DNA of 64,000 bases from Alphaproteobacteria bacterium (GTDB taxonomy: Bacteria; Pseudomonadota; Alphaproteobacteria; CASFRQ01; SAAU01): positions 1-64,000 of the forward strand of contig SAAU01000007.1 of NCBI GenBank assembly GCA_009929265.1, written 5' to 3'. Shown here one piece after another: positions 1 through 64,000 of this stretch. Made by a program: the position numbers and the translations under genes. The notes under the pieces were generated by a model. That model ran no database searches and was not told the origin of the DNA. It worked only from the letters and a program-made list of their open reading frames with translations. The stretch's first letter is position 1. The number at the start of each line of letters is the position of its first letter.

Positions 1-106
<106 letters not shown>

Positions 107-112
107 TTAAAA

Positions 113-2191
113 TTAAGCTTCTAATTTAGCTTTGATTTCATCAGCTACATTCGCAGGAACTTCTGCATAATGAGCAAAATGCATTGTATATTGAGCACGT
201 CCTTGGCTCATAGATCTTAATGTATTGACATAGCCAAACATATTGGATAATGGAACAGTTGCATCAATGACATGAGCATTTCCGCGTTGATCCATTCCAG
301 ATACTTGTCCACGACGACTGTTTAAGTCTCCGATGATGTCACCCATATAATCTTCTGGGGTCACGACCTCAACTTGCATAATAGGCTCTAAAAGTTTTGG
401 TTTTGCTTTAGAAATACCTTCTCTGAAAGCAGCTCTTGCTGCAATTTCAAAGGCCAAAACACTAGAGTCAACATCATGGTAAGCTCCATCATATAAAGTT
501 GCCTTAAAGTCTGTGCAAAGGAACCCAGCCATAACACCATTTTGCATGGCTTGTTCGAGTCCTTTTTGAACACCAGGAATATATTCTTTAGGAACATTTC
601 CGCCAACAACTTTATTTTCGAATTGATAGCCAGATCCTGGAGGAAGAGGTTCAAAAAGAATCTTAACCCGAGCAAATTGCCCAGCCCCACCAGATTGTTT
701 CTTATGTGTGTAATCTTCATCGTAAGATTGAGAAATTGTTTCACGGTAAGCTACTTGAGGAGCCCCAACGTTTGCTTCAACTTTAAATTCTCTTTTCATA
801 CGTTCAACAATAATTTCAAGATGAAGTTCACCCATCCCTTTAATAATTGTTTGTCCACTTTCGGAATCAGAAGTCACCCGGAAAGAAGGATCCTCCATCG
901 CTAAGCGATTCAAAGCAAGACCCATTTTTTCAACGTCAGCTTTTGTTTTTGGCTCAACTGCAATTTCGATAACTGGATCTGGAAAATCCATTTTTTCTAA
1001 AACAACAGAAGAAGATGAGTCAGCTAATGTATCCCCAGTTGTTGTATCTTTCAATCCAACAATAGCAACAATATCACCAGCTCTCGCTTCTTTGATTTCT
1101 TCTCTACGGTTTGCATGCATTAAAAGCATACGACCAATTCTTTCTTTCTTTTCTTTAACCGTATTTAAGAGATAAGAGCCGCTTTCAACAACTCCCTGAT
1201 AAACACGAACAAAAGTCAAAGATCCCACAAACGGGTCATTCATGATTTTAAAGGCTAAGCCCATGAAAGGTTTGTCATCATCTGGAGAACAAACATATTC
1301 TTTTTCTGTTTTAGAATCGATACCTTTTGCACAATCAATATCTCTTGGTGCAGGTAAATAATCAACAACAGCATCTAACAAAGATTGAACCCCTTTGTTT
1401 TTAAAAGCTGTTCCGCATAAAACAGGAACGAATTTTTGTGTCACTGTTCCTTTACGGATACATTTTCTTAATGTGTCAACATCAATTTCTTTACCTTCAA
1501 GATAATCTTCCATCGCTTGATCGTCCATTTCGACAGCCTTTTCAACCATCTCTGCACGATATTTTTTAGTAAGCTCTTTTAAGTCTTCAGGAACATCAAT
1601 ATATTCAAATTCAGCCCCTAAATCTTCATTTTTCCAAACAATTCCACGATTGTTAAGAACATCAACGATTCCAGCAAAATCAGCTTCAGACCCAATAGGA
1701 AGAGTCAATGTAATAGGATTTGCCCCTAATCTATTCTTAATCATATCGACACATCTTAAGAAATTAGCTCCTATACGGTCCATTTTGTTTACAAAACAAA
1801 TCCGAGGAACGTTATATCTGTCTGCTTGACGCCAAACGGTTTCTGATTGAGGTTCAACACCTGCAACCCCATCAAATACGGCAACAGCCCCATCTAATAC
1901 ACGAAGACATCTTTCCACTTCAACAGTGAAGTCAACGTGACCCGGGGTGTCGATAATATTAATTCTGTGATCTTTCCAAAAACAGGTCGTTGCAGCAGAA
2001 GTAATTGTAATTCCTCTTTCTTGCTCTTCTTCCATCCAGTCCATTGTAGCAGCCCCATCATGGACTTCCCCAATTTTGTGAGATTTACCTGTGTAGTAAA
2101 GAATACGTTCTGTCGTTGTTGTTTTACCAGCATCAATGTGAGCCATGATGCCGATATTTCTATAAAGTTCAATAGGAGTTGAACGTGCCAT
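113..2191 (-). CDS. fusA: Elongation factor G
   Basis: Translocation GTPase of 692 residues, the usual EF-G length. G1 motif AHIDAGKTT at residues 17-25, then DTPGH and NKMD motifs, followed by domains II to V. The domain IV/V region contains the conserved [15 protein letters not shown] stretch. It drives mRNA-tRNA translocation and, with RRF, ribosome recycling. The ATG at 2191 is preceded by AAAGAGAGG. It lies 18 bp downstream of rpsG in the str operon. Nothing unusual was seen. Confidence 0.98.
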
Positions 2192-2209
2192 TTTAGTATC
2201 CTCTCTTTA

Positions 2210-2695
<486 letters not shown>

Positions 2696-3067
2696 TTATT
2701 TAGGACGCTTTGCGCCGTACAAAGAACGACTTTGTTTACGTTTTGAAATACCTTGTGTGTCAAGTGTTCCGCGAATAATATGATAACGAACACCAGGCAA
2801 ATCCTTTACACGACCCCCTCTAATAAGAACAACAGAATGTTCTTGTAAATTGTGTCCTTCACCAGGGATATAACTGGTCACTTCAAATCCATTTGTTAAG
2901 CGCACACGGGCAACTTTTCTCAAAGCTGAGTTTGGCTTTTTTGGTGTTGTTGTATAAACACGTGTACATACACCTCTTCTTTGAGGGCATTCTTGTAAAG
3001 CAGGGACTTTATTTCTTTTTTCCTGCACTTTCCGCGATTTACGGACTAATTGGTTAATCGTTGGCAT
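2696..3067 (-). CDS. rpsL: 30S ribosomal protein S12
   Basis: S12, 123 residues, begins [13 protein letters not shown] and carries the decoding-centre segments [11 protein letters not shown] and [13 protein letters not shown]. The lysines that are mutated in streptomycin resistance (K43 and K88 by my count) are wild type. First gene of the str operon here: a promoter sits about 200 bp upstream and no rpoBC genes are seen between the promoter and this gene. Confidence 0.98.
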
Positions 3068-3385
3068 AAGCCTTATTCCTTTTGTTTTAAGACCCTATCT
3101 CAATAATAAAGTCATAACCATTAACACTCACCTTTCAACAACATTTCCATGCAGTCAAAAGAACCTTTTATCGCCATTGCTTAAAAGCATTTATATGGGC
3201 GTGACGTTAAAAAAGAAGAGGATTTTTTCTGTTTTGGATACAATACTCCCTTTTTTAAGTAGAGGGATTAAACCACATTCAAAAAGGAAAGTCAAGCGAT
3301 TTTCTGAAACTTTTTAAATAAAAAAACCTGTTGAAAAAGTAATAACCATCAAAATCTAAAAGATTTTTTAACTTCTTCTTATTTT
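3068..3385 (-). other. Intergenic region and str operon leader
   Basis: 318 bases without a gene. It contains the str operon promoter at 3267-3295 and the roughly 190-nt leader of the rpsL mRNA. I see no tRNA, no reading frame of note and no clear terminator hairpin. The leader may hold regulatory structure but none is obvious by eye. Confidence 0.6.
3267..3295 (-). promoter_or_regulatory. Promoter of the str operon
   Basis: On the minus strand: -35 TTGACT (3290-3295), exactly 17 bp, -10 TTTAAT (3267-3272). A good sigma70-type match facing rpsL, predicted start near 3260. Confidence 0.75.
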
Positions 3386-3805
3386 CTAATGAGCCTTAAA
3401 TTGAACTGCCATTTTTTCATCCAATTCTTTGCATAAATTTGGAGCAGCCTTCCGATAGGCTTCTTTTTTATTCTTCCCTTTTCCAAAAGAAACCGCATTC
3501 ACACTCCAAAGTTCTTTACCTTCTTTATCCTTGAAGGAAACAGAAGTTGAAAAGCTGTATTGATCTTCTCCAAGGTATTTATTTGAGAAAACATCTCCTG
3601 AAATAAGGAAATGAAAAGGTTGTCTTTTTTGATATTTTCCAACCACAATTCCATACCCTTTTTTGGAAAGAATCCCCGCTAAACACCCTTGGACATAGGA
3701 AGGCCTTTCCGCATCTTTAACTTCTAAAGAGACGAAAGAAATTTCTTGCCCATAAGACATTAACGGAACAAAAATCCCTATAAGAAAAAGGATTCCTTTA
3801 AACAT
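3386..3805 (-). CDS. Exported protein of unknown function
   Basis: 139 residues with a Sec-type signal peptide (residues 1 to about 19, hydrophobic core GILFLIGIFVPLM, cleavage probably after YGQ or SYG). The mature part is a small soluble domain with alternating beta-like segments (QYSFSTSVSFKDKEGKELW) and a basic KGKNKKEAYRKAAP stretch near the C-terminus. I do not recognise the family. The general layout, with a short beta-rich body and a C-terminal helix, recalls small periplasmic proteins. A stand-alone gene between the str promoter and a divergent membrane protein gene. ATG at 3805 has AGGAGAGAC upstream. Confidence 0.6.
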   Translation of the reverse strand: MFKGILFLIGIFVPLMSYGQEISFVSLEVKDAERPSYVQGCLAGILSKKGYGIVVGKYQKRQPFHFLISGDVFSNKYLGEDQYSFSTSVSFKDKEGKELWSVNAVSFGKGKNKKEAYRKAAPNLCKELDEKMAVQFKAH

Positions 3806-3899
3806 GTCTCTCTCCTAAAAAACAAATTTTTATTAAAAGTATAGTAAAAGCTTGAAAAAATTTATTCAAGGGAAAAAAGCAGATTTTTTTCTAAAAATC

Positions 3900-3928
3900 T
3901 TGATATTTTGAAAAAATCTTCCTAAGTT
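3900..3928 (+). promoter_or_regulatory. Promoter of the gene at 3935, possibly leaderless
   Basis: TTGATA (3900-3905), 17 bp, TAAGTT (3923-3928). The -10 is weak. The ATG at 3935 lies where the transcript would start, and no Shine-Dalgarno precedes it. Confidence 0.35.
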
Positions 3929-3934
3929 TAAATA

Positions 3935-4252
3935 ATGAAAACAATTTTTTTGGGGAGATTCCTTGTGCAACGTTTTATTTTTAGTTTTATTGCTTTTATT
4001 TCCAGCCTCTTACTGATTTTTTTGGTAGGATATATTCTTCTTCCCTTTGTTCTTGTCTTTCTGATTTATTTCCTTTTTGAATCGTTTAGAACACGTTATA
4101 TTTTGAAGAAATTTGTGAGGAACTTTCAAAAGCCTTTCCATGGACAAGAGCCTTTTAATACAGAGGATTTTTCAAATAAAGAAACGGATCCTTTTACAAG
4201 AAAAGAATCCGAAGAAATTATTGATGTTTCTTTTAAGGAAATTGATGACTAG
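3935..4252 (+). CDS. Small membrane protein of unknown function
   Basis: 105 residues. Residues about 12-48 form one long or two closely packed transmembrane segments (FIFSFIAFISSLLLIFLVGY then ILLPFVLVFLIYFLF), followed by a basic stretch and an acidic, probably cytoplasmic tail of about 45 residues ending in EEIIDVSFKEIDD. No family recognised. It resembles many short alphaproteobacterial membrane proteins whose tail ends in an E/D-I-I-D-V pattern. Convergent with the HNH-like gene at 4255, leaving only 2 bp between stop codons. Confidence 0.55.
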   Translation: MKTIFLGRFLVQRFIFSFIAFISSLLLIFLVGYILLPFVLVFLIYFLFESFRTRYILKKFVRNFQKPFHGQEPFNTEDFSNKETDPFTRKESEEIIDVSFKEIDD

Positions 4253-4254
4253 TC

Positions 4255-5763
4255 TTATCTTTGATAGGTTGCAACTCGCGCCTTTTTAATCCGTTGCGCG
4301 CAATTTACCCGATAACGTCCTATGGTGTCTTCCTTTGTTTTTGTGGAAGTAAAGGATTTTTCATATCCCTCTGACGGAAGCAGGAATGCAAATTTATTTT
4401 CGTGTTTTAAAACAACCTCTTGATTAAACTCTGTCCGTACCATTTCTTCAAAATGCTTAATGTTTTTATAGGTTTTTTCATCCACCAAAATTAAATCTGG
4501 AAAAAGAGATTTAAAGGTTTCTTCTGTTTCTATCATCTGCATAATTTCTTTTTCAATTTGGCGAGAAGATTTTTTCGAATATTTTTCTAAATCAAAATCA
4601 AAAGCAACGTCTAGTCCTTCTGAAAAATTTTCCTTTTTAGAATAAATATCGAAACACTCAGGCAATTTACCTTTTTCTAAAGAAAAAATTTCATCATCAG
4701 AAAGATATGCTTTCAATAAGGGCCGGTTAAATCGAACCAACCCCTTCATAAAGGCACGCCGTGCTCCACTTTTAATCTTTTGAAGAGCCTCCTCTTTTGC
4801 AAAATCAAGTTCTTCTTCATCGAAAAAACTATCTTTTTCGTCTTTATCCCAAAAAATATTTTCTTGTTTATTTTTAGACGTATCTTCTTCAGGTTCTAAA
4901 ACCTCTTCAATAGCAAACCCCTCTAAGGCCAAAAGATTCATTTTTTTATTATCTTTTTCAGATCTTTTTTTCAATCTAACCCAAAGAGGCATATATTCAT
5001 TGAAAAGTTTATAAGAAGAATCCGCTTCTTTTTCCAGCCTTTCTAGAAGAGAAATTTGAGGGACCTCTTTTGCCTTTGAAAAAGGGACGAACGGAATCGT
5101 CTGGCCTGTCAAGGCACCATGGAGATACGCATGAATCTTTTTTTCAAAATCCTTTGTCCCTTCTGGGAAAGAGCTCTTCAAGAAAGGCCTTTCCAAAGAG
5201 GAGGCCTTTCTTTCTTCAAAGAAAGGAGCGTATTCAGCCCCATAAAAATGAATCAAAGAGTGCATAGAATTGTTTAGAAAAATAATATTTGGGAAAAGTC
5301 TTGAAAAAGCCTTTTTTTGATAAAGATTTTTTAACGTCTCTTTTTGATCAAAACGCAAAAATTCATAATGAGGTTCTTTTTTCAACCTTTTTTCAGCATA
5401 ACTTGAAACACATTTTGAAATCTGCTCTTCTAAAGAAGCGTCTTCATGAAGGATATTCTTTGCTTTCCATTTTGCAAGAAGTTCGAGATTTAAGCTTTTC
5501 CCGCCCATAGAAATCGGCACAATATGATGGCAGGACCACCCAAAAGGACATTGCCCTTTCTCTAAATAACCAAGCATCTCTTCAGAAAGAAAAGACCGTA
5601 ATTCCTTTTGATAAAGTGAGTATAACCCTTTTAAAAAGATCTCCCGAACGCTCAAAGAGAAAAAAGTATGCTCTTGCTTCGTTTCAAAAGAGGAATGCTC
5701 TTCGCCTAAAATAAGCTTATGAGAAAGTTCTTGAAATTGAAGGAATTCATTTTGTGGGTTCAT
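4255..5763 (-). CDS. HNH-like protein with a duplicated, degenerate second domain
   Basis: 502 residues. The first copy (about 38-182) has the pattern R-x-x-F-L-K-G-L, L-x-x-F-L-S, E-K-G-x-C-P, then CHHIVPISMGG (H79, H80) and, after an insertion of about 75 residues, IIFLNNSMHSLIH (H168, H172). This is the layout of a beta-beta-alpha-metal (HNH) nuclease with a split motif. A second copy (about 334-445) repeats RRAFMKGL, AYLSDDE, LEKGKLPECFD and LFPDLILVD but lacks the HH pair and keeps only one late histidine. Predicted role: nuclease or nuclease-derived protein; activity not shown. It lies 24 bp downstream of a related gene at 5788 in one operon. No secretion signal seen. The DNA target and purpose are unknown. 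Confidence 0.6.
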   Translation of the reverse strand: MNPQNEFLQFQELSHKLILGEEHSSFETKQEHTFFSLSVREIFLKGLYSLYQKELRSFLSEEMLGYLEKGQCPFGWSCHHIVPISMGGKSLNLELLAKWKAKNILHEDASLEEQISKCVSSYAEKRLKKEPHYEFLRFDQKETLKNLYQKKAFSRLFPNIIFLNNSMHSLIHFYGAEYAPFFEERKASSLERPFLKSSFPEGTKDFEKKIHAYLHGALTGQTIPFVPFSKAKEVPQISLLERLEKEADSSYKLFNEYMPLWVRLKKRSEKDNKKMNLLALEGFAIEEVLEPEEDTSKNKQENIFWDKDEKDSFFDEEELDFAKEEALQKIKSGARRAFMKGLVRFNRPLLKAYLSDDEIFSLEKGKLPECFDIYSKKENFSEGLDVAFDFDLEKYSKKSSRQIEKEIMQMIETEETFKSLFPDLILVDEKTYKNIKHFEEMVRTEFNQEVVLKHENKFAFLLPSEGYEKSFTSTKTKEDTIGRYRVNCAQRIKKARVATYQR

Positions 5764-5787
5764 TAGGGGGCTCCTTTTAAATAAAAT

Positions 5788-6489
5788 TTATCTATCTATT
5801 CCATCCAAACTCATTGAGTGGAAGTTTAAAAGATTTTTCTCAGAATTTCTTGATAGAGCAAAAAGTTTTTCCGTTAAAGGGACCTTAATAGAAAAATGCT
5901 CAAAAGATCTAACCTTATGCACCAAAGCACTTTCAATCTGAGGATCGATACAATATCTATGAATTTTATTATGATTTTTGACATTCATCAAAATAAGATA
6001 TCTTGAAAACAAGTTATTAAATCTTTCTTTCCCAATTTCATAAACGTCTTCTGTAGAGGCCCCTCTATATGTCTTTTTAATATTGCGCGGTAAAAGCATA
6101 AAATTAAGAGCTCTTCTCGTTGAACTTCTTTCGCATTCTAAAGATCTTTTAAAAAAACTAGGCATTTCTTCATAATAATAATCAAAAGCCTCTTGAGAAT
6201 AATTTTGCCCCCCTAAATTCCGAGGGATTTGATGATGGATATTAAATCCATTTGGACAATGACCTTCAAGTATCTGTGAATAAACTTCTGGAGAAAAAAA
6301 GGTTTCAATTTGATCTTTATAAAACAGAGCCAATCCCTTTAAAAATAAGCATCGAACATCATTTTTATATTCTGATTCGACGCGATGAGACTCTTCTTTA
6401 AAGGCTAGTTCTACTTCTACTTTTGAAAGGGGGTAAAAATATTCCATCGGAACCTTTTTGTCAGACATTTTAGATATTTCTTGTAGCAT
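5788..6489 (-). CDS. HNH-like protein, single domain
   Basis: 233 residues. Shares with the downstream 502-residue protein the pattern CLFLKGLALFY, FFSPE, LEGHCPNGF, then IHHQIPRNLGG (H85, H86) and, about 80 residues later, YLILMNVKNHNKIH (H173, H177). All four expected HNH-site histidines are present, with an insertion between the two halves compared with colicin-type HNH domains. The family is not one I can name; the nuclease function is inferred from the motif. First gene of a two-gene operon behind a strong promoter. The ATG at 6489 has AAGGAT 6 bases upstream. Confidence 0.6.
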   Translation of the reverse strand: MLQEISKMSDKKVPMEYFYPLSKVEVELAFKEESHRVESEYKNDVRCLFLKGLALFYKDQIETFFSPEVYSQILEGHCPNGFNIHHQIPRNLGGQNYSQEAFDYYYEEMPSFFKRSLECERSSTRRALNFMLLPRNIKKTYRGASTEDVYEIGKERFNNLFSRYLILMNVKNHNKIHRYCIDPQIESALVHKVRSFEHFSIKVPLTEKLFALSRNSEKNLLNFHSMSLDGIDR

Positions 6490-6518
6490 AGCACATCCTT
6501 AAATCTAATCTTATGGAT

Positions 6519-6548
6519 ATACTACTCTGTGGGTTAAACTTTTGTCAA
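6519..6548 (-). promoter_or_regulatory. Promoter of the HNH-like operon
   Basis: On the minus strand: consensus -35 TTGACA (6543-6548), 18 bp, -10 TAGTAT (6519-6524). Predicted start about 25 bases before the ATG at 6489. Confidence 0.65.
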
Positions 6549-6576
6549 TTATTTTTTACAAAAAGAAAGGGAAACT

Positions 6577-8676
6577 CTACAAAAGAGCTTGAAAAAACTC
6601 ATTAAAATCTTTATTTGAGAAAAAAAGTTTATACCGCCAGTTTGGATATTCTTTATTTGTTCCAGGAAGGTTCATTTGTTTAACTTGATGACAAATATCT
6701 TCTATACGAATGAGCAAAATTTGACTGTTCGTTTGAAGGAGGAATTCGTATATTTTTTTAATCAAAAGGGGATGTATTCTTTTGCCTTCTAAATCCTCAT
6801 TTTCAATCCCTTTAAGAAAGAGTCCATTTTGGGCTAGGACAGAAAAAAGAGCTCCTCTTTCTTTTTTTCTTTGTTCTTCCTCTTTTAATACGTCTTCTTG
6901 ACTTTTCCGTCCCATTTTAAAGAGCAGCTCCAAATCTTTATTCTGCCAATACGCCGCAAAAGTCGGCATATCGTGAGTCCCTGTTGTTAAAGCCGAAAAG
7001 GCATCATAGGCATTGGACGGTAAAAATTCTGCTCCCTTTTTTTGATAAAGGAAAAGACGAAACGAAAAAATCTTTCTTTCTTGTGTTCTTTGGTAAAAAT
7101 TTGGAGGAGAGGTCCCTAAATCTTCTCCAATAATCATACATTTATTTAGATGAGACTCTAAAACAGCAATATTAAACAAGTCTTGACTGGGATAGTTCAG
7201 ATAACACCCCTCCCCTGAAGGAAATTGTAAAAACAACCGTTCAAAGCTAAAAATATGATCAATCCGAATAGCTTTAGAATAACGCATATACGTGCTTAAT
7301 AATTTTCTAAACAACAAAAACCGAGATTCTTTCATCTTTTGTGGAGACAAAGCCGAAAGCCCCCAATTTTGCCCTTTTGGATTAAAAAAATCAGGAGGAG
7401 ATCCGATTTGCGCTTCTTGAATATAAAGAGAGGGACGATAAAACTGCTCAGCACTTTCCTTAGCTGCGCCAACGGCTAAATCAAAATAAAACCCCTTTTC
7501 TTCAGGAAAAATCTTTTGAAATTCTTCTAACTGTTCAAAGGCAATAAATTGAATGTATTTTACTTTTAAAATCTCTTTTTCATATTCTCTTAATAGCCCT
7601 TGGGCTTCTTTTGATTCAAAGTGAATTTTCCGCTTAAAAAAAGACGGATAGAAATGCATCATCACTTGGTATAAGGCAAATGCCGTCAATTCTTCACCTT
7701 TTTCTTCGCAAAAAGAAAGAAACTCACGTCCGCGTTTTGTAAAAGTTCGTCCAAAAACAAAATTTTGGGTATAAAAAACCTTAAATAAATCATCTAAAGC
7801 CAATAATTTTTTGGCCGACACTTCCTTATATAGAACAAGCGGAGATTGCCTTAATTTTTCCAATTCCTCTTGAAATGGCTTTGCAGAAAATTTTTCTTTT
7901 AGCTCGGAAGACTCCTTGTATTCTTGAACATTTTCTATTGAAATATAAAGCGGATTCAAAAACAACCGATGAGAAGCAAAGTAAGGACTTGCCTCTTCCG
8001 GCGAATCTAAAAAAAGCGCTGACAAGGGATTCACCCCAATCAAATCCACTTTTTTTGCAAGACATTTAAGGGAATACTCTTTTAAATCTTCAAAATCACC
8101 TATTCCCCAATTTTTATCAGATTTTAAGGCATAGAGTTGCAGCGGCACCCCAATAGATTTTCGTTTTGAAAGATAGGAAGGACAATAGGCCTCAAGCGGC
8201 GCAACAGCCACTTCAATTTTATTTATTAAAGCCCCCTCTTTTCCATTTTCCTGTTCGTAAAAAGAAAGCGTATGGTATCCCATTGCAAATGAATGCTGGA
8301 TAAAAAAGGTATAAAGTTTTCCTTCTTCTTGGTCCTTAAAAGGGATCTCTTTTAAATCAATCGTTTGAATCTTTTTATCTGATAAAAAAACACAAATCGT
8401 GTGAATTTTTGAAAGCGTTGGAATAAAGAAAGGAATTTGAATCCCTGCTTTGGCTTCCTCTTCTTTGAAGGAAAGAAAAGACGGCATTTTAAAACGATCT
8501 ATCTTTTTTAGGCTTTCTTCAACCTCTTCCAAAGAGCTTGATTTATACCCTAAAGCAAGAAGAGCTTCCTTTTTAACAGTTTCTGTCGTTAAAATAGGTT
8601 TTTGTGTAGAAGGATCATTATATTGAGGAAGAATTCCTGCTTTTAAACTAAGTTCTTCTAATTTTTCCTGATACAT
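6577..8676 (-). CDS. malQ: 4-alpha-glucanotransferase (amylomaltase)
   Basis: GH77 disproportionating enzyme that transfers maltodextrin segments; about 699 residues, close to E. coli MalQ. The N-terminal part carries an MalQ-type extension domain. GH77 motifs: KNWGIGDFEDL, the nucleophile in IRIDH, the acid/base in IGEDLG, and the third acidic residue in TGTHDMPT. Last gene of glgB-glgX-malQ, so it probably works on the oligosaccharides released by GlgX. A longer frame begins with TTG at 8709. I prefer the ATG at 8676 (MYQEKLEEL), preceded by GGGGAG, though the spacing is short, so the start is uncertain. Confidence 0.9.
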   Translation of the reverse strand: MYQEKLEELSLKAGILPQYNDPSTQKPILTTETVKKEALLALGYKSSSLEEVEESLKKIDRFKMPSFLSFKEEEAKAGIQIPFFIPTLSKIHTICVFLSDKKIQTIDLKEIPFKDQEEGKLYTFFIQHSFAMGYHTLSFYEQENGKEGALINKIEVAVAPLEAYCPSYLSKRKSIGVPLQLYALKSDKNWGIGDFEDLKEYSLKCLAKKVDLIGVNPLSALFLDSPEEASPYFASHRLFLNPLYISIENVQEYKESSELKEKFSAKPFQEELEKLRQSPLVLYKEVSAKKLLALDDLFKVFYTQNFVFGRTFTKRGREFLSFCEEKGEELTAFALYQVMMHFYPSFFKRKIHFESKEAQGLLREYEKEILKVKYIQFIAFEQLEEFQKIFPEEKGFYFDLAVGAAKESAEQFYRPSLYIQEAQIGSPPDFFNPKGQNWGLSALSPQKMKESRFLLFRKLLSTYMRYSKAIRIDHIFSFERLFLQFPSGEGCYLNYPSQDLFNIAVLESHLNKCMIIGEDLGTSPPNFYQRTQERKIFSFRLFLYQKKGAEFLPSNAYDAFSALTTGTHDMPTFAAYWQNKDLELLFKMGRKSQEDVLKEEEQRKKERGALFSVLAQNGLFLKGIENEDLEGKRIHPLLIKKIYEFLLQTNSQILLIRIEDICHQVKQMNLPGTNKEYPNWRYKLFFSNKDFNEFFQALL

Positions 8677-8775
8677 ATGCTCCCCATCACTCCACGTGTT
8701 AATCTTCAAAATCCAAAAGGCTAGAAACAGGACCTAACGGACCATAAAGTAAGAAATCTAACTTATCTAAGGCTT

Positions 8776-10947
8776 CTATATTTGCCCCAACATATCCTCT
8801 TTTTCGCGCCGTTCTGGAACTGTTTTTTGTTGATGAAAGAAATATTTATCCAAAATTTCATCTTCTGAACTTAAAACCAAAAGACTCCACGAAGGAACCT
8901 TAATTTCTTCCAAACTCTTGAAAATTTTCTCTTGATTTTCTTCTAAAGGAAATGTTTCAAAAACAACCCGCCAAGAAAGCTCTTTATTTTCTGGCATTTT
9001 AAAGGTTTTGTCTTCTCCTGAGGCATTTAACAAAACAAATTTATGTTCGTTAATCTTCTCTTTTTGCCCTCTGTTTAACATAAAGCCAAGCGTTGAAGTT
9101 TCTTTCTTCCAATCTTCTTGCCCCATTTCATATCCCTGACGGGTTATCCAGGTTAAATCTTTCAAAGGCGTTTTACCCAAATATTTTCCAGGCAAAAATT
9201 CTTCTTGTCTAAAAATGGAATTTTCCCTTCCAAAGGCAATCAATCTTTGAACAAAAGAGAAAAGTTCTTCAAATTCTTTTTCGTTCTTTTTATCCCATGG
9301 GAACCAAGAAAGATCGTTATCTTGACAGTAAGCATTATTGTTGCCTTTTTGGGTTTTATAAACCTCATCACCTGACAAAAGCATAGGCACCCCTTGAGAA
9401 AGAAATAACGTTGCAAGCATGGCTTTGACACGTTTAAGACGGATTTGTTTTGTCTCTTCATTGAGATTTTCATCGCCTTCTAGTCCTGAATTCCAGCCCC
9501 AGTTTGAATCCGTTCCATCTCTATTTTCTTCTAAGTTTGCGTCATTATGTTTTGAATTAAAGCTCACCAAATCCCTTAATGTGAATCCATCATGAGCGGT
9601 AATGAAATTTAAAGAGCTCCATGTTTTTCGTCCTCTTTTATTGAATAAATCAGAAGACCCTGTTAGTCGAAAAGCCAAGTCTGAAATTTGAAATTTATCT
9701 GATTTCCAAAAACGTCGAACTGTATCGCGATATCTATCATTCCATTCACTCCATCCTGGTGGAAAGGATCCAACTTTATACCCATCAAACCCCAAATCCC
9801 AAGGTTCGGCAATCAATTTTACTTTTTGCAAAACAGGATCTTGACGCACAGCAGGTAAAAAGCTTGACCGCCAACTGTAGGCATTATAATCGTCTCTGGC
9901 CACCGTTGTGGCTAAATCAAAACGGAAACCATCCACTTCCATTTCTTCTGTCCAATAACGAAGCGAATCCATAACGAGTTGTAAGACGCGTGGATGATCC
10001 ACATTTAAGGACGCCCCACAGCCTGTTGTATCTTCATAATAGCGTGGAATATCTTTATGCAGACGATAATAGGTGCCGTTATCAATTCCCCGAAAGCTAA
10101 GCGTTGGACCAGCGTGATTGCCTTCCCCTGTATGATTGTAAACAACATCTAAAATAACTTCAATTCCCGCTTCATGAAAGACTTGAACCATGGTTTGAAC
10201 TTCCTCAATTCGACCTTGAGAAAGATACGGCACATGCGGAGCCATAAAACAAACAGGATCATACCCCCAATAATTTGAAAGCCCCTTTGAAGTCAAATTT
10301 CCTGAGGTGTAAAAGGAAGCGATTGGCAAAAGCTCCACCGTTGTAATCCCCAAGCTTTTTAGATAAGACACCACATCGGGCGCTTTCATTCCTTCAAAAG
10401 TCCCTCTTAGTTTTTCATCTAACGACGGTAAAAGTTTTGTAAATCCCTTCAAATGCGTTTCATAAATAACCGTCTCATTCCAAGGAATAGATGGTTTTTT
10501 AGACTTAAACGTAAAGGGACTAGTCACAATACATTTTGGCATAAATGGAGCACTATTTCGCCTATCAAAAGACAAATCTCCACTTTCTTTGCGATAGCCT
10601 AACATCGTCTCGTTATAGTAAATTCCTTTTGTCAACGCCTTTGCATACGGGTCTAACAAAAGTTTATTGTGATTAAAACGCAGCCCTTTTTCTGGATTAT
10701 ATTCCCCAAAAACACGATAGCCATAGCGTTGTCCTGGCTTTAAGTCATGCACATAAACGTGAAAAACCTCGTCCGTATAGGCCGGCATGACAATCCGCTG
10801 GACTTCCTCATCTTTTTCATCAAAAAGGCAAAGCATCACTTTATGAGCAGAAGAGGAAAAGAGAGCAAAATTAACGCCTTTTCCGTCAAATGTCGCCCCT
10901 AACGGATAGGGGGAACCAGCTTCTGTTTTAAGTTTTTCATTTAGCAT
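8776..10947 (-). CDS. glgX: Glycogen debranching enzyme GlgX
   Basis: GH13 isoamylase-type enzyme that removes short alpha-1,6 branches from glycogen; 723 residues. CBM48-like N-terminal domain (GVNFALFSSSAHKVMLCLFD), then GH13 motifs VILDVVYNHT, VDGFRFDLATT (nucleophile Asp), KLIAEPWDLG (acid/base Glu) and FITAHDGFTLRDLV. The GlgX-typical NWGWNSGLEG and QDNDLSWFPWD are present. Its start overlaps the end of glgB by 11 bp, which indicates translational coupling. The last 30 residues after VPSWSLLVLSS extend past the usual end of the family. Confidence 0.95.
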   Translation of the reverse strand: MLNEKLKTEAGSPYPLGATFDGKGVNFALFSSSAHKVMLCLFDEKDEEVQRIVMPAYTDEVFHVYVHDLKPGQRYGYRVFGEYNPEKGLRFNHNKLLLDPYAKALTKGIYYNETMLGYRKESGDLSFDRRNSAPFMPKCIVTSPFTFKSKKPSIPWNETVIYETHLKGFTKLLPSLDEKLRGTFEGMKAPDVVSYLKSLGITTVELLPIASFYTSGNLTSKGLSNYWGYDPVCFMAPHVPYLSQGRIEEVQTMVQVFHEAGIEVILDVVYNHTGEGNHAGPTLSFRGIDNGTYYRLHKDIPRYYEDTTGCGASLNVDHPRVLQLVMDSLRYWTEEMEVDGFRFDLATTVARDDYNAYSWRSSFLPAVRQDPVLQKVKLIAEPWDLGFDGYKVGSFPPGWSEWNDRYRDTVRRFWKSDKFQISDLAFRLTGSSDLFNKRGRKTWSSLNFITAHDGFTLRDLVSFNSKHNDANLEENRDGTDSNWGWNSGLEGDENLNEETKQIRLKRVKAMLATLFLSQGVPMLLSGDEVYKTQKGNNNAYCQDNDLSWFPWDKKNEKEFEELFSFVQRLIAFGRENSIFRQEEFLPGKYLGKTPLKDLTWITRQGYEMGQEDWKKETSTLGFMLNRGQKEKINEHKFVLLNASGEDKTFKMPENKELSWRVVFETFPLEENQEKIFKSLEEIKVPSWSLLVLSSEDEILDKYFFHQQKTVPERREKEDMLGQI

Positions 10948-13150
10948 CTGTTTTAACCTTTAGCAAAATTGTCGAAAGGGGCGCAAGAGTTAATGTCAAC
11001 GCATAAGGCTTAAAATTCCACCCCGGCTCATGCGTTTGAAGGGTCCCTTTATTCACAACCCCAGATCCGCCGTATTTCAAATCATCTGTATTTAAAACCT
11101 CAATATATTCCCCTTTAAAAGGAGTCCCAACTTGATAATTTTCGCGCACAATAGGGGTAAAGTTTGAAACGGAAATTAAAATCTCATTTTCTTTTTTGCC
11201 CTTTCGAATAAAGGACACAACCGAACAATCGCAATCAGAGCCATCAATCCATTCAAACCCTTCGCTAGAGCAATCATATGCCCCCAAAAAGGGTATTGCC
11301 CGATAGAGGCTATTTAAATCTTTAACAAGTGTTTGAACCGCCTTATGGGAAGGATTTTGAAGTAAGTGCCAAGACAGGCTTTCGTCATATTTCCACTCTT
11401 TATTTTGGGCAAACTCCCCTCCTTGAAAAAGAAGCTTCTTCCCAGGGTGCGAAAACATAAATCCAAAATAGGCCCTTAAATTTGCCATTTTTTGCCATAA
11501 ATCCCCAGGCATTTTATCCCATAAAGGGCCTTTTCCATGAACAACTTCATCATGGGAAAGCGGCAAAATAAAGTTCTCTGAAAAGGCATAAACAAAACTA
11601 AACGTCAGCTCACTTTGACGATATTTCCGATAAATAGGTTCTTGATGCATATAATCCAGTGTGTCGTGCATCCAACCCATATTCCATTTGAAGGTAAAGC
11701 CCAATCCGCCTAAATACGTCGGGCGAGACACCATCGGCCACGCGGTCGATTCTTCGGCACACGTTATGACATTTTCCTCTAACGCATAGACTTGTTCATT
11801 AAATTTACGAATAAAATCAATGGCTTCTATATTCTCCCGTCCCCCATATTGGTTCGGGACCCATTCGCCGCTTTTGCGTTCATAATCCAAATAAAGCATA
11901 GAGGCCACTGCGTCGACTCGAAATCCATCAATGTGGTATTCTTTCACCCAGAAAAGCGCATTTGAAAGAAGGAAATTGGAAACCTCTTTCCTTCCATAGT
12001 TATAGATTTTTGTGCCCCATTCTTTGTGTTCCCCTTTTCTTGAATCTTCATGTTCATAAAGCGCTGTGCCGTCAAAAAAGGAAAGTCCATTGTCATCTTT
12101 TGGAAAATGTCCAGGCACCCAATCAATAATAACCGAAATTCCTTCTTGATGAAGGGCATCAATAAGCATTTTAAATTCATCTGGCGTGCCATACCTGCTT
12201 GTCGGAGCATAAAGACCAATTACTTGATATCCCCAAGATCCATCAAAAGGATGTTCACTAATGGGCAAAAATTCCACATGGGTAAAGCCCATTTCTTTCA
12301 CATATTTTGGAAGTTCTTTTGCAAGCTCTTTATAGTTTAAAGGACGGTTTTCCTCCACCTTATATCGCCAAGAGCCTAAATGAACTTCATAGATACTTAT
12401 TGGAGCTGCAATATCGTTAACTTTTTTCCGCCCGTCTTTGCACCATTTTTTATCCCCCCATTCATAACGAGATAAAGGGTAAACAATCGACGCTGTTTTA
12501 GGGCGCACTTCCTGATAAAACCCAACAGGATCACTTTTAAGAGAGCCTATTTTTCCATTCTTTGAAAGAATTTCATATTTATAGACATCTCCTTCTTTCA
12601 TTTGAGGAATAAAAATTTCCCAAATACCAGATCCCCCTAGAGGGCGCATCACATGTCGTCTGCCATCCCATTCATTGAAATCTCCGACAACGCTCACCCG
12701 ATTTGCATTTGGGGCCCATACCCCAAAGTGAACCCCTTTAACGCCTTGATGCGTCATTAAATGCGCCCCAAGTTTTTTATAAAGTTCCTTATGTTCCCCT
12801 TGACCAATTAAATAGACATCCAAATCCGAAAGAACGGGCAAAAATTGGTAGGGATCAATGGATTCATAAATCAAACCCTCTTTTGTTTTAATTTTTAAGC
12901 TATACTTAAAAAAGTCTCTTTTTTGTTGAAAGGAAAAAAGAAAGACTCCCTCGCGTTGTTCTTTTTCAAAAAAACCAAAAGACTCTTTTGATTCCAAATC
13001 CAAAAGCTCAACCGTTTCGGCTCGAGGCAAAAAGACACGCACAAACAAAAGACCCTTTTCATCTTCATGCATTCCCAAAATTGAAAAGGGATCGCCATAG
13101 CCTTCTTTAACCAACGCTTTGAGAACTGTATCTTGTTTTTTTTGAAACAT
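10937..13150 (-). CDS. glgB: 1,4-alpha-glucan branching enzyme
   Basis: GH13 branching enzyme, 737 residues. N1 and CBM48 domains (about 1-230, with VHFGVWAPNANRVSVVGDFN), then the catalytic barrel with VIIDWVPGHFP, HIDGFRVDAV (nucleophile), VITCAEEST (acid/base) and LPLSHDEVVHGKG. It introduces alpha-1,6 branches during glycogen synthesis. A longer frame starts at 13174, but the ATG at 13150 has AAGGAAGAAAA immediately upstream, and the predicted transcript start lies at about 13174, so 13150 is chosen. First gene of glgB-glgX-malQ; glgA and glgC are not in the window. Confidence 0.96.
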   Translation of the reverse strand: MFQKKQDTVLKALVKEGYGDPFSILGMHEDEKGLLFVRVFLPRAETVELLDLESKESFGFFEKEQREGVFLFSFQQKRDFFKYSLKIKTKEGLIYESIDPYQFLPVLSDLDVYLIGQGEHKELYKKLGAHLMTHQGVKGVHFGVWAPNANRVSVVGDFNEWDGRRHVMRPLGGSGIWEIFIPQMKEGDVYKYEILSKNGKIGSLKSDPVGFYQEVRPKTASIVYPLSRYEWGDKKWCKDGRKKVNDIAAPISIYEVHLGSWRYKVEENRPLNYKELAKELPKYVKEMGFTHVEFLPISEHPFDGSWGYQVIGLYAPTSRYGTPDEFKMLIDALHQEGISVIIDWVPGHFPKDDNGLSFFDGTALYEHEDSRKGEHKEWGTKIYNYGRKEVSNFLLSNALFWVKEYHIDGFRVDAVASMLYLDYERKSGEWVPNQYGGRENIEAIDFIRKFNEQVYALEENVITCAEESTAWPMVSRPTYLGGLGFTFKWNMGWMHDTLDYMHQEPIYRKYRQSELTFSFVYAFSENFILPLSHDEVVHGKGPLWDKMPGDLWQKMANLRAYFGFMFSHPGKKLLFQGGEFAQNKEWKYDESLSWHLLQNPSHKAVQTLVKDLNSLYRAIPFLGAYDCSSEGFEWIDGSDCDCSVVSFIRKGKKENEILISVSNFTPIVRENYQVGTPFKGEYIEVLNTDDLKYGGSGVVNKGTLQTHEPGWNFKPYALTLTLAPLSTILLKVKTDAK

Positions 13151-13181
13151 TTTTCTTCCTTGATAACTAATCATATTAAAG

Positions 13182-13210
13182 ACTATACCGTTCTTTTAAA
13201 AAAGCGTCTA
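13182..13210 (-). promoter_or_regulatory. Promoter of glgB-glgX-malQ
   Basis: On the minus strand: TAGACG (13205-13210), 17 bp, TATAGT (13182-13187). Predicted start close to 13174, upstream of the glgB Shine-Dalgarno. Confidence 0.55.
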
Positions 13211-13277
13211 TCTTTTTTTGTTTTCCTTATTCCTTAAATGAGGAACAGCCTTCTTTTTTTGTTTTTTAAAAAAAGAC

Positions 13278-13306
13278 TCGTCAACTTAAAGACTTTTTTG
13301 TATATT
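13278..13306 (+). promoter_or_regulatory. Promoter of dusA, possibly leaderless
   Basis: TCGTCA (13278-13283), 17 bp, TATATT (13301-13306). The ATG of dusA at 13313 is 6 bases after the -10 box and has no Shine-Dalgarno, so the mRNA may begin at the start codon. Confidence 0.4.
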
Positions 13307-13312
13307 TTGCCT

Positions 13313-14251
13313 ATGAGAAAAGAGATTGCCATTGCCCCTATGTTGGATTGGACAGATAAACATTTTCGCTATTTTATGCGACAGATGAGCCCTCATCTTA
13401 CCCTTTATACAGAAATGATTTCAACCGAAGCCCTTATCCATGGGGAGACTAAGCGATTTTTAGATTTTAATCCAAAAGAAAGCCCTCTTATCCTTCAACT
13501 CGGCGGATCGGAACCTCAAAAAATGGCATATTGCGCCAAGCTAGCGGAAAAAGCTTCTTTTCAAGGCGTGAATATTAACGCAGGGTGCCCTTCTGAACGA
13601 GTAGAAAAAGGCGGCTGGGGGGCTTCTTTAATGGAAAAGCCTGATTTGATTGCCGAAAATATCAGAGCGATGAAAGAGGTTTGCTCTCTTCCTATCAGCG
13701 TTAAAACCAGAATTGCCCTTGCCGAAGAAGAGCATCCTTTTGACGCCCTTTGTCATTTTGTGAAAACTATGCAAAAAGCAGGAGCCTCTCAAGTTATTAT
13801 TCATGCCCGAAAGGCACTTCTTAAAAAAGGATTTTCTCCCGCAGATAACCGCACAAAAATGGCATTGGATTATGACCTTGTTTATCGGGTTAAAGAGCAA
13901 TTTCCTGATTTTTCCCTTTTAATTAACGGGGACATTTCCACCCTTCAAGAGGTTGAAGCTCACTTTAATCATATGGATGGCGTCATGATTGGGCGAGAGG
14001 CGTATAAAAACCCCTATCACATCGGTCAAATTGCCCATGAAATTTACGGCACCCCTCTTTTGGAAAGAAAAGAGATTTTACAGCAAATGGCCTCCTATAT
14101 TGAAAAGGAAAATCCAGCCCGTGTCCTTTATATCACGCGACATATGATGGGCCTTTACAAAGGGACAGAGTTTGCGAAAATCTATAAAAAGGTTTTAATG
14201 CAAAACACGTTAAAAGATATTCTTTATTTCCTCAATCAAGTGCCTTTTTAG
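13313..14251 (+). CDS. dusA: tRNA-dihydrouridine synthase A
   Basis: FMN-dependent enzyme that reduces uridines 20/20a in the tRNA D loop; 312 residues. TIM-barrel motifs: IAPMLDWTD at the start, LQLGGSEP, and VNINAGCPSERV, where C92 is the catalytic cysteine. IHARKA and NGDI follow. The DusA-type RVEKGGWGASLM is present, which separates it from DusB/DusC. The longest frame starts at 13238, but family alignment and the hydrophobic, non-homologous extension favour the ATG at 13313. Divergent from glgB, convergent with xth. Confidence 0.93.
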   Translation: MRKEIAIAPMLDWTDKHFRYFMRQMSPHLTLYTEMISTEALIHGETKRFLDFNPKESPLILQLGGSEPQKMAYCAKLAEKASFQGVNINAGCPSERVEKGGWGASLMEKPDLIAENIRAMKEVCSLPISVKTRIALAEEEHPFDALCHFVKTMQKAGASQVIIHARKALLKKGFSPADNRTKMALDYDLVYRVKEQFPDFSLLINGDISTLQEVEAHFNHMDGVMIGREAYKNPYHIGQIAHEIYGTPLLERKEILQQMASYIEKENPARVLYITRHMMGLYKGTEFAKIYKKVLMQNTLKDILYFLNQVPF

Positions 14252-14261
14252 GCTTTCTTAT

Positions 14262-15065
14262 TTACCTAAAAAAGGCCTCATCTTCTAATTCACATAAAAC
14301 AGGCACATGATCTGACGGAGACGGTTTACCCCGCATTTCTTTTTGCGCATAGGTTTTTTGAAGCCCGTCTGCCAAACGAGGGGATAGATAAATCACATCC
14401 AAAAGCATCCCCATATCTTTGCCATAGGCTCCAAATTGAAAATCCCAAAAAGAATAAATCACATCGTTTGGATGAAGCGTTCTTAACGCATTTACCACTC
14501 CTAAATTTTCAACAGAACGCAACGCCTCTTGAACAGGGGGAATCATCAAAACGGTATCTTTATAGCTTTTGGGATTATAAACATCTTCATTTCGGGCAAT
14601 GACATTAAAATCCCCTGCCAAAACAAAATCTGTCCGCGTTTCAAGCCGTTCTTTGATAAGGGTATAAAGGGCCTTCATCCAATTTAATTTATATTTTAGA
14701 CGCGAGTCATCCTCTGGATCTTTTTGAGGGGACGCCCCATTTGGCACATAGACTGTGATATAGTGCGTTTTACCGGCCTTCACCTCCAAAAAGCGGGCTT
14801 GTTCTTCTTCGCCTTCCTTATAAAGAGAATCTTTGACAAGCTCTATTTTTTCCTTAGAAAGAATGGCCACCCCATTAAAGCCTTTTTGCCCCTTGATTAA
14901 CACATGATAGCCCAAACTTTCTATCTCTAGAAAAGGAAAAACATCTTCGGTTGCTTTAATTTCTTGTAAAAAAACAACATCCGGATTGACGTCTTGAAGC
15001 CAGGGAATCAAAAGGGGAAGTCTTGCCCTCACAGAGGCCACATTCCAAGTTGCAATTTTTTTCAC
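14262..15065 (-). CDS. xth: Exodeoxyribonuclease III
   Basis: Base-excision repair AP endonuclease / 3'-5' exonuclease of the ExoIII family, 267 residues. Motifs: KKIATWNVASVRAR at the N-terminus, VVFLQEIKA (metal-binding Glu), LAGDFNVI (catalytic Asp-Asn) and PSDHVPVL (Asp-His pair) at the C-terminus. Start is GTG at 15065, with GGGAG upstream at slightly long spacing. Convergent with dusA (10 bp apart), divergent from the exported protein at 15100. Confidence 0.95.
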   Translation of the reverse strand: MKKIATWNVASVRARLPLLIPWLQDVNPDVVFLQEIKATEDVFPFLEIESLGYHVLIKGQKGFNGVAILSKEKIELVKDSLYKEGEEEQARFLEVKAGKTHYITVYVPNGASPQKDPEDDSRLKYKLNWMKALYTLIKERLETRTDFVLAGDFNVIARNEDVYNPKSYKDTVLMIPPVQEALRSVENLGVVNALRTLHPNDVIYSFWDFQFGAYGKDMGMLLDVIYLSPRLADGLQKTYAQKEMRGKPSPSDHVPVLCELEDEAFFR

Positions 15066-15094
15066 TTTACTTTTTCTCCCATCTTTTTATGCTA
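15066..15094 (+). promoter_or_regulatory. Promoter of the gene at 15100, possibly leaderless
   Basis: TTTACT (15066-15071), 17 bp, TATGCT (15089-15094), followed by the ATG after 5 bases. No Shine-Dalgarno is visible before this start. Confidence 0.4.
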
Positions 15095-15099
15095 AGTCT

Positions 15100-15756
15100 A
15101 TGAAACATATTATTTTGAACGCTCTTTTCTTTTATAGCTTATCTTTTTTGCCTTTACAAGCAGAAGAGTTTTGTGACGCGTCCCTCTTTAACGCGCCTAA
15201 ACTAAACTTTATTGTCAAACAGGAAGAGCCTAAAATCATCTCTATTGACACAAGTGCCATGAAACAAATGGGGCAAAATTCTCCTAAAAATCCAAAAGGA
15301 ATGACCGCATTCAAATTTTCTTTAGATATAAAAAATATGAACTTTTATCAAAAACCTATGGGGAAAAAGGTTTGTATTTATCCAAAATCAATGGATATTC
15401 TTTTTTCTTTGAAAGATTTTTTTGTTTTTATGGATGAAAAATATCCGAAAGACTCGTGCCCCTATCAAGTGATTTTAGAACACGAATCTATCCATGTTGA
15501 GGTGAATAAAAAAGCCTTAAATTTCTTTGCCCCCAGTGTTTATGAGGAGCTTCAAAAAGCTGTCCCTCATTTACCAGCAGGGCTTATTACCTCTGTGTCA
15601 CAAGCCAAGGATTACGCAAAAACCATTGGAAAAGTTTTTCAAGATGAAACAAAAGATGTGCTTGCTTTTATTCAAGGAAAAACAAAAGAAAAAAACAACC
15701 TCATTGATTCAACGGAAAATTATCAGGTACAAACCTCACGGTGTAAAAATTGGTAG
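15100..15756 (+). CDS. Exported HExxH protein, putative zinc metallopeptidase (copy 1)
   Basis: 218 residues with a signal peptide (about 1-21, cleavage after LQA). The mature protein has VCIYPKSMDILFS, then DSCPYQVILEHESIHVEVN, in which H128-E129-x-x-H132 fits the HExxH zinc-binding motif. A cysteine directly precedes the motif and another lies near the C-terminus, a likely disulfide. The next gene is a clear paralogue with the same layout. Predicted to act in the periplasm or at the cell surface; the substrate is unknown. The third metal ligand cannot be assigned by eye. Separated by 14 bp from the paralogue, so probably one operon. Confidence 0.6.
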   Translation: MKHIILNALFFYSLSFLPLQAEEFCDASLFNAPKLNFIVKQEEPKIISIDTSAMKQMGQNSPKNPKGMTAFKFSLDIKNMNFYQKPMGKKVCIYPKSMDILFSLKDFFVFMDEKYPKDSCPYQVILEHESIHVEVNKKALNFFAPSVYEELQKAVPHLPAGLITSVSQAKDYAKTIGKVFQDETKDVLAFIQGKTKEKNNLIDSTENYQVQTSRCKNW

Positions 15757-15770
15757 GGAGGGGCTTTTTT

Positions 15771-16439
15771 ATGAAATTTTTAGCATTCTGCTTTTGCTTT
15801 TTCCCCTTTTTCGCATGGGGTGAAAATTGTCCTTATCCAGAAAAACCTTTTGTAAACGTTTTTCTTCAAGCAAGTGAGCCTGTTTATTCTCACGCCTATT
15901 CTATGGAAGAATTTGCGCTCTTTTCTCAAGAAAATAAAATTGAATCCTTTTCAAATCACAACGCAGACCTTCGAGAACGGGGCGTCACTTTTTTTAAGCT
16001 TCAATCTGATTTAACGTTAGAAACCGAAGCAAAACGCTATAAAAATGGCTTTTGCATTTATCCAAAAACGCTAACGATTAAAATTGGGTTCCCAAAAATG
16101 ATTGTTTTAATTGATAAAAAATATAAAAAGACCTCTTGCGCTTATCAAGAAATCCTAAAGCACGAAAATACGCACGTTCTTATCAATTACAAAACATTGG
16201 AAGAATTTTTGCCTCACTTAAAAGAAGCTCAAGAAAAAATAATGAAAACACAAAAAGGGACCTTTACACGGAACCTTTTTTATGAAAATTCCATTAAACG
16301 TAAATTGACAAAGAATTTTATGGAAAAAAATACGTCTTTTCTTTCCTTTTTAAAAAGCACGCTTCAAAAAAGAAATGGAAAGATTGATACTCTTCAATCT
16401 TATCAAGAGCTTCAAAATCGTTGCACGGATTGGGATTAA
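15771..16439 (+). CDS. Exported HExxH protein, putative zinc metallopeptidase (copy 2)
   Basis: 222 residues, paralogue of the preceding gene. Signal peptide about 1-17 (hydrophobic core AFCFCFFPFFAW). Shared features: FCIYPKTLTIKIGFPKM, then TSCAYQEILKHENTHVLIN with H131-E-N-T-H135, and a C-terminal cysteine. The longer frame from TTG at 15750 is not used, because GGGAGGGG lies 7 bases before the ATG at 15771. The two proteins are well diverged outside the HExxH core, so the duplication is old. Convergent with the gene ending at 16445. Confidence 0.6.
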   Translation: MKFLAFCFCFFPFFAWGENCPYPEKPFVNVFLQASEPVYSHAYSMEEFALFSQENKIESFSNHNADLRERGVTFFKLQSDLTLETEAKRYKNGFCIYPKTLTIKIGFPKMIVLIDKKYKKTSCAYQEILKHENTHVLINYKTLEEFLPHLKEAQEKIMKTQKGTFTRNLFYENSIKRKLTKNFMEKNTSFLSFLKSTLQKRNGKIDTLQSYQELQNRCTDWD

Positions 16440-16444
16440 AAAAA

Positions 16445-17041
16445 TTATCTTTCTTTGCTGTCCAAAACAAATTGGGGTAAGCGTAATTCAACCTCTTTAT
16501 CAATGGCTGAATTAAATGTTTGAATAAGGGCAAAATTCAAATCAGCGGCCCTATTTTCTTCAAACAGTTTCTTTTCAATATAGATCTTATGTTTGCTTTT
16601 TTCATAAGAATATTCAAAGCCCCCTTTAACGTAATCCTTCATTTCAATGGTGATATTCCGAGGAAGCATTCGTTCGTAATAATCTTGCTGAGAAGGCGAA
16701 ATCACTTTTTCCAAAGCCTGTTCTAAAGTCCTTGTATATTTTTCCCTTTCTTCTGCTGAAATGGAAAGGCTTATAAATCCGATTTGAATTCCCGCCCCAA
16801 CTGCCAGCAAAGCAATGCCTTGAGGATAGATAATCATCCCTTCGCATCCGGTCATGGAGCCTAAGGATAAAGCTGTCATCAATAAAAGAGCGGCTTTTCT
16901 TCCAGCTCTCTTTCCTTTTTTTAATTTCTCTAAAGGAAGAGTCTTTTTTGCTTTTTGTAAAGGCTTTTTATCCAAGACCTCTTTTGTTTTCTTTTTTAAA
17001 ACATCCACCAAAGTTTCTGCTTTTTTCGAAAAGTTTGCCAT
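16445..17041 (-). CDS. Membrane-anchored or lipoprotein-like protein, diverged paralogue (third gene of cluster)
   Basis: 198 residues from the ATG at 17041. N-terminal 50 residues are very rich in lysine, followed by a hydrophobic segment ALLLMTALSLGSMTGC (C66), which could be an anchor or a lipoprotein signal with an unusually long n-region. The C-terminal domain has LPRNITIEM, HKIYIEKKLFEENRAAD and FNSAIDKEVELRLP, in the same order as in the two upstream genes. The start is chosen because the ATG follows the upstream stop codon by one base (TAACATG), indicating coupling. Function unknown. Confidence 0.5.
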   Translation of the reverse strand: MANFSKKAETLVDVLKKKTKEVLDKKPLQKAKKTLPLEKLKKGKRAGRKAALLLMTALSLGSMTGCEGMIIYPQGIALLAVGAGIQIGFISLSISAEEREKYTRTLEQALEKVISPSQQDYYERMLPRNITIEMKDYVKGGFEYSYEKSKHKIYIEKKLFEENRAADLNFALIQTFNSAIDKEVELRLPQFVLDSKER

Positions 17042-17042
17042 G

Positions 17043-18059
17043 TTAAGTTCTTTCATTTGATTTAAGCGAAAAGGCAAGAGATTTACTGCCTTTTGCAGAA
17101 GAAAAGGTATAAGATTCCCCATAAATATCACTATCTGCAAGATACCCACAGAAATATTTAGAAAGCTTATCTGCTAAAATAATATAATCATTTGAATAAC
17201 TTTCTTTAATGGCCTCTGGCGTATTGGCATCAGGGGTCCAATAAACAGGCCATCCTTCTGGATACCCTTGCACTTTCTGATTTTGAACAGAGTAATTTGT
17301 CTCAATTAAAGACAGCTTAAAATATTTGGCGCCAGCCTTACTTTTTGCCATAGATAAAGCCTGTGTTGATTTGCGTCCTTCTGTGATAAATTCTTGGCGA
17401 TAATTTTCTAAATCCGTTGAAAATTCTGTAAAATCCTCAATCCCAATAGAATGAATTAAAGAAGAGGGATACGTTGCCGGATTTTTTTGATTCATTTCAT
17501 AGGCAAAAATTAAATCACGCACCGTGCTGTCAGCCATTTGAAGCTTGGATAAATCTTCCCGCTCATCAGTTTTAATTGCAGAAAACTTAAGCTCATCTTC
17601 TTTTTGTATCGCCCGACGTAAAGCCGCCTCTAAAAAGAACGGAATTTTGTCCTGTCCTTCTTCTAAAAAAATCCCATCGTCTAAGAGAACGTAGTGTGTA
17701 TTATTGGCATATTTATATTGGAAATCTTCCCCGTTTTCAATGTTTTGAATGCTGATTTTAACATTACTTGGAAGATCTGCAAAAAGCTCTGTCCCAATCG
17801 TTGTCCTTGAAAGAATATCAATGGCTTTTTGTGTATCATACACATCCCAAGAGGCGGCTGCCAAAATATTAGCTTTAAGCTCATCCACCCGATCTTGTGT
17901 TTGAATGATTCCATTTGGCGGCTGAATTTCCATAGAGCAGCTCATCGCCGTCAAACTAATAAAAATGGACGCCAAAACAGCTTTTGCTATCTTTTTAGCC
18001 TGTTTTGCCCGATTCTTTTGTTTTTCGCGATTCTTTTTCTTTACAGTTACCTGCGCCAT
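17043..18059 (-). CDS. Putative lipoprotein, diverged metallopeptidase-like paralogue (second gene of cluster)
   Basis: 338 residues. The n-region of about 27 residues is packed with K and R, then a hydrophobic segment to C41 (SLTAMSC), a weak lipobox. The following domain has AIDILSRTT, LFADLPSNVKISI, THYVLLDDGIFLEE and FFLEAALRRAIQKEDEL. The last segment sits where comparable putative metallopeptidases (DUF6782-like, from memory) have HELRHAxQ; here the HExxH residues are absent. Related segments occur in the flanking genes. ATG at 18059 with AGGGGG upstream. Function unknown. Confidence 0.5.
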   Translation of the reverse strand: MAQVTVKKKNREKQKNRAKQAKKIAKAVLASIFISLTAMSCSMEIQPPNGIIQTQDRVDELKANILAAASWDVYDTQKAIDILSRTTIGTELFADLPSNVKISIQNIENGEDFQYKYANNTHYVLLDDGIFLEEGQDKIPFFLEAALRRAIQKEDELKFSAIKTDEREDLSKLQMADSTVRDLIFAYEMNQKNPATYPSSLIHSIGIEDFTEFSTDLENYRQEFITEGRKSTQALSMAKSKAGAKYFKLSLIETNYSVQNQKVQGYPEGWPVYWTPDANTPEAIKESYSNDYIILADKLSKYFCGYLADSDIYGESYTFSSAKGSKSLAFSLKSNERT

Positions 18060-18132
18060 AAATACCCCCTTAAGTCTAAAATAAAATCTCCCTTAAAATT
18101 AACATACTTCTTTTTTAGGAAATTTTCAATCT

Positions 18133-18615
18133 TTAACGCTCCTTTTGCCTCTTATTCGACAAAAGACGGTTTTCCAAAGACCTTAAAACAATTTCTTGAT
18201 CCTCTTCCATTATCTTTAGAGATTCAAGTTTTGCTAACCCTTCATAGGTTCCCAAAAGGTCTTCTGCAAAATGGATATCAAAATTTTCTAATTCTTCTTT
18301 TATCTCTTTTGATGGACTTTGTTTTCTATTTTCATCCATTAAAGATACCTTCTTTAAATAATGGCCAAGCAAAATAACAAAATCTTCATATTCTTCTTCA
18401 AAAAGTTCATAAGAAAACTTCTGATTAAATAAAATTTGATATTCTTTATCACAAAAAACACACTCGGCAAGTTTAAGGCTTTCTTTTTCCATACATTTTA
18501 TTTTAATATTATCTGGAAGAGTCTTAAAAAAGTCCTCCCCGCCTGGAATTTGTGAAATAACATCTAGGGCATAGTGGGCGTTAAAAGAAAGGTTTTTTTG
18601 TCTTGTTTCATCCAT
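18133..18615 (-). CDS. Soluble protein, diverged paralogue (first gene of cluster)
   Basis: 160 residues, no signal peptide. Contains YALDVISQIPGGEDFFKTL, LPDNIKIKC, QILFNQKFSYELFEE and DFVILLGHYLKKVS, matching in order the domain of the two downstream genes. A glycine-histidine pair (LLGHYL) is all that remains at the position of a possible HExxH. The C-terminus is charged and helical, ending SNKRQKER. Upstream leader is AT-rich. It is the first gene of a three-gene cluster on the minus strand, 73 bp before the next. Function unknown. Confidence 0.45.
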   Translation of the reverse strand: MDETRQKNLSFNAHYALDVISQIPGGEDFFKTLPDNIKIKCMEKESLKLAECVFCDKEYQILFNQKFSYELFEEEYEDFVILLGHYLKKVSLMDENRKQSPSKEIKEELENFDIHFAEDLLGTYEGLAKLESLKIMEEDQEIVLRSLENRLLSNKRQKER

Positions 18616-18761
18616 TTTTTTGTTTTCTCTTTCTTGTTTTTCAATGAGTTATCTATCTCTTCTTTTTTTAAAAGGTAAAGGCTTTTTATAAATTTGTCAA
18701 TAATTAAGTTTAATTTTTAAATCTTTTAGACAAAAGCCCTATCTCCTTTTCTTTTGCATAA

Positions 18762-18802
18762 AAAAACACCTTCATATTTTTCAATATTTGAAGGTGTTTT
18801 TA
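18762..18802. terminator. Rho-independent terminator downstream of LOG gene
   Basis: Inverted repeat AAAAACACCTTCA (18762-18774) and TGAAGGTGTTTTT (18789-18801), 13-bp arms with A/T tracts on both sides. It terminates the minus-strand LOG gene at 18823 and could work in both directions. Confidence 0.8.
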
Positions 18803-18822
18803 ATAAGAATGCGCTTTTATAA

Positions 18823-19410
18823 TTAAGATTCAAACGTGTTTATTTTTTCTTGAAGTTTTTCAAGCGCAGGATAAATTTCCTCTGGCGTGTCAATAAATTC
18901 AATAAAGTTATTTTTGAAATCGTTAATGAAGCCTTCATCCATCATCTTGCCAATATGTTCTTTGATAGGATTCCAAAATCCATCAAAATTTAAAAAAATC
19001 ATAGGTTTTCTTTTAACGCCACCGATTTGCACTTGGACGGCCATTTCAGAATATTCATCATACGTTCCCCATCCACCAGGGCCAATTAAAATGGCATCAG
19101 AGTCTTCAATCATTTTCATTTTTCGAACAGCTAAATTTTCAACAACAACAATTTCAGCATTATTATCAAATTCATGAATATTTTTGCATTGTAAATCAAG
19201 AAGTCTTTGTGTTGTCACGCCGATAACGTACCCGCCTTTGGCTCGGGCCCCTCTAAAAACAGCGCCCATCAAGCCTTCATCCCCAATTCCAAAAACAAGG
19301 GCAGAATTGTTTTGGGCAAGCAAACCGCCTGTTGTTTCCATTGGAAGATTATATTTTTCATCAATTGTCGCGGAAGATCCACAAAATACAGCAATTTTAT
19401 CAAATTTCAT
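18823..19410 (-). CDS. LOG family protein (cytokinin riboside 5'-monophosphate phosphoribohydrolase-like), copy 1
   Basis: 195 residues, Rossmann-like fold. Begins FDKIAVFCGSSA; active-site motifs AVRKMKM (Arg) and GPGGWGTYDE, the PGGxGTxxE signature of the family. Family members release the base from nucleoside 5'-monophosphates; many are annotated as lysine decarboxylases in error. A second, more canonical copy lies at 62949. Copy 1 differs from it at several conserved positions (for example GDEGLMGAVFRG), so substrate preference may differ. Monocistronic, with its own terminator. Confidence 0.85.
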   Translation of the reverse strand: MKFDKIAVFCGSSATIDEKYNLPMETTGGLLAQNNSALVFGIGDEGLMGAVFRGARAKGGYVIGVTTQRLLDLQCKNIHEFDNNAEIVVVENLAVRKMKMIEDSDAILIGPGGWGTYDEYSEMAVQVQIGGVKRKPMIFLNFDGFWNPIKEHIGKMMDEGFINDFKNNFIEFIDTPEEIYPALEKLQEKINTFES

Positions 19411-19583
19411 TTTTCACCTACATCTTTTTATCATATTACAAATCATAAAAACTGACTATAAGAGAGGGGTTAAGAGAAATCAACTTTTTTCTTTATTCTC
19501 CTTGAAAAAGAAAAAAACAACGTCTAAAATGCTAAGCAAGAATATTCCTTTTATCAAAGACTTCATCAAGAAAGGCTGTGTTT

Positions 19584-21293
19584 ATGTTCCTGATAAATCT
19601 AACTGAAAAAGCTAAAAAAGGCGAGCTTCCGTCTCTAATCGGTCAAGAAAAGGCTAAAGAGCACCTCTTTCGAATTTTGCTTCGAAAAACAAAAAACAAC
19701 CCTCTTTTGATTGGGGAACATGGCATTGGGAAAACAACTTTGGTTTATGGCCTGGCAAAAAACTTGGCTGAAAATTCGTGCCCAGCTGCCTTAAAAGGGG
19801 TTTCCCTTATGACGATTGATTTTGAATCATTGATTTTGGAAAATCCGTCAGAGGAGGCCTATACGTTAGCCCTTAAAAACACGTTGCAAGAGCTTGTCTC
19901 TCAAAAAGGAAAAGTCCTTCTTTTCTTGCAAGACTTAGGGCTTTTAGCACATCTTCCAGAAGGGGCCGAAAAAGAAGAAATCCAAAAATTTATGCGTATT
20001 GCCCTTAAAAACAAATCTTTACACCTGATTTTGGAAACAGATATTTTTCATTATAAAGCCTATATTGAAAAGAATTTCTTTCTTTCTGAGGAATTTCAAC
20101 CCCTCTTTATGGAGGCTGTCTCCCCAAAAGATGCCGCGCTTATCATCAACGGAATGAAGGAACGGCTTATCCCCTCCTCTTTGAAAATCGAAATTCCAGA
20201 GGACGTAGTGGAAGAGGCCATTGCCTTGACTGTTCGATATTTAAAAAGTCGTCCTTTACCCGAAAAGGCGATTGATTTATTGGATGAAACATTAAGTTTT
20301 CTTGCCCTTAATAAAAAGGAGGCCTCTCTTTTAACAAAAGAGCATCTAAACTCTGTGATGAGTGAATGGACGGGAATTCCTTTGGATAAAATTGATTCAG
20401 AGGATAAAAAACGCCTGGCAAATGCCGAAGAAACTCTTAAAAAACGGGTCGTGGGTCAAGACAACGCCGTCTTGGTTGTGGCTAATGCTTTAAGACGGGC
20501 ACGCTCTGGCCTTCAAGATCCAAAACGTCCAATTGGATCCTTCCTTTTCATTGGGACAACAGGGGTTGGGAAAACAGAACTTGCTAAGTCTTTGGCCGAA
20601 TTTATGTTTGACGATGAAACAGCGCTTTTGCGTTTAGATATGTCCGAATATATGGAACGCAATTCGGTGGCGCGTTTAATTGGGGCCCCTCCGGGAACAG
20701 CGGGCTTTGAGCAAGGCGGCCTTTTAACCGAATCTGTTCGACTTCATCCGTTTCAAGTTGTTTTATTTGATGAAATCGAAAAAGCCAATCCTGATATCTT
20801 GAACCTCCTCCTTCAGCTTTTGGATGATGGGCGTTTAACTGATACCAAGGGCACGACTGTCGATTTCAGAAACACGATTGTCATTATGACATCAAACGTG
20901 GGCGCCAATTTACCTGGGTATCAACGGGTAGATGCCTTAACCCAATATTTCCGTCCTGAGTTTTTAAACAGAATTGACGATATCGTCTCTTTTCACCAAT
21001 TATCGGAAGAACATCTTTTAAAGATTGTCGATATTCATCTTGGAAAATTCTTAAAGCGTGCGGCCTCAAAGGGCTATTCCATTTCGGTAAATGCTAAAGC
21101 TCGTGCCTGGCTTGTGGATGAAGTCTTTACCTCCAAATTTGGGGTTCGGGCGTTAAAGCGCCTTATTCAAAATGAGATTGAAAATCCTTTAGCTGCTCTC
21201 ATTATGCAGGAGAAAGTGACTTCTCACCATGAAGTGTTAGTGACCCCTGATGAAGCTGGAAAGAAACTTAAAATTTATGCAAAAGAAAAATAA
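19584..21293 (+). CDS. ClpB-like AAA+ ATPase lacking N-domain, middle domain and pore-loop aromatics
   Basis: 569 residues, versus about 860 for ClpB. Residues 1-280 match NBD1: P-loop GEHGIGKT (44-51) is kept, but Walker B reads VLLFLQDL without the catalytic Glu, and the arginine-finger region reads LSEEFQ instead of LERRFQ. The coiled-coil M domain is missing. NBD2 (290-569) has GTTGVGKT (324-331), VVLFDE (392-397), a retained finger in FLNRID, and a C-terminal domain ending in the IENPLA motif. The NBD2 pore loop reads GTAGF instead of GYVGY, so the threading tyrosine is Thr. No IGL/LGF loop, so no ClpP partner. The ATG at 19584 is chosen over the GTG at 19578 because of AAAGG spacing. 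Confidence 0.8.
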   Translation: MFLINLTEKAKKGELPSLIGQEKAKEHLFRILLRKTKNNPLLIGEHGIGKTTLVYGLAKNLAENSCPAALKGVSLMTIDFESLILENPSEEAYTLALKNTLQELVSQKGKVLLFLQDLGLLAHLPEGAEKEEIQKFMRIALKNKSLHLILETDIFHYKAYIEKNFFLSEEFQPLFMEAVSPKDAALIINGMKERLIPSSLKIEIPEDVVEEAIALTVRYLKSRPLPEKAIDLLDETLSFLALNKKEASLLTKEHLNSVMSEWTGIPLDKIDSEDKKRLANAEETLKKRVVGQDNAVLVVANALRRARSGLQDPKRPIGSFLFIGTTGVGKTELAKSLAEFMFDDETALLRLDMSEYMERNSVARLIGAPPGTAGFEQGGLLTESVRLHPFQVVLFDEIEKANPDILNLLLQLLDDGRLTDTKGTTVDFRNTIVIMTSNVGANLPGYQRVDALTQYFRPEFLNRIDDIVSFHQLSEEHLLKIVDIHLGKFLKRAASKGYSISVNAKARAWLVDEVFTSKFGVRALKRLIQNEIENPLAALIMQEKVTSHHEVLVTPDEAGKKLKIYAKEK

Positions 21294-22314
21294 TCTCTTC
21301 TCCCCTTCTGATATAAAATTCCTAACAAACGCTTTACTTTCTTGGTATGAAAATGAAGGGCGCGTTTTGCCGTGGCGACAAAAAGGGGGCGCTCATCCCA
21401 ATCCTTACCTCGTATGGATTTCGGAAATTATGCTTCAACAAACAACCGTCAAAACGGTTATTCCCTATTTTGAGCGCTGGATGAAAAAATTTCCAACATT
21501 AGAAGATGTGGCCAAAGCGCCGCTTTCGGAAATTCTTCTTTCTTGGCAAGGGCTCGGCTACTACACACGCGCCAAAAAAATCCATGAATGCGCCAAGGTT
21601 TTAGTTGAAACCTATAACGGAAAGTTTCCAAATAAAAAGGAGGCTTTGCAAAAACTTCCAGGAATTGGGCCTTACACTTCCTCAAGCCTGATGGCTTTTG
21701 CCTTTAACGCCCCAGAAACTGTGGTGGATGGGAATGTTTTACGAGTGATTTCTCGCCTTTATGGAATAACTTCGCCCGTCACGGTGAAAGATATTACCCC
21801 TTTGGCTATCGACCTTACCTCTCAAACAAGGGGAGCTGATTATGCCTCTGCCATTATGGATTTGGGGGCCACGCTTTGCACGCCTAAAAACCCAAGGTGT
21901 GAGGATTGCCCTTGGAAAACCCTTTGTCAGGCACATAAGGAAAACTTAACCGATATTATTCCTTTGATTGAAAAGCTAAAAAAACAAGAACGAAAAGGCA
22001 ACGTTTTTTACATTCAAAATGAAAAAGGCGAGGTTTTCATCCAAACACGAAAAGGCAAAGGCCTGCTTTCTGGCTTAACCGAATTCCCGTGGAATGAAGA
22101 TGAAAGCTTTCCTTTTGAAGCTTCTTTTGAAAAGAAGGGCCTTGTCGTTCATACCTTCACACATTTTAGGTTGGAACTTTTTGTTTATCAAACAACTTTA
22201 GAAAAAGGGGCAAAACTACCCTTTGATGGAAAATTTGTTCCCTTTGAAAATTTTTCTGATTATCCTTTTTCTACTTTAATGAAAAAAGTTATTAAAAAAG
22301 TCGTTAAAAAATAA
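21277..22314 (+). CDS. mutY: A/G-specific adenine glycosylase
   Basis: Removes adenine paired with 8-oxoguanine; 345 residues. LPWRQKG and the SEIMLQQT motif with the catalytic Glu (E50), HhH segment LPGIGPYTSSS, catalytic Asp in VVDGNVLRV (D151), and the 4Fe-4S cysteines C201-x6-C208-x2-C211-x5-C217. The C-terminal NUDIX-like domain recognises 8-oxoG (GLLSGLTEFPW). A longer frame starts at 21250; the ATG at 21277 better fits the family. It overlaps the end of the ClpB-like gene by 17 bp, so the two are translationally linked. Confidence 0.95.
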   Translation: MQKKNNLFSPSDIKFLTNALLSWYENEGRVLPWRQKGGAHPNPYLVWISEIMLQQTTVKTVIPYFERWMKKFPTLEDVAKAPLSEILLSWQGLGYYTRAKKIHECAKVLVETYNGKFPNKKEALQKLPGIGPYTSSSLMAFAFNAPETVVDGNVLRVISRLYGITSPVTVKDITPLAIDLTSQTRGADYASAIMDLGATLCTPKNPRCEDCPWKTLCQAHKENLTDIIPLIEKLKKQERKGNVFYIQNEKGEVFIQTRKGKGLLSGLTEFPWNEDESFPFEASFEKKGLVVHTFTHFRLELFVYQTTLEKGAKLPFDGKFVPFENFSDYPFSTLMKKVIKKVVKK

Positions 22315-22316
22315 AA

Positions 22317-22345
22317 AAAGCACCGCTTTTTAAAAACAGTGCTTT
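22317..22345. terminator. Bidirectional terminator between mutY and ettA
   Basis: AAAGCAC (22317-22323) and GTGCTTT (22339-22345) with A and T tracts on the outer sides. It lies between two convergent genes and can serve both. Confidence 0.7.
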
Positions 22346-22373
22346 AATCTTTATTTTCCTCTTAACTTAAACT

Positions 22374-24050
22374 TTAAGCCCGATGAAGCGGTTTATATTT
22401 AATCCGATGAGGCTTAACCGCATCTGCCCCCAAGCGACGGGCTTTATCCTTTTCATAATCTTCAAAGTTTCCTTCAAAAAAGACAACACTTGAATCCCCT
22501 TCAAAAGCTAAAATATGGGTGGCCAATCTATCCAAAAACCATCTGTCATGAGAAGTAATCAGCACACATCCTGTGAAGGATTGAATCGCCTCTTCCAACG
22601 CTCTTAACGTATCGACATCTAAATCATTGGTCGGTTCATCCAACAAAATCACATTAGATGGGCTTTTCAGCATTTTGGCCAAATGAACCCGATTGCGTTC
22701 TCCTCCAGAGAGCACGCCCACTTTCTTTTGTTGATCGGGCCCTTTGAAATTAAACTGCGCAACATACGCTCTGGAATTAATTTTGCGTTTTCCCAAAACA
22801 ATCTCATCTTGATTATCGGAAATTTCCTGCCAAACTGTCGCATCAGCGTTGAGTTCATCTCTTGATTGATCCACATAACCCAAAACAACCGTGTCTCCTT
22901 GACGAATCTCACCTTTATCAGGAGTTTCTTGTCCTGTAATCATCCGCATTAACGTTGTTTTCCCAGCCCCATTTGGACCGATAATTCCAACAATACTTCC
23001 CCGAGGAATTTTGAAACTTAAATCTTCAATCAAAAGCCTGTCACCATAGCCCTTTGAAATATCTTTAGCTTCCAAAACCAAGTCCCCTAAGCGCGGCGCA
23101 GGAGGAATCATAATTTGAACAGAATCTGGAGCCTTTTCACCTTCTTTTGAAACCAATGTTTCATAGGCTTCAATTCTTGCTTTGCTTTTTGCTTGACGGG
23201 CTTTTGGAGATTGCCTAATCCATTCAAGCTCTTCCTTAATGGTTCGTTGACGCGCCGATTCTTCGCGTTCTTCTTGCATTAAACGTTTTTCTTTTTGCTC
23301 CAACCAAGACGTATAATTGCCTTCATAAGGAATCCCTTCCCCTCTATCCAATTCCAAAATCCATCCCGTCACATTATCCAAAAAGTATCTATCATGCGTG
23401 ACCATCACAACGGTTCCTGCATAGTTTTTAAGATATTCTTGAAGCCAAGCGACCGATTCGGCATCCAAATGGTTGGTCGGTTCGTCCAATAAAAGCATAT
23501 CTGGTTGAGACAAAAGCAAACGGCATAACGCCACCCGTCTTTTTTCACCCCCAGAAAGGCCTGTCACCTTAGAATCTGCTGGCGGACATCTTAAAGCATC
23601 CATTGCAATTTCCAAAGTTCTATCAATTTCCCAACCCTTACAAGCATCAATCTGTTCTTGCAAATTTCCTTGCTCTTCAAGTAAAGCATCCATATCGACA
23701 TCAGGGTCGGCAAATTTCATACTGATTTCTTCAAAGCGTTTGAGTAAATCTCGAACAGGGGCTACCCCTTCCATGATATTTTCTAAAACGGTCTTTGTTT
23801 CATCCAATCTTGGTTCTTGCTCTAAATAGCCAACTTTCACGCCATCAGCGGCCCAAGCTTCCCCTGTAAAATCTTTATCAAGGCCAGCCATAATTTTAAG
23901 CAAGGTGGATTTTCCTGCCCCATTTGCCCCAAGGACCCCAATTTTTGCGCCTGGGAAAAAGGAGAGCCAGATGTGTTTTAAGACCTGTTTTCCCCCTATA
24001 AATGTTTTGCATACATCTTTCATCACGTAAACATATTGGTATGATGCCAT
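22374..24050 (-). CDS. ettA: Energy-dependent translational throttle protein EttA
   Basis: ABC-F ATPase, 558 residues (E. coli EttA 555). Two nucleotide-binding domains: Walker [10 protein letters not shown] and GPNGAGKTT, signature motifs LSGGEKRRV and LSGGERNRV, Walker [12 protein letters not shown] and [11 protein letters not shown]. The arm and P-site-tRNA-interaction linker contain the EttA-type [15 protein letters not shown] segment. It binds the ribosomal E site and gates the first translation steps by energy state. ATG at 24050 has AAAAGGAA upstream. Its own promoter was not identified. Confidence 0.95.
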
Positions 24051-24133
24051 CGTTTATTCCTTTTCTTTTTTGTCTTTTAATAAGCGGTGTTTAAGTTATT
24101 TTTTTAAGCCTTTTAGACTTTAAGCAAAAAATC

Positions 24134-24517
24134 TTATTCTTTTGCCAAGATTTCGTGTTCTTTTTCTAAATCTCTGTGATTGGCTTTGTCGTTTGAGAAT
24201 TTTTCGCCATAACGGGAACGCAATTTTTCGATATTTCTTTCCATTAACGCGTCAAAAGAGACATCCAACGCATCGCAAGCAATGGCCAAATACCAAAACA
24301 GGTCGCCCATTTCTTCTTTCAAATTAACTTCGTCCAAATCGCGTCCATAGAAAATATGTTTTTTCAAAGCGTCAATAAATTCGCCTGATTCTGTCGTCAG
24401 TCCAATAGCCGCATGCAAAAGACGCGTCATTTTATCGCTTGTCATTCTTTGCTTGATTTCTTGAGAAGGCTTACTTTCCGTCAAACAAGCCTGACGGATA
24501 TATTCGTTTATTGTCAT
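24134..24517 (-). CDS. MazG-like nucleotide pyrophosphohydrolase
   Basis: 127 residues, all-alpha NTP pyrophosphatase fold. Metal-binding pattern: GLTTESGEFIDALKKH followed by LKEEMGDLFWYLA, giving the ExxE...ExxD set of the MazG superfamily. Likely hydrolyses (d)NTPs to monophosphates, house-cleaning. The first possible ATG (24523) abuts the Shine-Dalgarno AAGGAG with no spacing; the second ATG at 24517 has 6 bases between, so the start is set there. Exact substrate cannot be assigned. Confidence 0.85.
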   Translation of the reverse strand: MTINEYIRQACLTESKPSQEIKQRMTSDKMTRLLHAAIGLTTESGEFIDALKKHIFYGRDLDEVNLKEEMGDLFWYLAIACDALDVSFDALMERNIEKLRSRYGEKFSNDKANHRDLEKEHEILAKE

Positions 24518-24652
24518 TGTCATCTCCTTAAAGATAGGTTTTATTTGAGGCTAAGGATACGAAATCCTCCTTTTTAAATCAACCTTTTAATTTTTAAAGG
24601 AAAACCAATTTTTTAACCGGAAAAAAAGGACAAAAAAATTTTATAAAATCTC

Positions 24653-24681
24653 TTGAACTTTGAAAATCCTTTCCGTATACT
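24653..24681 (+). promoter_or_regulatory. Promoter of parE, leaderless
   Basis: TTGAAC (24653-24658), exactly 17 bp, TATACT (24676-24681). The parE ATG at 24689 comes 7 bases after the -10, so the transcript is predicted to start at or within a base of the A of the start codon; there is no Shine-Dalgarno. Confidence 0.7.
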
Positions 24682-24688
24682 CCTCTCT

Positions 24689-26680
24689 ATGACTGATTTA
24701 TTTGAAGAAACAAAAGAGACATCCTCAAGCTATTCTGCAAAGGATATTGAGGTTTTGGAGGGGTTAGAACCTGTCCGTCGTCGTCCTGGGATGTATATCG
24801 GGGGCGTTGATGAACGGGCCTTTCACCATTTGGCAAATGAAATTATTGACAACGCAATGGACGAGGCCGTCTCTGGTTTTGCCACATTGATTGAAATCAA
24901 ACTTGATGAGCAAGGCCGCCTAACGGTTAAAGATAATGGGCGCGGTATCCCTGTGGATCCTCACCCTAAATATCCTGAAAAATCGGCGTTAGAAGTTATC
25001 TTGACCACCCTTCACTCTGGGGGAAAATTCTCTGGAAAATCTTACAAAGTCTCTGGTGGGCTTCATGGGGTAGGCTCCTCTGTCGTCAATGCTCTTTCAA
25101 CGGAAATGACAGTTGAAGTAGCGCGCGACAGAAAACTTTATCGTCAAAGTTATTCGAGAGGCACCCCGACGACCGCACTTGAACTTGTGGGACCTGTCAA
25201 CAATCGCAGAGGGACCTCCGTCACGTTTTTACCTGACGCTGAAATCTTTGGGGAAGAGCTTCATTTTAAGCCTTCTTTACTTTATAAAATTGCCCAAACA
25301 AAAGCCTTTTTATTTAAAGGCGTTGAAATTAGATGGGAATGTGAACCGTCTTTAATTGAAGAAGGGGACGAAGTTCCTTTTAAAAAGACTCTCAAATATC
25401 CTGACGGGATTTTGGATTATTTGAATTTTCTTATCGGGCAAAAGGATACTGTTCTTTCAAAGCCTTTCACAGGACGCGCCGATTTGGCCAAAGGAATGGG
25501 CTATGTTGAATGGGCCATTACCTTTTCCGATGAATTAGAGCATGGGTTTTTCAAATCCTATTGCAACACGATTCCAACTTACGAAGGCGGCACGCATGAA
25601 GCGGGGTTAAAGTCTTGTTTGTTAAGAGAAATTCGCTCTTTTGCGGAAATGACAAACAATAAAAAGGCCGCTGAAATTTCATCAGAAGATATTTTATCGA
25701 ACGCAGGCATTATGCTTTCTGTTTTCCTTAAAGATCCTCAATTCCAAGGACAAACAAAGGAAAAACTTGTTTCTATTGGCGCCTTACGGCTTGTTGAAAA
25801 CGCCATTAAAAATCCATTAGATCACTTCCTTTCTGGGGATGTGAAATCGGCCAATGCTTTGCTTTCTTTTTTAATTGAAAAGGCTGAAGACAGAAAACGG
25901 AAAAAGAAAATCTATGAAACTTCCCGGGCAACAGCCACAAAACGGTTGCGCCTTCCAGGAAAGCTTTCTGATTGCTCGCGCAAAACATCTCAAGATACAG
26001 AACTTTTCCTTGTTGAAGGGGACTCTGCTGGAGGCTCTGCAAAACAAGCCAGAAATCGGGAAACGCAAGCTATTTTGCCTTTAAGAGGTAAAATCCTAAA
26101 CGTCGCGAGTGCAACGGCTGAAAAAATCTTGGCCAACGAAGAAATTAAAAATATTACAGAAGCTTTGGGTTGTGGCTATAAAGATCATTATGACGAAAAT
26201 GCCTTGCGTTATGAACGGGTGATTGTCATGACCGATGCGGATGTGGATGGCGCCCATATTGCTTGCCTTCTTATGACTTTCTTTTATAAAGAAATGCCAG
26301 AGCTTATCCGTCATGGACACTTATTCTTAGCTATGCCTCCGCTTTATCGACTGACGCAAAAAGGAAAATCTGTTTATGCGCAAGATGATGCGGATAAGGA
26401 AAGGCTTCTTAAGTCTGAATTTAAAAATGCTGCCAACGTCGAAATCAGCCGATTTAAAGGGTTGGGCGAAATGCCTCCTATCCAATTAAAAGAAACAACT
26501 ATGGATCCTAAAAAACGCTCTTTATTACGTGTTTTACTTCCAGGGAATGCTTCTGAAGAAGAACGCGAAACCTCCTCCCACATTCGGGAAGTTTTCTTCC
26601 ATCTTATGGGAAATAAGCCAGAGTTTCGTTTTCAATTCATCCAAGAAAATGCAAAGTTTGCTGAAAATCTTGATATCTAA
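24689..26680 (+). CDS. parE: DNA topoisomerase IV subunit B
   Basis: ATPase subunit of topoisomerase IV, 663 residues. GHKL ATPase: YSAKDIEVLEGLEPVRRR and PGMYIGG, ANEIIDNAMDEA (catalytic Glu), DNGRGIP, and GGLHGVGSSVVNAL. TOPRIM domain: FLVEGDSAGGSAKQ, LRGKILNV and TDADVDGAHI. The alphaproteobacterial ParE start (DLFEE...YSAKDIEVLEGLEPVRRR) and the length without the GyrB insert favour ParE over GyrB. The start is set at 24689 rather than 24653, because the promoter overlaps the earlier frame. parC is not in the window. Confidence 0.93.
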   Translation: MTDLFEETKETSSSYSAKDIEVLEGLEPVRRRPGMYIGGVDERAFHHLANEIIDNAMDEAVSGFATLIEIKLDEQGRLTVKDNGRGIPVDPHPKYPEKSALEVILTTLHSGGKFSGKSYKVSGGLHGVGSSVVNALSTEMTVEVARDRKLYRQSYSRGTPTTALELVGPVNNRRGTSVTFLPDAEIFGEELHFKPSLLYKIAQTKAFLFKGVEIRWECEPSLIEEGDEVPFKKTLKYPDGILDYLNFLIGQKDTVLSKPFTGRADLAKGMGYVEWAITFSDELEHGFFKSYCNTIPTYEGGTHEAGLKSCLLREIRSFAEMTNNKKAAEISSEDILSNAGIMLSVFLKDPQFQGQTKEKLVSIGALRLVENAIKNPLDHFLSGDVKSANALLSFLIEKAEDRKRKKKIYETSRATATKRLRLPGKLSDCSRKTSQDTELFLVEGDSAGGSAKQARNRETQAILPLRGKILNVASATAEKILANEEIKNITEALGCGYKDHYDENALRYERVIVMTDADVDGAHIACLLMTFFYKEMPELIRHGHLFLAMPPLYRLTQKGKSVYAQDDADKERLLKSEFKNAANVEISRFKGLGEMPPIQLKETTMDPKKRSLLRVLLPGNASEEERETSSHIREVFFHLMGNKPEFRFQFIQENAKFAENLDI

Positions 26681-26770
26681 AAGAGCTTTTTGTTTTTTTA
26701 AGGAAAAATCTAGATTTTTTATTAAAACCGATTAAACTTAGAAAAAACACATCACTTAAAAGAGGGTTTT

Positions 26771-27334
26771 ATGTCGGATATTATCACAATTACAGGATCT
26801 TTGGGTTCTGGGAAGTCTACCGTTGCAAAAATCATTGAAGAAAAATTAGGCTTTACACGTTATTCCACAGGACAAGCCCAACGTCAAATTGCCGAAAAAT
26901 ATGGCATTACGACTTTGGAATTAAATAAACGCGCCGAAATAGATAAAACGATTGATGAAGAAATCGACGGTGTTTTTAGAGGGCTAGAAATCAAAAATCG
27001 GCCTATGGTCATCGATTCTAGAATGGCTTGGCATTTCATTTCTTCCTCGTTTAAGGTCAAACTTGAAATTGATGAAACAGAAGCTGCCAAACGAGTCTTT
27101 AACGATGACACACGGAAAAATGAGACTCGCCTTTCATTGGAAGAAACGCTTTTAAATTTAAGAAAACGCCGGCAAAGTGAAGTGGAACGATTCAAGAAAT
27201 ATTATCGAGTCGACATTGAAGATGCCGCCCATTTTAATCTTGTCATCGATACGTCTTTCCTTTCCCCTGAAGAGGTGGCAGATAAAATCATCACGGCTTT
27301 TAACGCGTATAAAAAAATTTCCTCAAAAAAGTAA
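26771..27334 (+). CDS. Cytidylate kinase-like P-loop kinase
   Basis: 187 residues. P-loop GSLGSGKST at 8-16, YSTGQAQRQIAEKYGI, a catalytic region with VIDSRMAWHF and a lid-like RKRRQSEVERFKKYY. The layout fits the cytidylate kinase-like family (short, archaeal-type Cmk). Could phosphorylate CMP or another small substrate; the classical bacterial Cmk insert is missing, so specificity is uncertain. SD AAGAGGG precedes the ATG. 24 bp before rnhB, so likely co-transcribed with it. Confidence 0.7.
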   Translation: MSDIITITGSLGSGKSTVAKIIEEKLGFTRYSTGQAQRQIAEKYGITTLELNKRAEIDKTIDEEIDGVFRGLEIKNRPMVIDSRMAWHFISSSFKVKLEIDETEAAKRVFNDDTRKNETRLSLEETLLNLRKRRQSEVERFKKYYRVDIEDAAHFNLVIDTSFLSPEEVADKIITAFNAYKKISSKK

Positions 27335-27358
27335 AAAAAGTAAAAAAGGAGGGCTTTT

Positions 27359-27985
27359 ATGCCTGATTTTGAAAATGAATTTCGTTTGTATAATGAAGGA
27401 ATCAAAGACCTTATCATCGGAACAGATGAGGCAGGTCGTGGTCCTTTGGCAGGTCCTGTTGTGGCAGGGGCTGTTTGTTTTCCGGATTTTTTTATTGAAG
27501 AGAGCTTAAAAAATCAACTCGATGATTCGAAAAAACTAACGCCTTTGAAACGCGAAAAAGCTTTAGAAGCCCTCTTAAAAAGCAATGCTTTGATTGGAAT
27601 TGGGATTTCCTCTGTCGAAGAAATTGATGAAATCAATATTCTGCAAGCGTCCTTACTTGCGATGAAGCGCGCCATTTTACAAATTGAAGAACAAAATGTG
27701 TTGATTGGAAAAGTCTTGATAGATGGGAGTATTAACGCCAAATGGAACTGGCCAAGTGAACCTTTAATTAAGGGCGATTCGAAAAGCCTTTCGATTGCGG
27801 CGGCCTCTATCGTTGCCAAAGTGACTCGGGACAAAATGATGCAAGATTTGGCCGAACAATACCCCTTTTATGGTTGGGAAAAGAATATGGGATACGGGAC
27901 AAAGACCCATTTAGAAGGGCTTGAAAAACACGGTATTACGCCGCTCCATCGCAAAAGCTTTGCCCCGATTAAAAATTATCTTTAA
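27359..27985 (+). CDS. rnhB: Ribonuclease HII
   Basis: Cleaves RNA in RNA-DNA hybrids at embedded ribonucleotides; 208 residues. Motifs: GTDEAGRGPLAGPVVAGAV with the Asp-Glu pair, DDSKKLT, VLIDGS with a catalytic Asp, and KGDSKSLSIAAASIVAKV with the last one. Start ATG at 27359 has AAAAGGAGG upstream. The C-terminus HGITPLHRKSFAPI is typical. Together with rnhA (34504) the cell has both RNase H types. Confidence 0.96.
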   Translation: MPDFENEFRLYNEGIKDLIIGTDEAGRGPLAGPVVAGAVCFPDFFIEESLKNQLDDSKKLTPLKREKALEALLKSNALIGIGISSVEEIDEINILQASLLAMKRAILQIEEQNVLIGKVLIDGSINAKWNWPSEPLIKGDSKSLSIAAASIVAKVTRDKMMQDLAEQYPFYGWEKNMGYGTKTHLEGLEKHGITPLHRKSFAPIKNYL

Positions 27986-28022
27986 CTCTATTTTTTAAGT
28001 AAATTCGCTCATTTTAACGAAA

Positions 28023-28505
28023 TTACTTTTTCTCATAGACTATTTCTTCATCATGAATATAGCGAATCGGAATGCCAGCTGACTTTAGAATTTCTTCGGA
28101 TTCAGTAGCCGTTTTATACTTAAACTCAGCCACGATTTCCTTTATTCCACAAGAAACAAGAAGCATCGCACAGGTTCGACAGGGCGACATTTTGCAATAA
28201 AGCGTGGCCCCTTCTAAAGAAATCCCAAACCGTGCCGCCTGACAAATGGCATTTTGCTCGGCATGAATCCCCCTCATACAATGCTCGCTTTTGGTTCCAT
28301 CAGGCAAAACAACCGTTCTTAAATCATGCCCGACATCATCGCAATGCGGCATTCCCGGAGGAGCCCCTACATAACCAGAAGATAAAATCCGATTCTCTTT
28401 TGTAAAAAGGCAGGCGGTTCGACCTCTATCACATGTCGCCCGTTTGGCAAGTGCATGGACAACTTCAATAAAATATTCATCCCAGTTTGGTCGTTGATGC
28501 GTCAT
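28023..28505 (-). CDS. Deoxycytidylate deaminase family (ComEB-like)
   Basis: 160 residues, zinc-dependent cytidine/dCMP deaminase fold. CDRGRTACLFTKENRILSSG, the HAEQNAI zinc-binding/catalytic motif and SPCRTCAMLL, the paired-cysteine zinc motif. It converts dCMP to dUMP for dTMP synthesis. SD AAAGGAAT before the ATG at 28505. Lies 22 bp downstream of the SirB1-like gene, so probably the second gene of that operon. Confidence 0.92.
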   Translation of the reverse strand: MTHQRPNWDEYFIEVVHALAKRATCDRGRTACLFTKENRILSSGYVGAPPGMPHCDDVGHDLRTVVLPDGTKSEHCMRGIHAEQNAICQAARFGISLEGATLYCKMSPCRTCAMLLVSCGIKEIVAEFKYKTATESEEILKSAGIPIRYIHDEEIVYEKK

Positions 28506-28527
28506 TTTTATTCCTTTCTTTTAAGGG

Positions 28528-29364
28528 TTAGTTTAATGATTTTTGAAGGTTTTGAAGAAAATCTTCATCCTGTTTTTCTGTCATAGAATTTGGCATTTGC
28601 TTGGAAAAAGCTAAATACGTTTCCAAAGACCAAATCGCCTGTTTAATATTATTCTGACTGGTTTGAAGAGCTGCATCTTCCTTCCAAAGCAAAGCATCAT
28701 AAGGCGATAAAACCAACATTGTTTGAAGGGTTTTTAAAACAGCCGTCATATTGTTTTGATTAAAATAAATGTTTTTAAGTTCTTTTTGAATTTTAAGAAG
28801 AAAATCTTTCTTATTTAAGGTTTCAAATTCGCCCTCTTCCTCTCTTGAGGCTGCATTTTTTAAGAAAAGAAGCGCCATATCTTTTTGAGAAAGTAATTGT
28901 CCCTCTTTGCCAATATCAATAAAAAATCGATTGGCTTTTTTGTCTTCAACTTCCAAAATAAGCTCATTTGAAAAAGAAAGCATCCGATTTTCTACATTCA
29001 TTTTATCGCAAAGATATTTGTAAAAAAGCATCATCATATACGGATGACAAGAATGCCTTTTAATAACTTGAATCATATTCAATGAAGACGGTTTCAAAAG
29101 AGGGGAAAACGTATATCTTGCTGTTTCAAAAAGCGTTTGGTGTAAAGCTTTTGAAAGAAGCTCCACATCATCCACCTCCTTCAAATATCCCATTTCTTCA
29201 GCAAAGTTTTCCGAAAGCTCTCTTAAATGAAGTTTGGAATATCCTAAAGATAAAGACGGCATATCTATTTGCGCCAACAACAGGACTAAATTCATCAAAT
29301 CCCAATCTTCTTCAGGCTTTTTGACTTCCTGTCTTAGCTTTACCATCGCCTCTTTGTTAATCAA
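28528..29364 (-). CDS. SirB1-like (transglutaminase core 2) protein with TPR-type helices
   Basis: 278 residues. The segment SSLNMIQVIKRHSCHPYMMM, then LFYKYLCDKMNVENR, ELILEVEDKK, RFFIDIGKEGQLLSQKD, follows the order of SirB1/Transglut_core2 proteins. The C-terminal 90 residues look helical (TPR-like). In the family the function is unclear. The conserved hydrophobic pattern is kept, but the small residues and Pro/Ile usually seen after the RRG are replaced (RHSCHPYMM), so this is a diverged member. TTG start at 29364, with AAGGAG 7 bases upstream, is preferred over the ATG six codons later. Confidence 0.55.
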   Translation of the reverse strand: MINKEAMVKLRQEVKKPEEDWDLMNLVLLLAQIDMPSLSLGYSKLHLRELSENFAEEMGYLKEVDDVELLSKALHQTLFETARYTFSPLLKPSSLNMIQVIKRHSCHPYMMMLFYKYLCDKMNVENRMLSFSNELILEVEDKKANRFFIDIGKEGQLLSQKDMALLFLKNAASREEEGEFETLNKKDFLLKIQKELKNIYFNQNNMTAVLKTLQTMLVLSPYDALLWKEDAALQTSQNNIKQAIWSLETYLAFSKQMPNSMTEKQDEDFLQNLQKSLN

Positions 29365-29432
29365 TCTTTTCTCCTTTTCTTTTCAAAAGTATTACAAAAG
29401 AAAACCTTTTTTTCAATTCTTTTATATTTTTT

Positions 29433-29807
29433 TTACATCGTAATGTTTTTAACGTGTTCAAAAAGGAAAAAATGATGCACACACACCGCATCTATTCGAA
29501 AATCAAAAGAAGGATATTTTGCCGCCACGACTTTAGCTGTTTTAGAAAGTCTTAACAGAGATTTTTGAAAAATTGCTTCTTTGGAAGAAGAAAGCGTTTT
29601 TCGATATTTAACCTCTACAAAAATAAGCGTTTTCCCTTTTTTTAAGATAAGATCAACCTCTCCCTGTCCTGTGCCAGATTTGGGTTTATAGTTGCGCTCA
29701 AGGACTTTATAGCCCTTAAAAAACAAACAAAAAGCCACATATTTTTCAACAAAATGCCCCCAAGCATAGGACGATATTTTCTTTTTAAAAAAGCGTTTTT
29801 TAATCAA
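29433..29807 (-). CDS. yraN: UPF0102 family protein YraN
   Basis: 124 residues, endonuclease-like (PD-(D/E)XK) fold. AWGHFVEKYVAFCLF, GYKVLERNYKPKSG, GEVDLILKKGKTLIFVEVKYRK (the D...ExK triad of the fold) and IDAVCV. Function unknown in the family. Starts with TTG at 29807, with AAGGA 7 bases upstream, overlapping the end of rsmI by 8 bp. The rsmI-yraN pair with an LpoA-like gene next door is the same neighbourhood as yraL-yraM-yraN of E. coli. Confidence 0.93.
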   Translation of the reverse strand: MIKKRFFKKKISSYAWGHFVEKYVAFCLFFKGYKVLERNYKPKSGTGQGEVDLILKKGKTLIFVEVKYRKTLSSSKEAIFQKSLLRLSKTAKVVAAKYPSFDFRIDAVCVHHFFLFEHVKNITM

Positions 29808-30651
29808 GTGTTTTTCCTTCTTTTTGAAGAGAAAGCGCCTTTTTATACACGTCGTTTTTTCGAAAATTCCCCGTTGAAGCTACAAACGAAACGGCTTCTT
29901 TAAGGCTCATTTTTTCAAGAGCCTCTTTTATTAAATCTTCCATAAGAACCGTATCTTTGATTTCTTTCTTTTGACGATCTACAACTAAAACAACTTCTCC
30001 TTTTAACTCTCCCCTTTTGGAAAGAATATCTAAGACTTCTTCTATTGATCCATAAATCTTTTCTTCAAACTTCTTTGTTATTTCGCGCACAAGGGCCATT
30101 TGACGATTCGAAAAAACCTCTTTCATTGCTTGAAGGGTTTTGACCACTCTGCGGGGCGATTCGTAAAAAATCAAAGTAGCCGGAATGGATTTTACTTCTT
30201 GAAGTGCTTTTTCTTGCATTTCTTTTTTTGTCGGCAAAAATCCCACAAACATAAACCTATCAGAGGGCAATCCCGACACCTGCAAAGCCGACAAAACCGC
30301 ATTGGCCCCAGGGACAGGGAACACCTCAATTTCCGCCTCAACGCACGCATGAACAAGCTTATATCCTGGATCCGAAATCAAAGGACTTCCCGCATCAGAG
30401 ACAAGAGCCACATCCTGACCGTTTTTTAAGAACTGAAGGATTTTTTGGCTTTGCTCTTCTTCGTTAAAATTATGATAGGCAATCCAGGTCTTTCCCTCGG
30501 TCTTAAGTCCGATAAGACGGAACAAAGAACGACTTGTTCGCGTGTCTTCACAGGCAATAATTTCACTTTTTTCTAGGATTTGACGCGCCCGTTCTGACAA
30601 ATCTGATAAATTTCCGATAGGTGTTGCCACTAAATAAAGCGCCCCTTGCAT
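29800..30651 (-). CDS. rsmI: 16S rRNA (cytidine1402-2'-O)-methyltransferase
   Basis: SAM-dependent tetrapyrrole-methylase-fold enzyme, 283 residues. Motifs LYLVATPIGNLSDLS, CEDTRTSR, LVSDAGSPLISDPG, PGANAVLSALQVSGLPSD and FYESPRRV. It 2'-O-methylates C1402 in the decoding site. The first ATG (30672) has no ribosome-binding site; the ATG at 30651 has AGAGG six bases upstream and is chosen. Divergent from the LpoA-like gene at 30745. Confidence 0.95.
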   Translation of the reverse strand: MQGALYLVATPIGNLSDLSERARQILEKSEIIACEDTRTSRSLFRLIGLKTEGKTWIAYHNFNEEEQSQKILQFLKNGQDVALVSDAGSPLISDPGYKLVHACVEAEIEVFPVPGANAVLSALQVSGLPSDRFMFVGFLPTKKEMQEKALQEVKSIPATLIFYESPRRVVKTLQAMKEVFSNRQMALVREITKKFEEKIYGSIEEVLDILSKRGELKGEVVLVVDRQKKEIKDTVLMEDLIKEALEKMSLKEAVSFVASTGNFRKNDVYKKALSLQKEGKTLD

Positions 30652-30744
30652 GATAACCTCTTGCTTTTTCATTCATTTTTAGCTACATAATAGAGCAGAA
30701 CTTTTTCAAAGCCAATCTTTAAATCCAAAGGAAAATCAAAAACT

Positions 30745-32265
30745 GTGATTAAAAAACTAGGAACTCTTTTTTTGTTTTTACTTCTTCTTTCTTGTCAACG
30801 ACTTGATAGAACGACTCCTTTTTCTTTTGAAGAAAAAATGCCAAAGCAAGAAATTGTCACAAAACCTTTGCGTGTTGGGATGTTATTGGATTTAACAGGC
30901 GTGCATGCCGCTTTGGGCGAATCGATGAAACAAGCTGCTCTTTTGGCTCAATTTGAAAAAGCAGATGATAATTTCATCCTTCAATTCTACGATACAAAAG
31001 GAACCTCTGACGGGGCAAGAACTGCTGCGAAAGAAGCCTTAGATGAAGGAAGTCAAGTTATTTTGGGCCCTATTTTTTCCTTTGAAGTGGAGGAAATAAA
31101 GGACCTGATTGAACGACGCAATATTCCTTTTATTAGTTTTACGTCTGATACGTCTGTTTTAGATGAAAAAACGTTTAGTATCGGGCTTTCGTTGGAAGAA
31201 CAAACGCACCGTATTTTGAAATATGCTTGCTCTATGAGCAAAACAAAAATTGCCGTTCTTTATCCTGAAACGACTCAAGGGGAAGCAATTATTCAAAATC
31301 TGCAAAAAGAAGTAGGATCTTGCGAAAATATGCAAATTGTAAAATCTGTTTCTTATCCGTTTGAAACGATTAACTATGAACCTTATCTTTTCAAAATTAT
31401 TCCACACGATTTATTGCGCCATTTGAAGAATAAAGAAAAAAAGCTTCTTGATAAAAAGGAATGGGAAAAGAAAAGAGACGAAACTTTGAAGCAAATTATA
31501 GAGCTTCAAGAAAAAGGCGAAGAGACAACCGAGCTTGAAAAAGAGCTGATTGATCCAGATACTCTTTTTGTAGGGCCGACTTTGGATAAAGCTCCAGATA
31601 GCTTTTTCCTTGATTTTGACGCCCTTTTTATTGCCGAAAATGGGAATAAATTAAAATCCATTGCCTCTCTTTTTTCCTTTTATGAAATTACCCCCAAAGA
31701 TATTCCGTTTTTAGGGCTTTCTACTTGGAAAGATAGAAGTTTAAGCAAAGAACCCTCTTTAATTGGGGCACTTTTTCCCTCCTTTCCTGACAGGAAATAT
31801 AAATCCTTTGAACAACGCTATAAAGATTCTTTTACAAAAGAACCAGAAGCTTTGGCAGGATATGCCTATGACAGCGTTGCTCTTATTGCAAAACTGCATA
31901 AAGAAAAGACCTTAACTTACGAATCACTCACTCGAAAGGAGGGATTTGAAGGGCTTTATGGACGTTATCGGTTGACCCTTTCTGGGAAAACAGAGCGCTT
32001 AATGAATATCTTGGAAATCAGACCTCGCGGACGTTTTTTACTTCATGAAAAAGCGTTAGATGAATTCGAAGATCCTCCTGCGTTGGAGAATTCTCTTGAG
32101 ACGCCTGTTTCGCTTGATATGCCTTTAATGCAAAATGGGGAACCCTTACCAAGTTTAAAAGAAACGACGGGCGAAACGGCCAAACAAAACTCTGTTTTAT
32201 TTAGAAAATCTCAGCCTTCTTACGCTCCTTTTTTCAAACCAAAAGAAGTTCAATTAAACGATTAA
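30745..32265 (+). CDS. LpoA/LppC-like lipoprotein, penicillin-binding protein activator family
   Basis: 506 residues. Lipoprotein signal with C17 (FLLLLSC). The rest is a periplasmic-binding-protein fold of the Leu/Ile/Val type (Peripla_BP_6): RVGMLLDLTGVHAALGESMK, ILGPIFS, PFISFTSDTSV, KIAVLYPETTQGEA. A long, probably low-complexity insertion of KK/EE helices lies around 225-280. In gammaproteobacteria LpoA activates PBP1a; here an analogous role is inferred from fold and position next to rsmI/yraN. The mrcA gene is 23 kb away. GTG start at 30745. Overlaps hemW 3' end by 32 bp in convergent orientation. Confidence 0.75.
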   Translation: MIKKLGTLFLFLLLLSCQRLDRTTPFSFEEKMPKQEIVTKPLRVGMLLDLTGVHAALGESMKQAALLAQFEKADDNFILQFYDTKGTSDGARTAAKEALDEGSQVILGPIFSFEVEEIKDLIERRNIPFISFTSDTSVLDEKTFSIGLSLEEQTHRILKYACSMSKTKIAVLYPETTQGEAIIQNLQKEVGSCENMQIVKSVSYPFETINYEPYLFKIIPHDLLRHLKNKEKKLLDKKEWEKKRDETLKQIIELQEKGEETTELEKELIDPDTLFVGPTLDKAPDSFFLDFDALFIAENGNKLKSIASLFSFYEITPKDIPFLGLSTWKDRSLSKEPSLIGALFPSFPDRKYKSFEQRYKDSFTKEPEALAGYAYDSVALIAKLHKEKTLTYESLTRKEGFEGLYGRYRLTLSGKTERLMNILEIRPRGRFLLHEKALDEFEDPPALENSLETPVSLDMPLMQNGEPLPSLKETTGETAKQNSVLFRKSQPSYAPFFKPKEVQLND

Positions 32266-33322
32266 GAACCATAAACCCTTTTTTGGTCGGCTGTAGACGG
32301 GGCAAGGATCGCTTTTGAAGCCACCCAAAATCAATCGCTTTTTGCAAAGACTCTTTTGAAACCAAAGAAGACGACTCTGTCCCTTCTTGTAAACGCAATC
32401 CCATGAGCAACTTTTCTTCTGCGCGTTCCTCAAAGGAAAGCTCTTCTTTCGGCGTTTCTTTTTCGGCAAGCCAATCTATAATTTTGGGCGCATGAGCCGT
32501 TGCAATCTGTCCTATTCTTCCATGAGCGGCAGGCCCTATTCCCAAATAATCCGCCCCTGTCCAATAAAGCTTATTATGCCGGCAAGCGAACCCCTTTTTT
32601 GCAAAATTTGAAATTTCATAAGGGGGCAGCCCTCGTCTTTTCAAAAAAGTCCATGTTTTTTCAAGAAGAGCCCGACTTCTTGATTCGCTTGGCATTAAAA
32701 TTGTTTTATCTTTGAAAAACGGCGTTCCTTCTTCTAGTGTCAATTCATATAAAGACAAATGAGGCAAGTCGTAGGACAACGCCTCTGTCAATTCAGCTTC
32801 CCACATGTCCCAAGTTTGAAAGGGACGCGCATAAATTAAATCCATTGAACAATTTGAAAAAACGCTTTTCATTTCTTCCAATGCTTCTTTAGCCCGGTTC
32901 AAAGAGTGCGTTCGCTTAAAAAAGCGCAAATCTTTTTCATTTAACGCTTGAACCCCTAAAGAAAACCGATTGATGCCAAGGGACTTTAGTTGTTTCATTT
33001 TCTTAAACGAAATAGCATCAGGATTGGCCTCCATTGAAATTTCAATATCAGAAGAAAAACTAAATTTTTTACCCATTTCGTTTAAGAGTTTCTCCACTAA
33101 AGAAAGGGACATTAAACTGGGCGTTCCCCCACCAAAGAAAAGACTTGTCACTTTCTTTTTTTCAAGGAAAATATCCATATCTCGTTGATAGGCCTTAAAA
33201 AAAGATTCTTCAGAAAAAGTCTTTTTAAAAGAACACATCGGATAACTCACAAAATCACAATACGGGCACTTTGAAAGACAAAATGGCCAATGTATATAAA
33301 TCCCAATTTTTTGCGAAGTCAT
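32234..33322 (-). CDS. hemW: Radical SAM heme chaperone HemW
   Basis: 362 residues. Radical SAM cluster C15-x3-C19-x2-C22 within WPFCLSKCPYCDF, GGGTPS, EANPD and RFSLGVQALNE. The C-terminal HemW domain contains YEISNFAKKGFACRHN and YLGIGPAAHGRIG. The HemN-specific fourth cysteine is absent, so it is HemW (heme trafficking) rather than the coproporphyrinogen oxidase. Start ATG at 33322 has AAGGAG 5 bases away. Convergent with the LpoA-like gene and overlapping it. Confidence 0.9.
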   Translation of the reverse strand: MTSQKIGIYIHWPFCLSKCPYCDFVSYPMCSFKKTFSEESFFKAYQRDMDIFLEKKKVTSLFFGGGTPSLMSLSLVEKLLNEMGKKFSFSSDIEISMEANPDAISFKKMKQLKSLGINRFSLGVQALNEKDLRFFKRTHSLNRAKEALEEMKSVFSNCSMDLIYARPFQTWDMWEAELTEALSYDLPHLSLYELTLEEGTPFFKDKTILMPSESRSRALLEKTWTFLKRRGLPPYEISNFAKKGFACRHNKLYWTGADYLGIGPAAHGRIGQIATAHAPKIIDWLAEKETPKEELSFEERAEEKLLMGLRLQEGTESSSLVSKESLQKAIDFGWLQKRSLPRLQPTKKGFMVLNRLIELLLV

Positions 33323-33425
33323 ATTTTCTCCTTTTAAGCAGATGAGATGCTACTTTATTTTTTTTAAAAAATCAAACTGTTAAATCTTCTGGCCTAAACG
33401 TCAAAAATCTTTCATGGAAATTATC

Positions 33426-33465
33426 TTGACTTTTTCCCAAAAAAACCTACTGTTTAAATAGGTTT
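33426..33465 (+). promoter_or_regulatory. hpf promoter region with inverted repeat
   Basis: TTGACT (33426-33431) is a good -35. The -10 is less certain (TACTGT at 33448, spacer 16). An inverted repeat AAACCTA (33443-33449) and TAGGTTT (33459-33465) overlaps the -10 and start region and may be an operator or a hairpin at the transcript start. Confidence 0.45.
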
Positions 33466-33485
33466 AATCAGTCAAGGAAAACAAA

Positions 33486-34046
33486 ATGAAAATCACAGTT
33501 TCAGGAAAACAACTTACAATTGGTGAAAATTTAACACCTTACGTTTCAGATCATTTAAATACGCTTGTTGAAAAATACTTTCCAGAAGACACAGGAACTG
33601 CTTCTGTTATTTTTTCAAAAGAAGGAACACAAATTCGCGTTGACATTGCCCTTCGTCCAATTGAAGGGGGACTTCTTATCAATGCAACATCCACAAATGC
33701 AAACGCTTATGATGGATATGATGAGGCCGCTGTTCGCATTCAAAGCCAACTTAGAAAATACAAAAACAGATTAAAAGATCATAAATCATTTAGATCCGAA
33801 CCTATTCAAGTTTCTGTTATTGAACCAGAACACGAAGTGGAAGAATTTATTGAAGCAGAAGGAGCCCCTGTTATCGTTGCTGAAATGCAAGCAGAGCTTC
33901 CAACATGCACCGTCTCTGGCGCCGTTATGAGAATGGATTTGGAAAACGTTCCAGCTCTTATGTTCAAAAATTCTGCACACGGTCGCCTCAATATGGTTTA
34001 TAAAAGAGCTGATGGAAACATCGGTTGGATTGACCCAAAAAACTAA
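33486..34046 (+). CDS. hpf: Long-form ribosome hibernation promoting factor
   Basis: 186 residues. N-terminal HPF/YfiA domain (about 1-105: KITVSGKQLTIGENL, NTLVEKYF, YDAAVRIQSQLRKYKNRLKDH-type segment), linker, and the C-terminal dimerisation domain that makes 100S ribosome dimers (about 125-186, VSGAVMRMDLENVPALMF...). It silences ribosomes in stationary phase. SD AAGGAAAAC precedes the ATG. Followed 17 bp later by ptsN, a pairing found in many Proteobacteria. Confidence 0.95.
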   Translation: MKITVSGKQLTIGENLTPYVSDHLNTLVEKYFPEDTGTASVIFSKEGTQIRVDIALRPIEGGLLINATSTNANAYDGYDEAAVRIQSQLRKYKNRLKDHKSFRSEPIQVSVIEPEHEVEEFIEAEGAPVIVAEMQAELPTCTVSGAVMRMDLENVPALMFKNSAHGRLNMVYKRADGNIGWIDPKN

Positions 34047-34063
34047 AATAGGATACATATTTT

Positions 34064-34507
34064 ATGCATATTTCCGAACTTATCTCAAAAGAAAATATTG
34101 TTATGGATTTGAAGGCCTCTTCTAAAAAGGAGGCCCTCCAAAACCTTGCCGAGGCCCTATCAAGCTCTAGCAAAGTTCCAGCTCACCTTGTATTAGAAGC
34201 CCTTGAAGAACGGGAGAGACTCGATTCAACAGCTCTTGGGAAAGGGGTGGCGCTTCCTCATGGTCGACTTAAGAATTTACCCAAAATCACATGCGTGTTT
34301 GCAAAAAATGCGCCAGTTGATTTTGATTCAAAAGATGGGGAACCTGTTTCTCTTTTCTTTGGCATTCTTGTTCCAGAAGAAGCTGGATCTGATTATTTGA
34401 AAGTGCTTTCAACGTTAACACTTCAAATCAAAAAGCAAGAATTTGTAGCAGCGCTGTTAAAAGCCTCTTCTAAAGAAGAAATCTTTTCGGTATTTTTGGG
34501 AAAATGA
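34064..34507 (+). CDS. ptsN: PTS IIA-like nitrogen regulatory protein
   Basis: 147 residues, PTS EIIA fructose/mannitol-type fold. Phosphoryl-accepting histidine H66 in GVALPHGRL. It relays phosphate from PtsO in the nitrogen PTS, with regulatory output on potassium and nitrogen metabolism in other bacteria. Co-transcribed with hpf and overlapping rnhA by four bases (ATGA). Confidence 0.92.
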   Translation: MHISELISKENIVMDLKASSKKEALQNLAEALSSSSKVPAHLVLEALEERERLDSTALGKGVALPHGRLKNLPKITCVFAKNAPVDFDSKDGEPVSLFFGILVPEEAGSDYLKVLSTLTLQIKKQEFVAALLKASSKEEIFSVFLGK

Positions 34508-34941
34508 AACACGTAGATATTTTCACAGATGGAGCTTGCTCAGGAAACCCTGGAAAGGGCGGCTGGGCGGCTCTTCTTCGTTATGGAGCAAAGGAAAAGA
34601 CTTTAAGTGGAGCAGAGGCGCAAACAACCAATAACCGCATGGAAATGACGGCCTTGATTGAAGCACTTTCCTCCTTAAAGGAAAAATGTTCCCTCACCCT
34701 TTACACAGACAGTCAATATTTAATGAATGGCTCTACAAAATGGCTTCCCTCTTGGAAAGCAAAGGGATGGAAAACGGCCGCTAAAAAAGATGTTTTGAAT
34801 GTCGATCTTTGGAAAAAATTGGACGACCTTCTACAAAAACACCAGATTGAAGAATGGATTTGGGTTAAAGGACATAACGGTCATCTTGAAAACGAAACGG
34901 TTGATACACTTGCAAGAGAAGCCATTTTAACTTTAAAATAA
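34504..34941 (+). CDS. rnhA: Ribonuclease HI
   Basis: 145 residues. VDIFTDGACSGNPGKGGWA (first Asp), NNRMEMTALIEAL (Glu), LYTDSQYLMNG (Asp) and a final Asp/His region with VKGHNGHLENE and DTLAREA. Removes RNA from hybrids, including primers. Start overlaps the ptsN stop by ATGA, so it is the third gene of hpf-ptsN-rnhA. Confidence 0.96.
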   Translation: MKHVDIFTDGACSGNPGKGGWAALLRYGAKEKTLSGAEAQTTNNRMEMTALIEALSSLKEKCSLTLYTDSQYLMNGSTKWLPSWKAKGWKTAAKKDVLNVDLWKKLDDLLQKHQIEEWIWVKGHNGHLENETVDTLAREAILTLK

Positions 34942-34981
34942 TTCCGTTTTCATTTAATTTTTAAATTCAACCTCTTTATTT

Positions 34982-35914
34982 TTAGGCCTTCTTTTTCAAA
35001 ATATATTTTTGAATCAAAAGAAAAAGAAGACTTCCCCCTAAAAGAAGGGTCCCCCCTGCCAAAAGGAAAATCGCCCAATTAAAAGAAGAGGCTTTTTCTT
35101 TTTTCATTTCTAATTTTGTTGAGGAGGAAAAGGCCTTAAAATCATCTACTTCATAGGCATATTTATCCGAAACAAGAATGATTTTATCAATATCCAAGAA
35201 CGGTTTTCTAACAGAGATAAGGCTTTCCTTTCCCTGAAATTTTGATGTTAAAAGAGGGGCTTTAAAGGGCAGTTCTTCCCCTTTTTTTAAAAAGTAAATT
35301 TCCATTTTTTTAACAGGAACTTCCCAGTTGGATAAAACGAAAATCTTTCCTTTTTCCTCATAAAAATGAACATCCTTTTTTGCCCCTTTCCTTGGAACAA
35401 AGCGCGTCATCGCCTTCATCCAAAGATCCATTTTTGAAGCAAATGGTTTTGTGTTTGGAATCAAAATCTCTTCTTTATATGAAAAGGGATGACAGTTTTC
35501 TTGCTTTTTTTGTGTAGAGCATATCTTACCTTCAACCCCTATTTCTCCACGGGCCTCATTTTCTTCATCCTCAAAAAGGAAAACAAAAGGAATAAAGACC
35601 TCTTTTTCAAAATGATTAAACCCTTTTTGAGAAAAAGGATGAAACATTTTTAATTTCTTAACATTTTGTGCTTCTTTTAACGTAAGATTAACCTCTTTTA
35701 AAGATTTGTTCTCTTTCACATTAAAAAGAACCCCCATAAACATTGAATTCAGGCCCTTCTTTCCTGTTTTTGAAGTATAAAATTGATAAGAAAATTCGCC
35801 CTTTTCATGTTTTGGAAAAACCCCATAATCTAACTGCTCAAAAAAAGGAACGCAAAACGCATTTGATGAAAATAACATCACGCTCATAAGGCCTATTAGA
35901 AAAATTTTTTTCAT
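34982..35914 (-). CDS. Exported, membrane-anchored protein resembling the DsbD alpha domain
   Basis: 310 residues. Signal peptide 1-21 (LMSVMLFSSNAFC), a beta-rich periplasmic part, then a C-terminal transmembrane helix (about 284-304, WAIFLLAGGTLLLGGSLLFL) and a short KKK tail. GVEGKICSTQKKQENCHPF has the two-cysteine arrangement of the DsbD-alpha/DsbC-like substrate-binding domain, with a larger loop. Full DsbD would have eight membrane helices and a thioredoxin domain; these are missing, so it is a domain-only protein or a different family. No partner nearby. ATG with GGGGAT upstream. Confidence 0.45.
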   Translation of the reverse strand: MKKIFLIGLMSVMLFSSNAFCVPFFEQLDYGVFPKHEKGEFSYQFYTSKTGKKGLNSMFMGVLFNVKENKSLKEVNLTLKEAQNVKKLKMFHPFSQKGFNHFEKEVFIPFVFLFEDEENEARGEIGVEGKICSTQKKQENCHPFSYKEEILIPNTKPFASKMDLWMKAMTRFVPRKGAKKDVHFYEEKGKIFVLSNWEVPVKKMEIYFLKKGEELPFKAPLLTSKFQGKESLISVRKPFLDIDKIILVSDKYAYEVDDFKAFSSSTKLEMKKEKASSFNWAIFLLAGGTLLLGGSLLFLLIQKYILKKKA

Positions 35915-36025
35915 TTTTATCCCCTTTTTTGAAATAGTTGATTGTTTTTTTACTTTAAATCTTTTATAAAGGAAATTGAAGAAAATTCTTCGAAAAAGTT
36001 ATTTTAATAAATTATGGAGGCTATT

Positions 36026-36559
36026 ATACTAAAACCATCATCTAAGGAATCTTCGAAAAAAGAAGTTTTAATCAATCGTGAAATCAGGGCACAAAATGTC
36101 CGTCTCATCCTAGAAACAGGGGAAAATTTAGGGGTCGTTTCTTTAAATGAAGCCCTTTCAAGAGCACAAGAGGTTGGTTTAGATCTCGTTGAAATTTCAG
36201 CTCAAACAGAGGTCCCTGTTTGTAAAATTATTGATTTTGGAAAATACAAATACGAACTTCAAAAGAAGAAAAATGAAGCAAAAAAACGTCAAAAAACAAT
36301 TGATTTAAAAGAAATTAAAATTTCTCCAACTATTGAATCTCACGATTATGAAGTCAAACTTAAACGGGCTCAAAAATTCATCGCTGAGGGCAATAAAGTC
36401 AAATGGACGTTGCGTTTCAGGGGAAGAGAGGTTGTATATAAAGATCGCGGTTTCCAACTTATGAAAGATGTTTATACTGATTTAGAAAGCATTGCAAAAA
36501 TAGAACAAGCTCCTAAATTAGAAGGCAAGCAAATGGGAATGATTGTCGCCCCAAAATAA
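36026..36559 (+). CDS. infC: Translation initiation factor IF-3, noncanonical start
   Basis: IF-3, about 177 residues. N-terminal domain with LINREIRAQNVRLI and GENLGVVSLNEAL, linker EAKKRQK, C-terminal domain with KWTLRFRGREVV and QAPKLEGKQMGM. The longest ATG frame starts at 36014, but a strong Shine-Dalgarno GGAGG (36016-36020) lies inside that frame's first codons. The natural start is thus the in-frame ATT (36023) or ATA (36026), the latter with 5-base spacing. Rare infC start codons allow IF-3 to repress its own synthesis, as established in E. coli (AUU). The choice between the two is not certain. Confidence 0.93.
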   Translation: MLKPSSKESSKKEVLINREIRAQNVRLILETGENLGVVSLNEALSRAQEVGLDLVEISAQTEVPVCKIIDFGKYKYELQKKKNEAKKRQKTIDLKEIKISPTIESHDYEVKLKRAQKFIAEGNKVKWTLRFRGREVVYKDRGFQLMKDVYTDLESIAKIEQAPKLEGKQMGMIVAPK

Positions 36560-36575
36560 GGGTTTTTTAAAATTA

Positions 36576-36606
36576 AAAAGGCGGAGAAATCCGCTTTTTT
36601 ATTTTT
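36576..36606 (+). terminator. Rho-independent terminator after infC
   Basis: GCGGA-GAAA-TCCGC hairpin with AAAAG and CTTTT extension, followed by a T-rich tract. Lies just downstream of infC. Confidence 0.8.
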
Positions 36607-36659
36607 TAAAAAATTCCTATTGCTTTTTGATTGGTTTTTCGCTATAAGAATGGGGCGTT

Positions 36660-36733
36660 GCGGATGTAGCTCAATGGCAGAGCAGAAGCTTCCCAAGCTT
36701 ACGACGAGGGTTCGATTCCCTTCATTCGCTCCA
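36660..36733 (+). tRNA. tRNA-Gly (CCC)
   Basis: 74 nt with encoded CCA. Acceptor GCGGATG pairs with CATTCGC, T-arm GAGGG-TTCGATT-CCCTT, anticodon loop TTCCCAA giving anticodon CCC for GGG. The anticodon stem has a G-A mismatch at the 27-43 pair, otherwise regular. Sequence closely follows bacterial glyU-type tRNAs. Confidence 0.95.
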
Positions 36734-37236
36734 ATCATTTTATAAAAAAGAAAACCTTTTTAAATTTTACTCAACCTCTCTTTCGGATAGGTTGTTTTTT
36801 TATATCTTTTTTCTAATAAAATAAAAAAATATCCTTTTTTATCCACGTATTTTTTATAAAAATAATATTATTATATAATTATAAACATCTATAAAATTAA
36901 AAAAATAAATAGTTCTTGATTTCTAAATATTGTTTATTTTCAGCTATTTATTTATTTTGCTTAAATAATAGGCAAAGCAAAGAAGCCTCTTAAAAACCCT
37001 ATACTTTTTTAAATATAGGAGTTTTTTCCACATACTTATCCACAGCTTTTGTTGAAAAGATTTTTTATAAAATTCGACTCTTAAAAAGTCGAAAAAATTG
37101 AAACTTTTTTTCTTTTTTTGTCCAAAAACACAAGGATTCTTTTTATATCAAAAGATCCTCTTTTTTTAAAAAATTCTTTAAACATTTTTTAAAACTAAAA
37201 TAGCTTCTGATTTAGAAAAATATGCACAATTTTTAT
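36734..37236. other. AT-rich intergenic region, candidate replication origin
   Basis: About 500 bases without a gene, extremely AT-rich. It holds four DnaA-box-like 9-mers on the plus strand: TTATCCACG (36839-36847), TTTTCCACA (37024-37032), TTATCCACA (37036-37044, perfect) and ATATGCACA (37220-37228), with an AT-rich stretch at about 36850-36960 that could unwind. No terminator is clear here. None of the usual origin neighbours (dnaA, hemE, gidA, parA) is close, so the identity is open. Confidence 0.4.
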
Positions 37237-38496
37237 TTATAAAGAGGGAGATGTTTTTATATTTTTTTGTTTAAATCGAATGTGGCTTAATAAAAACAGA
37301 CTTGGAAACATCAAAAAGCCTGTCATAATGAAGAAAAGGGGCCATCCCATAAAGGAGGCAAGAACCCCACTTTGTGCGGCAAATAAATCCCTTGAGAACA
37401 TCGCAAACGCACTTAAAAGAGCATACTCTGTTGTCGCATATTTTTTAGAACATAATCCTGTTAGATACGTAATGAAAACCGTCGCCCCCATTCCCCCAAC
37501 AATATTATCAAAAGCAATCAACCCTGTTAAATAGGAAAGGTTATGCCCCATCAAAGCTTGCCCAAAATAAGCTATAGAGGTTAAAATTTCTATACCTCCC
37601 AACAAAAATAAAGAGGGCACAACCCCTTTGCGTATAACAAGAATACCCCCTAAAAGGGTCCCAACAATTGTCATAATTGTGCCCCATACATTTGAAATAG
37701 CTGCAATTTCTTGAGGAGGAAAACCCATTTCGACATAAAAAGAAGGAGCCATCACCCCTAAAACAGCATTGCTTAATTTATAAAGAACAATAAATAAAAG
37801 AATCTGTTTCCATAAGGGCCGAGTCGTAAATTCTAAAAACGCTTCTTTAAATCCCTGAAAAGAGAGGGGGCCGAAAGAAAAATTTTTCCCTTCTTCTTTA
37901 GGTAAACACAAAACAGCTATCATTCCAATAATGCCGAGTAGAGCTATTCCAAAATACACACCATTCCATAAAATCTTTTGTGAAAAGAGCAAGCCTCCTG
38001 CCCCTGCAAGTAAAAGACCTAATCGATATCCGAGCTGATAGGTAGCCGCCCCAGCACTTTGTTCCTCATCTTTTAAAACTAAAATACGCAACCCATCAAT
38101 CACAATATCTTGACTGGCCGAAAAGAAAGCTATCAAAAATGCACAAATTCCCATGTAAGCCAAGTGTTTTTGGGGGGAGGCAAAACTCATCAACAAAATA
38201 CTTCCCATGAGTCCTGTTTGAAATAAAAGAGTCCATACTTTTTTATTTCCGATTCTTTTTGAAAAGGGAAGAGCCACCGTATCAACAAACGGGGCCCATA
38301 AAAATTTAAACGTATACGGTAATCTGGCAAGAGAAAAATATCCAATTAAAGCAATAGGAATCCCTGCTCCTTTTAACCAATACGAAAGCGAACCAAAAAC
38401 CAAACTTAAGGGAAGTCCTGCTGAAAAACCAAGTAAAAAGAATAATAAAATATTCTTTCTAAAATAAGTTAAAACGGCTTGTTTTAATGAGGCCAC
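37237..38496 (-). CDS. ampG: AmpG-family muropeptide transporter (MFS)
   Basis: 419 residues, 12 predicted membrane helices of the major facilitator superfamily. AmpG-type features: LLGFSAGLPLSLVFGSLSYW, GYFSLARLPYTFKFLWAPFVD, ASQDIVIDGLRI. It imports anhydro-muropeptides from the periplasm for recycling. The start is GTG at 38496, with AAGGAG seven bases upstream. Monocistronic. Some AmpG-like proteins transport siderophore complexes, so the substrate is inferred. Confidence 0.85.
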   Translation of the reverse strand: MASLKQAVLTYFRKNILLFFLLGFSAGLPLSLVFGSLSYWLKGAGIPIALIGYFSLARLPYTFKFLWAPFVDTVALPFSKRIGNKKVWTLLFQTGLMGSILLMSFASPQKHLAYMGICAFLIAFFSASQDIVIDGLRILVLKDEEQSAGAATYQLGYRLGLLLAGAGGLLFSQKILWNGVYFGIALLGIIGMIAVLCLPKEEGKNFSFGPLSFQGFKEAFLEFTTRPLWKQILLFIVLYKLSNAVLGVMAPSFYVEMGFPPQEIAAISNVWGTIMTIVGTLLGGILVIRKGVVPSLFLLGGIEILTSIAYFGQALMGHNLSYLTGLIAFDNIVGGMGATVFITYLTGLCSKKYATTEYALLSAFAMFSRDLFAAQSGVLASFMGWPLFFIMTGFLMFPSLFLLSHIRFKQKNIKTSPSL

Positions 38497-38572
38497 CTTA
38501 AAACTCCTTAAATTATCTTAATATTCTTGTCGGAAAAATCTTATCATAGGGTTTTTAAAAAACAAAACAATA

Positions 38573-38604
38573 AAAAAGGAAGGGGTAAAGACCTCTCCCT
38601 TTTT
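38573..38604. terminator. Terminator downstream of typA
   Basis: Near-perfect inverted repeat AAAAAGGAAGGGGT (38573-38586) and ACCTCTCCCTTTTT (38591-38604) with an AAAG loop. It terminates the minus-strand typA and could be bidirectional. Confidence 0.65.
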
Positions 38605-38618
38605 CTTCATAAAAGCCT

Positions 38619-40442
38619 TTATTGTTTTTTACGTTCGGCCCGTTTTCTTTCAATGCTATCCAAAATCCGCTTTCTTAAACGGATATTTTTTGGAGTCACC
38701 TCAACAAGCTCATCGTCTTGAATATAAGCCAAAGACTCTTCCAAACTCATTCGTCTAGGAGGCACCAACATAATCGCATCATCCTTCCCAGAAGCACGTG
38801 TATTTGTGAGTTGCTTTCCTTTAATTGGGTTGACCTCAATGTCCATTCCTTTTGGATTTTCCCCAATAATCATTCCAACGTAAACTTGAGTTTGTCCTTC
38901 AATAAATAAAGGACCTCTTTCTTGGATTTTCCAAAGGGCATAGTCAACAGCTTTCCCATTTTCAGTAGAGATGAGAACCCCTTTATGACGTGTGACCATA
39001 TCCCCTTTGTAAGGACGATATTCTTCAAAAATTCTATTCATCACACCGGTTCCACAAGTATCTGTTAGAAATTCAGAGTAATATCCAATTAACCCTCTAG
39101 ATGGGGCAGAGAAAACCAACCGTGTTTTTCCCCCTTTGAAAGGTCTTAACTCTTTCATTTCAGCTTTTCTTTGTGTCATTTTCTCAACAACAGACCCCGA
39201 ATATCCTTCATCCACATCAATGACAACTTCTTCAAACGGTTCTAATTTTTGTCCATTTTCATCCGTTTTCATCACAACACGAGGACGACTTACAGAAAGC
39301 TCAAAGCCTTCCCGTCTCATCTCTTCAATCAAAATCCCTAATTGAAGTTCCCCACGTCCTGCAACTTCCATCGCATCTGTTTCAGGATTTCGTGTAATTC
39401 TTAAAGCCACATTGCCTTCAGCTTCCCGTCTTAATCTGTCATAAATCATTCTGGAGGTGACCTTTGATCCTTCTTGTCCTGCAAGAGGCGAATCGTTTAC
39501 AGAAAAAGTCATAGATAAAGTTGGGGGATCAATAGGCTCTGCTTCCAAAGGTTCGTTGACTTCCATAGCGCAAACGGTATCTGACACCGTTGCCTTTGAA
39601 AGCCCTGCAACGGAAACAATATCCCCTGCTTCGGCTTCAACTAAAGACACACGATTAAGTCCTCTAAAGGCCATAATCTTTGAAATCCGTGTTGTTTCAA
39701 CATCTTCTCCCTTATGGGTTAAAGCTTTTACAACTTGATTAACCTTTAATTTTCCAGAAGCAATACGTCCCGTTAAAATCCGCCCAACAAAGGCATCCGA
39801 CTCTAACGTCGTCACAAGCATAGAAAAAGGTGCGTTTTTATCCCCTTTTGCAGGAGGAATGTTTTCAACAATGGAATTTAACAAAGGTTCGATCGATGTT
39901 CTTTCTTCGTTTTCCAAGTCCTTAACAGCCCATCCTTGTTTTCCTGAAGCGTATAAAATAGGAAAATCAAGTTGTTCTTCATTGGCGTCTAAAGAAACAA
40001 ACAAATCAAAAACTTCATTTAAAACCTCATCCGGGCGAGCATCTGGCCGATCCACCTTGTTAATCACAACAAGAGGACAAAGACCTAAATGCAAAGCTTT
40101 TCCCAAAACAAATTTTGTTTGAGGCAAAGGCCCTTCTGCGGCATCCACCAAAACAATAACGCCGTCAACCATATTCAAAATACGTTCAACTTCGCCCCCA
40201 AAATCGGCGTGACCCGGGGTATCTACAATGTTAATTCTTTCATTTTTCCATTCAATAGAGGTACATTTTGCAAGAATTGTAATTCCCCGTTCTCTTTCAA
40301 TATCCCCAGAGTCCATCACACAAGTGTCAACGACTTGGTTTTCACGGAAGGTCCCACTTTGCTTTAAAAAGCTATCGACTAAAGTTGTTTTCCCATGATC
40401 AACATGGGCAATAATTGCAATATTTCTAATTGTTTCTACCAT
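38619..40442 (-). CDS. typA: GTPase TypA/BipA
   Basis: 607 residues, translational GTPase. G1 [10 protein letters not shown]3 DTPGHADFGGEVER, G4 NKVDRPD, then EF-G-like domains and the BipA-specific C-terminal domain (GLIGYYSEFLTDTCGTG, ISTENGKAVDYALWK, PPRRMSLEESLAYI). It assists 50S assembly and adaptation to stress and cold. SD AGGATAAG before the ATG at 40442. Monocistronic. Confidence 0.97.
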   Translation of the reverse strand: MVETIRNIAIIAHVDHGKTTLVDSFLKQSGTFRENQVVDTCVMDSGDIERERGITILAKCTSIEWKNERINIVDTPGHADFGGEVERILNMVDGVIVLVDAAEGPLPQTKFVLGKALHLGLCPLVVINKVDRPDARPDEVLNEVFDLFVSLDANEEQLDFPILYASGKQGWAVKDLENEERTSIEPLLNSIVENIPPAKGDKNAPFSMLVTTLESDAFVGRILTGRIASGKLKVNQVVKALTHKGEDVETTRISKIMAFRGLNRVSLVEAEAGDIVSVAGLSKATVSDTVCAMEVNEPLEAEPIDPPTLSMTFSVNDSPLAGQEGSKVTSRMIYDRLRREAEGNVALRITRNPETDAMEVAGRGELQLGILIEEMRREGFELSVSRPRVVMKTDENGQKLEPFEEVVIDVDEGYSGSVVEKMTQRKAEMKELRPFKGGKTRLVFSAPSRGLIGYYSEFLTDTCGTGVMNRIFEEYRPYKGDMVTRHKGVLISTENGKAVDYALWKIQERGPLFIEGQTQVYVGMIIGENPKGMDIEVNPIKGKQLTNTRASGKDDAIMLVPPRRMSLEESLAYIQDDELVEVTPKNIRLRKRILDSIERKRAERKKQ

Positions 40443-40781
40443 TTTCTTATCCTAAATTTTACACGTTGCCCTTTTTCAAAATGAAAGCCTTTTGAAGCTA
40501 AAACATAGAACTAAAAAAAGGGATTTTTAAATTTGATGAGGATACTAACACAAAAAAAATATTTTTTCTTCTTTAAAATTTATTTTTTTCAAAAACTTTT
40601 CAAAAAACACATCAAAAAAGTGTTTCTTTTTTTTTAGAAAGATTTATAATAGTAATTGTCTTGGGTATAGACTGATGCTACAAAATGTTAAAAGGCTCCG
40701 TGTTTTTGCCGAATTCTTTTTCTTTTTTATCGACTTATCCCAATTATCGCTTTGACAAAGTATTTTTTTATGGAGACGACT
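40443..40781 (+). other. Intergenic region between typA and cspA
   Basis: 339 bases without a gene. A weak hairpin AAACAC/GTGTTT (40605-40625) with a T-run follows on the plus strand, and TATAAT at 40645-40650 is a candidate -10 for cspA with a poor -35. That would give cspA a leader of about 125 nt, as is common for cold-shock genes. Nothing else is evident. Confidence 0.4.
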
Positions 40782-40985
40782 ATGTATAAAGGTCAAGTAA
40801 AATGGTTCAACACAAAAAAAGGGTATGGTTTTATCGTTCCTGAAGAAGGGGATAAAGACATTTTTGTTCATATTTCTGCTCTTAAGGCGGCTGGGTTAAA
40901 CTCTTTGGACGAAGACCAAGCTGTTGAATACGACCTCACAACAGAAAACGGCAAAACATTTGCAACAAATATCGTTGTAAAATAA
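40782..40985 (+). CDS. cspA: Cold shock protein
   Basis: 67 residues, single OB-fold cold-shock domain. RNP1 KGYGFIV and RNP2 DIFVHIS are present. Single-stranded RNA/DNA-binding chaperone. The start is the ATG at 40782, with GGAG 6 bases upstream, not the two upstream in-frame candidates. A terminator follows at 41001. Confidence 0.93.
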   Translation: MYKGQVKWFNTKKGYGFIVPEEGDKDIFVHISALKAAGLNSLDEDQAVEYDLTTENGKTFATNIVVK

Positions 40986-41000
40986 GGTTTTCAAGAGATT

Positions 41001-41041
41001 AAAGCACCTTTTCTTAATTTAAAGAGAAGGTGCTTTTTTTT
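41001..41041 (+). terminator. Terminator after cspA
   Basis: AAAGCACCTTTTCTT and AAAGAGAAGGTGCTTT arms, short AT loop, then a run of T. Strong rho-independent terminator. Confidence 0.85.
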
Positions 41042-41081
41042 AGACATTTTTTAAGCTCTCAATAAACTTTGACTTTTATTT

Positions 41082-41606
41082 CTATTGAGCCCGCTTATCG
41101 CGGAAGGTAATCGCGTTATAGGTTGAAGCGGTTCGTTTTTCGCCAATACAAAAGGTGCGTGCCGCCTCGGTTCCGAATTTATAATATCCAATACTATCCG
41201 CTCCTATTGATAAACGAGGCGCATCTATAGTCACAAAAGCCAAACACAAATCTTCTGGAAAATGAGGATAAAATAAAACCGCCCAATCAAAGGGATAATT
41301 TATGTAGCGGTAAGGAACAACAACTCTTATACTTGCTTCTACACCATTTATCGCTTTAATAAAATCGGAAGAATCAATCCCTTTTAAAACACCATCTTTA
41401 CCCGCATTTCCAGCGTCGGCATAAATATATTCCACTTGTTGCAATAAAAGAAAGAACTCATCCACCGCCTTTTGAACACGATACCGCCGCATCGCCATAT
41501 TATAACCTAAAAGCCCTCCAACAGAAAGAACACCCACAATTGCCAAAACACCAAGCATTTCAATCATAGAACGACCTTGCTCATTTTTTTCACCTGTTTT
41601 TTTCAT
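41082..41606 (-). CDS. Prepilin-like protein with noncanonical +1 residue
   Basis: 174 residues. N-terminus has a short basic leader, then QGRSMIEMLGVLAIVGVLS: type IV prepilin peptidase site after G11, hydrophobic helix to about residue 38, with Glu at +5. The +1 residue is Arg and +2 Ser, where classical type IV pilins have Phe/Met. The C-terminal part has two cysteines that may pair (DLCLAF, RTFCIG). Predicted to be exported as a pilin or pseudopilin. No other pilus genes in the window. SD AAGGAAT, rather long spacing. Confidence 0.75.
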   Translation of the reverse strand: MKKTGEKNEQGRSMIEMLGVLAIVGVLSVGGLLGYNMAMRRYRVQKAVDEFFLLLQQVEYIYADAGNAGKDGVLKGIDSSDFIKAINGVEASIRVVVPYRYINYPFDWAVLFYPHFPEDLCLAFVTIDAPRLSIGADSIGYYKFGTEAARTFCIGEKRTASTYNAITFRDKRAQ

Positions 41607-41728
41607 CTTGAATCATTCCTTCTCGTTTTTCTTCAGAATATCAATTTTTTTACGTGTTAGAAAGATTATTTTTTGACTTTTCCTTTTTTTTCTGAAATAG
41701 ATAAAGAAATTAAATTGATGGGAAAAAG

Positions 41729-42334
41729 ATGATTTTTATTAAAAAGCCTCTCTCCTGGCTTCATCGACTTTATGATATGACCTTACATCTTTCTTCAAAA
41801 GAAAATGCTTTGTTTTTTCTTTGCCTTATTTCTTTCGCGGAAAGTTCCTTTTTTCCGATTCCACCCGATCTGGTTCTTATCCCTTTAATTTTGGCCCGTC
41901 CGAAAAAGGCTTATACAATTGCTCTTTACTGCACACTTTCCAGTATTATAGGAGCTTATTTTGGATATTATATTGGACACGCGCTTTATGAACCTATTGC
42001 CCTTCCCATTCTAAACTTTTATGACGCTATGGAAGCCTTTCAATCCTTTGAAAAAGCTTACCTTTCTTATGGAGCTTGGATTGTTGCAGGAGCTGGATTT
42101 ACCCCCTTTCCTTATAAAATCATTACCATAACAAGCGGGGTTGTTCACCTTAATTTATGGATCTTCACCATCGCGTCTGTTCTTTCTAGAGGAGGACGCT
42201 TTTTCCTCATCGCTTGGCTTCTTAAAAAATACGGGGAACCTATGAATATCTTTATCCGAAAGAACCTAGGCTGGCTTTCAACTTTATTTTTTATTCTGCT
42301 TATTGGCAGTTTTTTACTTATTAAATATTTTTAA
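41729..42334 (+). CDS. YqaA/DedA-like membrane protein (VTT domain)
   Basis: 201 residues, several membrane helices. The pattern FAESSFFPIPPDLVLIPL and GAYFGYYIGHALYEP, with GAGFTPFPYKIITITSGV, matches YqaA-type VTT/DedA proteins. Likely a lipid-scramblase-like or transport function; not established. SD GGGAAAAAG upstream. A putative promoter of rpmB starts just behind this gene. Confidence 0.8.
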   Translation: MIFIKKPLSWLHRLYDMTLHLSSKENALFFLCLISFAESSFFPIPPDLVLIPLILARPKKAYTIALYCTLSSIIGAYFGYYIGHALYEPIALPILNFYDAMEAFQSFEKAYLSYGAWIVAGAGFTPFPYKIITITSGVVHLNLWIFTIASVLSRGGRFFLIAWLLKKYGEPMNIFIRKNLGWLSTLFFILLIGSFLLIKYF

Positions 42335-42347
42335 TGAAAAATTTTTC

Positions 42348-42376
42348 TTGACTTTTCCTTTATTTTTAGATAGAAG
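42348..42376 (+). promoter_or_regulatory. Promoter of rpmB
   Basis: TTGACT (42348-42353), 17 bp, TAGAAG (42371-42376). Good -35; -10 matches 4 of 6. Confidence 0.5.
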
Positions 42377-42416
42377 GAATGCCTTGAATAGAGACTATAT
42401 ATGAAAGGATTGCATC

Positions 42417-42722
42417 ATGGCAAGAAGATGCCCTATTACGGGAAAAGGTGTACTTACAGGAAACACTGTCAGTCATGCACACAATAAAAACAGAAGACGC
42501 TTTTTACCGAATCTTCAAAACGTTTCTCTTTTAAGTGAAGCTTTGGGATCAACTGTAAAAATGAAAATTTCTGTTCCAGGCTTACGCACAATTGAACACA
42601 ACGGAGGGCTCGATTCTTATCTTTTTTCAAAGAAAGACAGCCGTTTAACGAAAGAAGCTCTTGTTATCAAACGTCGTATTCAAAAAGTTTTAAAAAAAGA
42701 TGCTGCAAAAGCAGAAGCTTAA
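42417..42722 (+). CDS. rpmB: 50S ribosomal protein L28
   Basis: 101 residues, alphaproteobacterial length. [21 protein letters not shown] (start), [10 protein letters not shown], and a C-terminal basic tail. SD AAAGGAT at 8 bases. Followed by a strong terminator, so monocistronic. Confidence 0.97.
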
Positions 42723-42741
42723 GTAAGGTTTTGAGTTAAGA

Positions 42742-42767
42742 AAAACGCCCTATTTTGGGCGTTTTTT
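42742..42767 (+). terminator. Terminator after rpmB
   Basis: AAAACGCCC-TATTTT-GGGCGTTTT followed by T; strong hairpin. Confidence 0.9.
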
Positions 42768-42818
42768 ATTTTTTAAATTACATTTTATTTATCAAAGGTG
42801 AAAATCTTTAATCAAAAA

Positions 42819-43352
42819 TCAACCCTTCTTAAATTCTTTTAAAAGAAAATGATAGGCTTGTGTGATTTTTTTAAATAAGTCTTCGGCTTTTTTATTATTT
42901 TGATTCACATCTGGATGATATTTCTTTGCCAGCTTTTTATAAGCTTTCTTGATTTCTTCTAAAGAACTTGTTTCACCTATATTTAAGACACTTAACGCTT
43001 CCATCATCTTACTAGAACATTTAAAAGAAGGGTTTTGATGTTGAAACCCCCTTAATTCCTCAGGATTTTCACCAAGCATTCCCGAAAATTTAATATGTTT
43101 TTCACCTAAACGCCAAGTTGGTCTATCCCAAACCGTATCTTTACGAATGCGATTTTCAACCTGAGCCGGGGTTAATCCTTCTAAATAATTCCAATTTTTA
43201 TTATATTCTGTGACGTGTTTTAGGCAAAACCAATAATACTCCTTAAGGCTTTTATCCTTTGGAGCTTTATAAATCCCCTTTTCATGACATCCAGGGACAT
43301 CACAAATTCTTTTTGTTTTTGGGGCTTCTTCATGTTTTTTTCTTGAAACCAT
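42819..43352 (-). CDS. J-domain protein with N-terminal zinc-finger-like motif
   Basis: 177 residues. N-terminal C17-x4-C22 with C43-x2-H46 (YWFCLKHV), resembling a small zinc-binding module found in alphaproteobacterial J-domain proteins. The C-terminal J domain (about 120-175) has AYKKLAKKYHPDVN with the HPD motif at 146-148. Would stimulate a DnaK-type ATPase; the client is unknown. AGGC-type weak SD before the ATG at 43352. Divergent from the gene cluster at 43642. Confidence 0.85.
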   Translation of the reverse strand: MVSRKKHEEAPKTKRICDVPGCHEKGIYKAPKDKSLKEYYWFCLKHVTEYNKNWNYLEGLTPAQVENRIRKDTVWDRPTWRLGEKHIKFSGMLGENPEELRGFQHQNPSFKCSSKMMEALSVLNIGETSSLEEIKKAYKKLAKKYHPDVNQNNKKAEDLFKKITQAYHFLLKEFKKG

Positions 43353-43641
43353 TTTGCCTATATTTTTTTAATTTTGATTCAAGGAAATATAAAGAATTCT
43401 CCTCTAAAAATCAAATTTTATTTTCTTAGTAAAAAAACGAATCGGTTTAAAAAACAGAAAAATTAACCTTTTATGAGATAAAAAACGCCTTCAAAATATT
43501 TTTTTAGAAAAAATACGACAAAAAAATAACTTTTCTTTTCTAATTTTGCCAAAATATCTGAAAAAAATAATTTTTAGCTGGTTTTTTAACAAAAAGTTAG
43601 GTAGACTTTATCAGATATAAATAACAAAAAAAGAGGGTTCC

Positions 43642-44856
43642 TTGTTTAAATCTAAACAATTTTCAAAAAATATGTTTATCCTCGTTTTATGGAGTTGGAT
43701 TTACCTCTATTGGCTACGCTTTTTTCTCTATCGAAATTGGTATTTTGATTTCGCATGGGCGGACGATTGGGGATACGTTTGGAATGAATGGCTCTCAGGT
43801 TGGATTATCCATTCTGTCAGTGATTGGACGTTTATTTTCACTATTTTTTCTGCCGTTCCTTTTTGGCTTATTGGATATTCTCTTCTTATTTCTTTAGATT
43901 GGTCTCTTCTTTGGGAAAAAGGGCCGAAAAAGCTTTTCTTTTGGTTTTCGGGGGCAAAGGACAAGAAAATTCTTCCTCAAAAACCTACTTTTGCAAAAAA
44001 GCCTTCTCATTTAAAAGTGCGTCCTCCCGCTTTACAGATTGGCGAAGCGCGTGCGATTAAGGAACCAAAAACGCCTCCTCCTCAAGCAGAAGAAGCATTT
44101 GAGCCTTCTTTTGGGAAAAGAATTTCTGCCCCTAGACGAGAGGTGGAAGAAACAGAACCTTATTCCTTTATTGATAAAGATATTGAAAAATCGTTTAACA
44201 AATCCTCTTTTGATGATTTCTTGAAAAAAGAAACAAAAGAACAGCCTCTTCCTGTGCCAGAAACCCCTTTAGCCAGTTTGGATGAAGATATTTTTCCAAA
44301 ACCGACTTTAAGAGAGCCTCCTGCCGTTGAAATTAAAGAAGAAATTCAAAACAAACAAGATATTTTAGAAGATATTGAATCTCACTTAAAAGAAAAGAAA
44401 TATACTGTGCTCTTGGATATTCTTTTCGACGGATACCGCCTTGACTTCATTGCTTTAAGTCAAGAAAAGCTTGTCCTTGGAAAATTGGATTCCGAAAAAG
44501 GAGATTGGCTTGCAGATGAAGAGCAATTTAATGATGACGATCCGCTTTGGTTCTCTGAAAGCTCTCATCGCATCAGCCCTATCTTTGAAATTCAAAAAAT
44601 TAAAGCCACTTTATCTCAAAAACTTAAAGAAAATGGGATAAAAATGGATGTAGCCTCTTTACTTGTCATCTATAAAGGGGATATTATCAATGTCGAGGAT
44701 ATGGAAGAAACTTGGAAAGATTCTGAGGTAGCTGTTGTTCGAACAAACGAAAAAGCCTCTGAAGATCTTCCTTTCTTCAAAGATGCTTTTGCTGACACTG
44801 TCTCCCCTATTGATGAGGCAAAACGAGATCAACTTGAAAAGATATTAAGAGGGTAA
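43642..44856 (+). CDS. Membrane protein partner of the VirD4-like ATPase
   Basis: 404 residues. Two membrane helices (about 11-29 and 62-85) at the N-terminus, a low-complexity acidic and proline-rich linker (about 110-230), and a C-terminal globular domain (about 245-390) with YTVLLDILFDGYRLDFIALS and LVLGKLDSEKGDWLADE. The last segment is weakly reminiscent of PD-(D/E)XK folds, but no ExK triad is clear. No family recognised. Start is TTG at 43642, with AGAGGG four bases upstream. It ends one base before the VirD4-like gene, so the two are translationally linked and probably form a complex. Confidence 0.55.
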   Translation: MFKSKQFSKNMFILVLWSWIYLYWLRFFLYRNWYFDFAWADDWGYVWNEWLSGWIIHSVSDWTFIFTIFSAVPFWLIGYSLLISLDWSLLWEKGPKKLFFWFSGAKDKKILPQKPTFAKKPSHLKVRPPALQIGEARAIKEPKTPPPQAEEAFEPSFGKRISAPRREVEETEPYSFIDKDIEKSFNKSSFDDFLKKETKEQPLPVPETPLASLDEDIFPKPTLREPPAVEIKEEIQNKQDILEDIESHLKEKKYTVLLDILFDGYRLDFIALSQEKLVLGKLDSEKGDWLADEEQFNDDDPLWFSESSHRISPIFEIQKIKATLSQKLKENGIKMDVASLLVIYKGDIINVEDMEETWKDSEVAVVRTNEKASEDLPFFKDAFADTVSPIDEAKRDQLEKILRG

Positions 44857-44857
44857 T

Positions 44858-47056
44858 ATGGCCTATAGCCGGAAAGATTATTCAGATAATGACAAAGCCG
44901 TTGTATGGGTCTTTTGGACTGTAATTATTTCCTTTGTTGTTCTTTATGTGACCGCGATTTTGGCCATGCCTATTGCATACATTATTGGAAATGGGCTTAG
45001 CCGTGAGACGCTTTCAGAGGGATTTGAATTTATTAAAAGGGCAACACTTTCTCCTATTTTCCTCGTAGAGACCTATTGGAATTGGTTTACAAAGTTCCTC
45101 AAAATACAAGGAACTCCGACATTTGCAATGTATTTACCAATCTTTCCCTTCCTACTTGCTATTTTATCAGCCATGATTGGACTTCTTATTAACCCTTATG
45201 GGTTTCTCCCCACAACTTTCGGAAGTGGACGAAAAGCTGAATATGCCGATATTAAAAAGATGAAACTTTTTAACGGGTTTATTATTGTTCTTGGGAAATT
45301 TAGAGGAAAACTCTTAAAACTTCCTGAAACGCTTTCTGCTTTGGCCGTCGCGCCTCCTGGAACAGGAAAAACAGTTTCTGTCGTTATTCCAACCATTTTG
45401 GAATCTAAAGGCATCAGTATTATCGTGAACGATCCAAAGCCTGAACTTTGTTATTTAACTTCTGGCTATCGTGCTTTAGAAGGTCCTGTTTTCGTCATTA
45501 ACTGGGGGGCCGAGGACGAGCCTCAAAAGAATCTTTACTTTCCAAGTTGGAATCCATTATCGCCTTCCTGCCTCCCATCTATGGGGCCTTCCAGAGATAT
45601 GTATATTGATAGTATGGTGACTGTTTTGGTTGAAGAACCTAAAGGGGGGGCTGATCCTCACTGGTCTAAAACAGGCCGAAATGCTATGGCTGGATTTTTG
45701 CATTTTATTTCCAGTAAGTGTGAACGAGCTCGGGCTAACGATTACTTTATTAATACTTTTATGGAAAAAGGACGTCTTTCATCGGATGACGCTTCTGTTC
45801 TTGAAACCTATTATATGGATATGCCAGATGTCAGTTCAAAAATGGCTTTAGACGCTCTTCGAAAAGGAGAATTGACGGCCGACAATTACGTTCCTGTTGG
45901 ATCATGGGAAGGCCTTCCTGAATATTGGCATGGCGCCGAACCTTGTATTGCTATGATTTTGGATTGGTTAAACGATACCCAAATGAAAATTGCAGCGGAT
46001 ATTAAGCGTCGTATTGATGAAGGGGATCAAATGGCAGCTCTTGCTGATCCAATGAGAGATACTTTAGATTTAGCTGTTTCCGAATGTAAACGATTTGGAT
46101 ATTCACAACGGGCTATGCTTGAAATGAATCAGTTAGCCAGTACCCCTGATAAAGAACGGGGATCTATTTTATCCACGGCTTTAACTGGAATTGGGATTTT
46201 CAAAAACTCTGCTGTCCGGGCTCGAACACGTTTTAGTGATTTTAAGTTTAGAGATTTGCGTGGCATTAAAGATCCCATTACAGGGGAACTGAAACCTATT
46301 TCTGTTTACCTCAGTGTGAACCAAGTTGACGCCCGCGCTTTAAGTGTTATTACCGGAATTTTTGTGGAGTTAATGTCTTCCTTCTTGATTGCAAATCCGC
46401 CTAACTTTATTGGAAGTGACGGCGTTAAATCAGGACCATTCCCTGTTTTATTTGTGCTCGATGAATTTCCTCAAATGCCAAAATTAGCCGCTGTAAAAGA
46501 CGGCCCTGCTGTTGGACGTGGACAAAAAGTGTCTTACCTTTTAATTGGACAGGATTTGGGACAGATTTCTGGGCAATACGGGAAGGATGATTTGGAAACA
46601 ATCATTACCACAACAGCTGCTAAAATTATCTTAGCTCAAAACAATGAACAAACAGCCCAACGTTTTGAAAAGATGATTGGTTCTAAAACAATTGAAGTTA
46701 AATCTTCTTCAAGGACAGAAGGCTGGTCAAAAGCGGCCAATCCTTTTGCGGCCAATATTTCTAGATCTTTGCAATCTTCTTCTGTTGTCGGGGCCTCTGA
46801 GATGATGAGTTTGCCAAGCACAAAGCAAGTTGTGATTATGCAGGGGTTCTTAAATCGCCCTATTATGGCCGATTCTCCACGATGGTATTTAGATCCTAAA
46901 ATGAAGAAAAAATGTGCTATTCCAGCTTCTCCATTTGTTCCGGACTGGGCCGTTGCTAGACGGGAAGAAATGGGACAAAAAGAATCTGTTAAAGTTGCAA
47001 ATAATTTAAAAGAGCTTTCAAAAGATGAAGGCTACACTTACGATGATGAAGGCTAA
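44858..47056 (+). CDS. VirD4/TraG-type type IV secretion coupling ATPase
   Basis: 732 residues. Two N-terminal membrane helices (about 15-40 and 92-112), then FGSGRKAEYADIKKM, Walker A APPGTGKT (165-172), a conserved NDPKPELCYLTSGYR, and Walker B PVLFVLDEFPQMPKL (D535-E536). This is the VirD4 family that recruits protein or DNA substrates to type IV secretion systems. No relaxase and no VirB genes are in the window, so the secretion channel must be encoded elsewhere if it exists. SD AGAGGG precedes the ATG. Confidence 0.88.
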   Translation: MAYSRKDYSDNDKAVVWVFWTVIISFVVLYVTAILAMPIAYIIGNGLSRETLSEGFEFIKRATLSPIFLVETYWNWFTKFLKIQGTPTFAMYLPIFPFLLAILSAMIGLLINPYGFLPTTFGSGRKAEYADIKKMKLFNGFIIVLGKFRGKLLKLPETLSALAVAPPGTGKTVSVVIPTILESKGISIIVNDPKPELCYLTSGYRALEGPVFVINWGAEDEPQKNLYFPSWNPLSPSCLPSMGPSRDMYIDSMVTVLVEEPKGGADPHWSKTGRNAMAGFLHFISSKCERARANDYFINTFMEKGRLSSDDASVLETYYMDMPDVSSKMALDALRKGELTADNYVPVGSWEGLPEYWHGAEPCIAMILDWLNDTQMKIAADIKRRIDEGDQMAALADPMRDTLDLAVSECKRFGYSQRAMLEMNQLASTPDKERGSILSTALTGIGIFKNSAVRARTRFSDFKFRDLRGIKDPITGELKPISVYLSVNQVDARALSVITGIFVELMSSFLIANPPNFIGSDGVKSGPFPVLFVLDEFPQMPKLAAVKDGPAVGRGQKVSYLLIGQDLGQISGQYGKDDLETIITTTAAKIILAQNNEQTAQRFEKMIGSKTIEVKSSSRTEGWSKAANPFAANISRSLQSSSVVGASEMMSLPSTKQVVIMQGFLNRPIMADSPRWYLDPKMKKKCAIPASPFVPDWAVARREEMGQKESVKVANNLKELSKDEGYTYDDEG

Positions 47057-47083
47057 TTAAATTTCGTTAAAAAAGGATTTTAA

Positions 47084-47866
47084 ATGTGGGATTGGTCAAA
47101 GAAAAATAAAGATTTATCAAAATGCTCTTCTTTGCCTTTTCGAGAAAAAGAATCTCAATCGCAGCCAATTCCCCTGATTGATCCTCCTAAAAAAAGGCTC
47201 TTATTGCGAAAACTCTCTTCTTTTGAATCTTCAAAAAATTCATCGCTGATTGAACTTCGAAAAAAAATTGTTCAATCAGAAAAGATTCTTCCTTCAAGAA
47301 AACTCAAACAAAAACATTTTGGAAATTCAACTCTCTGGATTGAAAAATTTAACCAAATGTACTTTCCAGGAATGGACCTTATTCAAGTCAGGCTTAAAAC
47401 TCTAAAAGGATTCGATTCTCTTTCGTTTAAAAAAGTTTATCAGAAGAAACGTCGTGAGTTTTTATTTTATCTTGCCGAGAATTATAAAAACGATTTACGC
47501 TCAGCAGGCATTGATGAGGAATCTATCCTTTTACTTTCCAAAGGTATCATCAATGAAAATCACCAAATTCACCTAAAAATCCCTCCTTACTACGGCGGGA
47601 CAATAGATTTTTCGAATATGATTTTAATACAGACACATCCTTATCATGAAGAAATCCACACCTTTATCAATGAGCAAATTGCTCCTTTTGAAACAAGTTA
47701 TCTTCCTGATTTACTTTATTTACCTTATCCTAGAGGAAAAGTTTTTGTCCCTCCTTCGCTTTACACAGGATCTGGGGGAAAAGGAAAACATGATAGAAGT
47801 GCTTTTGCTGGATATTCTTTAGATGCCTATAAAAAAATATCTATAAAAACAATGCCGGGACGCTAA
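47084..47866 (+). CDS. Colicin-like HNH protein (putative secreted nuclease toxin)
   Basis: 260 residues. C-terminal half has IHLKIPPYYGG (H163, L164), DFSNMILI (N178) and PYHEEIHTF (H188, H192), matching the spacing of colicin E7/E9-type HNH DNases, with the metal-binding His triad kept. The His that acts as general base in those colicins is Leu here. The N-terminal 100 residues are basic and probably extended; no known translocation domain. No signal peptide. Two bases upstream of an SMI1/KNR4 gene and 27 bp behind the VirD4-like gene, so toxin function is inferred from context. Related to the genes at 4255 and 5788. Confidence 0.6.
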   Translation: MWDWSKKNKDLSKCSSLPFREKESQSQPIPLIDPPKKRLLLRKLSSFESSKNSSLIELRKKIVQSEKILPSRKLKQKHFGNSTLWIEKFNQMYFPGMDLIQVRLKTLKGFDSLSFKKVYQKKRREFLFYLAENYKNDLRSAGIDEESILLLSKGIINENHQIHLKIPPYYGGTIDFSNMILIQTHPYHEEIHTFINEQIAPFETSYLPDLLYLPYPRGKVFVPPSLYTGSGGKGKHDRSAFAGYSLDAYKKISIKTMPGR

Positions 47867-47868
47867 TC

Positions 47869-48315
47869 ATGATAAAAGATTTACTTGAATTTATTTACAA
47901 AAAGAAAGGTCTTCTTTTTAAACCTGTTGAACAAGAGGGGAAAAAAGAACTTCTCGATTATTTTGAAAAAATAAAAGCCCCAAAGCTACCTTTAGAATAT
48001 TTTAAGCTTCTTTCCCTAACAGATGGCATCAGCTTTTCAGGGATAGAGCTTTATGGATTTCAATCTCATGATAGGGAAATAAAATCTTACACCTTTCCCT
48101 CCTTAAAAGAAGTCAACTTTCAATATCGAACAATGAGTTGGTCAAAAAAACTTCTTGTTCTTGGCCATTTTTCAGAGGAAATGATTGTCTTTAATTATGA
48201 ATTGGAACAATTTGAATTAAGGGATAGGTTTGATTTAAGTTTAAGTTATGCGGCAAAAGATTTAGAAGAGTTCCTTCGTGAAATTTTAATCATTCAGATT
48301 GAAGAAATAAAATGA
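47869..48315 (+). CDS. SMI1/KNR4 (SUKH/YrhA-like) protein, putative immunity protein
   Basis: 148 residues. KLPLEYFKLLSLTDGISFSG and IELYGFQSHD match the SMI1/KNR4 fold (YrhA-type pattern). SUKH proteins are known immunity partners of secreted nuclease toxins, often HNH. Here it follows the HNH gene after 2 bp, which fits. No signal peptide, so cytoplasmic. Overlaps the start of the next gene by four bases (ATGA). Confidence 0.7.
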   Translation: MIKDLLEFIYKKKGLLFKPVEQEGKKELLDYFEKIKAPKLPLEYFKLLSLTDGISFSGIELYGFQSHDREIKSYTFPSLKEVNFQYRTMSWSKKLLVLGHFSEEMIVFNYELEQFELRDRFDLSLSYAAKDLEEFLREILIIQIEEIK

Positions 48316-48671
48316 TATCTTACATAAAACGCCATTTTAAAGGGGAATTTTCCATAGCCCAAAGCTTTTGGATAAATTTTATTTGTGTTAACTTTTCTTT
48401 TAATTTTTTAGCGACTTTTATTGCCTTAAGCTTTAAGGAAGATAAAGAAATTTTTTCCTATTTCATCTTAAATCTTCAGCTGTTAACTTGCCCTATCTCC
48501 TATTGGCAAAGCTTTGGCATTTATCAATCTTACCTAAAACATAAAGCCCAAATGAAAATACCTTTTTGGGGGCTTTTGGCTTCAATTTTGAGCTTCTTGT
48601 CTTTTTTTGGAAGTATCTATGGGGTTCTTATTCTTCTTTTTGGGGTTGAACCCACATCCCTCCTGAAATAG
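48312..48671 (+). CDS. Small polytopic membrane protein of the operon
   Basis: 119 residues, three to four membrane helices: FSIAQSFWINFICVNFSFNF, LATFIALSF, FILNLQLLTCPISYW, LLASILSFLSFFGSIYG. The KGEFSIAQSFW start and the YWQSFGIYQS segment are reminiscent of widespread proteobacterial membrane proteins with an FxGxxSLxxSFW motif. Fifth gene of the operon, translationally coupled to the SMI1/KNR4 gene. Its role is unknown. Overlaps the anmK 3' end by 44 bp in convergent orientation. Confidence 0.5.
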   Translation: MISYIKRHFKGEFSIAQSFWINFICVNFSFNFLATFIALSFKEDKEIFSYFILNLQLLTCPISYWQSFGIYQSYLKHKAQMKIPFWGLLASILSFLSFFGSIYGVLILLFGVEPTSLLK

Positions 48672-49734
48672 GTTCCAAAACCTTTGTCGTTGAGGGCAAT
48701 GAAATGGGAAGCTCGTAAAGATGTCTGACTGCAAGGAAAGCATTTCCTTCGGCTTCAAGAGATTTACTTTCCCAGCCTAATTCCTTTGACAAAACAACTT
48801 CTGCAGTTAATTTCTTTCTTAAAAGACGAATAAATGTTGGATTAAAGGAACCGCCTCCACAAACAATGATTTTTTCCGGATAAACAGGAATAAATTTTTT
48901 TATAGATTGAGAAATAAGCTCCATCGAAAATTCTGTTAGTGTTGCCGCTCCATCTGCAACATTAAGCCCTTCAATATCTTCCATTAAAACATCAAACTCT
49001 TGTCTATCAATGGCTTTTGGAGGTTCTTTTAAAAAGTATTTTTCCTTAAGAAGCTTTTTAACGACTCTCTGGTTTGGTGTCCCTTTTGCCCCCATAAGGC
49101 CATTAAAATCCATTTCCTGGCCTTCTTTTTTTTGCATCCAGGTATCTAATAAAAAGTTTCCTGGCCCTGCAACGAAAGCCAAAAGCTCTCCATTTGCACC
49201 AATAAAAGTTATACTGGAAAGCCCCCCAATATCAAGCATGACCAAAGGCTTTTTTTCCATTCTGGTAAGGGCTTCGTAAAAAGTGGGATAAAGAGGGGCC
49301 CCTTGCCCCCCTGCAAATAGATCTGATTGAATAAAACGTGTGACTACCCCTGTTTGAAAAACAGTTGCAAGACGCTCTGCATCTCCAATTTGATAACTTT
49401 TCTGAACAGAGGGCAAATGAAGAACCGTATGCCCTGGATACCCAATCACATCAATTTTATCAAAAGAATTCTCACTTAAAAACTCCTTAACTGTTTCAAT
49501 ATGAAAGGCCGTGAGTTTTCGTTCAACTTCTTTTAGGTGGATATAATTGCACTGCCCTTTTTGACCTAAAACAGATTTTATTTCCGATCGAAGTTCTTTA
49601 GAATACGGCCTAGAAATAGCTTTTCCACGGTCATAAATATCCAATCCATCTGTTCTTAAAAAAGCAACTTCAACACTTGTTATCCCTGTATCACTTGCAA
49701 TCCCAAGGGCATTTAAGGGTTCAATTTTCCTCAT
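48628..49734 (-). CDS. anmK: Anhydro-N-acetylmuramic acid kinase-like protein, diverged active site
   Basis: 368 residues. GGQGAPLYPTFYEAL, LDIGGLSSITFIG and AGPGNFLLDTW place it in AnmK, which phosphorylates anhydro-MurNAc during wall recycling. Departures: the N-terminal MSGTSxDG-type motif reads ASDTGITS; GxHGQT reads GYPGHT; the catalytic Asp in FDTGPGN reads FVAGPGN (Val). Activity is therefore doubtful. The start is ATG at 49734 with AAGGAG six bases upstream. It overlaps the AsmA-like gene by 14 bp, last gene of a six-gene operon. Confidence 0.8.
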   Translation of the reverse strand: MRKIEPLNALGIASDTGITSVEVAFLRTDGLDIYDRGKAISRPYSKELRSEIKSVLGQKGQCNYIHLKEVERKLTAFHIETVKEFLSENSFDKIDVIGYPGHTVLHLPSVQKSYQIGDAERLATVFQTGVVTRFIQSDLFAGGQGAPLYPTFYEALTRMEKKPLVMLDIGGLSSITFIGANGELLAFVAGPGNFLLDTWMQKKEGQEMDFNGLMGAKGTPNQRVVKKLLKEKYFLKEPPKAIDRQEFDVLMEDIEGLNVADGAATLTEFSMELISQSIKKFIPVYPEKIIVCGGGSFNPTFIRLLRKKLTAEVVLSKELGWESKSLEAEGNAFLAVRHLYELPISLPSTTKVLEPISGGMWVQPQKEE

Positions 49735-52700
49735 TATCAACTCCTTTTGGGACAGAGATAAACATTTTCCGAATCGCCCCTGGTGCCAAAACGCTTAAGG
49801 GATTAACTGATACTTCTGGATTTGGGAGAGGTCCTTTAATCGAATAGCTAACAGATAAAAGCCCTCCTCCTTTTTGAGGCACAAATAAACTTCCAACAAA
49901 CGGTATTTTTCCAAACAAACTATTCACAGCATAAGCCGGAACAATCGTCCCAATTAAATCTGCTTCGGCGGAGGAAACAAAACCAGACATTGTAAACCCG
50001 ACTGCATTTCCGTAGGCCACCGCTTCTGTTATCTTAAGAACATAATCCGGACTTAATTGAAAAGGAACTCTGGCAGTTTTAAAACTTAATTTATCATTTT
50101 GAAAGGCGTCAACAATTCCAATAATCGTTGAGGCCTGCATTAAAAACGACATCTTGGAAAGTTCGTAATCTTTAATTTTTAACACCCCTTTGAAAGATCC
50201 GTCTTTGGCTTGTTTTGCTTTAACAGACAAAACGCCCTTTTGCACACGATTTGAAAATCCGCTTAAAGTTAAAAGGTTTCCAAAATTCTCAGTTGTTAAA
50301 GAAAACTCCCCACTTTTTTCAATCTTCCCAAAGACAGGCACCTGTTTTGCCAAAAGAGAAAGTGTTAACTTTTTGAAAATATTTCCTTTTAAATGCCCTT
50401 TAATTTTAACATTTTGCAAAGGCTCTTGCTCTTTTGCCATTTTTAAATGTGTTAAATTGATATCAAATTCTTTATCAAAACTTTCCTTGGATGGCGAGGA
50501 AGTTTCCTCTTTTTTCTTCTGTTTTTTTGCTTGATGGAAAAAAGAGCTCATATCCAAAAAGTCCCCTTTAACAGAGGCTTTCCACCCTTGTTTTTTCTCA
50601 AAAGAGGCGGCAAAAGAATTTAATCCTATTTTTACCTTCTTAAAATCAACCCGAAGTTCTTTCGAAAAAGACAAAGGAAAACTGCCTTCAATATCAATGC
50701 CTTTTTTCTTAAGAGCCTTCTCGGTTTTGAAAGAAATATTTTTCCTTTTTTGAGATTGGAATCCTTTGAAAGAAAAATCAACACCGAAAGGACGACCTTC
50801 CTTTTTTGTGTAAGAAATAAAAGGCAAATCAATATTCGTTTTTGTCAGATTTAATTGAGCCTGAAGCTTCATTTCGTTTTTAAATGAATTTTCAACTGTG
50901 GCCTTAAAAAGAAGCGGACCTGAAAGAAAATCTTGCGATTGAATCTCTAAAATTTTAGAAATATCTGTTTCAATAGAAGCCGTGTATTTCGACTTAAAAG
51001 TAGATTTTGATGAAAAATTCTCCTCCCATTTAAAAGAGGTTGGAATATTTTGCACCTCTCCTATTCCAGATAGAACAAGGCCTTTATTCGTCACTTTTAG
51101 AGTATACTTCCCTTTTTCAACAGGTAAAATGGACAGCTTTTTATCCACACTGATGTCAGAAAGATGAGAAGAAAGCATAACCTCAACATCTTTTTCATCC
51201 AAATTTTCCTTTAACGGAAATTTAAGCGTTAAATCAACATCAGCATTTCCGTTTATTTTAGAGCTATCAATCCCAAATTCGGATACATACCCCAAAGGCG
51301 GCGCATCCACAATTTCTAACACTTTTGAAACAGGCCCCTTAGCCTTAATATTCATAACCGTATGTTCAGCATTGCCTTTTAAATCCAAAAATTCAAGCCG
51401 TGCATAAGTTAATTGCGCCTCATCAATATGTCCTTCATTTGCTTCAATAAAAACCTTATCTGGATAGAGGTAAACTTTGGCCTTTGTCTTTTCGACAACA
51501 GGCATATCTTCCATATAATGAACCGTCACGCCTTCAGCGTTAACCAAACCATTTAAATCTACTAAATCTTCCCCTTTAAAGAAGAGTTCAAACTGGCTTT
51601 TCGTTAATCTTCCACGAGATAAATTTCTTTTAACCCATTGATGCGCCGTTGTTCCTATGCTCTCTGGCCATAAAAGAGGAACTTGAGAGGTTGGCACATT
51701 GATTAAAGTGGCTTTTAATAACGTCCTTATTTTTTGCTTATCTTTTGTGTCTAAAAAGGCACCAATGCCTTTAACATCTACCTCTAATAAAGCCTTTGGC
51801 CCATAAAGCAAAATGAAGGATTTATCTATTTTAAGATCTTCTAAAGCTATGGAAAATTCTCCATGTAAAAAGACCTCTTTTAAATCATATTTATTGCTAA
51901 TAGGAGCCGGTAAGAAAAGCGAGCCTTCCTTTTCACTCATCAAATCAAAGGAAAATTTTTGAAATCCACTTCTTGGTTTTTTGAAAAATTGATTAAAATC
52001 TATTGTGCCATAGAAGTTGCCTTTAAGAAGAACATCAGCCCCCTGCAACGTATTCACCAGAGAACCGAAGTAAGACAGATATAAATTTTTAACTTCAGCT
52101 GAAAAATCATAAATCCCCTGACGGATATTAAAATCTCCTTGAAGAGAAAAAGTCATAAATTTATTGTTTAAATAAAGCTCCCCTTCTAAAGAAGTTTCTA
52201 AAGTATTTTCCGTTTTTCGTCTGGCCAATAAAGAAACTTTAGGAAAGGCAAAATTGGCTTTTTTCGGCACATCTTCAATAATCAACTCAGCCTCAGAAAC
52301 GCGGACTTCTTCCAGATAGGTGATTTTATCAAAAAGCCCGCCTAAAGCACCTAAAAAATCAACTTTTCTATCTTGATTATCTTCAATTAAAATTTGGAAA
52401 AAAGGCCGCTTTAAGATAATTTTTTCAAGGCCAATCTTTCCTTGTAAAAGAGCAAGTGTGCTAACCGTTAAAACCGTCTTTGGAATGCTTGTTAAAACGG
52501 CATCATTTCCTTCAATAATTCCTATATTTTCAAGGCGAATTTCCAAAAACCGCCCTTCTTCAAAGCCCAACTCAAGATAGGCATTTTCAATCTCAACGGC
52601 ATACTCTGAATTTTTGGGCGTCAAAGACTCCGTCAACGTTGGAATTAAAAAATTCACTTGGATAGGCGCCACAGATAGCCGCCAAATCCCAAAAATGAGC

Positions 52701-52765
52701 GAAACAATCACAAAAGCTGTGAGAATCTCAGCACACTTAAAGGTAAATTTAGCTATCTTTTTCAA
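49721..52765 (-). CDS. AsmA-like / YhdP family (DUF3971) protein
   Basis: 1014 residues. N-terminal membrane helix (about 9-30), then a long repetitive beta-groove of the AsmA/YhdP type. The alphaproteobacterial marks are GYVSEFGIDSSKINGNADVD and, near the C-terminus, IPFVGSLFVPQKGGGLLSVS and LAPGAIRKMF. Proteins of this group span the periplasm as lipid-transfer conduits. Starts with TTG at 52765 (AAGGAG upstream). Lies 12 bp behind the PiT gene and overlaps anmK by 14 bp. Confidence 0.85.
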   Translation of the reverse strand: MKKIAKFTFKCAEILTAFVIVSLIFGIWRLSVAPIQVNFLIPTLTESLTPKNSEYAVEIENAYLELGFEEGRFLEIRLENIGIIEGNDAVLTSIPKTVLTVSTLALLQGKIGLEKIILKRPFFQILIEDNQDRKVDFLGALGGLFDKITYLEEVRVSEAELIIEDVPKKANFAFPKVSLLARRKTENTLETSLEGELYLNNKFMTFSLQGDFNIRQGIYDFSAEVKNLYLSYFGSLVNTLQGADVLLKGNFYGTIDFNQFFKKPRSGFQKFSFDLMSEKEGSLFLPAPISNKYDLKEVFLHGEFSIALEDLKIDKSFILLYGPKALLEVDVKGIGAFLDTKDKQKIRTLLKATLINVPTSQVPLLWPESIGTTAHQWVKRNLSRGRLTKSQFELFFKGEDLVDLNGLVNAEGVTVHYMEDMPVVEKTKAKVYLYPDKVFIEANEGHIDEAQLTYARLEFLDLKGNAEHTVMNIKAKGPVSKVLEIVDAPPLGYVSEFGIDSSKINGNADVDLTLKFPLKENLDEKDVEVMLSSHLSDISVDKKLSILPVEKGKYTLKVTNKGLVLSGIGEVQNIPTSFKWEENFSSKSTFKSKYTASIETDISKILEIQSQDFLSGPLLFKATVENSFKNEMKLQAQLNLTKTNIDLPFISYTKKEGRPFGVDFSFKGFQSQKRKNISFKTEKALKKKGIDIEGSFPLSFSKELRVDFKKVKIGLNSFAASFEKKQGWKASVKGDFLDMSSFFHQAKKQKKKEETSSPSKESFDKEFDINLTHLKMAKEQEPLQNVKIKGHLKGNIFKKLTLSLLAKQVPVFGKIEKSGEFSLTTENFGNLLTLSGFSNRVQKGVLSVKAKQAKDGSFKGVLKIKDYELSKMSFLMQASTIIGIVDAFQNDKLSFKTARVPFQLSPDYVLKITEAVAYGNAVGFTMSGFVSSAEADLIGTIVPAYAVNSLFGKIPFVGSLFVPQKGGGLLSVSYSIKGPLPNPEVSVNPLSVLAPGAIRKMFISVPKGVDNEEN

Positions 52766-52777
52766 ACCTATCTCCTT

Positions 52778-53821
52778 TTAAACAGAAAGTTGAAAGACAT
52801 TTGCCATAAAAAATAATGCCACAAAACACAGTATCATAGCAACAAATGGAGAAATAATCCAGCCCCTCATAATTCGCAAAACTTCTTTATATTTTAAGCC
52901 TTTTGTCCCTTTGCTTAAAGAAACCCCAATAATGGCCCCAATAATGGCTTCCGAATTTGAAACAGGAACAAGAGGAAAGGTTGGAAGATTCATTTTTAAT
53001 AAAAGTTGTTGAAGGGAAACAGAGGAAAACAAAAATAACACAATCCCTTGAGAGGCCACGATAACAAAGGCATCTAAGCTTGTCATTTTTAATAAATCGC
53101 CGCCAATAGTTTGAACGACTCGCTTTGAAAATGTATATACCCCAACGGCCATTGCAGAAGCCCCAAGAAAAAAGAGCTGTTGCAACGGGCTAATTTCATA
53201 GCCAAACAAGACAAACTTTTGAAACGGATTTGCAAAAAGAAATGGCCCCATTACATTTGGAATATTGTTCGCCCCAACAGCGTAGGCGGCAAACATCCCC
53301 ACAATAAGCAACCCGAGTCGCAAATAGGCGTCGACATAAAGAATAGGGATTGGGCGTTTATAGAGATAAAATCTTAACGCCTTCATCAACAAAAAAGCCA
53401 TCATCCCTGCCAAAAATGGACTTAAAATCCAAGCGATAAAAATCTTACTCATGACCAAAGTAGGTAAAGAAAACTGGTTGTATAAGTTCCATCCCAAAAA
53501 GCTTCCAACAATGGCTTGAGTTGAAGAGACGGGAATTCCTGCTTTCGTCATCATAAAAAGGGCAACAGCCGCCGAAAAAGCAATCGTGAAAGCTCCCGCA
53601 AGACCTTTCACCTGTCCCAAACCAGCCATTGTTTCTGCCGTCCCAGAGGCAGAGAAAAAAGCCCCTAAAATAAGGCATAGAGAAGTTAAAAAAGCTGCTT
53701 TTTTAAAGGAGACCATATGGGTTCCTAAAGCCGTCCCAAAAATATTTCCGAGCTGATTGGCTCCTAAAGCCCACCCTAAAAACAGGCCGCTTGATAAATA
53801 AAACAGAACGCTTATTTCCAT
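52778..53821 (-). CDS. PiT family inorganic phosphate transporter
   Basis: 347 residues, about ten membrane helices. PiT signatures: GANQLGNIFGTALG near the N-terminus and GANNIPNVMGP after the internal repeat. Canonical signature GANDxxN is changed (Asp to Gln in the first copy, Asn in the second). The partner gene upstream is DUF47, the usual accessory of this transporter. Stop and start overlap by one base (TAATG) with it. Cation coupling and specificity are assumed from the family. Confidence 0.88.
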   Translation of the reverse strand: MEISVLFYLSSGLFLGWALGANQLGNIFGTALGTHMVSFKKAAFLTSLCLILGAFFSASGTAETMAGLGQVKGLAGAFTIAFSAAVALFMMTKAGIPVSSTQAIVGSFLGWNLYNQFSLPTLVMSKIFIAWILSPFLAGMMAFLLMKALRFYLYKRPIPILYVDAYLRLGLLIVGMFAAYAVGANNIPNVMGPFLFANPFQKFVLFGYEISPLQQLFFLGASAMAVGVYTFSKRVVQTIGGDLLKMTSLDAFVIVASQGIVLFLFSSVSLQQLLLKMNLPTFPLVPVSNSEAIIGAIIGVSLSKGTKGLKYKEVLRIMRGWIISPFVAMILCFVALFFMANVFQLSV

Positions 53822-54489
53822 TAAATAATCCTTTTCATTGCAAAGATAACAAGCGAGTCGGAAACGTCTTCTGAAAAATCGGAAAGCGATTCGATTTGTT
53901 CCACAAAATCTTTTAGCTGACGTTTTTGGGAAAGCTCCAACGTCTTCTTTTCAAAAAGAGCTTGCTTCATTTTAAAAGCCAATTCATCGACAGCTTTTTC
54001 AAAATAAGAAACCTTATGAATGAAATTTTCAACCTGATAGGGATTTACAAAAAAGCTTCTGGCCGACAAAACCAAAGATTCGACAGCTTTAACACTTTTT
54101 TCAACTAATTCTGAAAATTCTTCCTTTTTAAAAGGAGTGAAATCGGGAAGTTCAATAGCCATAGAATCCAAAATTTTTTCATATTGATTGATAATTTTAT
54201 CTGATTTTTCAAGCAATCGAAGGACATCTGATCTGGCTTCTGGCAATAAAGTATAACGGTAAATACTGGCCTCTATTGAACGACGTAGTTGATCGTTTCT
54301 GCGTTCTAATTTTCTAGTTTTTTCAAGCAATTCAAAAAGAATTTCTTTCTTTTTTGCCCCTTTATATTTTTCCATCACTTCTTCAAACAATAAGCCTGCT
54401 TTTGAAAGATTATCAAAAAATTCGGTCACATATCCGTTTAGCTCATTTGTCTTTTTAAAAAGAGTTATATCCTTAAATGAATCAAACAT
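53821..54489 (-). CDS. DUF47 (PhoU-like) protein, PiT partner
   Basis: 222 residues, mostly helical. FFDNLSKAGLLFEEVMEK and repeated ExxxD/E metal-binding-like helices (SYFEKAVDELAFKMKQAL, IESLSDFSEDVSDSLVIF) fit the DUF47 family. It regulates or assists the PiT transporter. SD GGAGGAAG before the ATG at 54489; overlaps prfB by 8 bp and the PiT gene by one base. Confidence 0.87.
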   Translation of the reverse strand: MFDSFKDITLFKKTNELNGYVTEFFDNLSKAGLLFEEVMEKYKGAKKKEILFELLEKTRKLERRNDQLRRSIEASIYRYTLLPEARSDVLRLLEKSDKIINQYEKILDSMAIELPDFTPFKKEEFSELVEKSVKAVESLVLSARSFFVNPYQVENFIHKVSYFEKAVDELAFKMKQALFEKKTLELSQKRQLKDFVEQIESLSDFSEDVSDSLVIFAMKRII

Positions 54490-55600
54490 TTTCTTCCTCC
54501 AATCCTTTTATTTTCAAAGAAAGAGCTCCTTGTAAAAAGGCATCAATTTCCCCGTCCAATACCCCCGAGGTATCGCTCGTTTCAATATTCGTTCTTAAAT
54601 CCTTCACCAACTGATAAGGCTGCAACACATAAGATCTGATTTGATGTCCCCATCCAATGTCAGATTTGGCGTCTTCAATATTTTTGATTTTTTCTTCTTT
54701 AATTTTCATCTCACGTTCATAAAGACGGGCTTTCAACATCTCCCATGCGGTTGCTTTATTTTGAAATTGAGAGCGTTGATTTTGGCATTGAACAACAATC
54801 CCTGTTGGATTATGTGTGATTCGAATGGCCGAATCGGTTTTGTTAATATGTTGCCCGCCGGCCCCAGAAGAACGATAGGTATCGATTCGGCACTCTTCCT
54901 CTTTTATTTCTACCTGTATCGAGTCGTCTAAAACAGGATATACCCAAAGAGACGCAAAACTTGTATGGCGTCTCGCGTTCGAGTCGAATGGTGAAATCCG
55001 AACCAGCCGATGAACACCGCTTTCAGTTTTAAGCCACCCATAAGCTTGATAACCCAAAATCTTTATCGTGACTGATTTTAATCCCGCTTCATCGCCTGGT
55101 GTTTCATCAACATATTCAACCTTAAACCCTTTTTTAGCGGCATATCTTGTATACATCCGAAGAAGCATTTCCGCCCAATCTTGGGCTTCCGTCCCTCCGG
55201 CCCCTGCATGAATTTCAAGATAGCAATCGTTTTTATCCGCCTCCCCTGATAAAAGTAAAGAAAGCGTATAGGTTTTAGATTTTTCCAAAAGATGCGTTAG
55301 ATTTTCCTCAATTTCATTCAGCATTTTTTCATCAGATTCTTCTTGAGCCAAATTGGCAAGTTCTTCGGCTTCTTGAATTTTTAAATTCAGAAACTCGTAG
55401 GTTTTTAAATTCTGTTCAATATGAGTCTTTTCACTCATCAACGCTTGCGCTTTTTTAGGATCTTCCCATAGCGTAGATTCGGCTGTCAAAGCTGTTAATT
55501 CTTCCAACCTATTTTTTGACGTCTCATAGTTTAAGAACTTTTCAATCAGATGAAGTTTTTCTTTGTTTTGTTTTATTAAATTTTCTATTTCAGCTTTCAA
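54482..55600 (-). CDS. prfB: Peptide chain release factor 2
   Basis: RF2, 372 residues. The tripeptide recognition motif SPF is in ISPFDSNARRHTSFAS and the catalytic GGQ in SSGAGGQHINKTDSAI. Recognises UGA and UAA. The start region reads through without the programmed +1 frameshift known from E. coli (no in-frame UGA at the usual site), so synthesis is not autoregulated that way. Its start overlaps the end of mrcA by four bases (ATGA). Confidence 0.97.
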   Translation of the reverse strand: MKAEIENLIKQNKEKLHLIEKFLNYETSKNRLEELTALTAESTLWEDPKKAQALMSEKTHIEQNLKTYEFLNLKIQEAEELANLAQEESDEKMLNEIEENLTHLLEKSKTYTLSLLLSGEADKNDCYLEIHAGAGGTEAQDWAEMLLRMYTRYAAKKGFKVEYVDETPGDEAGLKSVTIKILGYQAYGWLKTESGVHRLVRISPFDSNARRHTSFASLWVYPVLDDSIQVEIKEEECRIDTYRSSGAGGQHINKTDSAIRITHNPTGIVVQCQNQRSQFQNKATAWEMLKARLYEREMKIKEEKIKNIEDAKSDIGWGHQIRSYVLQPYQLVKDLRTNIETSDTSGVLDGEIDAFLQGALSLKIKGLEEENV

Positions 55601-57990
55601 TAAAGGCCTCCAACACTTGGACTATTTTCGTTTGTTTCTATTTCTGCCCCAACAACGGGCGTGGCATGTGTTAAATCTGTGCCTTCTTTAAAGGCCTCAA
55701 CAACCACATCTTTTTCGCCCACAGCTACTGGTTTCCCTGTCTTATAATTAACACGCACAAATTTAACCCCTTGCGGTACACGGAAAGGAACCGCCGGTTT
55801 TAAGGCCAACGCCTTTTTCATAAAAGAGCCAAAAATCGGGGCTGCAACACCGCCACCTGTTCCCCGCCAGCCTAAGCTTTTTGGCGTATCAAATCCAACC
55901 ATAACCCCAACAACCAAATCAGGGGAAAACCCAATAAACCAAGCATCTTTATTATCCGCAGAGGTTCCTGTTTTTCCAGCCAACGCAACCCCTTTCATTT
56001 TCACATGTCGTCCTGATCCACGTTCCACAACACCGGTTAAAATATTCACCATTTGATAAGCTGTCACAGGATTTTCAACTTGAATTGTGTTTTCAATCAG
56101 TTTGGGCAACTCTTGAGCGGATGCTTCTTCTCCCTGACAATTTAGACACTCTTTTCTATCTTGCTTATAGATTGTTTTTCCGGATCTATCTTGAATTCTA
56201 TCAATAAAGCTCGGCTCTATCTTCTTTCCGCCATTAACAATCATTCCATAAGCCGTTGCCATGCGAAGCAAAGTCGTTTCTGTTGTTCCTAAAGCAGAAG
56301 AAAGACCCAGATTTAAATGCTCGTTAATACCAAATTTACGGGCATATTTTGCAACTTTTCTCATTCCAATAGCTCTTGCCAAACGCACTGTCATCAAATT
56401 TCGTGACTTTTCAAGCCCGATTCGAAGCGTCGTTGGGCCATAAAAAACTTTGCTATAATTCTTTGGTTTCCACTTCGGCATTCCTTGGCCTTGGCTTAAT
56501 ACAATAGGGGCATCCAAAATCAAACTTGAAGGGGTATAACCCGAATCCAATGCCGCCATATACACAAAAGGCTTAATGGAAGAACCTGGCTGCCGTAAGG
56601 CTTGAGTGGCTCTATTAAATTGACTTTGCTTAAAAGAAAACCCTCCCACAAGAGATAAGACCCGTCCTGTATGCGGATCCAACACAATCATTGAACCGTT
56701 TATTTCTGGATATTGTTGCAACAGATAAACAGAGTGAATTTCATCATTTTGGTTTTCTTTTTGAACAACAATCACATCCCCTGGCTTAAAGTATTTTCCA
56801 GCCTCAATACTGCCTTTTTTCCGTTCAGAAAAAGGAGCAATCCATCTATAGTATTTTTCAGGAACAACCCCTCGTTCCTCATTTGAAAAGGCGATATTTA
56901 ACTTATCCCCTATAGCCGTTAAAACAAGAGCTTTTTGCCAATCTGACGGATAAAAAGAAGGCATTTCAACTTTCTCTAACAGCGTATTTATTTCTTCGTC
57001 TGTCATGAGATCTACATGCCCTAACACCCCACGATAGCCATGTTTTTTATCATAGGCCAAAATTCCTTTACGAAATGCTTTTGTAGCTATTTCTTGGAAA
57101 TTTGGACGCATAGAAGTTCGAACGGAAAGCCCCCCTTGATAAAGAGAATCGGATCCAAACATATCGGTCACTTGCCGTCTAACTTCTTCTGAAAAATATT
57201 TGGCATAGCGAACCTGTTCCTCTTTATCCCTCATGTGAATAACAATATCTTCTTGTATAGCTTGCTTTAATTCTTCCTTGGAAATATAGCCATCTTCAAA
57301 CATTCTTTCTAAAACCCAATTTCGTCTTGAAAGGGCGCGCTGTTTATGTTTCAAGGGATTATAATTGTTTGGCGCCTTTGGAAGGGCCGCTAAAAACGCT
57401 TTTTCCCCTAATGTTAATTCATCTAAGGATTTATCAAAATAATTAAGAGCAGCCGAAGCCACGCCATAGGAACGAGACCCTAAATAAATCTCATTTAAAT
57501 AAAGTTCTAAAATATGTTTTTTAGAAAAGGCTTTTTCTATCCGCATAGCTAAAATAGCTTCCCGTACTTTTCTAGAAAGCGAACGTTCACTACTTAGCAG
57601 AAAATTCTTTGCCACCTGTTGCGTAATCGTCGAGCCGCCCTCCATTCTTCGACCTAAATTTTTAAGATTAACAAGAACGGCACGCAAAATGCCAATTGGG
57701 TCAATTCCATTATGGGTGTAAAATCGTTTATCTTCGGCTGAAATAAAGGCTTGTTTTAGACGTGTCGGAATGGAAGTTTCTGGGATAAAAATACGTTTTT
57801 CTGTTGCATATTCGGCCAAAAGCTGCCCGTCTTCCGTATAAAGACGTGTTGTAATTAGGGGTTCGTAATTTGCAAGCTGCATAAAATTAGGTAAATCTTT
57901 ACTATAATGCATCACCACTAAAGAAATGCCTAAAAAAGCTGCGATACAAAGAACGCAAAATAAACTAAATAACGTTGATAAGTATTTCAT
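55597..57990 (-). CDS. mrcA: Penicillin-binding protein 1A (bifunctional)
   Basis: 797 residues. Membrane anchor (about 8-28), GT51 glycosyltransferase domain (AEDKRFYTHNG with the catalytic Glu, GGSTITQQVAKN, RKVREAILAMRIEK), an OB-like domain, and the transpeptidase with GSSIKPF (SxxK), SRN (SxN) and KTGTSADNKDAWF. Polymerises and cross-links peptidoglycan. First gene of the operon mrcA-prfB-DUF47-PiT-AsmA-anmK. ATG at 57990 with AGAGGCC upstream. Confidence 0.96.
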   Translation of the reverse strand: MKYLSTLFSLFCVLCIAAFLGISLVVMHYSKDLPNFMQLANYEPLITTRLYTEDGQLLAEYATEKRIFIPETSIPTRLKQAFISAEDKRFYTHNGIDPIGILRAVLVNLKNLGRRMEGGSTITQQVAKNFLLSSERSLSRKVREAILAMRIEKAFSKKHILELYLNEIYLGSRSYGVASAALNYFDKSLDELTLGEKAFLAALPKAPNNYNPLKHKQRALSRRNWVLERMFEDGYISKEELKQAIQEDIVIHMRDKEEQVRYAKYFSEEVRRQVTDMFGSDSLYQGGLSVRTSMRPNFQEIATKAFRKGILAYDKKHGYRGVLGHVDLMTDEEINTLLEKVEMPSFYPSDWQKALVLTAIGDKLNIAFSNEERGVVPEKYYRWIAPFSERKKGSIEAGKYFKPGDVIVVQKENQNDEIHSVYLLQQYPEINGSMIVLDPHTGRVLSLVGGFSFKQSQFNRATQALRQPGSSIKPFVYMAALDSGYTPSSLILDAPIVLSQGQGMPKWKPKNYSKVFYGPTTLRIGLEKSRNLMTVRLARAIGMRKVAKYARKFGINEHLNLGLSSALGTTETTLLRMATAYGMIVNGGKKIEPSFIDRIQDRSGKTIYKQDRKECLNCQGEEASAQELPKLIENTIQVENPVTAYQMVNILTGVVERGSGRHVKMKGVALAGKTGTSADNKDAWFIGFSPDLVVGVMVGFDTPKSLGWRGTGGGVAAPIFGSFMKKALALKPAVPFRVPQGVKFVRVNYKTGKPVAVGEKDVVVEAFKEGTDLTHATPVVGAEIETNENSPSVGGLY

Positions 57991-58011
57991 TGGCCTCTAT
58001 CCTTTTGTCTT

Positions 58012-58040
58012 AAGATATAGATTTTTTTAAAATGTTGCAA
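58012..58040 (-). promoter_or_regulatory. Promoter of mrcA operon
   Basis: On the minus strand: TTGCAA (58035-58040), 17 bp, TATCTT (58012-58017). Predicted leader of about 15 nt including the Shine-Dalgarno. Confidence 0.5.
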
Positions 58041-58141
58041 TGATAAAGAACACTCTTTAGAATAATGAAACTTAAAAAAAGAACGAAACGGGCCTTTTTT
58101 TTGAAAAGAAAAGGGAGTTTTAAAAAATTAAGGAGAAAAAG

Positions 58142-58594
58142 ATGAGAGCTCTTGTGCAACGAGTCTCTTCTGCAAAAGTGGAAGTCAAAGGAAAAACAGT
58201 TGGACAAATTAAAGCTGGTCTATGTGTTTTTATTGGTGTTTGTCCGACAGATACGCAAAAAGAAATCACATGGATGGCCAAAAAACTTGCAACACTTCGG
58301 ATTTTTGAAGATGAAAATGAAAAAATGAATCTTTCTATCCAAGATATTGAAGGAAGCTTTTTAATTGTTTCTCAATTTACCTTATACGCGGATTGTTCTA
58401 AGGGATGTCGTCCCTCCTTTTTAAAGGGAGGCGATATTTCTTACGCCAAGAAAATTTATACCCTTTTTCTAGAGGAGCTTCAAAAATATAACCGCCCCAT
58501 TGAAACAGGAGTTTTCCAAGAAACAATGCAAGTTTCCTTAAAAAATGAAGGCCCTTCAACCTTTCATATTGAAACACCTCCTTCAAAATGCTAA
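58142..58594 (+). CDS. dtd: D-aminoacyl-tRNA deacylase
   Basis: 150 residues. MRALVQRVSSAKVEV, VSQFTLYADCSKG and the GP motif near the C-terminus (NEGPSTFHIE; usual NDGPVTL). It removes D-amino acids from tRNA. The usual Val after GP is Ser here, but the Gly-Pro pair is intact. SD AAGGAG seven bases upstream. First of a likely three-gene unit with the small ORF and murA. Confidence 0.95.
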   Translation: MRALVQRVSSAKVEVKGKTVGQIKAGLCVFIGVCPTDTQKEITWMAKKLATLRIFEDENEKMNLSIQDIEGSFLIVSQFTLYADCSKGCRPSFLKGGDISYAKKIYTLFLEELQKYNRPIETGVFQETMQVSLKNEGPSTFHIETPPSKC

Positions 58595-58624
58595 TCTGTC
58601 TTCCGAAAGAATAAGGATGTTTAG

Positions 58625-58759
58625 ATGAAAAAACCAGATAAAGCTTCCCTCAGGGAAGAAAAAGCTTTGAAAAAATTCGAAAAAGAGGCCACTCTTTTAA
58701 AAAGAAACCTTCTTTTGAGAAAAGAACAAAAACAGGAGATTAAAAATGGAAAAGCTTAA
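58625..58759 (+). CDS. Small basic protein (44 residues) overlapping murA
   Basis: Starts ATG AAA AAA CCA GAT and encodes [20 protein letters not shown] plus 24 further residues ending KNGKA. Highly charged, helical, Lys/Arg/Glu-rich. SD AAGGA lies eight bases upstream. The stop codon is inside murA: the two frames overlap by 14 bp. Small basic proteins of this kind next to murA are, from memory, known in Alphaproteobacteria (ending in a RRKxQxR pattern), which supports a real gene. Function unknown. Confidence 0.6.
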
Positions 58760-60005
58760 AATTGTCGGTGGACATTGCTTAAATGGAACGATCCATGTTA
58801 AAGGGGCAAAAAATGCCGTCCTCCCTTTAATGGCAGCTGGCCTTTTGACAAGCGATAAGCTCACACTTAATAATGTTCCCCATTTGGCAGACATTATCAA
58901 TATGAATAAATTGTTATCTACTTTAGGATCTGATGTCTCTCAAGAGGAAAATAGTCTTACAATTCAATCAGATAATATTCAAAATTTTACAGCCCCCTAT
59001 GAACTTGTTTCACAAATGAGGGCTTCTTTTTTGGTTTTAGGACCTTTGCTTGCCCGCTTTGGAAAAGCCAATGTCACGTTGCCGGGAGGGTGTTCTATCG
59101 GTTCAAGACCTGTTGATTTGCATTTAACAGCTTTAGAGCAACTTGGGGCTAAAATTAAAATTGAAAACGGACTTATTTACGCCTCAGTTGAAGGAAAGCT
59201 TAAGGGATGCTCTATTACCTTTCCAAAGCAAACCGTTGGGGGAACACAAAACATTCTTATGGCTGCAACTTTAGCCGAAGGAATCACCGTTTTAAATAAT
59301 GTTGCCATGGAACCAGAATGTGCGGATTTGGCACACTGTCTCAACGCCATGGGGGCAAAAATTTCGGGTATTGGAACTCCTCAATTAACCATCGAAGGGG
59401 TTGAAACCCTTCATGGCGCGACACATAACGTCATTGGGGATAGAATTGAGGCAGCCACTTACGCTGTCGCGGCGGCCATCACACATGGGAAAATTTATAT
59501 CACAGGGTGTCCTCTTTCTTATTTAAGCTCTGTCGGCGAACATCTTATTGAAGCGGGGGTTCAAATCAAAGAAACCAAAGACGGCTTTATCTCAGATGCC
59601 ACAGATTCTGTCCTTGTCGGAACGGATATGATGACCGAGGTTTATCCTGGCTTTCCAACGGATGTGCAAGCCCAATTTATGGCTTTAATGTCGACAGCCT
59701 ATGGCGCCTCTATGATTACAGAGACGATTTTTGAAAATAGGTTTATGCATGTGCCAGAGCTTAAACGTATGGGTGCAAATATCACTATTCATGGAAAATC
59801 ATCTGCCATTGTTCGGGGATCTCAACACCTTTCTGGCGCCCCCGTTATGGCTACCGATTTAAGAGGATCTGTTGCTTTGGTTTTGGCCGCTTTGGCCGCC
59901 AGAGGAGAAACCACAATCTCTCGCATCTATCATTTAGATAGAGGCTATGACGCCTTAGAAGATAAGCTCCGCTCTTGTGGCGCCGAAATCAAACGCGTTA
60001 AATAA
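58746..60005 (+). CDS. murA: UDP-N-acetylglucosamine 1-carboxyvinyltransferase
   Basis: First committed enzyme of peptidoglycan synthesis, transferring enolpyruvate to UDP-GlcNAc. 419 residues. [32 protein letters not shown] with the PEP-binding catalytic Cys (C116), and [19 protein letters not shown]. The Cys is the fosfomycin target, so sensitivity is expected. ATG at 58746 lies inside the small ORF. Terminator at 60025. Confidence 0.97.
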
Positions 60006-60024
60006 GATTCCCTTTTAAAAAAAC

Positions 60025-60056
60025 AAAAGCCCTTTCAAAAATGAAGGGGCTTTTTT
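60025..60056 (+). terminator. Terminator after murA
   Basis: AAAAGCCCTTTC (60025-60036) and GAAGGGGCTTTT (60043-60054), T tract. One mismatch in the stem. A near copy of this element occurs at 61063-61094. Confidence 0.8.
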
Positions 60057-60064
60057 AAGACTTT

Positions 60065-60985
60065 TTAACGTCGGCCAAGGACAATATCAATAGAATAGGA
60101 ACCAATCGCCCCTTGCAGCCTTATCCATTTTCTGTTTAATTTTGGAAAAAGATATAGCTTTATCCCCTTCTTCTTAACGTGAAAACGAATGATGTTTTTT
60201 CTAAGCTCTCTAAAGGAAGGGACCTTATTAAGCCCTCTTAAAATATAAAAATCATCAGCATGATAATCTAACGCAAACTGTTTTATTCCCGCCTTTTCAA
60301 GCGCCTCTATCCAATAATATTCCGGCAAAATATCCTTGCTTTGCTTTCCTTCTTCAAATTTATTTTCAATCATCTTTTGAAGAACTTCCTCTTTTAAGAA
60401 AAGGGCTTTACTCATCGTTTCGGGTTTGGCAAAAAATAATAAATCAGATCCTGTTAAATGCTTAAAATCATTCGTCACCCCCGAGCTTAAAAAATTCGCC
60501 CGAAAAACAGAGGCAGAAACCTCTTCTGCTGTCAGCTTTTTTATAAAATCTTCAATATTAAACTTTGATAACAAAACTAAATCAGGCCTTACACACACGA
60601 CAAAATCATATTCTTTCTTGTGCTCTTTAGCATAGGCTTCTCTCAATAAATTGCATTCATACAAAGAATGGAACATCGATTTCATCCCAAAAATGCTAAT
60701 CTTTCGTCCTAATCCAAGAAGAAGGCCCAAATCCTCTGGAACTTGCGGTTCAATTTTTATTCCTTTCGGCGCATAGAGACTTACATTTTTATCTGTAATC
60801 TCTCGGCTTTTCATATGAACCCCGTGCCAAGTCTGTGTGTTATGATCTATCTTATCCCACGTATGAATAAAAACATCACACTCATAATTTTTAATTAAAT
60901 TTTCATATAAAGAACGATAGCATTTCTTATATGTTCTTAAATGTCCGAAAAGCTGTATCGCTATTTTTAATTTTCTTTTTTTCAT
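60065..60985 (-). CDS. Glycosyltransferase-like protein
   Basis: 306 residues. KIAIQLFGHLRTYKKCYRSL, CDVFIHTWDKIDHNTQTWH and CVRPDLVLL (a DxD-like acidic site) match a family of sugar/polysaccharide-related proteins that often lie in surface polysaccharide clusters of gut bacteria. Role: glycosyl transfer, inferred only. It is flanked by two near-identical terminator sequences and has no polysaccharide genes around it, so it may be an acquired single gene. GC content does not look different by eye. Confidence 0.5.
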   Translation of the reverse strand: MKKRKLKIAIQLFGHLRTYKKCYRSLYENLIKNYECDVFIHTWDKIDHNTQTWHGVHMKSREITDKNVSLYAPKGIKIEPQVPEDLGLLLGLGRKISIFGMKSMFHSLYECNLLREAYAKEHKKEYDFVVCVRPDLVLLSKFNIEDFIKKLTAEEVSASVFRANFLSSGVTNDFKHLTGSDLLFFAKPETMSKALFLKEEVLQKMIENKFEEGKQSKDILPEYYWIEALEKAGIKQFALDYHADDFYILRGLNKVPSFRELRKNIIRFHVKKKGIKLYLFPKLNRKWIRLQGAIGSYSIDIVLGRR

Positions 60986-61062
60986 TTTATTTTACTTTTT
61001 TAAACATCTTGGATTCCAAATAAAATAGAATTGTTTTCACTTTATCACTTTTAAGAAAAAAC

Positions 61063-61094
61063 AAAAGCCCTTTCATTTTTTACAAGGGGCTTTT
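61063..61094. terminator. Terminator downstream of BamE-like gene, near copy of the murA terminator
   Basis: AAAAGCCCTTT (61063-61073) and AAGGGGCTTTT (61084-61094), loop CATTTTTTAC. Serves the minus-strand BamE-like gene and shares 20 bases of left arm and flank with the element at 60025. Confidence 0.7.
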
Positions 61095-61113
61095 TAAGAA
61101 ACCTTTTACATCA

Positions 61114-61464
61114 CTAAGAAGCATTTTTTGTTGAAAGCTGATACCCTGCAATAGATTTCTGGCAAATGCCGCGTGTCTGGGTATAGGAGGCTTCCTTTTT
61201 CTCATCAAAAAAGACAAATAAAACGCAATCATATGTTTTATAGACCCAAGATTGATACGGTTCTTCCATGCGTTTTAACTGAGGGGCCCCTAACAGCGCC
61301 ACCATTTCTTCTTCGCTTTTTCCTTTTAAATTAGAAAGAGTTTTTGGACGTCTAATATTTAAAACAATTGAAAGCGCCTCTCCCCGTTCCCCATTTTGGG
61401 AAAAGGAGCAGGACCCAAGAAAAAGACCTAAACACATAAACGCAACTGCTTTGAAATACATCAT
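61114..61464 (-). CDS. BamE/SmpA-like small lipoprotein
   Basis: 116 residues. Lipoprotein signal with C19 (LFLGSC). The mature domain has LKGKSEEEMVALLGAPQLKR and WVYKTYDCVLFVFF, the pattern of SmpA/OmlA (BamE-fold) domains, though shorter. Outer-membrane assembly or other envelope role, inferred from fold; BamE proper is usually larger. Start may be either of two adjacent ATGs. Lies 64 bp behind mlaC. Confidence 0.6.
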   Translation of the reverse strand: MMYFKAVAFMCLGLFLGSCSFSQNGERGEALSIVLNIRRPKTLSNLKGKSEEEMVALLGAPQLKRMEEPYQSWVYKTYDCVLFVFFDEKKEASYTQTRGICQKSIAGYQLSTKNAS

Positions 61465-61528
61465 TATCTCATTAAAAATTAAACTATTTTCAAAAAATAC
61501 ATGTCCCTTGACAAAATGTCAATCTTTT

Positions 61529-62146
61529 TTACTTTTTTGACACATCTTCCTTTTTTTCTTTAGTTTTTTGATGCTTAAGATTTTCAATTAAAAGAGAAAC
61601 ATCCCCATTATTGGCCTGTAAAAAAGCACTATATTCGTTTCTATAGTTCAAAGCCATACTGACATTTTCAACGACAATATCAATAATTTTATAGCCCTCT
61701 TTTTTCTTTTTAACGCGCCAAATGACTTCGACAGGAGAATCTTTTGCCATAATTTTACTATCTACATAAACCTGAGAGGGAGAACTTTCGATTTTTCTTT
61801 CTCCATAAAAAACAATTTTTTCTCCAGAATAAAGATCAAATCTATCACTCCAAGAACGGGTTGTTGCCTTCACGAAAGTTTCTACAAATTCTTTCCTTTG
61901 GTTCGTATTTGCTTGACGCCAATACCGTCCTAAAACGAAGCGACCAATTGATTTTAGGTCTAATGCTTCGGTAAAATATTTTTCAAACTCTTTTTCTTTT
62001 TGATTCTTTTCTTGTTTGGATTGCAAGACATCTGTAATGATTTTATCTGATAAGTTTTTAACAAATAAAACGGCTGGATCTTGAGCTGCAAAACAAAAAT
62101 TCGCGCTCATTAAAAAGGCCAGAAAATATGTAAAAAGTTTTTTCAT
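61529..62146 (-). CDS. mlaC: MlaC phospholipid-transport protein
   Basis: 205 residues with a signal peptide (about 1-20, cleavage after FAA). DLKSIGRFVLGRYWRQANT, FVKATTRSWSDRF and WRVKKKKEGYKIIDIVVENV (C-terminal conserved pattern) identify MlaC (Tol_Tol_Ttg2 family). The periplasmic shuttle of the Mla pathway, carrying phospholipids between MlaA-porin and MlaFEDB. The gene is 2 bp downstream of mlaA. The ABC genes mlaFEDB are not in the window. Confidence 0.93.
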   Translation of the reverse strand: MKKLFTYFLAFLMSANFCFAAQDPAVLFVKNLSDKIITDVLQSKQEKNQKEKEFEKYFTEALDLKSIGRFVLGRYWRQANTNQRKEFVETFVKATTRSWSDRFDLYSGEKIVFYGERKIESSPSQVYVDSKIMAKDSPVEVIWRVKKKKEGYKIIDIVVENVSMALNYRNEYSAFLQANNGDVSLLIENLKHQKTKEKKEDVSKK

Positions 62147-62148
62147 TC

Positions 62149-62901
62149 TTATTCCTCTGTATCAAATTCAAATTCATAGCTTGGCTTCTCTTGGACATCT
62201 GGTTCTAAGAGCTTTTTCTGATTCTGTTGAAAAGTTGAACGCATCGTTGTATAGAAATCAACGGAATCCTTCTTCATTGAATTATAAAGATCTAAAGAAG
62301 ATTCTTTAACCGCGATAATTCTCACGCCATCTTTTATCCAAACAAGGTTTTCTACCCCCGCATTTTCTGCGGCCAAATAGACAGGGTCTGTAAAGGTTTC
62401 TACTCCTAACCCCATAGTCCTTCTGACATTTGAAGGTCCAAGGAGAGGCAAGACCAGATACGGCCCTTCTGGGAACCCCCAAACAGCCAACGTTTCTGAA
62501 AAACTTGTTTTATTTGATGGGACCCCCACATTCGTTGCAACATCAAATACCCCAGCAACGCCTAAGAACGTATTGGTTAAAAACCGACCTGTTGTTTGAA
62601 CAGACTTTTCAAATTCAAACTGCAAAAGATTGTTTACAAAAGTGACAGGTTCGTAAAGATTATTTAAAAAATTATTCACCCCAGTTCTTACAATTTGGGG
62701 CGTGATAAAGCGATACCCCTTAGCCACTGGATCTAAAACATAGGTATCCACTGTCATATTAAACTTAAAAACTTGGCGATTCATAGGTTCTAAGGGATCC
62801 GCCCGATACGCTCTTAACGCTTCCGCATCATTTCCTTTTGGTGCACTGGCACACGCCCCTAACATTAAAAGAGAACCAACAATAACTACAAAACGTTTCA
62901 C
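62149..62901 (-). CDS. mlaA: MlaA (VacJ) outer-membrane lipoprotein
   Basis: 250 residues. Lipoprotein signal with C17 (LMLGAC). The conserved DPLEPMNRQVFKFNMTVDTY (start of the domain) and PYLVLPLLGPSNVRRTMG are the VacJ signatures. It removes surface-exposed phospholipids from the outer membrane and passes them to MlaC. First gene of mlaA-mlaC, possibly co-transcribed with the LOG gene upstream (47 bp gap). Confidence 0.95.
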   Translation of the reverse strand: MKRFVVIVGSLLMLGACASAPKGNDAEALRAYRADPLEPMNRQVFKFNMTVDTYVLDPVAKGYRFITPQIVRTGVNNFLNNLYEPVTFVNNLLQFEFEKSVQTTGRFLTNTFLGVAGVFDVATNVGVPSNKTSFSETLAVWGFPEGPYLVLPLLGPSNVRRTMGLGVETFTDPVYLAAENAGVENLVWIKDGVRIIAVKESSLDLYNSMKKDSVDFYTTMRSTFQQNQKKLLEPDVQEKPSYEFEFDTEE

Positions 62902-62948
62902 TTAAATTTATCCTTTTTTATAATCAGTTATGATAATTTTAACGATTT

Positions 62949-63524
62949 TTATTTCTCTGTAAAGTCTTTATCTTCCAAAAGAGTTGGTAAAATATCATCT
63001 GCTTTATCAACGAGTTTAAATAAATGAGCAAATTTTGGCTTAATAAAGCCCTTTTCAATAAAAGAATCTATCAGCATCCGAATAGGATCAAAAAAACCAT
63101 TCGTGTTTAGAAGAATAATCGGGAGATCACTAATGTTTAATTGTTTCAAAGTTAGGATTTCGAAAAATTCATCTAATGTGCCAAGCCCGCCTGGCAAAAT
63201 GCAAATGGCATCGGCTTTTTTGCACATAAAAACTTTTCTTTCAGACATTTTATTGAAAATTTTAATCTCATCAATCTCAGAAAGACTAATATCTGGTTTT
63301 TCAATATCGTAAAGACGTTGAATCGTAGCTCCAATGACATACCCTCCTTTATCTTTACACCCTCTAAAAACAGCATTCATCAGACCAATTCCGCCTGCCC
63401 CATAAATCAAAGAAATATTGTTTTCTGCTAAAATATTCCCAAAATGATACGCTTCTTTTTTGAAAGAAGGATCGTTTCCTTCAGCACTTCCGCAAAAGAC
63501 ACAAATTGATTTTTTATTTGTCAT
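62949..63524 (-). CDS. LOG family protein, copy 2
   Basis: 191 residues. SICVFCGSAEGNDPSF, SERKVFMCKKA (Arg) and CILPGGLGTLDEFFEILT, the PGGxGTxxE signature; also GAGGIGLMNAVFRGC. More canonical than copy 1 at 18823, so likely the usual cytokinin-monophosphate-type phosphoribohydrolase or a nucleotide house-cleaning enzyme. ATG at 63524 with AAGGAT at 5 bases is chosen over the longer frame from 63563. Divergent from the gene at 63609. Confidence 0.9.
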   Translation of the reverse strand: MTNKKSICVFCGSAEGNDPSFKKEAYHFGNILAENNISLIYGAGGIGLMNAVFRGCKDKGGYVIGATIQRLYDIEKPDISLSEIDEIKIFNKMSERKVFMCKKADAICILPGGLGTLDEFFEILTLKQLNISDLPIILLNTNGFFDPIRMLIDSFIEKGFIKPKFAHLFKLVDKADDILPTLLEDKDFTEK

Positions 63525-63550
63525 TTTTATCCTTATTATTTTTTTAATTT

Positions 63551-63578
63551 GATTATTACACAAGTTTCACTATAATAA
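63551..63578 (+). promoter_or_regulatory. Promoter of the gene at 63609
   Basis: TTGATT (63551-63556), 16 bp, TATAAT (63573-63578), a consensus -10. Predicted start near 63585. Confidence 0.65.
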
Positions 63579-63608
63579 ACTAAAATGTTTGGATTTGGAA
63601 AGAATATT

Positions 63609-64000
63609 ATGAAAATAATTCCTTTTTTTATTTTTCTATTAACGGCTTTACCTGCTTTTTCTGAGGGGATTGATATTCCTTTGTTGAAGGAAGATTTACC
63701 CATATCTGCCTTACAAGATGGGACAAAAATAAAGCATCCTAATATCGGAAAAACCGCAACGCCATTGAAAAGTTTGGACATTCTTCCGCCTCCTTTTCCT
63801 CAAGTCACAATCAACCTTCCTCAAGAAAAGAAAATTGAAGAAAAAAAACAACCTAAAATAAATGAAGAAGTCTCTCCTTCTGCCCCTCTTCAAAAGGAAG
63901 TTTCAGAAGCTGTCACAAAAATTGAAAAAAGCTTGAAGCTGTCACAAAAAGAAAAGCCTTTCTCATTAGAAAACCTTTCCTCTGATAAATTTTCTTTTGA
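63609..64000 (+). CDS. Exported protein, N-terminal part, cut by window edge
   Basis: Open frame from ATG at 63609 to the end of the window (130 codons). Signal peptide about 1-18 (IIPFFIFLLTALPAFS, cleavage after FS). The mature part starts EGIDIPLLKEDLP and is rich in K, E, P and S, with PPPFPQV and long charged, probably disordered stretches. No family seen in this part. A good promoter and GGAAAG before the ATG support it. Confidence 0.6.
   Translation, partial: MKIIPFFIFLLTALPAFSEGIDIPLLKEDLPISALQDGTKIKHPNIGKTATPLKSLDILPPPFPQVTINLPQEKKIEEKKQPKINEEVSPSAPLQKEVSEAVTKIEKSLKLSQKEKPFSLENLSSDKFSF

What the first reader, a model, noticed from the sequence alone, without database searches (positions are those of the whole stretch)
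4255..6489. HNH-like operon with a tandem duplicated domain whose second copy lost its histidines
The 502-residue protein contains two copies of the same domain; copy 1 keeps HH and the late H-x3-H, while copy 2 keeps the surrounding pattern (F-M-K-G-L, L-S-D-D-E, L-E-K-G-x-x-P, L-F-P-D-L-I-L) but not the HH pair. A single-domain relative precedes it. Duplication with inactivation suggests a regulatory, dimerising or decoy domain. A consensus -35 drives the pair.
Basis: partly seen in the sequence, partly recalled or inferred. Interest (0 to 1): 0.6.

Follow-up and report, generated by a model that had tools for sequence, protein, structure and literature searches.

The report
Tandem HNH nuclease with dead copy
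A two-gene cluster in a small-genome alphaproteobacterium encodes bacteriocin-like DNA-cutting (HNH) domains, one protein carrying a working-looking copy fused to a copy that has lost its active site; the live-plus-dead pattern recurs in distant relatives, and a separate dead version sits next to a type IV secretion gene in 19 sampled genomes, which suggests that the dead domains have a job.

Summary
P (4255-5763, -) holds two copies of one domain. Copy 1 keeps HH (79-80) and H-x3-H (168/172); copy 2 has lost all four (YS at 374-375) but still matches profiles built without it (E 4e-5). Q (5788-6489, -) is a single-domain relative. The cluster is syntenic in another genus (G001: malQ-Q-M-P-S12-S7-EF-G), where the P orthologue (28% identity) again has a dead second copy. 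The domain is HNH of colicin/pyocin type: family profiles match solved HNH nucleases (Cas8f-HNH 5e-8, pyocin AP41 1e-4), and a homologous domain in L020 passes the Pfam HNH cut-off. No library names P or Q.

The family occurs in 23 of 385 Alphaproteobacteria sampled. Three patterns stand out: each of the five tandem proteins (three lineages) has exactly one dead copy; 19 of 19 VirD4-linked members (including window 47084-47866) have lost the second (general-base) His and sit beside VirD4 and a SUKH-like gene; all 40 remaining domains have HH.

Best reading: Q and P copy 1 are nucleases of a type-IV-secretion-linked, toxin-like family; copy 2 is a retained pseudonuclease used for docking or binding. 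Nuclease activity, secretion and docking are inferred. New variant of a known kind.

The parts
5788..6489 (-). Q: 233-aa single-domain HNH-like protein; HH at residues 85-86, late H-x3-H
5932..6366 (-). Q HNH-like core (residues 42-186)
6232..6237 (-). HH pair of Q (codons 85-86)
   Evidence: sequence
4255..5763 (-). P: 502-aa protein with two HNH-like copies
5230..5658 (-). P copy 1 core (residues 36-178), catalytic-type residues intact
5524..5529 (-). HH pair of copy 1 (codons 79-80)
5248..5262 (-). H-x3-H of copy 1 (codons 168-172)
4429..4773 (-). P copy 2 core (residues 331-445), degenerate: all four His positions lost
4639..4644 (-). Y374-S375 of copy 2 where the family has HH
4258..4317 (-). 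C-terminal basic tail of P (last 20 residues, net charge +7)
6519..6548 (-). sigma-70-like site TTGACA-18-TAGTAT upstream of Q
43642..44856 (+). Membrane protein with NERD-like domain, first gene of the VirD4-linked module (PF08378 E 0.0011, just under the curated cut-off)
44858..47056 (+). VirD4-type type IV coupling protein (PF02534 E 7.5e-58)
47084..47866 (+). R: VirD4-linked HNH paralogue; keeps first His, Asn and H-x3-H, second His replaced by Leu (IHLKIP)
47869..48315 (+). SUKH-like protein (candidate immunity protein or R partner); Pfam and PDB matches sub-threshold

Best explanation
Q and P belong to a lineage-specific family of colicin/pyocin-like HNH (beta-beta-alpha metal) nucleases found, in the genomes sampled, in Alphaproteobacteria and mostly in small genomes. 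Q and copy 1 of P keep the HH...H-x3-H metal/general-base set and should cleave nucleic acid (inferred from residues). P arose by joining two copies of the domain; copy 2 lost every catalytic and metal residue before or around the split of two genera, yet kept its predicted fold and its place (shown), so it has probably been kept as a pseudonuclease module that binds DNA, the partner domain or a delivery or immunity component (inferred). The family is tied to a VirD4-type coupling protein: in 19 of the genomes sampled a paralogue lacking the general-base His lies directly downstream of virD4 and upstream of a SUKH-like gene, and family members carry basic C-terminal tails of the kind reported in type IV secretion signals. 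The likeliest overall mechanism is therefore a set of toxin-like nucleases handled by a type IV secretion apparatus, with dead HNH domains (in cis in P, in trans as R) acting as docking or regulatory partners. Delivery, docking and the target are not shown.
For: Homology of the copies and loss of the four residues. Same architecture, same dead copy and same gene order (glgB-glgX-malQ-Q-[M]-P ... S12-S7-EF-G) in G001 at 28% identity. Family profile against PDB: Cas8f-HNH 5.3e-8, maturase HNH 4.7e-5, pyocin AP41 1.2e-4; the P/Q profile alone ranks Cas8f-HNH (0.0089) and colicin E9 (0.15) first; L020 copy 2 passes Pfam HNH (33.8 bits against a cut-off of 21.4). His table: VirD4-linked 0/19 with HH (18 H-x, 1 ML); others 40 HH; the only five exceptions are one copy in each of the five tandem proteins. 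VirD4-linked members form one group (94/83, 97% of 200 bootstraps); SUKH-like gene directly downstream in 18/19 and one ORF further in the last. C-termini: Arg in the last three residues 39/54 vs 67/308 in neighbouring genes, Fisher p 1e-12; net charge of last 20 +3.0 vs +0.2. T4SS context in own genome: VirB4, small membrane ORFs resembling VirB2 beside it (read by eye), VirD4. In colicin E9 His103 is the general base and His102/His127 bind the metal (PMC2816704); a folded domain plus a positively charged tail is a known T4S signal in alphaproteobacterial substrates (BID domain, PMC6509941).
Against: No activity data. P/Q have no adjacent SUKH-like gene, unlike six of the 35 non-VirD4-linked members, so a kin-directed toxin would be unprotected locally. 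Q lacks a strongly basic tail (net 0). VirB9, VirB10 and the PF03432 relaxase were not found in the genome with Pfam models, so the secretion apparatus is incomplete or divergent. Foldseek on both AF2 models found nothing significant. The dead copy is C-terminal in P but N-terminal in L020/L057 and L079, which weakens a positional docking role. Copy 2 diverges faster than copy 1 (26% vs 37% identity across genera). The C-tail test counts paralogues as if independent.
Confidence: 0.5

Rival explanations
1. P and Q are intracellular HNH nucleases (DNA processing, defence or nucleic-acid turnover), not secreted; copy 2 is a DNA-binding or pseudo-dimer half that places the single active site, giving a nickase-like enzyme.
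For: Located among housekeeping genes (malQ, S12/S7/EF-G) in both genera; no adjacent SUKH-like gene; Q lacks a basic tail. One live and one dead copy per tandem protein in three lineages fits a pseudo-dimer.
Against: No PADLOC match. Family relatives are bound up with VirD4 and SUKH-like genes and with paralogue arrays, and most carry basic C-tails.
Confidence: 0.22
2. Copy 2 is an in-cis inhibitor or decoy: it occupies the partner or DNA surface of copy 1, or binds an immunity protein, so that the nuclease is silent in the producer.
For: No dedicated immunity gene beside P/Q; dead and live copies always occur together in tandem proteins; SUKH-like genes follow the tandem proteins L020, L057 and L079 and all VirD4-linked dead HNH proteins.
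Against: Q and G001 M have intact HH and no dead partner in cis. The AF2 model gives no confident contact between the copies (linker pLDDT below 50, pTM 0.35).
Confidence: 0.15
3. Copy 2 is a decaying relic of a tandem duplication with no present function.
For: Faster divergence and total loss of catalytic residues.
Against: Retained in frame with the same predicted topology in two genera whose proteins are 28% identical, and recurrent in other lineages, while no single-domain member outside the VirD4-linked group has lost HH.
Confidence: 0.08

Closest known systems
Colicin/pyocin DNase HNH domains (Tox-ColE7, PF21431 Col-Pyo_DNase; colicin E9, pyocin AP41)
   Same: HH ... N ... H-x3-H layout, preceding helices, L-x-x-G-x-x-P lead-in; SUKH immunity is on record for Tox-ColE7 (PMC3482391 table 2).
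   Different: P/Q have a 50-80-residue insert between GG and the second strand, no receptor or translocation domains, a tandem dead copy, and sub-threshold Pfam scores; Tox-ColE7 is listed with T2SS, T5SS, T6SS, T7SS and pyocin S, not T4SS.
HNH endonuclease superfamily (PF01844)
   Same: L020 copy 2 and L079 188-aa members pass the Pfam cut-off; both are homologous to P/Q through the family profile.
   Different: P and Q themselves do not match any Pfam or NCBIfam model.
Inactive GHH domain of teneurins
   Same: Precedent for an HNH/EndoVII toxin domain that lost its histidines and was kept for another role (PMC3482391).
   Different: Eukaryotic adhesion protein, different HNH clade, single domain.
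BID-domain T4S substrates of Alphaproteobacteria
   Same: Folded domain plus positively charged C-terminal tail recognised by the VirD4 coupling protein (PMC6509941); used here as an analogy.
   Different: Different domain; no BID match found in P/Q (Pfam scan).
X-T4SS antibacterial effectors such as Stenotrophomonas TfdA/TfcB
   Same: Precedent for nuclease effectors delivered between bacteria by a T4SS (PMC11253643, abstract).
   Different: Not compared by sequence here; no shared C-terminal recognition domain known; P/Q have no adjacent immunity gene.

Membership tests
HNH endonuclease (beta-beta-alpha metal), PF01844 | Match to the family profile above cut-off | tested here: not met
   P and Q themselves: no Pfam hit. 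Homologues L020 copy 2 (33.8 bits) and L079 188 aa (22.6) pass 21.4
HNH endonuclease (beta-beta-alpha metal), PF01844 | Sequence relationship to solved HNH nucleases | tested here: met
   Family profile that includes P copy 1 and Q: Cas8f-HNH 5.3e-8, maturase HNH 4.7e-5, pyocin AP41 1.2e-4
HNH endonuclease (beta-beta-alpha metal), PF01844 | Metal/general-base residues HH ... H-x3-H present | tested here: met
   Met by copy 1 and Q; not met by copy 2
HNH endonuclease (beta-beta-alpha metal), PF01844 | beta-beta-alpha fold | tested here: inconclusive
   AF2 gives strand-insert-strand-helix in both copies; Foldseek finds no significant match
HNH endonuclease (beta-beta-alpha metal), PF01844 | Nuclease activity | not testable with these tools
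   needs biochemistry
Colicin/pyocin DNase (PF21431) | Match above cut-off | tested here: not met
   Best in relatives E 0.02, 15.5 bits against a cut-off of 27
T4SS substrate | Basic C-terminal signal | tested here: inconclusive
   P +7, orthologue +6, M +3, Q 0; enriched over the family
T4SS substrate | VirD4-dependent transfer | not testable with these tools
   needs experiment
Toxin-immunity pair | Adjacent immunity gene | tested here: not met
   No SUKH-like gene next to P/Q; met by R and by tandem relatives L020, L057, L079
SUKH superfamily (window 47869-48315) | Match to SUKH profiles | tested here: inconclusive
   SUKH_5 E 0.024 and SUKH_6 E 0.042 in window, SUKH_6 0.0029 in L020, best PDB hit Lin2918 E 0.016; all sub-threshold

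The most novel reading that the evidence does not exclude
Dead HNH domains are the organising principle of an undescribed type IV nuclease delivery system: a single-copy, VirD4-linked pseudonuclease (R) serves as adaptor or chaperone at the coupling protein, HH-intact paralogues are its cargo nucleases, the SUKH-like protein guards the complex, and tandem proteins such as P carry their own pseudonuclease partner in cis.
Probability: 0.2. Interest if true: 0.85.

Novelty: new variant of a known kind. Interest (0 to 1): 0.6.

Why it matters
HNH toxins are a well-catalogued nuclease class, but I found no description of an HNH family organised around a VirD4 gene, nor of repeated pairing of one live with one dead HNH domain. 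The His table (0/19 VirD4-linked, exactly one copy per tandem protein, 40/40 elsewhere) makes a specific, cheap hypothesis testable: that loss of catalysis has been selected for a partner role. It would also point to a little-studied possible route of interbacterial or host-directed nuclease delivery in Alphaproteobacteria that include gut lineages.

Tried and rejected
Chance resemblance of the two halves: rejected. Assembly or gene-fusion artefact: rejected by the syntenic orthologue in another genus. Known Pfam, NCBIfam or PADLOC family for P/Q: none. Relatives in viral contigs: none confirmed with the A5 profile; the A3 profile could not be scanned. Structure-based identification: Foldseek on full P and on copy 2 gave only chance-level hits. 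Wider spread in the phylum: besides the window's own genome only one further match, also Alphaproteobacteria, in 399 genomes. Placing copy 2 in the tree failed because of very long branches, so whether copy 2 derives from copy 1, Q or another paralogue is open. Literature searches for T4SS with HNH and SUKH, VirD4 with HNH, and dead tandem HNH toxins found no description of this arrangement.

Full report
WHAT IS THERE. On the minus strand, after glgB, glgX and malQ, lie Q (5788-6489, 233 aa) and, 24 bp on, P (4255-5763, 502 aa). P contains two copies of one domain. The copies match each other weakly but above chance (BLASTP 2.9e-4; no shuffle of 1000 reached the score), and copy 1 matches Q at 1.6e-12. 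Profiles that exclude copy 2 still find it, and profile-profile comparison of the two copy-2 sequences with four HH copies gives E 3.4e-8. Copy 1 has H79-H80 and H168-x3-H172, invariant with Q, the G001 orthologue and the extra G001 gene. Copy 2 has YS at 374-375 and no aligned late histidines. AF2 predicts the same order of elements in both copies, with pLDDT about 80-90 over most of copy 2. Models rest on only 5 and 2 sequences, and Foldseek gave no significant match to either, so the fold claim rests on sequence plus predicted topology.

CONSERVATION. The one other genome of the family that was available (G001, a different genus; the same contig is CASFRQ010000147.1, uncultured Alphaproteobacteria) has the orthologous cluster: a 468-aa P with HH in copy 1 and FF in copy 2, a 254-aa single-domain protein M, and a Q-like reading frame cut by the contig end, next to S12, S7 and EF-G. 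A second G001 contig ends with glgB-glgX-malQ followed by the beginning of a Q-like protein. P proteins are 28% identical, copy 1 cores 37%, copy 2 cores 26%.

WHAT FAMILY. P and Q match nothing in Pfam or NCBIfam. A profile of the wider family matches solved HNH nucleases: Cas8f-HNH 5.3e-8, maturase HNH 4.7e-5, pyocin AP41 1.2e-4, colicins E9/E7 0.05-0.7. With P/Q-type sequences only, the same HNH proteins rank first but weakly (0.0089, 0.15). L020 copy 2 passes Pfam HNH. In colicin E9 the first His of HH (102) and His127 bind the metal, and the second His (103) is the general base (PMC2816704). The same paper reports that a general-base Ala mutant of HpyAV kept about 1% activity, so loss of the second His alone need not abolish cleavage.

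THE WIDER PATTERN. The profile hits 23 of 385 Alphaproteobacteria, mostly genomes of 0.9-2.4 Mb; in a phylum-wide sample of 399 only the window's own genome and one further alphaproteobacterium matched. From the fetched loci I tabulated the HH positions. (a) Nineteen members directly follow a VirD4 gene and precede a SUKH-like gene, usually with a NERD-like membrane protein upstream; they form one group in the domain tree, come one per genome from 19 genomes, and none has HH: 18 keep the first His, one (L080) neither. Asn and the late H-x3-H are largely kept. The window's own copy is R (47084-47866). (b) Forty other domains have HH. (c) The five remaining domains are exactly one copy in each of the five tandem proteins: P, its G001 orthologue, L020 and L057 (copy 1 KH, copy 2 HH), and L079 (copy 1 RR, copy 2 HH, next to a single HH protein). 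Tandem proteins thus represent three lineages, and the dead copy is C-terminal in one and N-terminal in two.

C-TERMINI. Members end in basic tails: Arg in the last three residues in 39/54 versus 67/308 neighbouring genes, net charge +3.0 versus +0.2. This is in keeping with T4S signals (PMC6509941) but treats relatives as independent and is not proof. P has +7, Q 0. The own genome has VirB4 beside small membrane ORFs that look like VirB2 (by eye), and VirD4; VirB9, VirB10 and PF03432 relaxase models found nothing.

INTERPRETATION. Shown: homology, duplication, loss of catalytic residues in copy 2, conservation of that state across two genera, recurrence, and linkage of a related dead HNH to VirD4 and a SUKH-like gene. 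Inferred: nuclease activity of Q and copy 1, secretion, and the role of the dead copy. I favour a docking or regulatory pseudonuclease within a T4SS-linked nuclease family. The lack of an immunity gene beside P/Q keeps an intracellular or an in-cis-inhibited nuclease alive as rivals. The SUKH assignment is itself sub-threshold.

NOVELTY. HNH toxins, SUKH immunity and inactive toxin-derived HNH domains (teneurin GHH) are known (PMC3482391). Their arrangement here, with VirD4 linkage and one dead plus one live copy, was not found in the papers searched. New variant of a known kind.

Noticed in passing
window 43642-48315: Four-gene module NERD-like membrane protein, VirD4, HNH paralogue without the general-base His, SUKH-like protein; the VirD4-HNH-SUKH-like part recurs in 19 sampled alphaproteobacterial genomes from nine families. 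Arguably more striking than the finding itself.
   Followed up: yes
L080:4271-5230: A VirD4-linked HNH paralogue that has lost both HH residues (ML) and the late H-x3-H yet keeps its place in the module, suggesting that catalysis is not what is conserved.
   Followed up: partly
L052, L053, L066, L068, L070: Arrays of two or three neighbouring HH-intact HNH paralogues; the L052/L053 arrays lie beside recurrent genes in two genomes, without a recognised immunity gene.
   Followed up: no
window 3935-4252 (+): Small hydrophobic protein with an acidic C-terminal half, convergent with P; a related ORF lies at the same place in G001. Possible but unsupported immunity candidate.
   Followed up: no
window 48312-48671 (+): Membrane protein after the SUKH-like gene; a similar-sized protein follows in G001 (L017 2747-3133).
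   Followed up: no
G000 contig C39 1-4300 (L092): Three consecutive small membrane proteins resembling VirB2 pilins (read by eye) upstream of VirB4; VirB9 and VirB10 not detected by Pfam models.
   Followed up: partly
window 15100-15756 and 15750-16439: Adjacent paralogous secreted proteins, each with an HExxH-like motif (HESIH, HENTH), perhaps DUF922-type; read by eye only.
   Followed up: no
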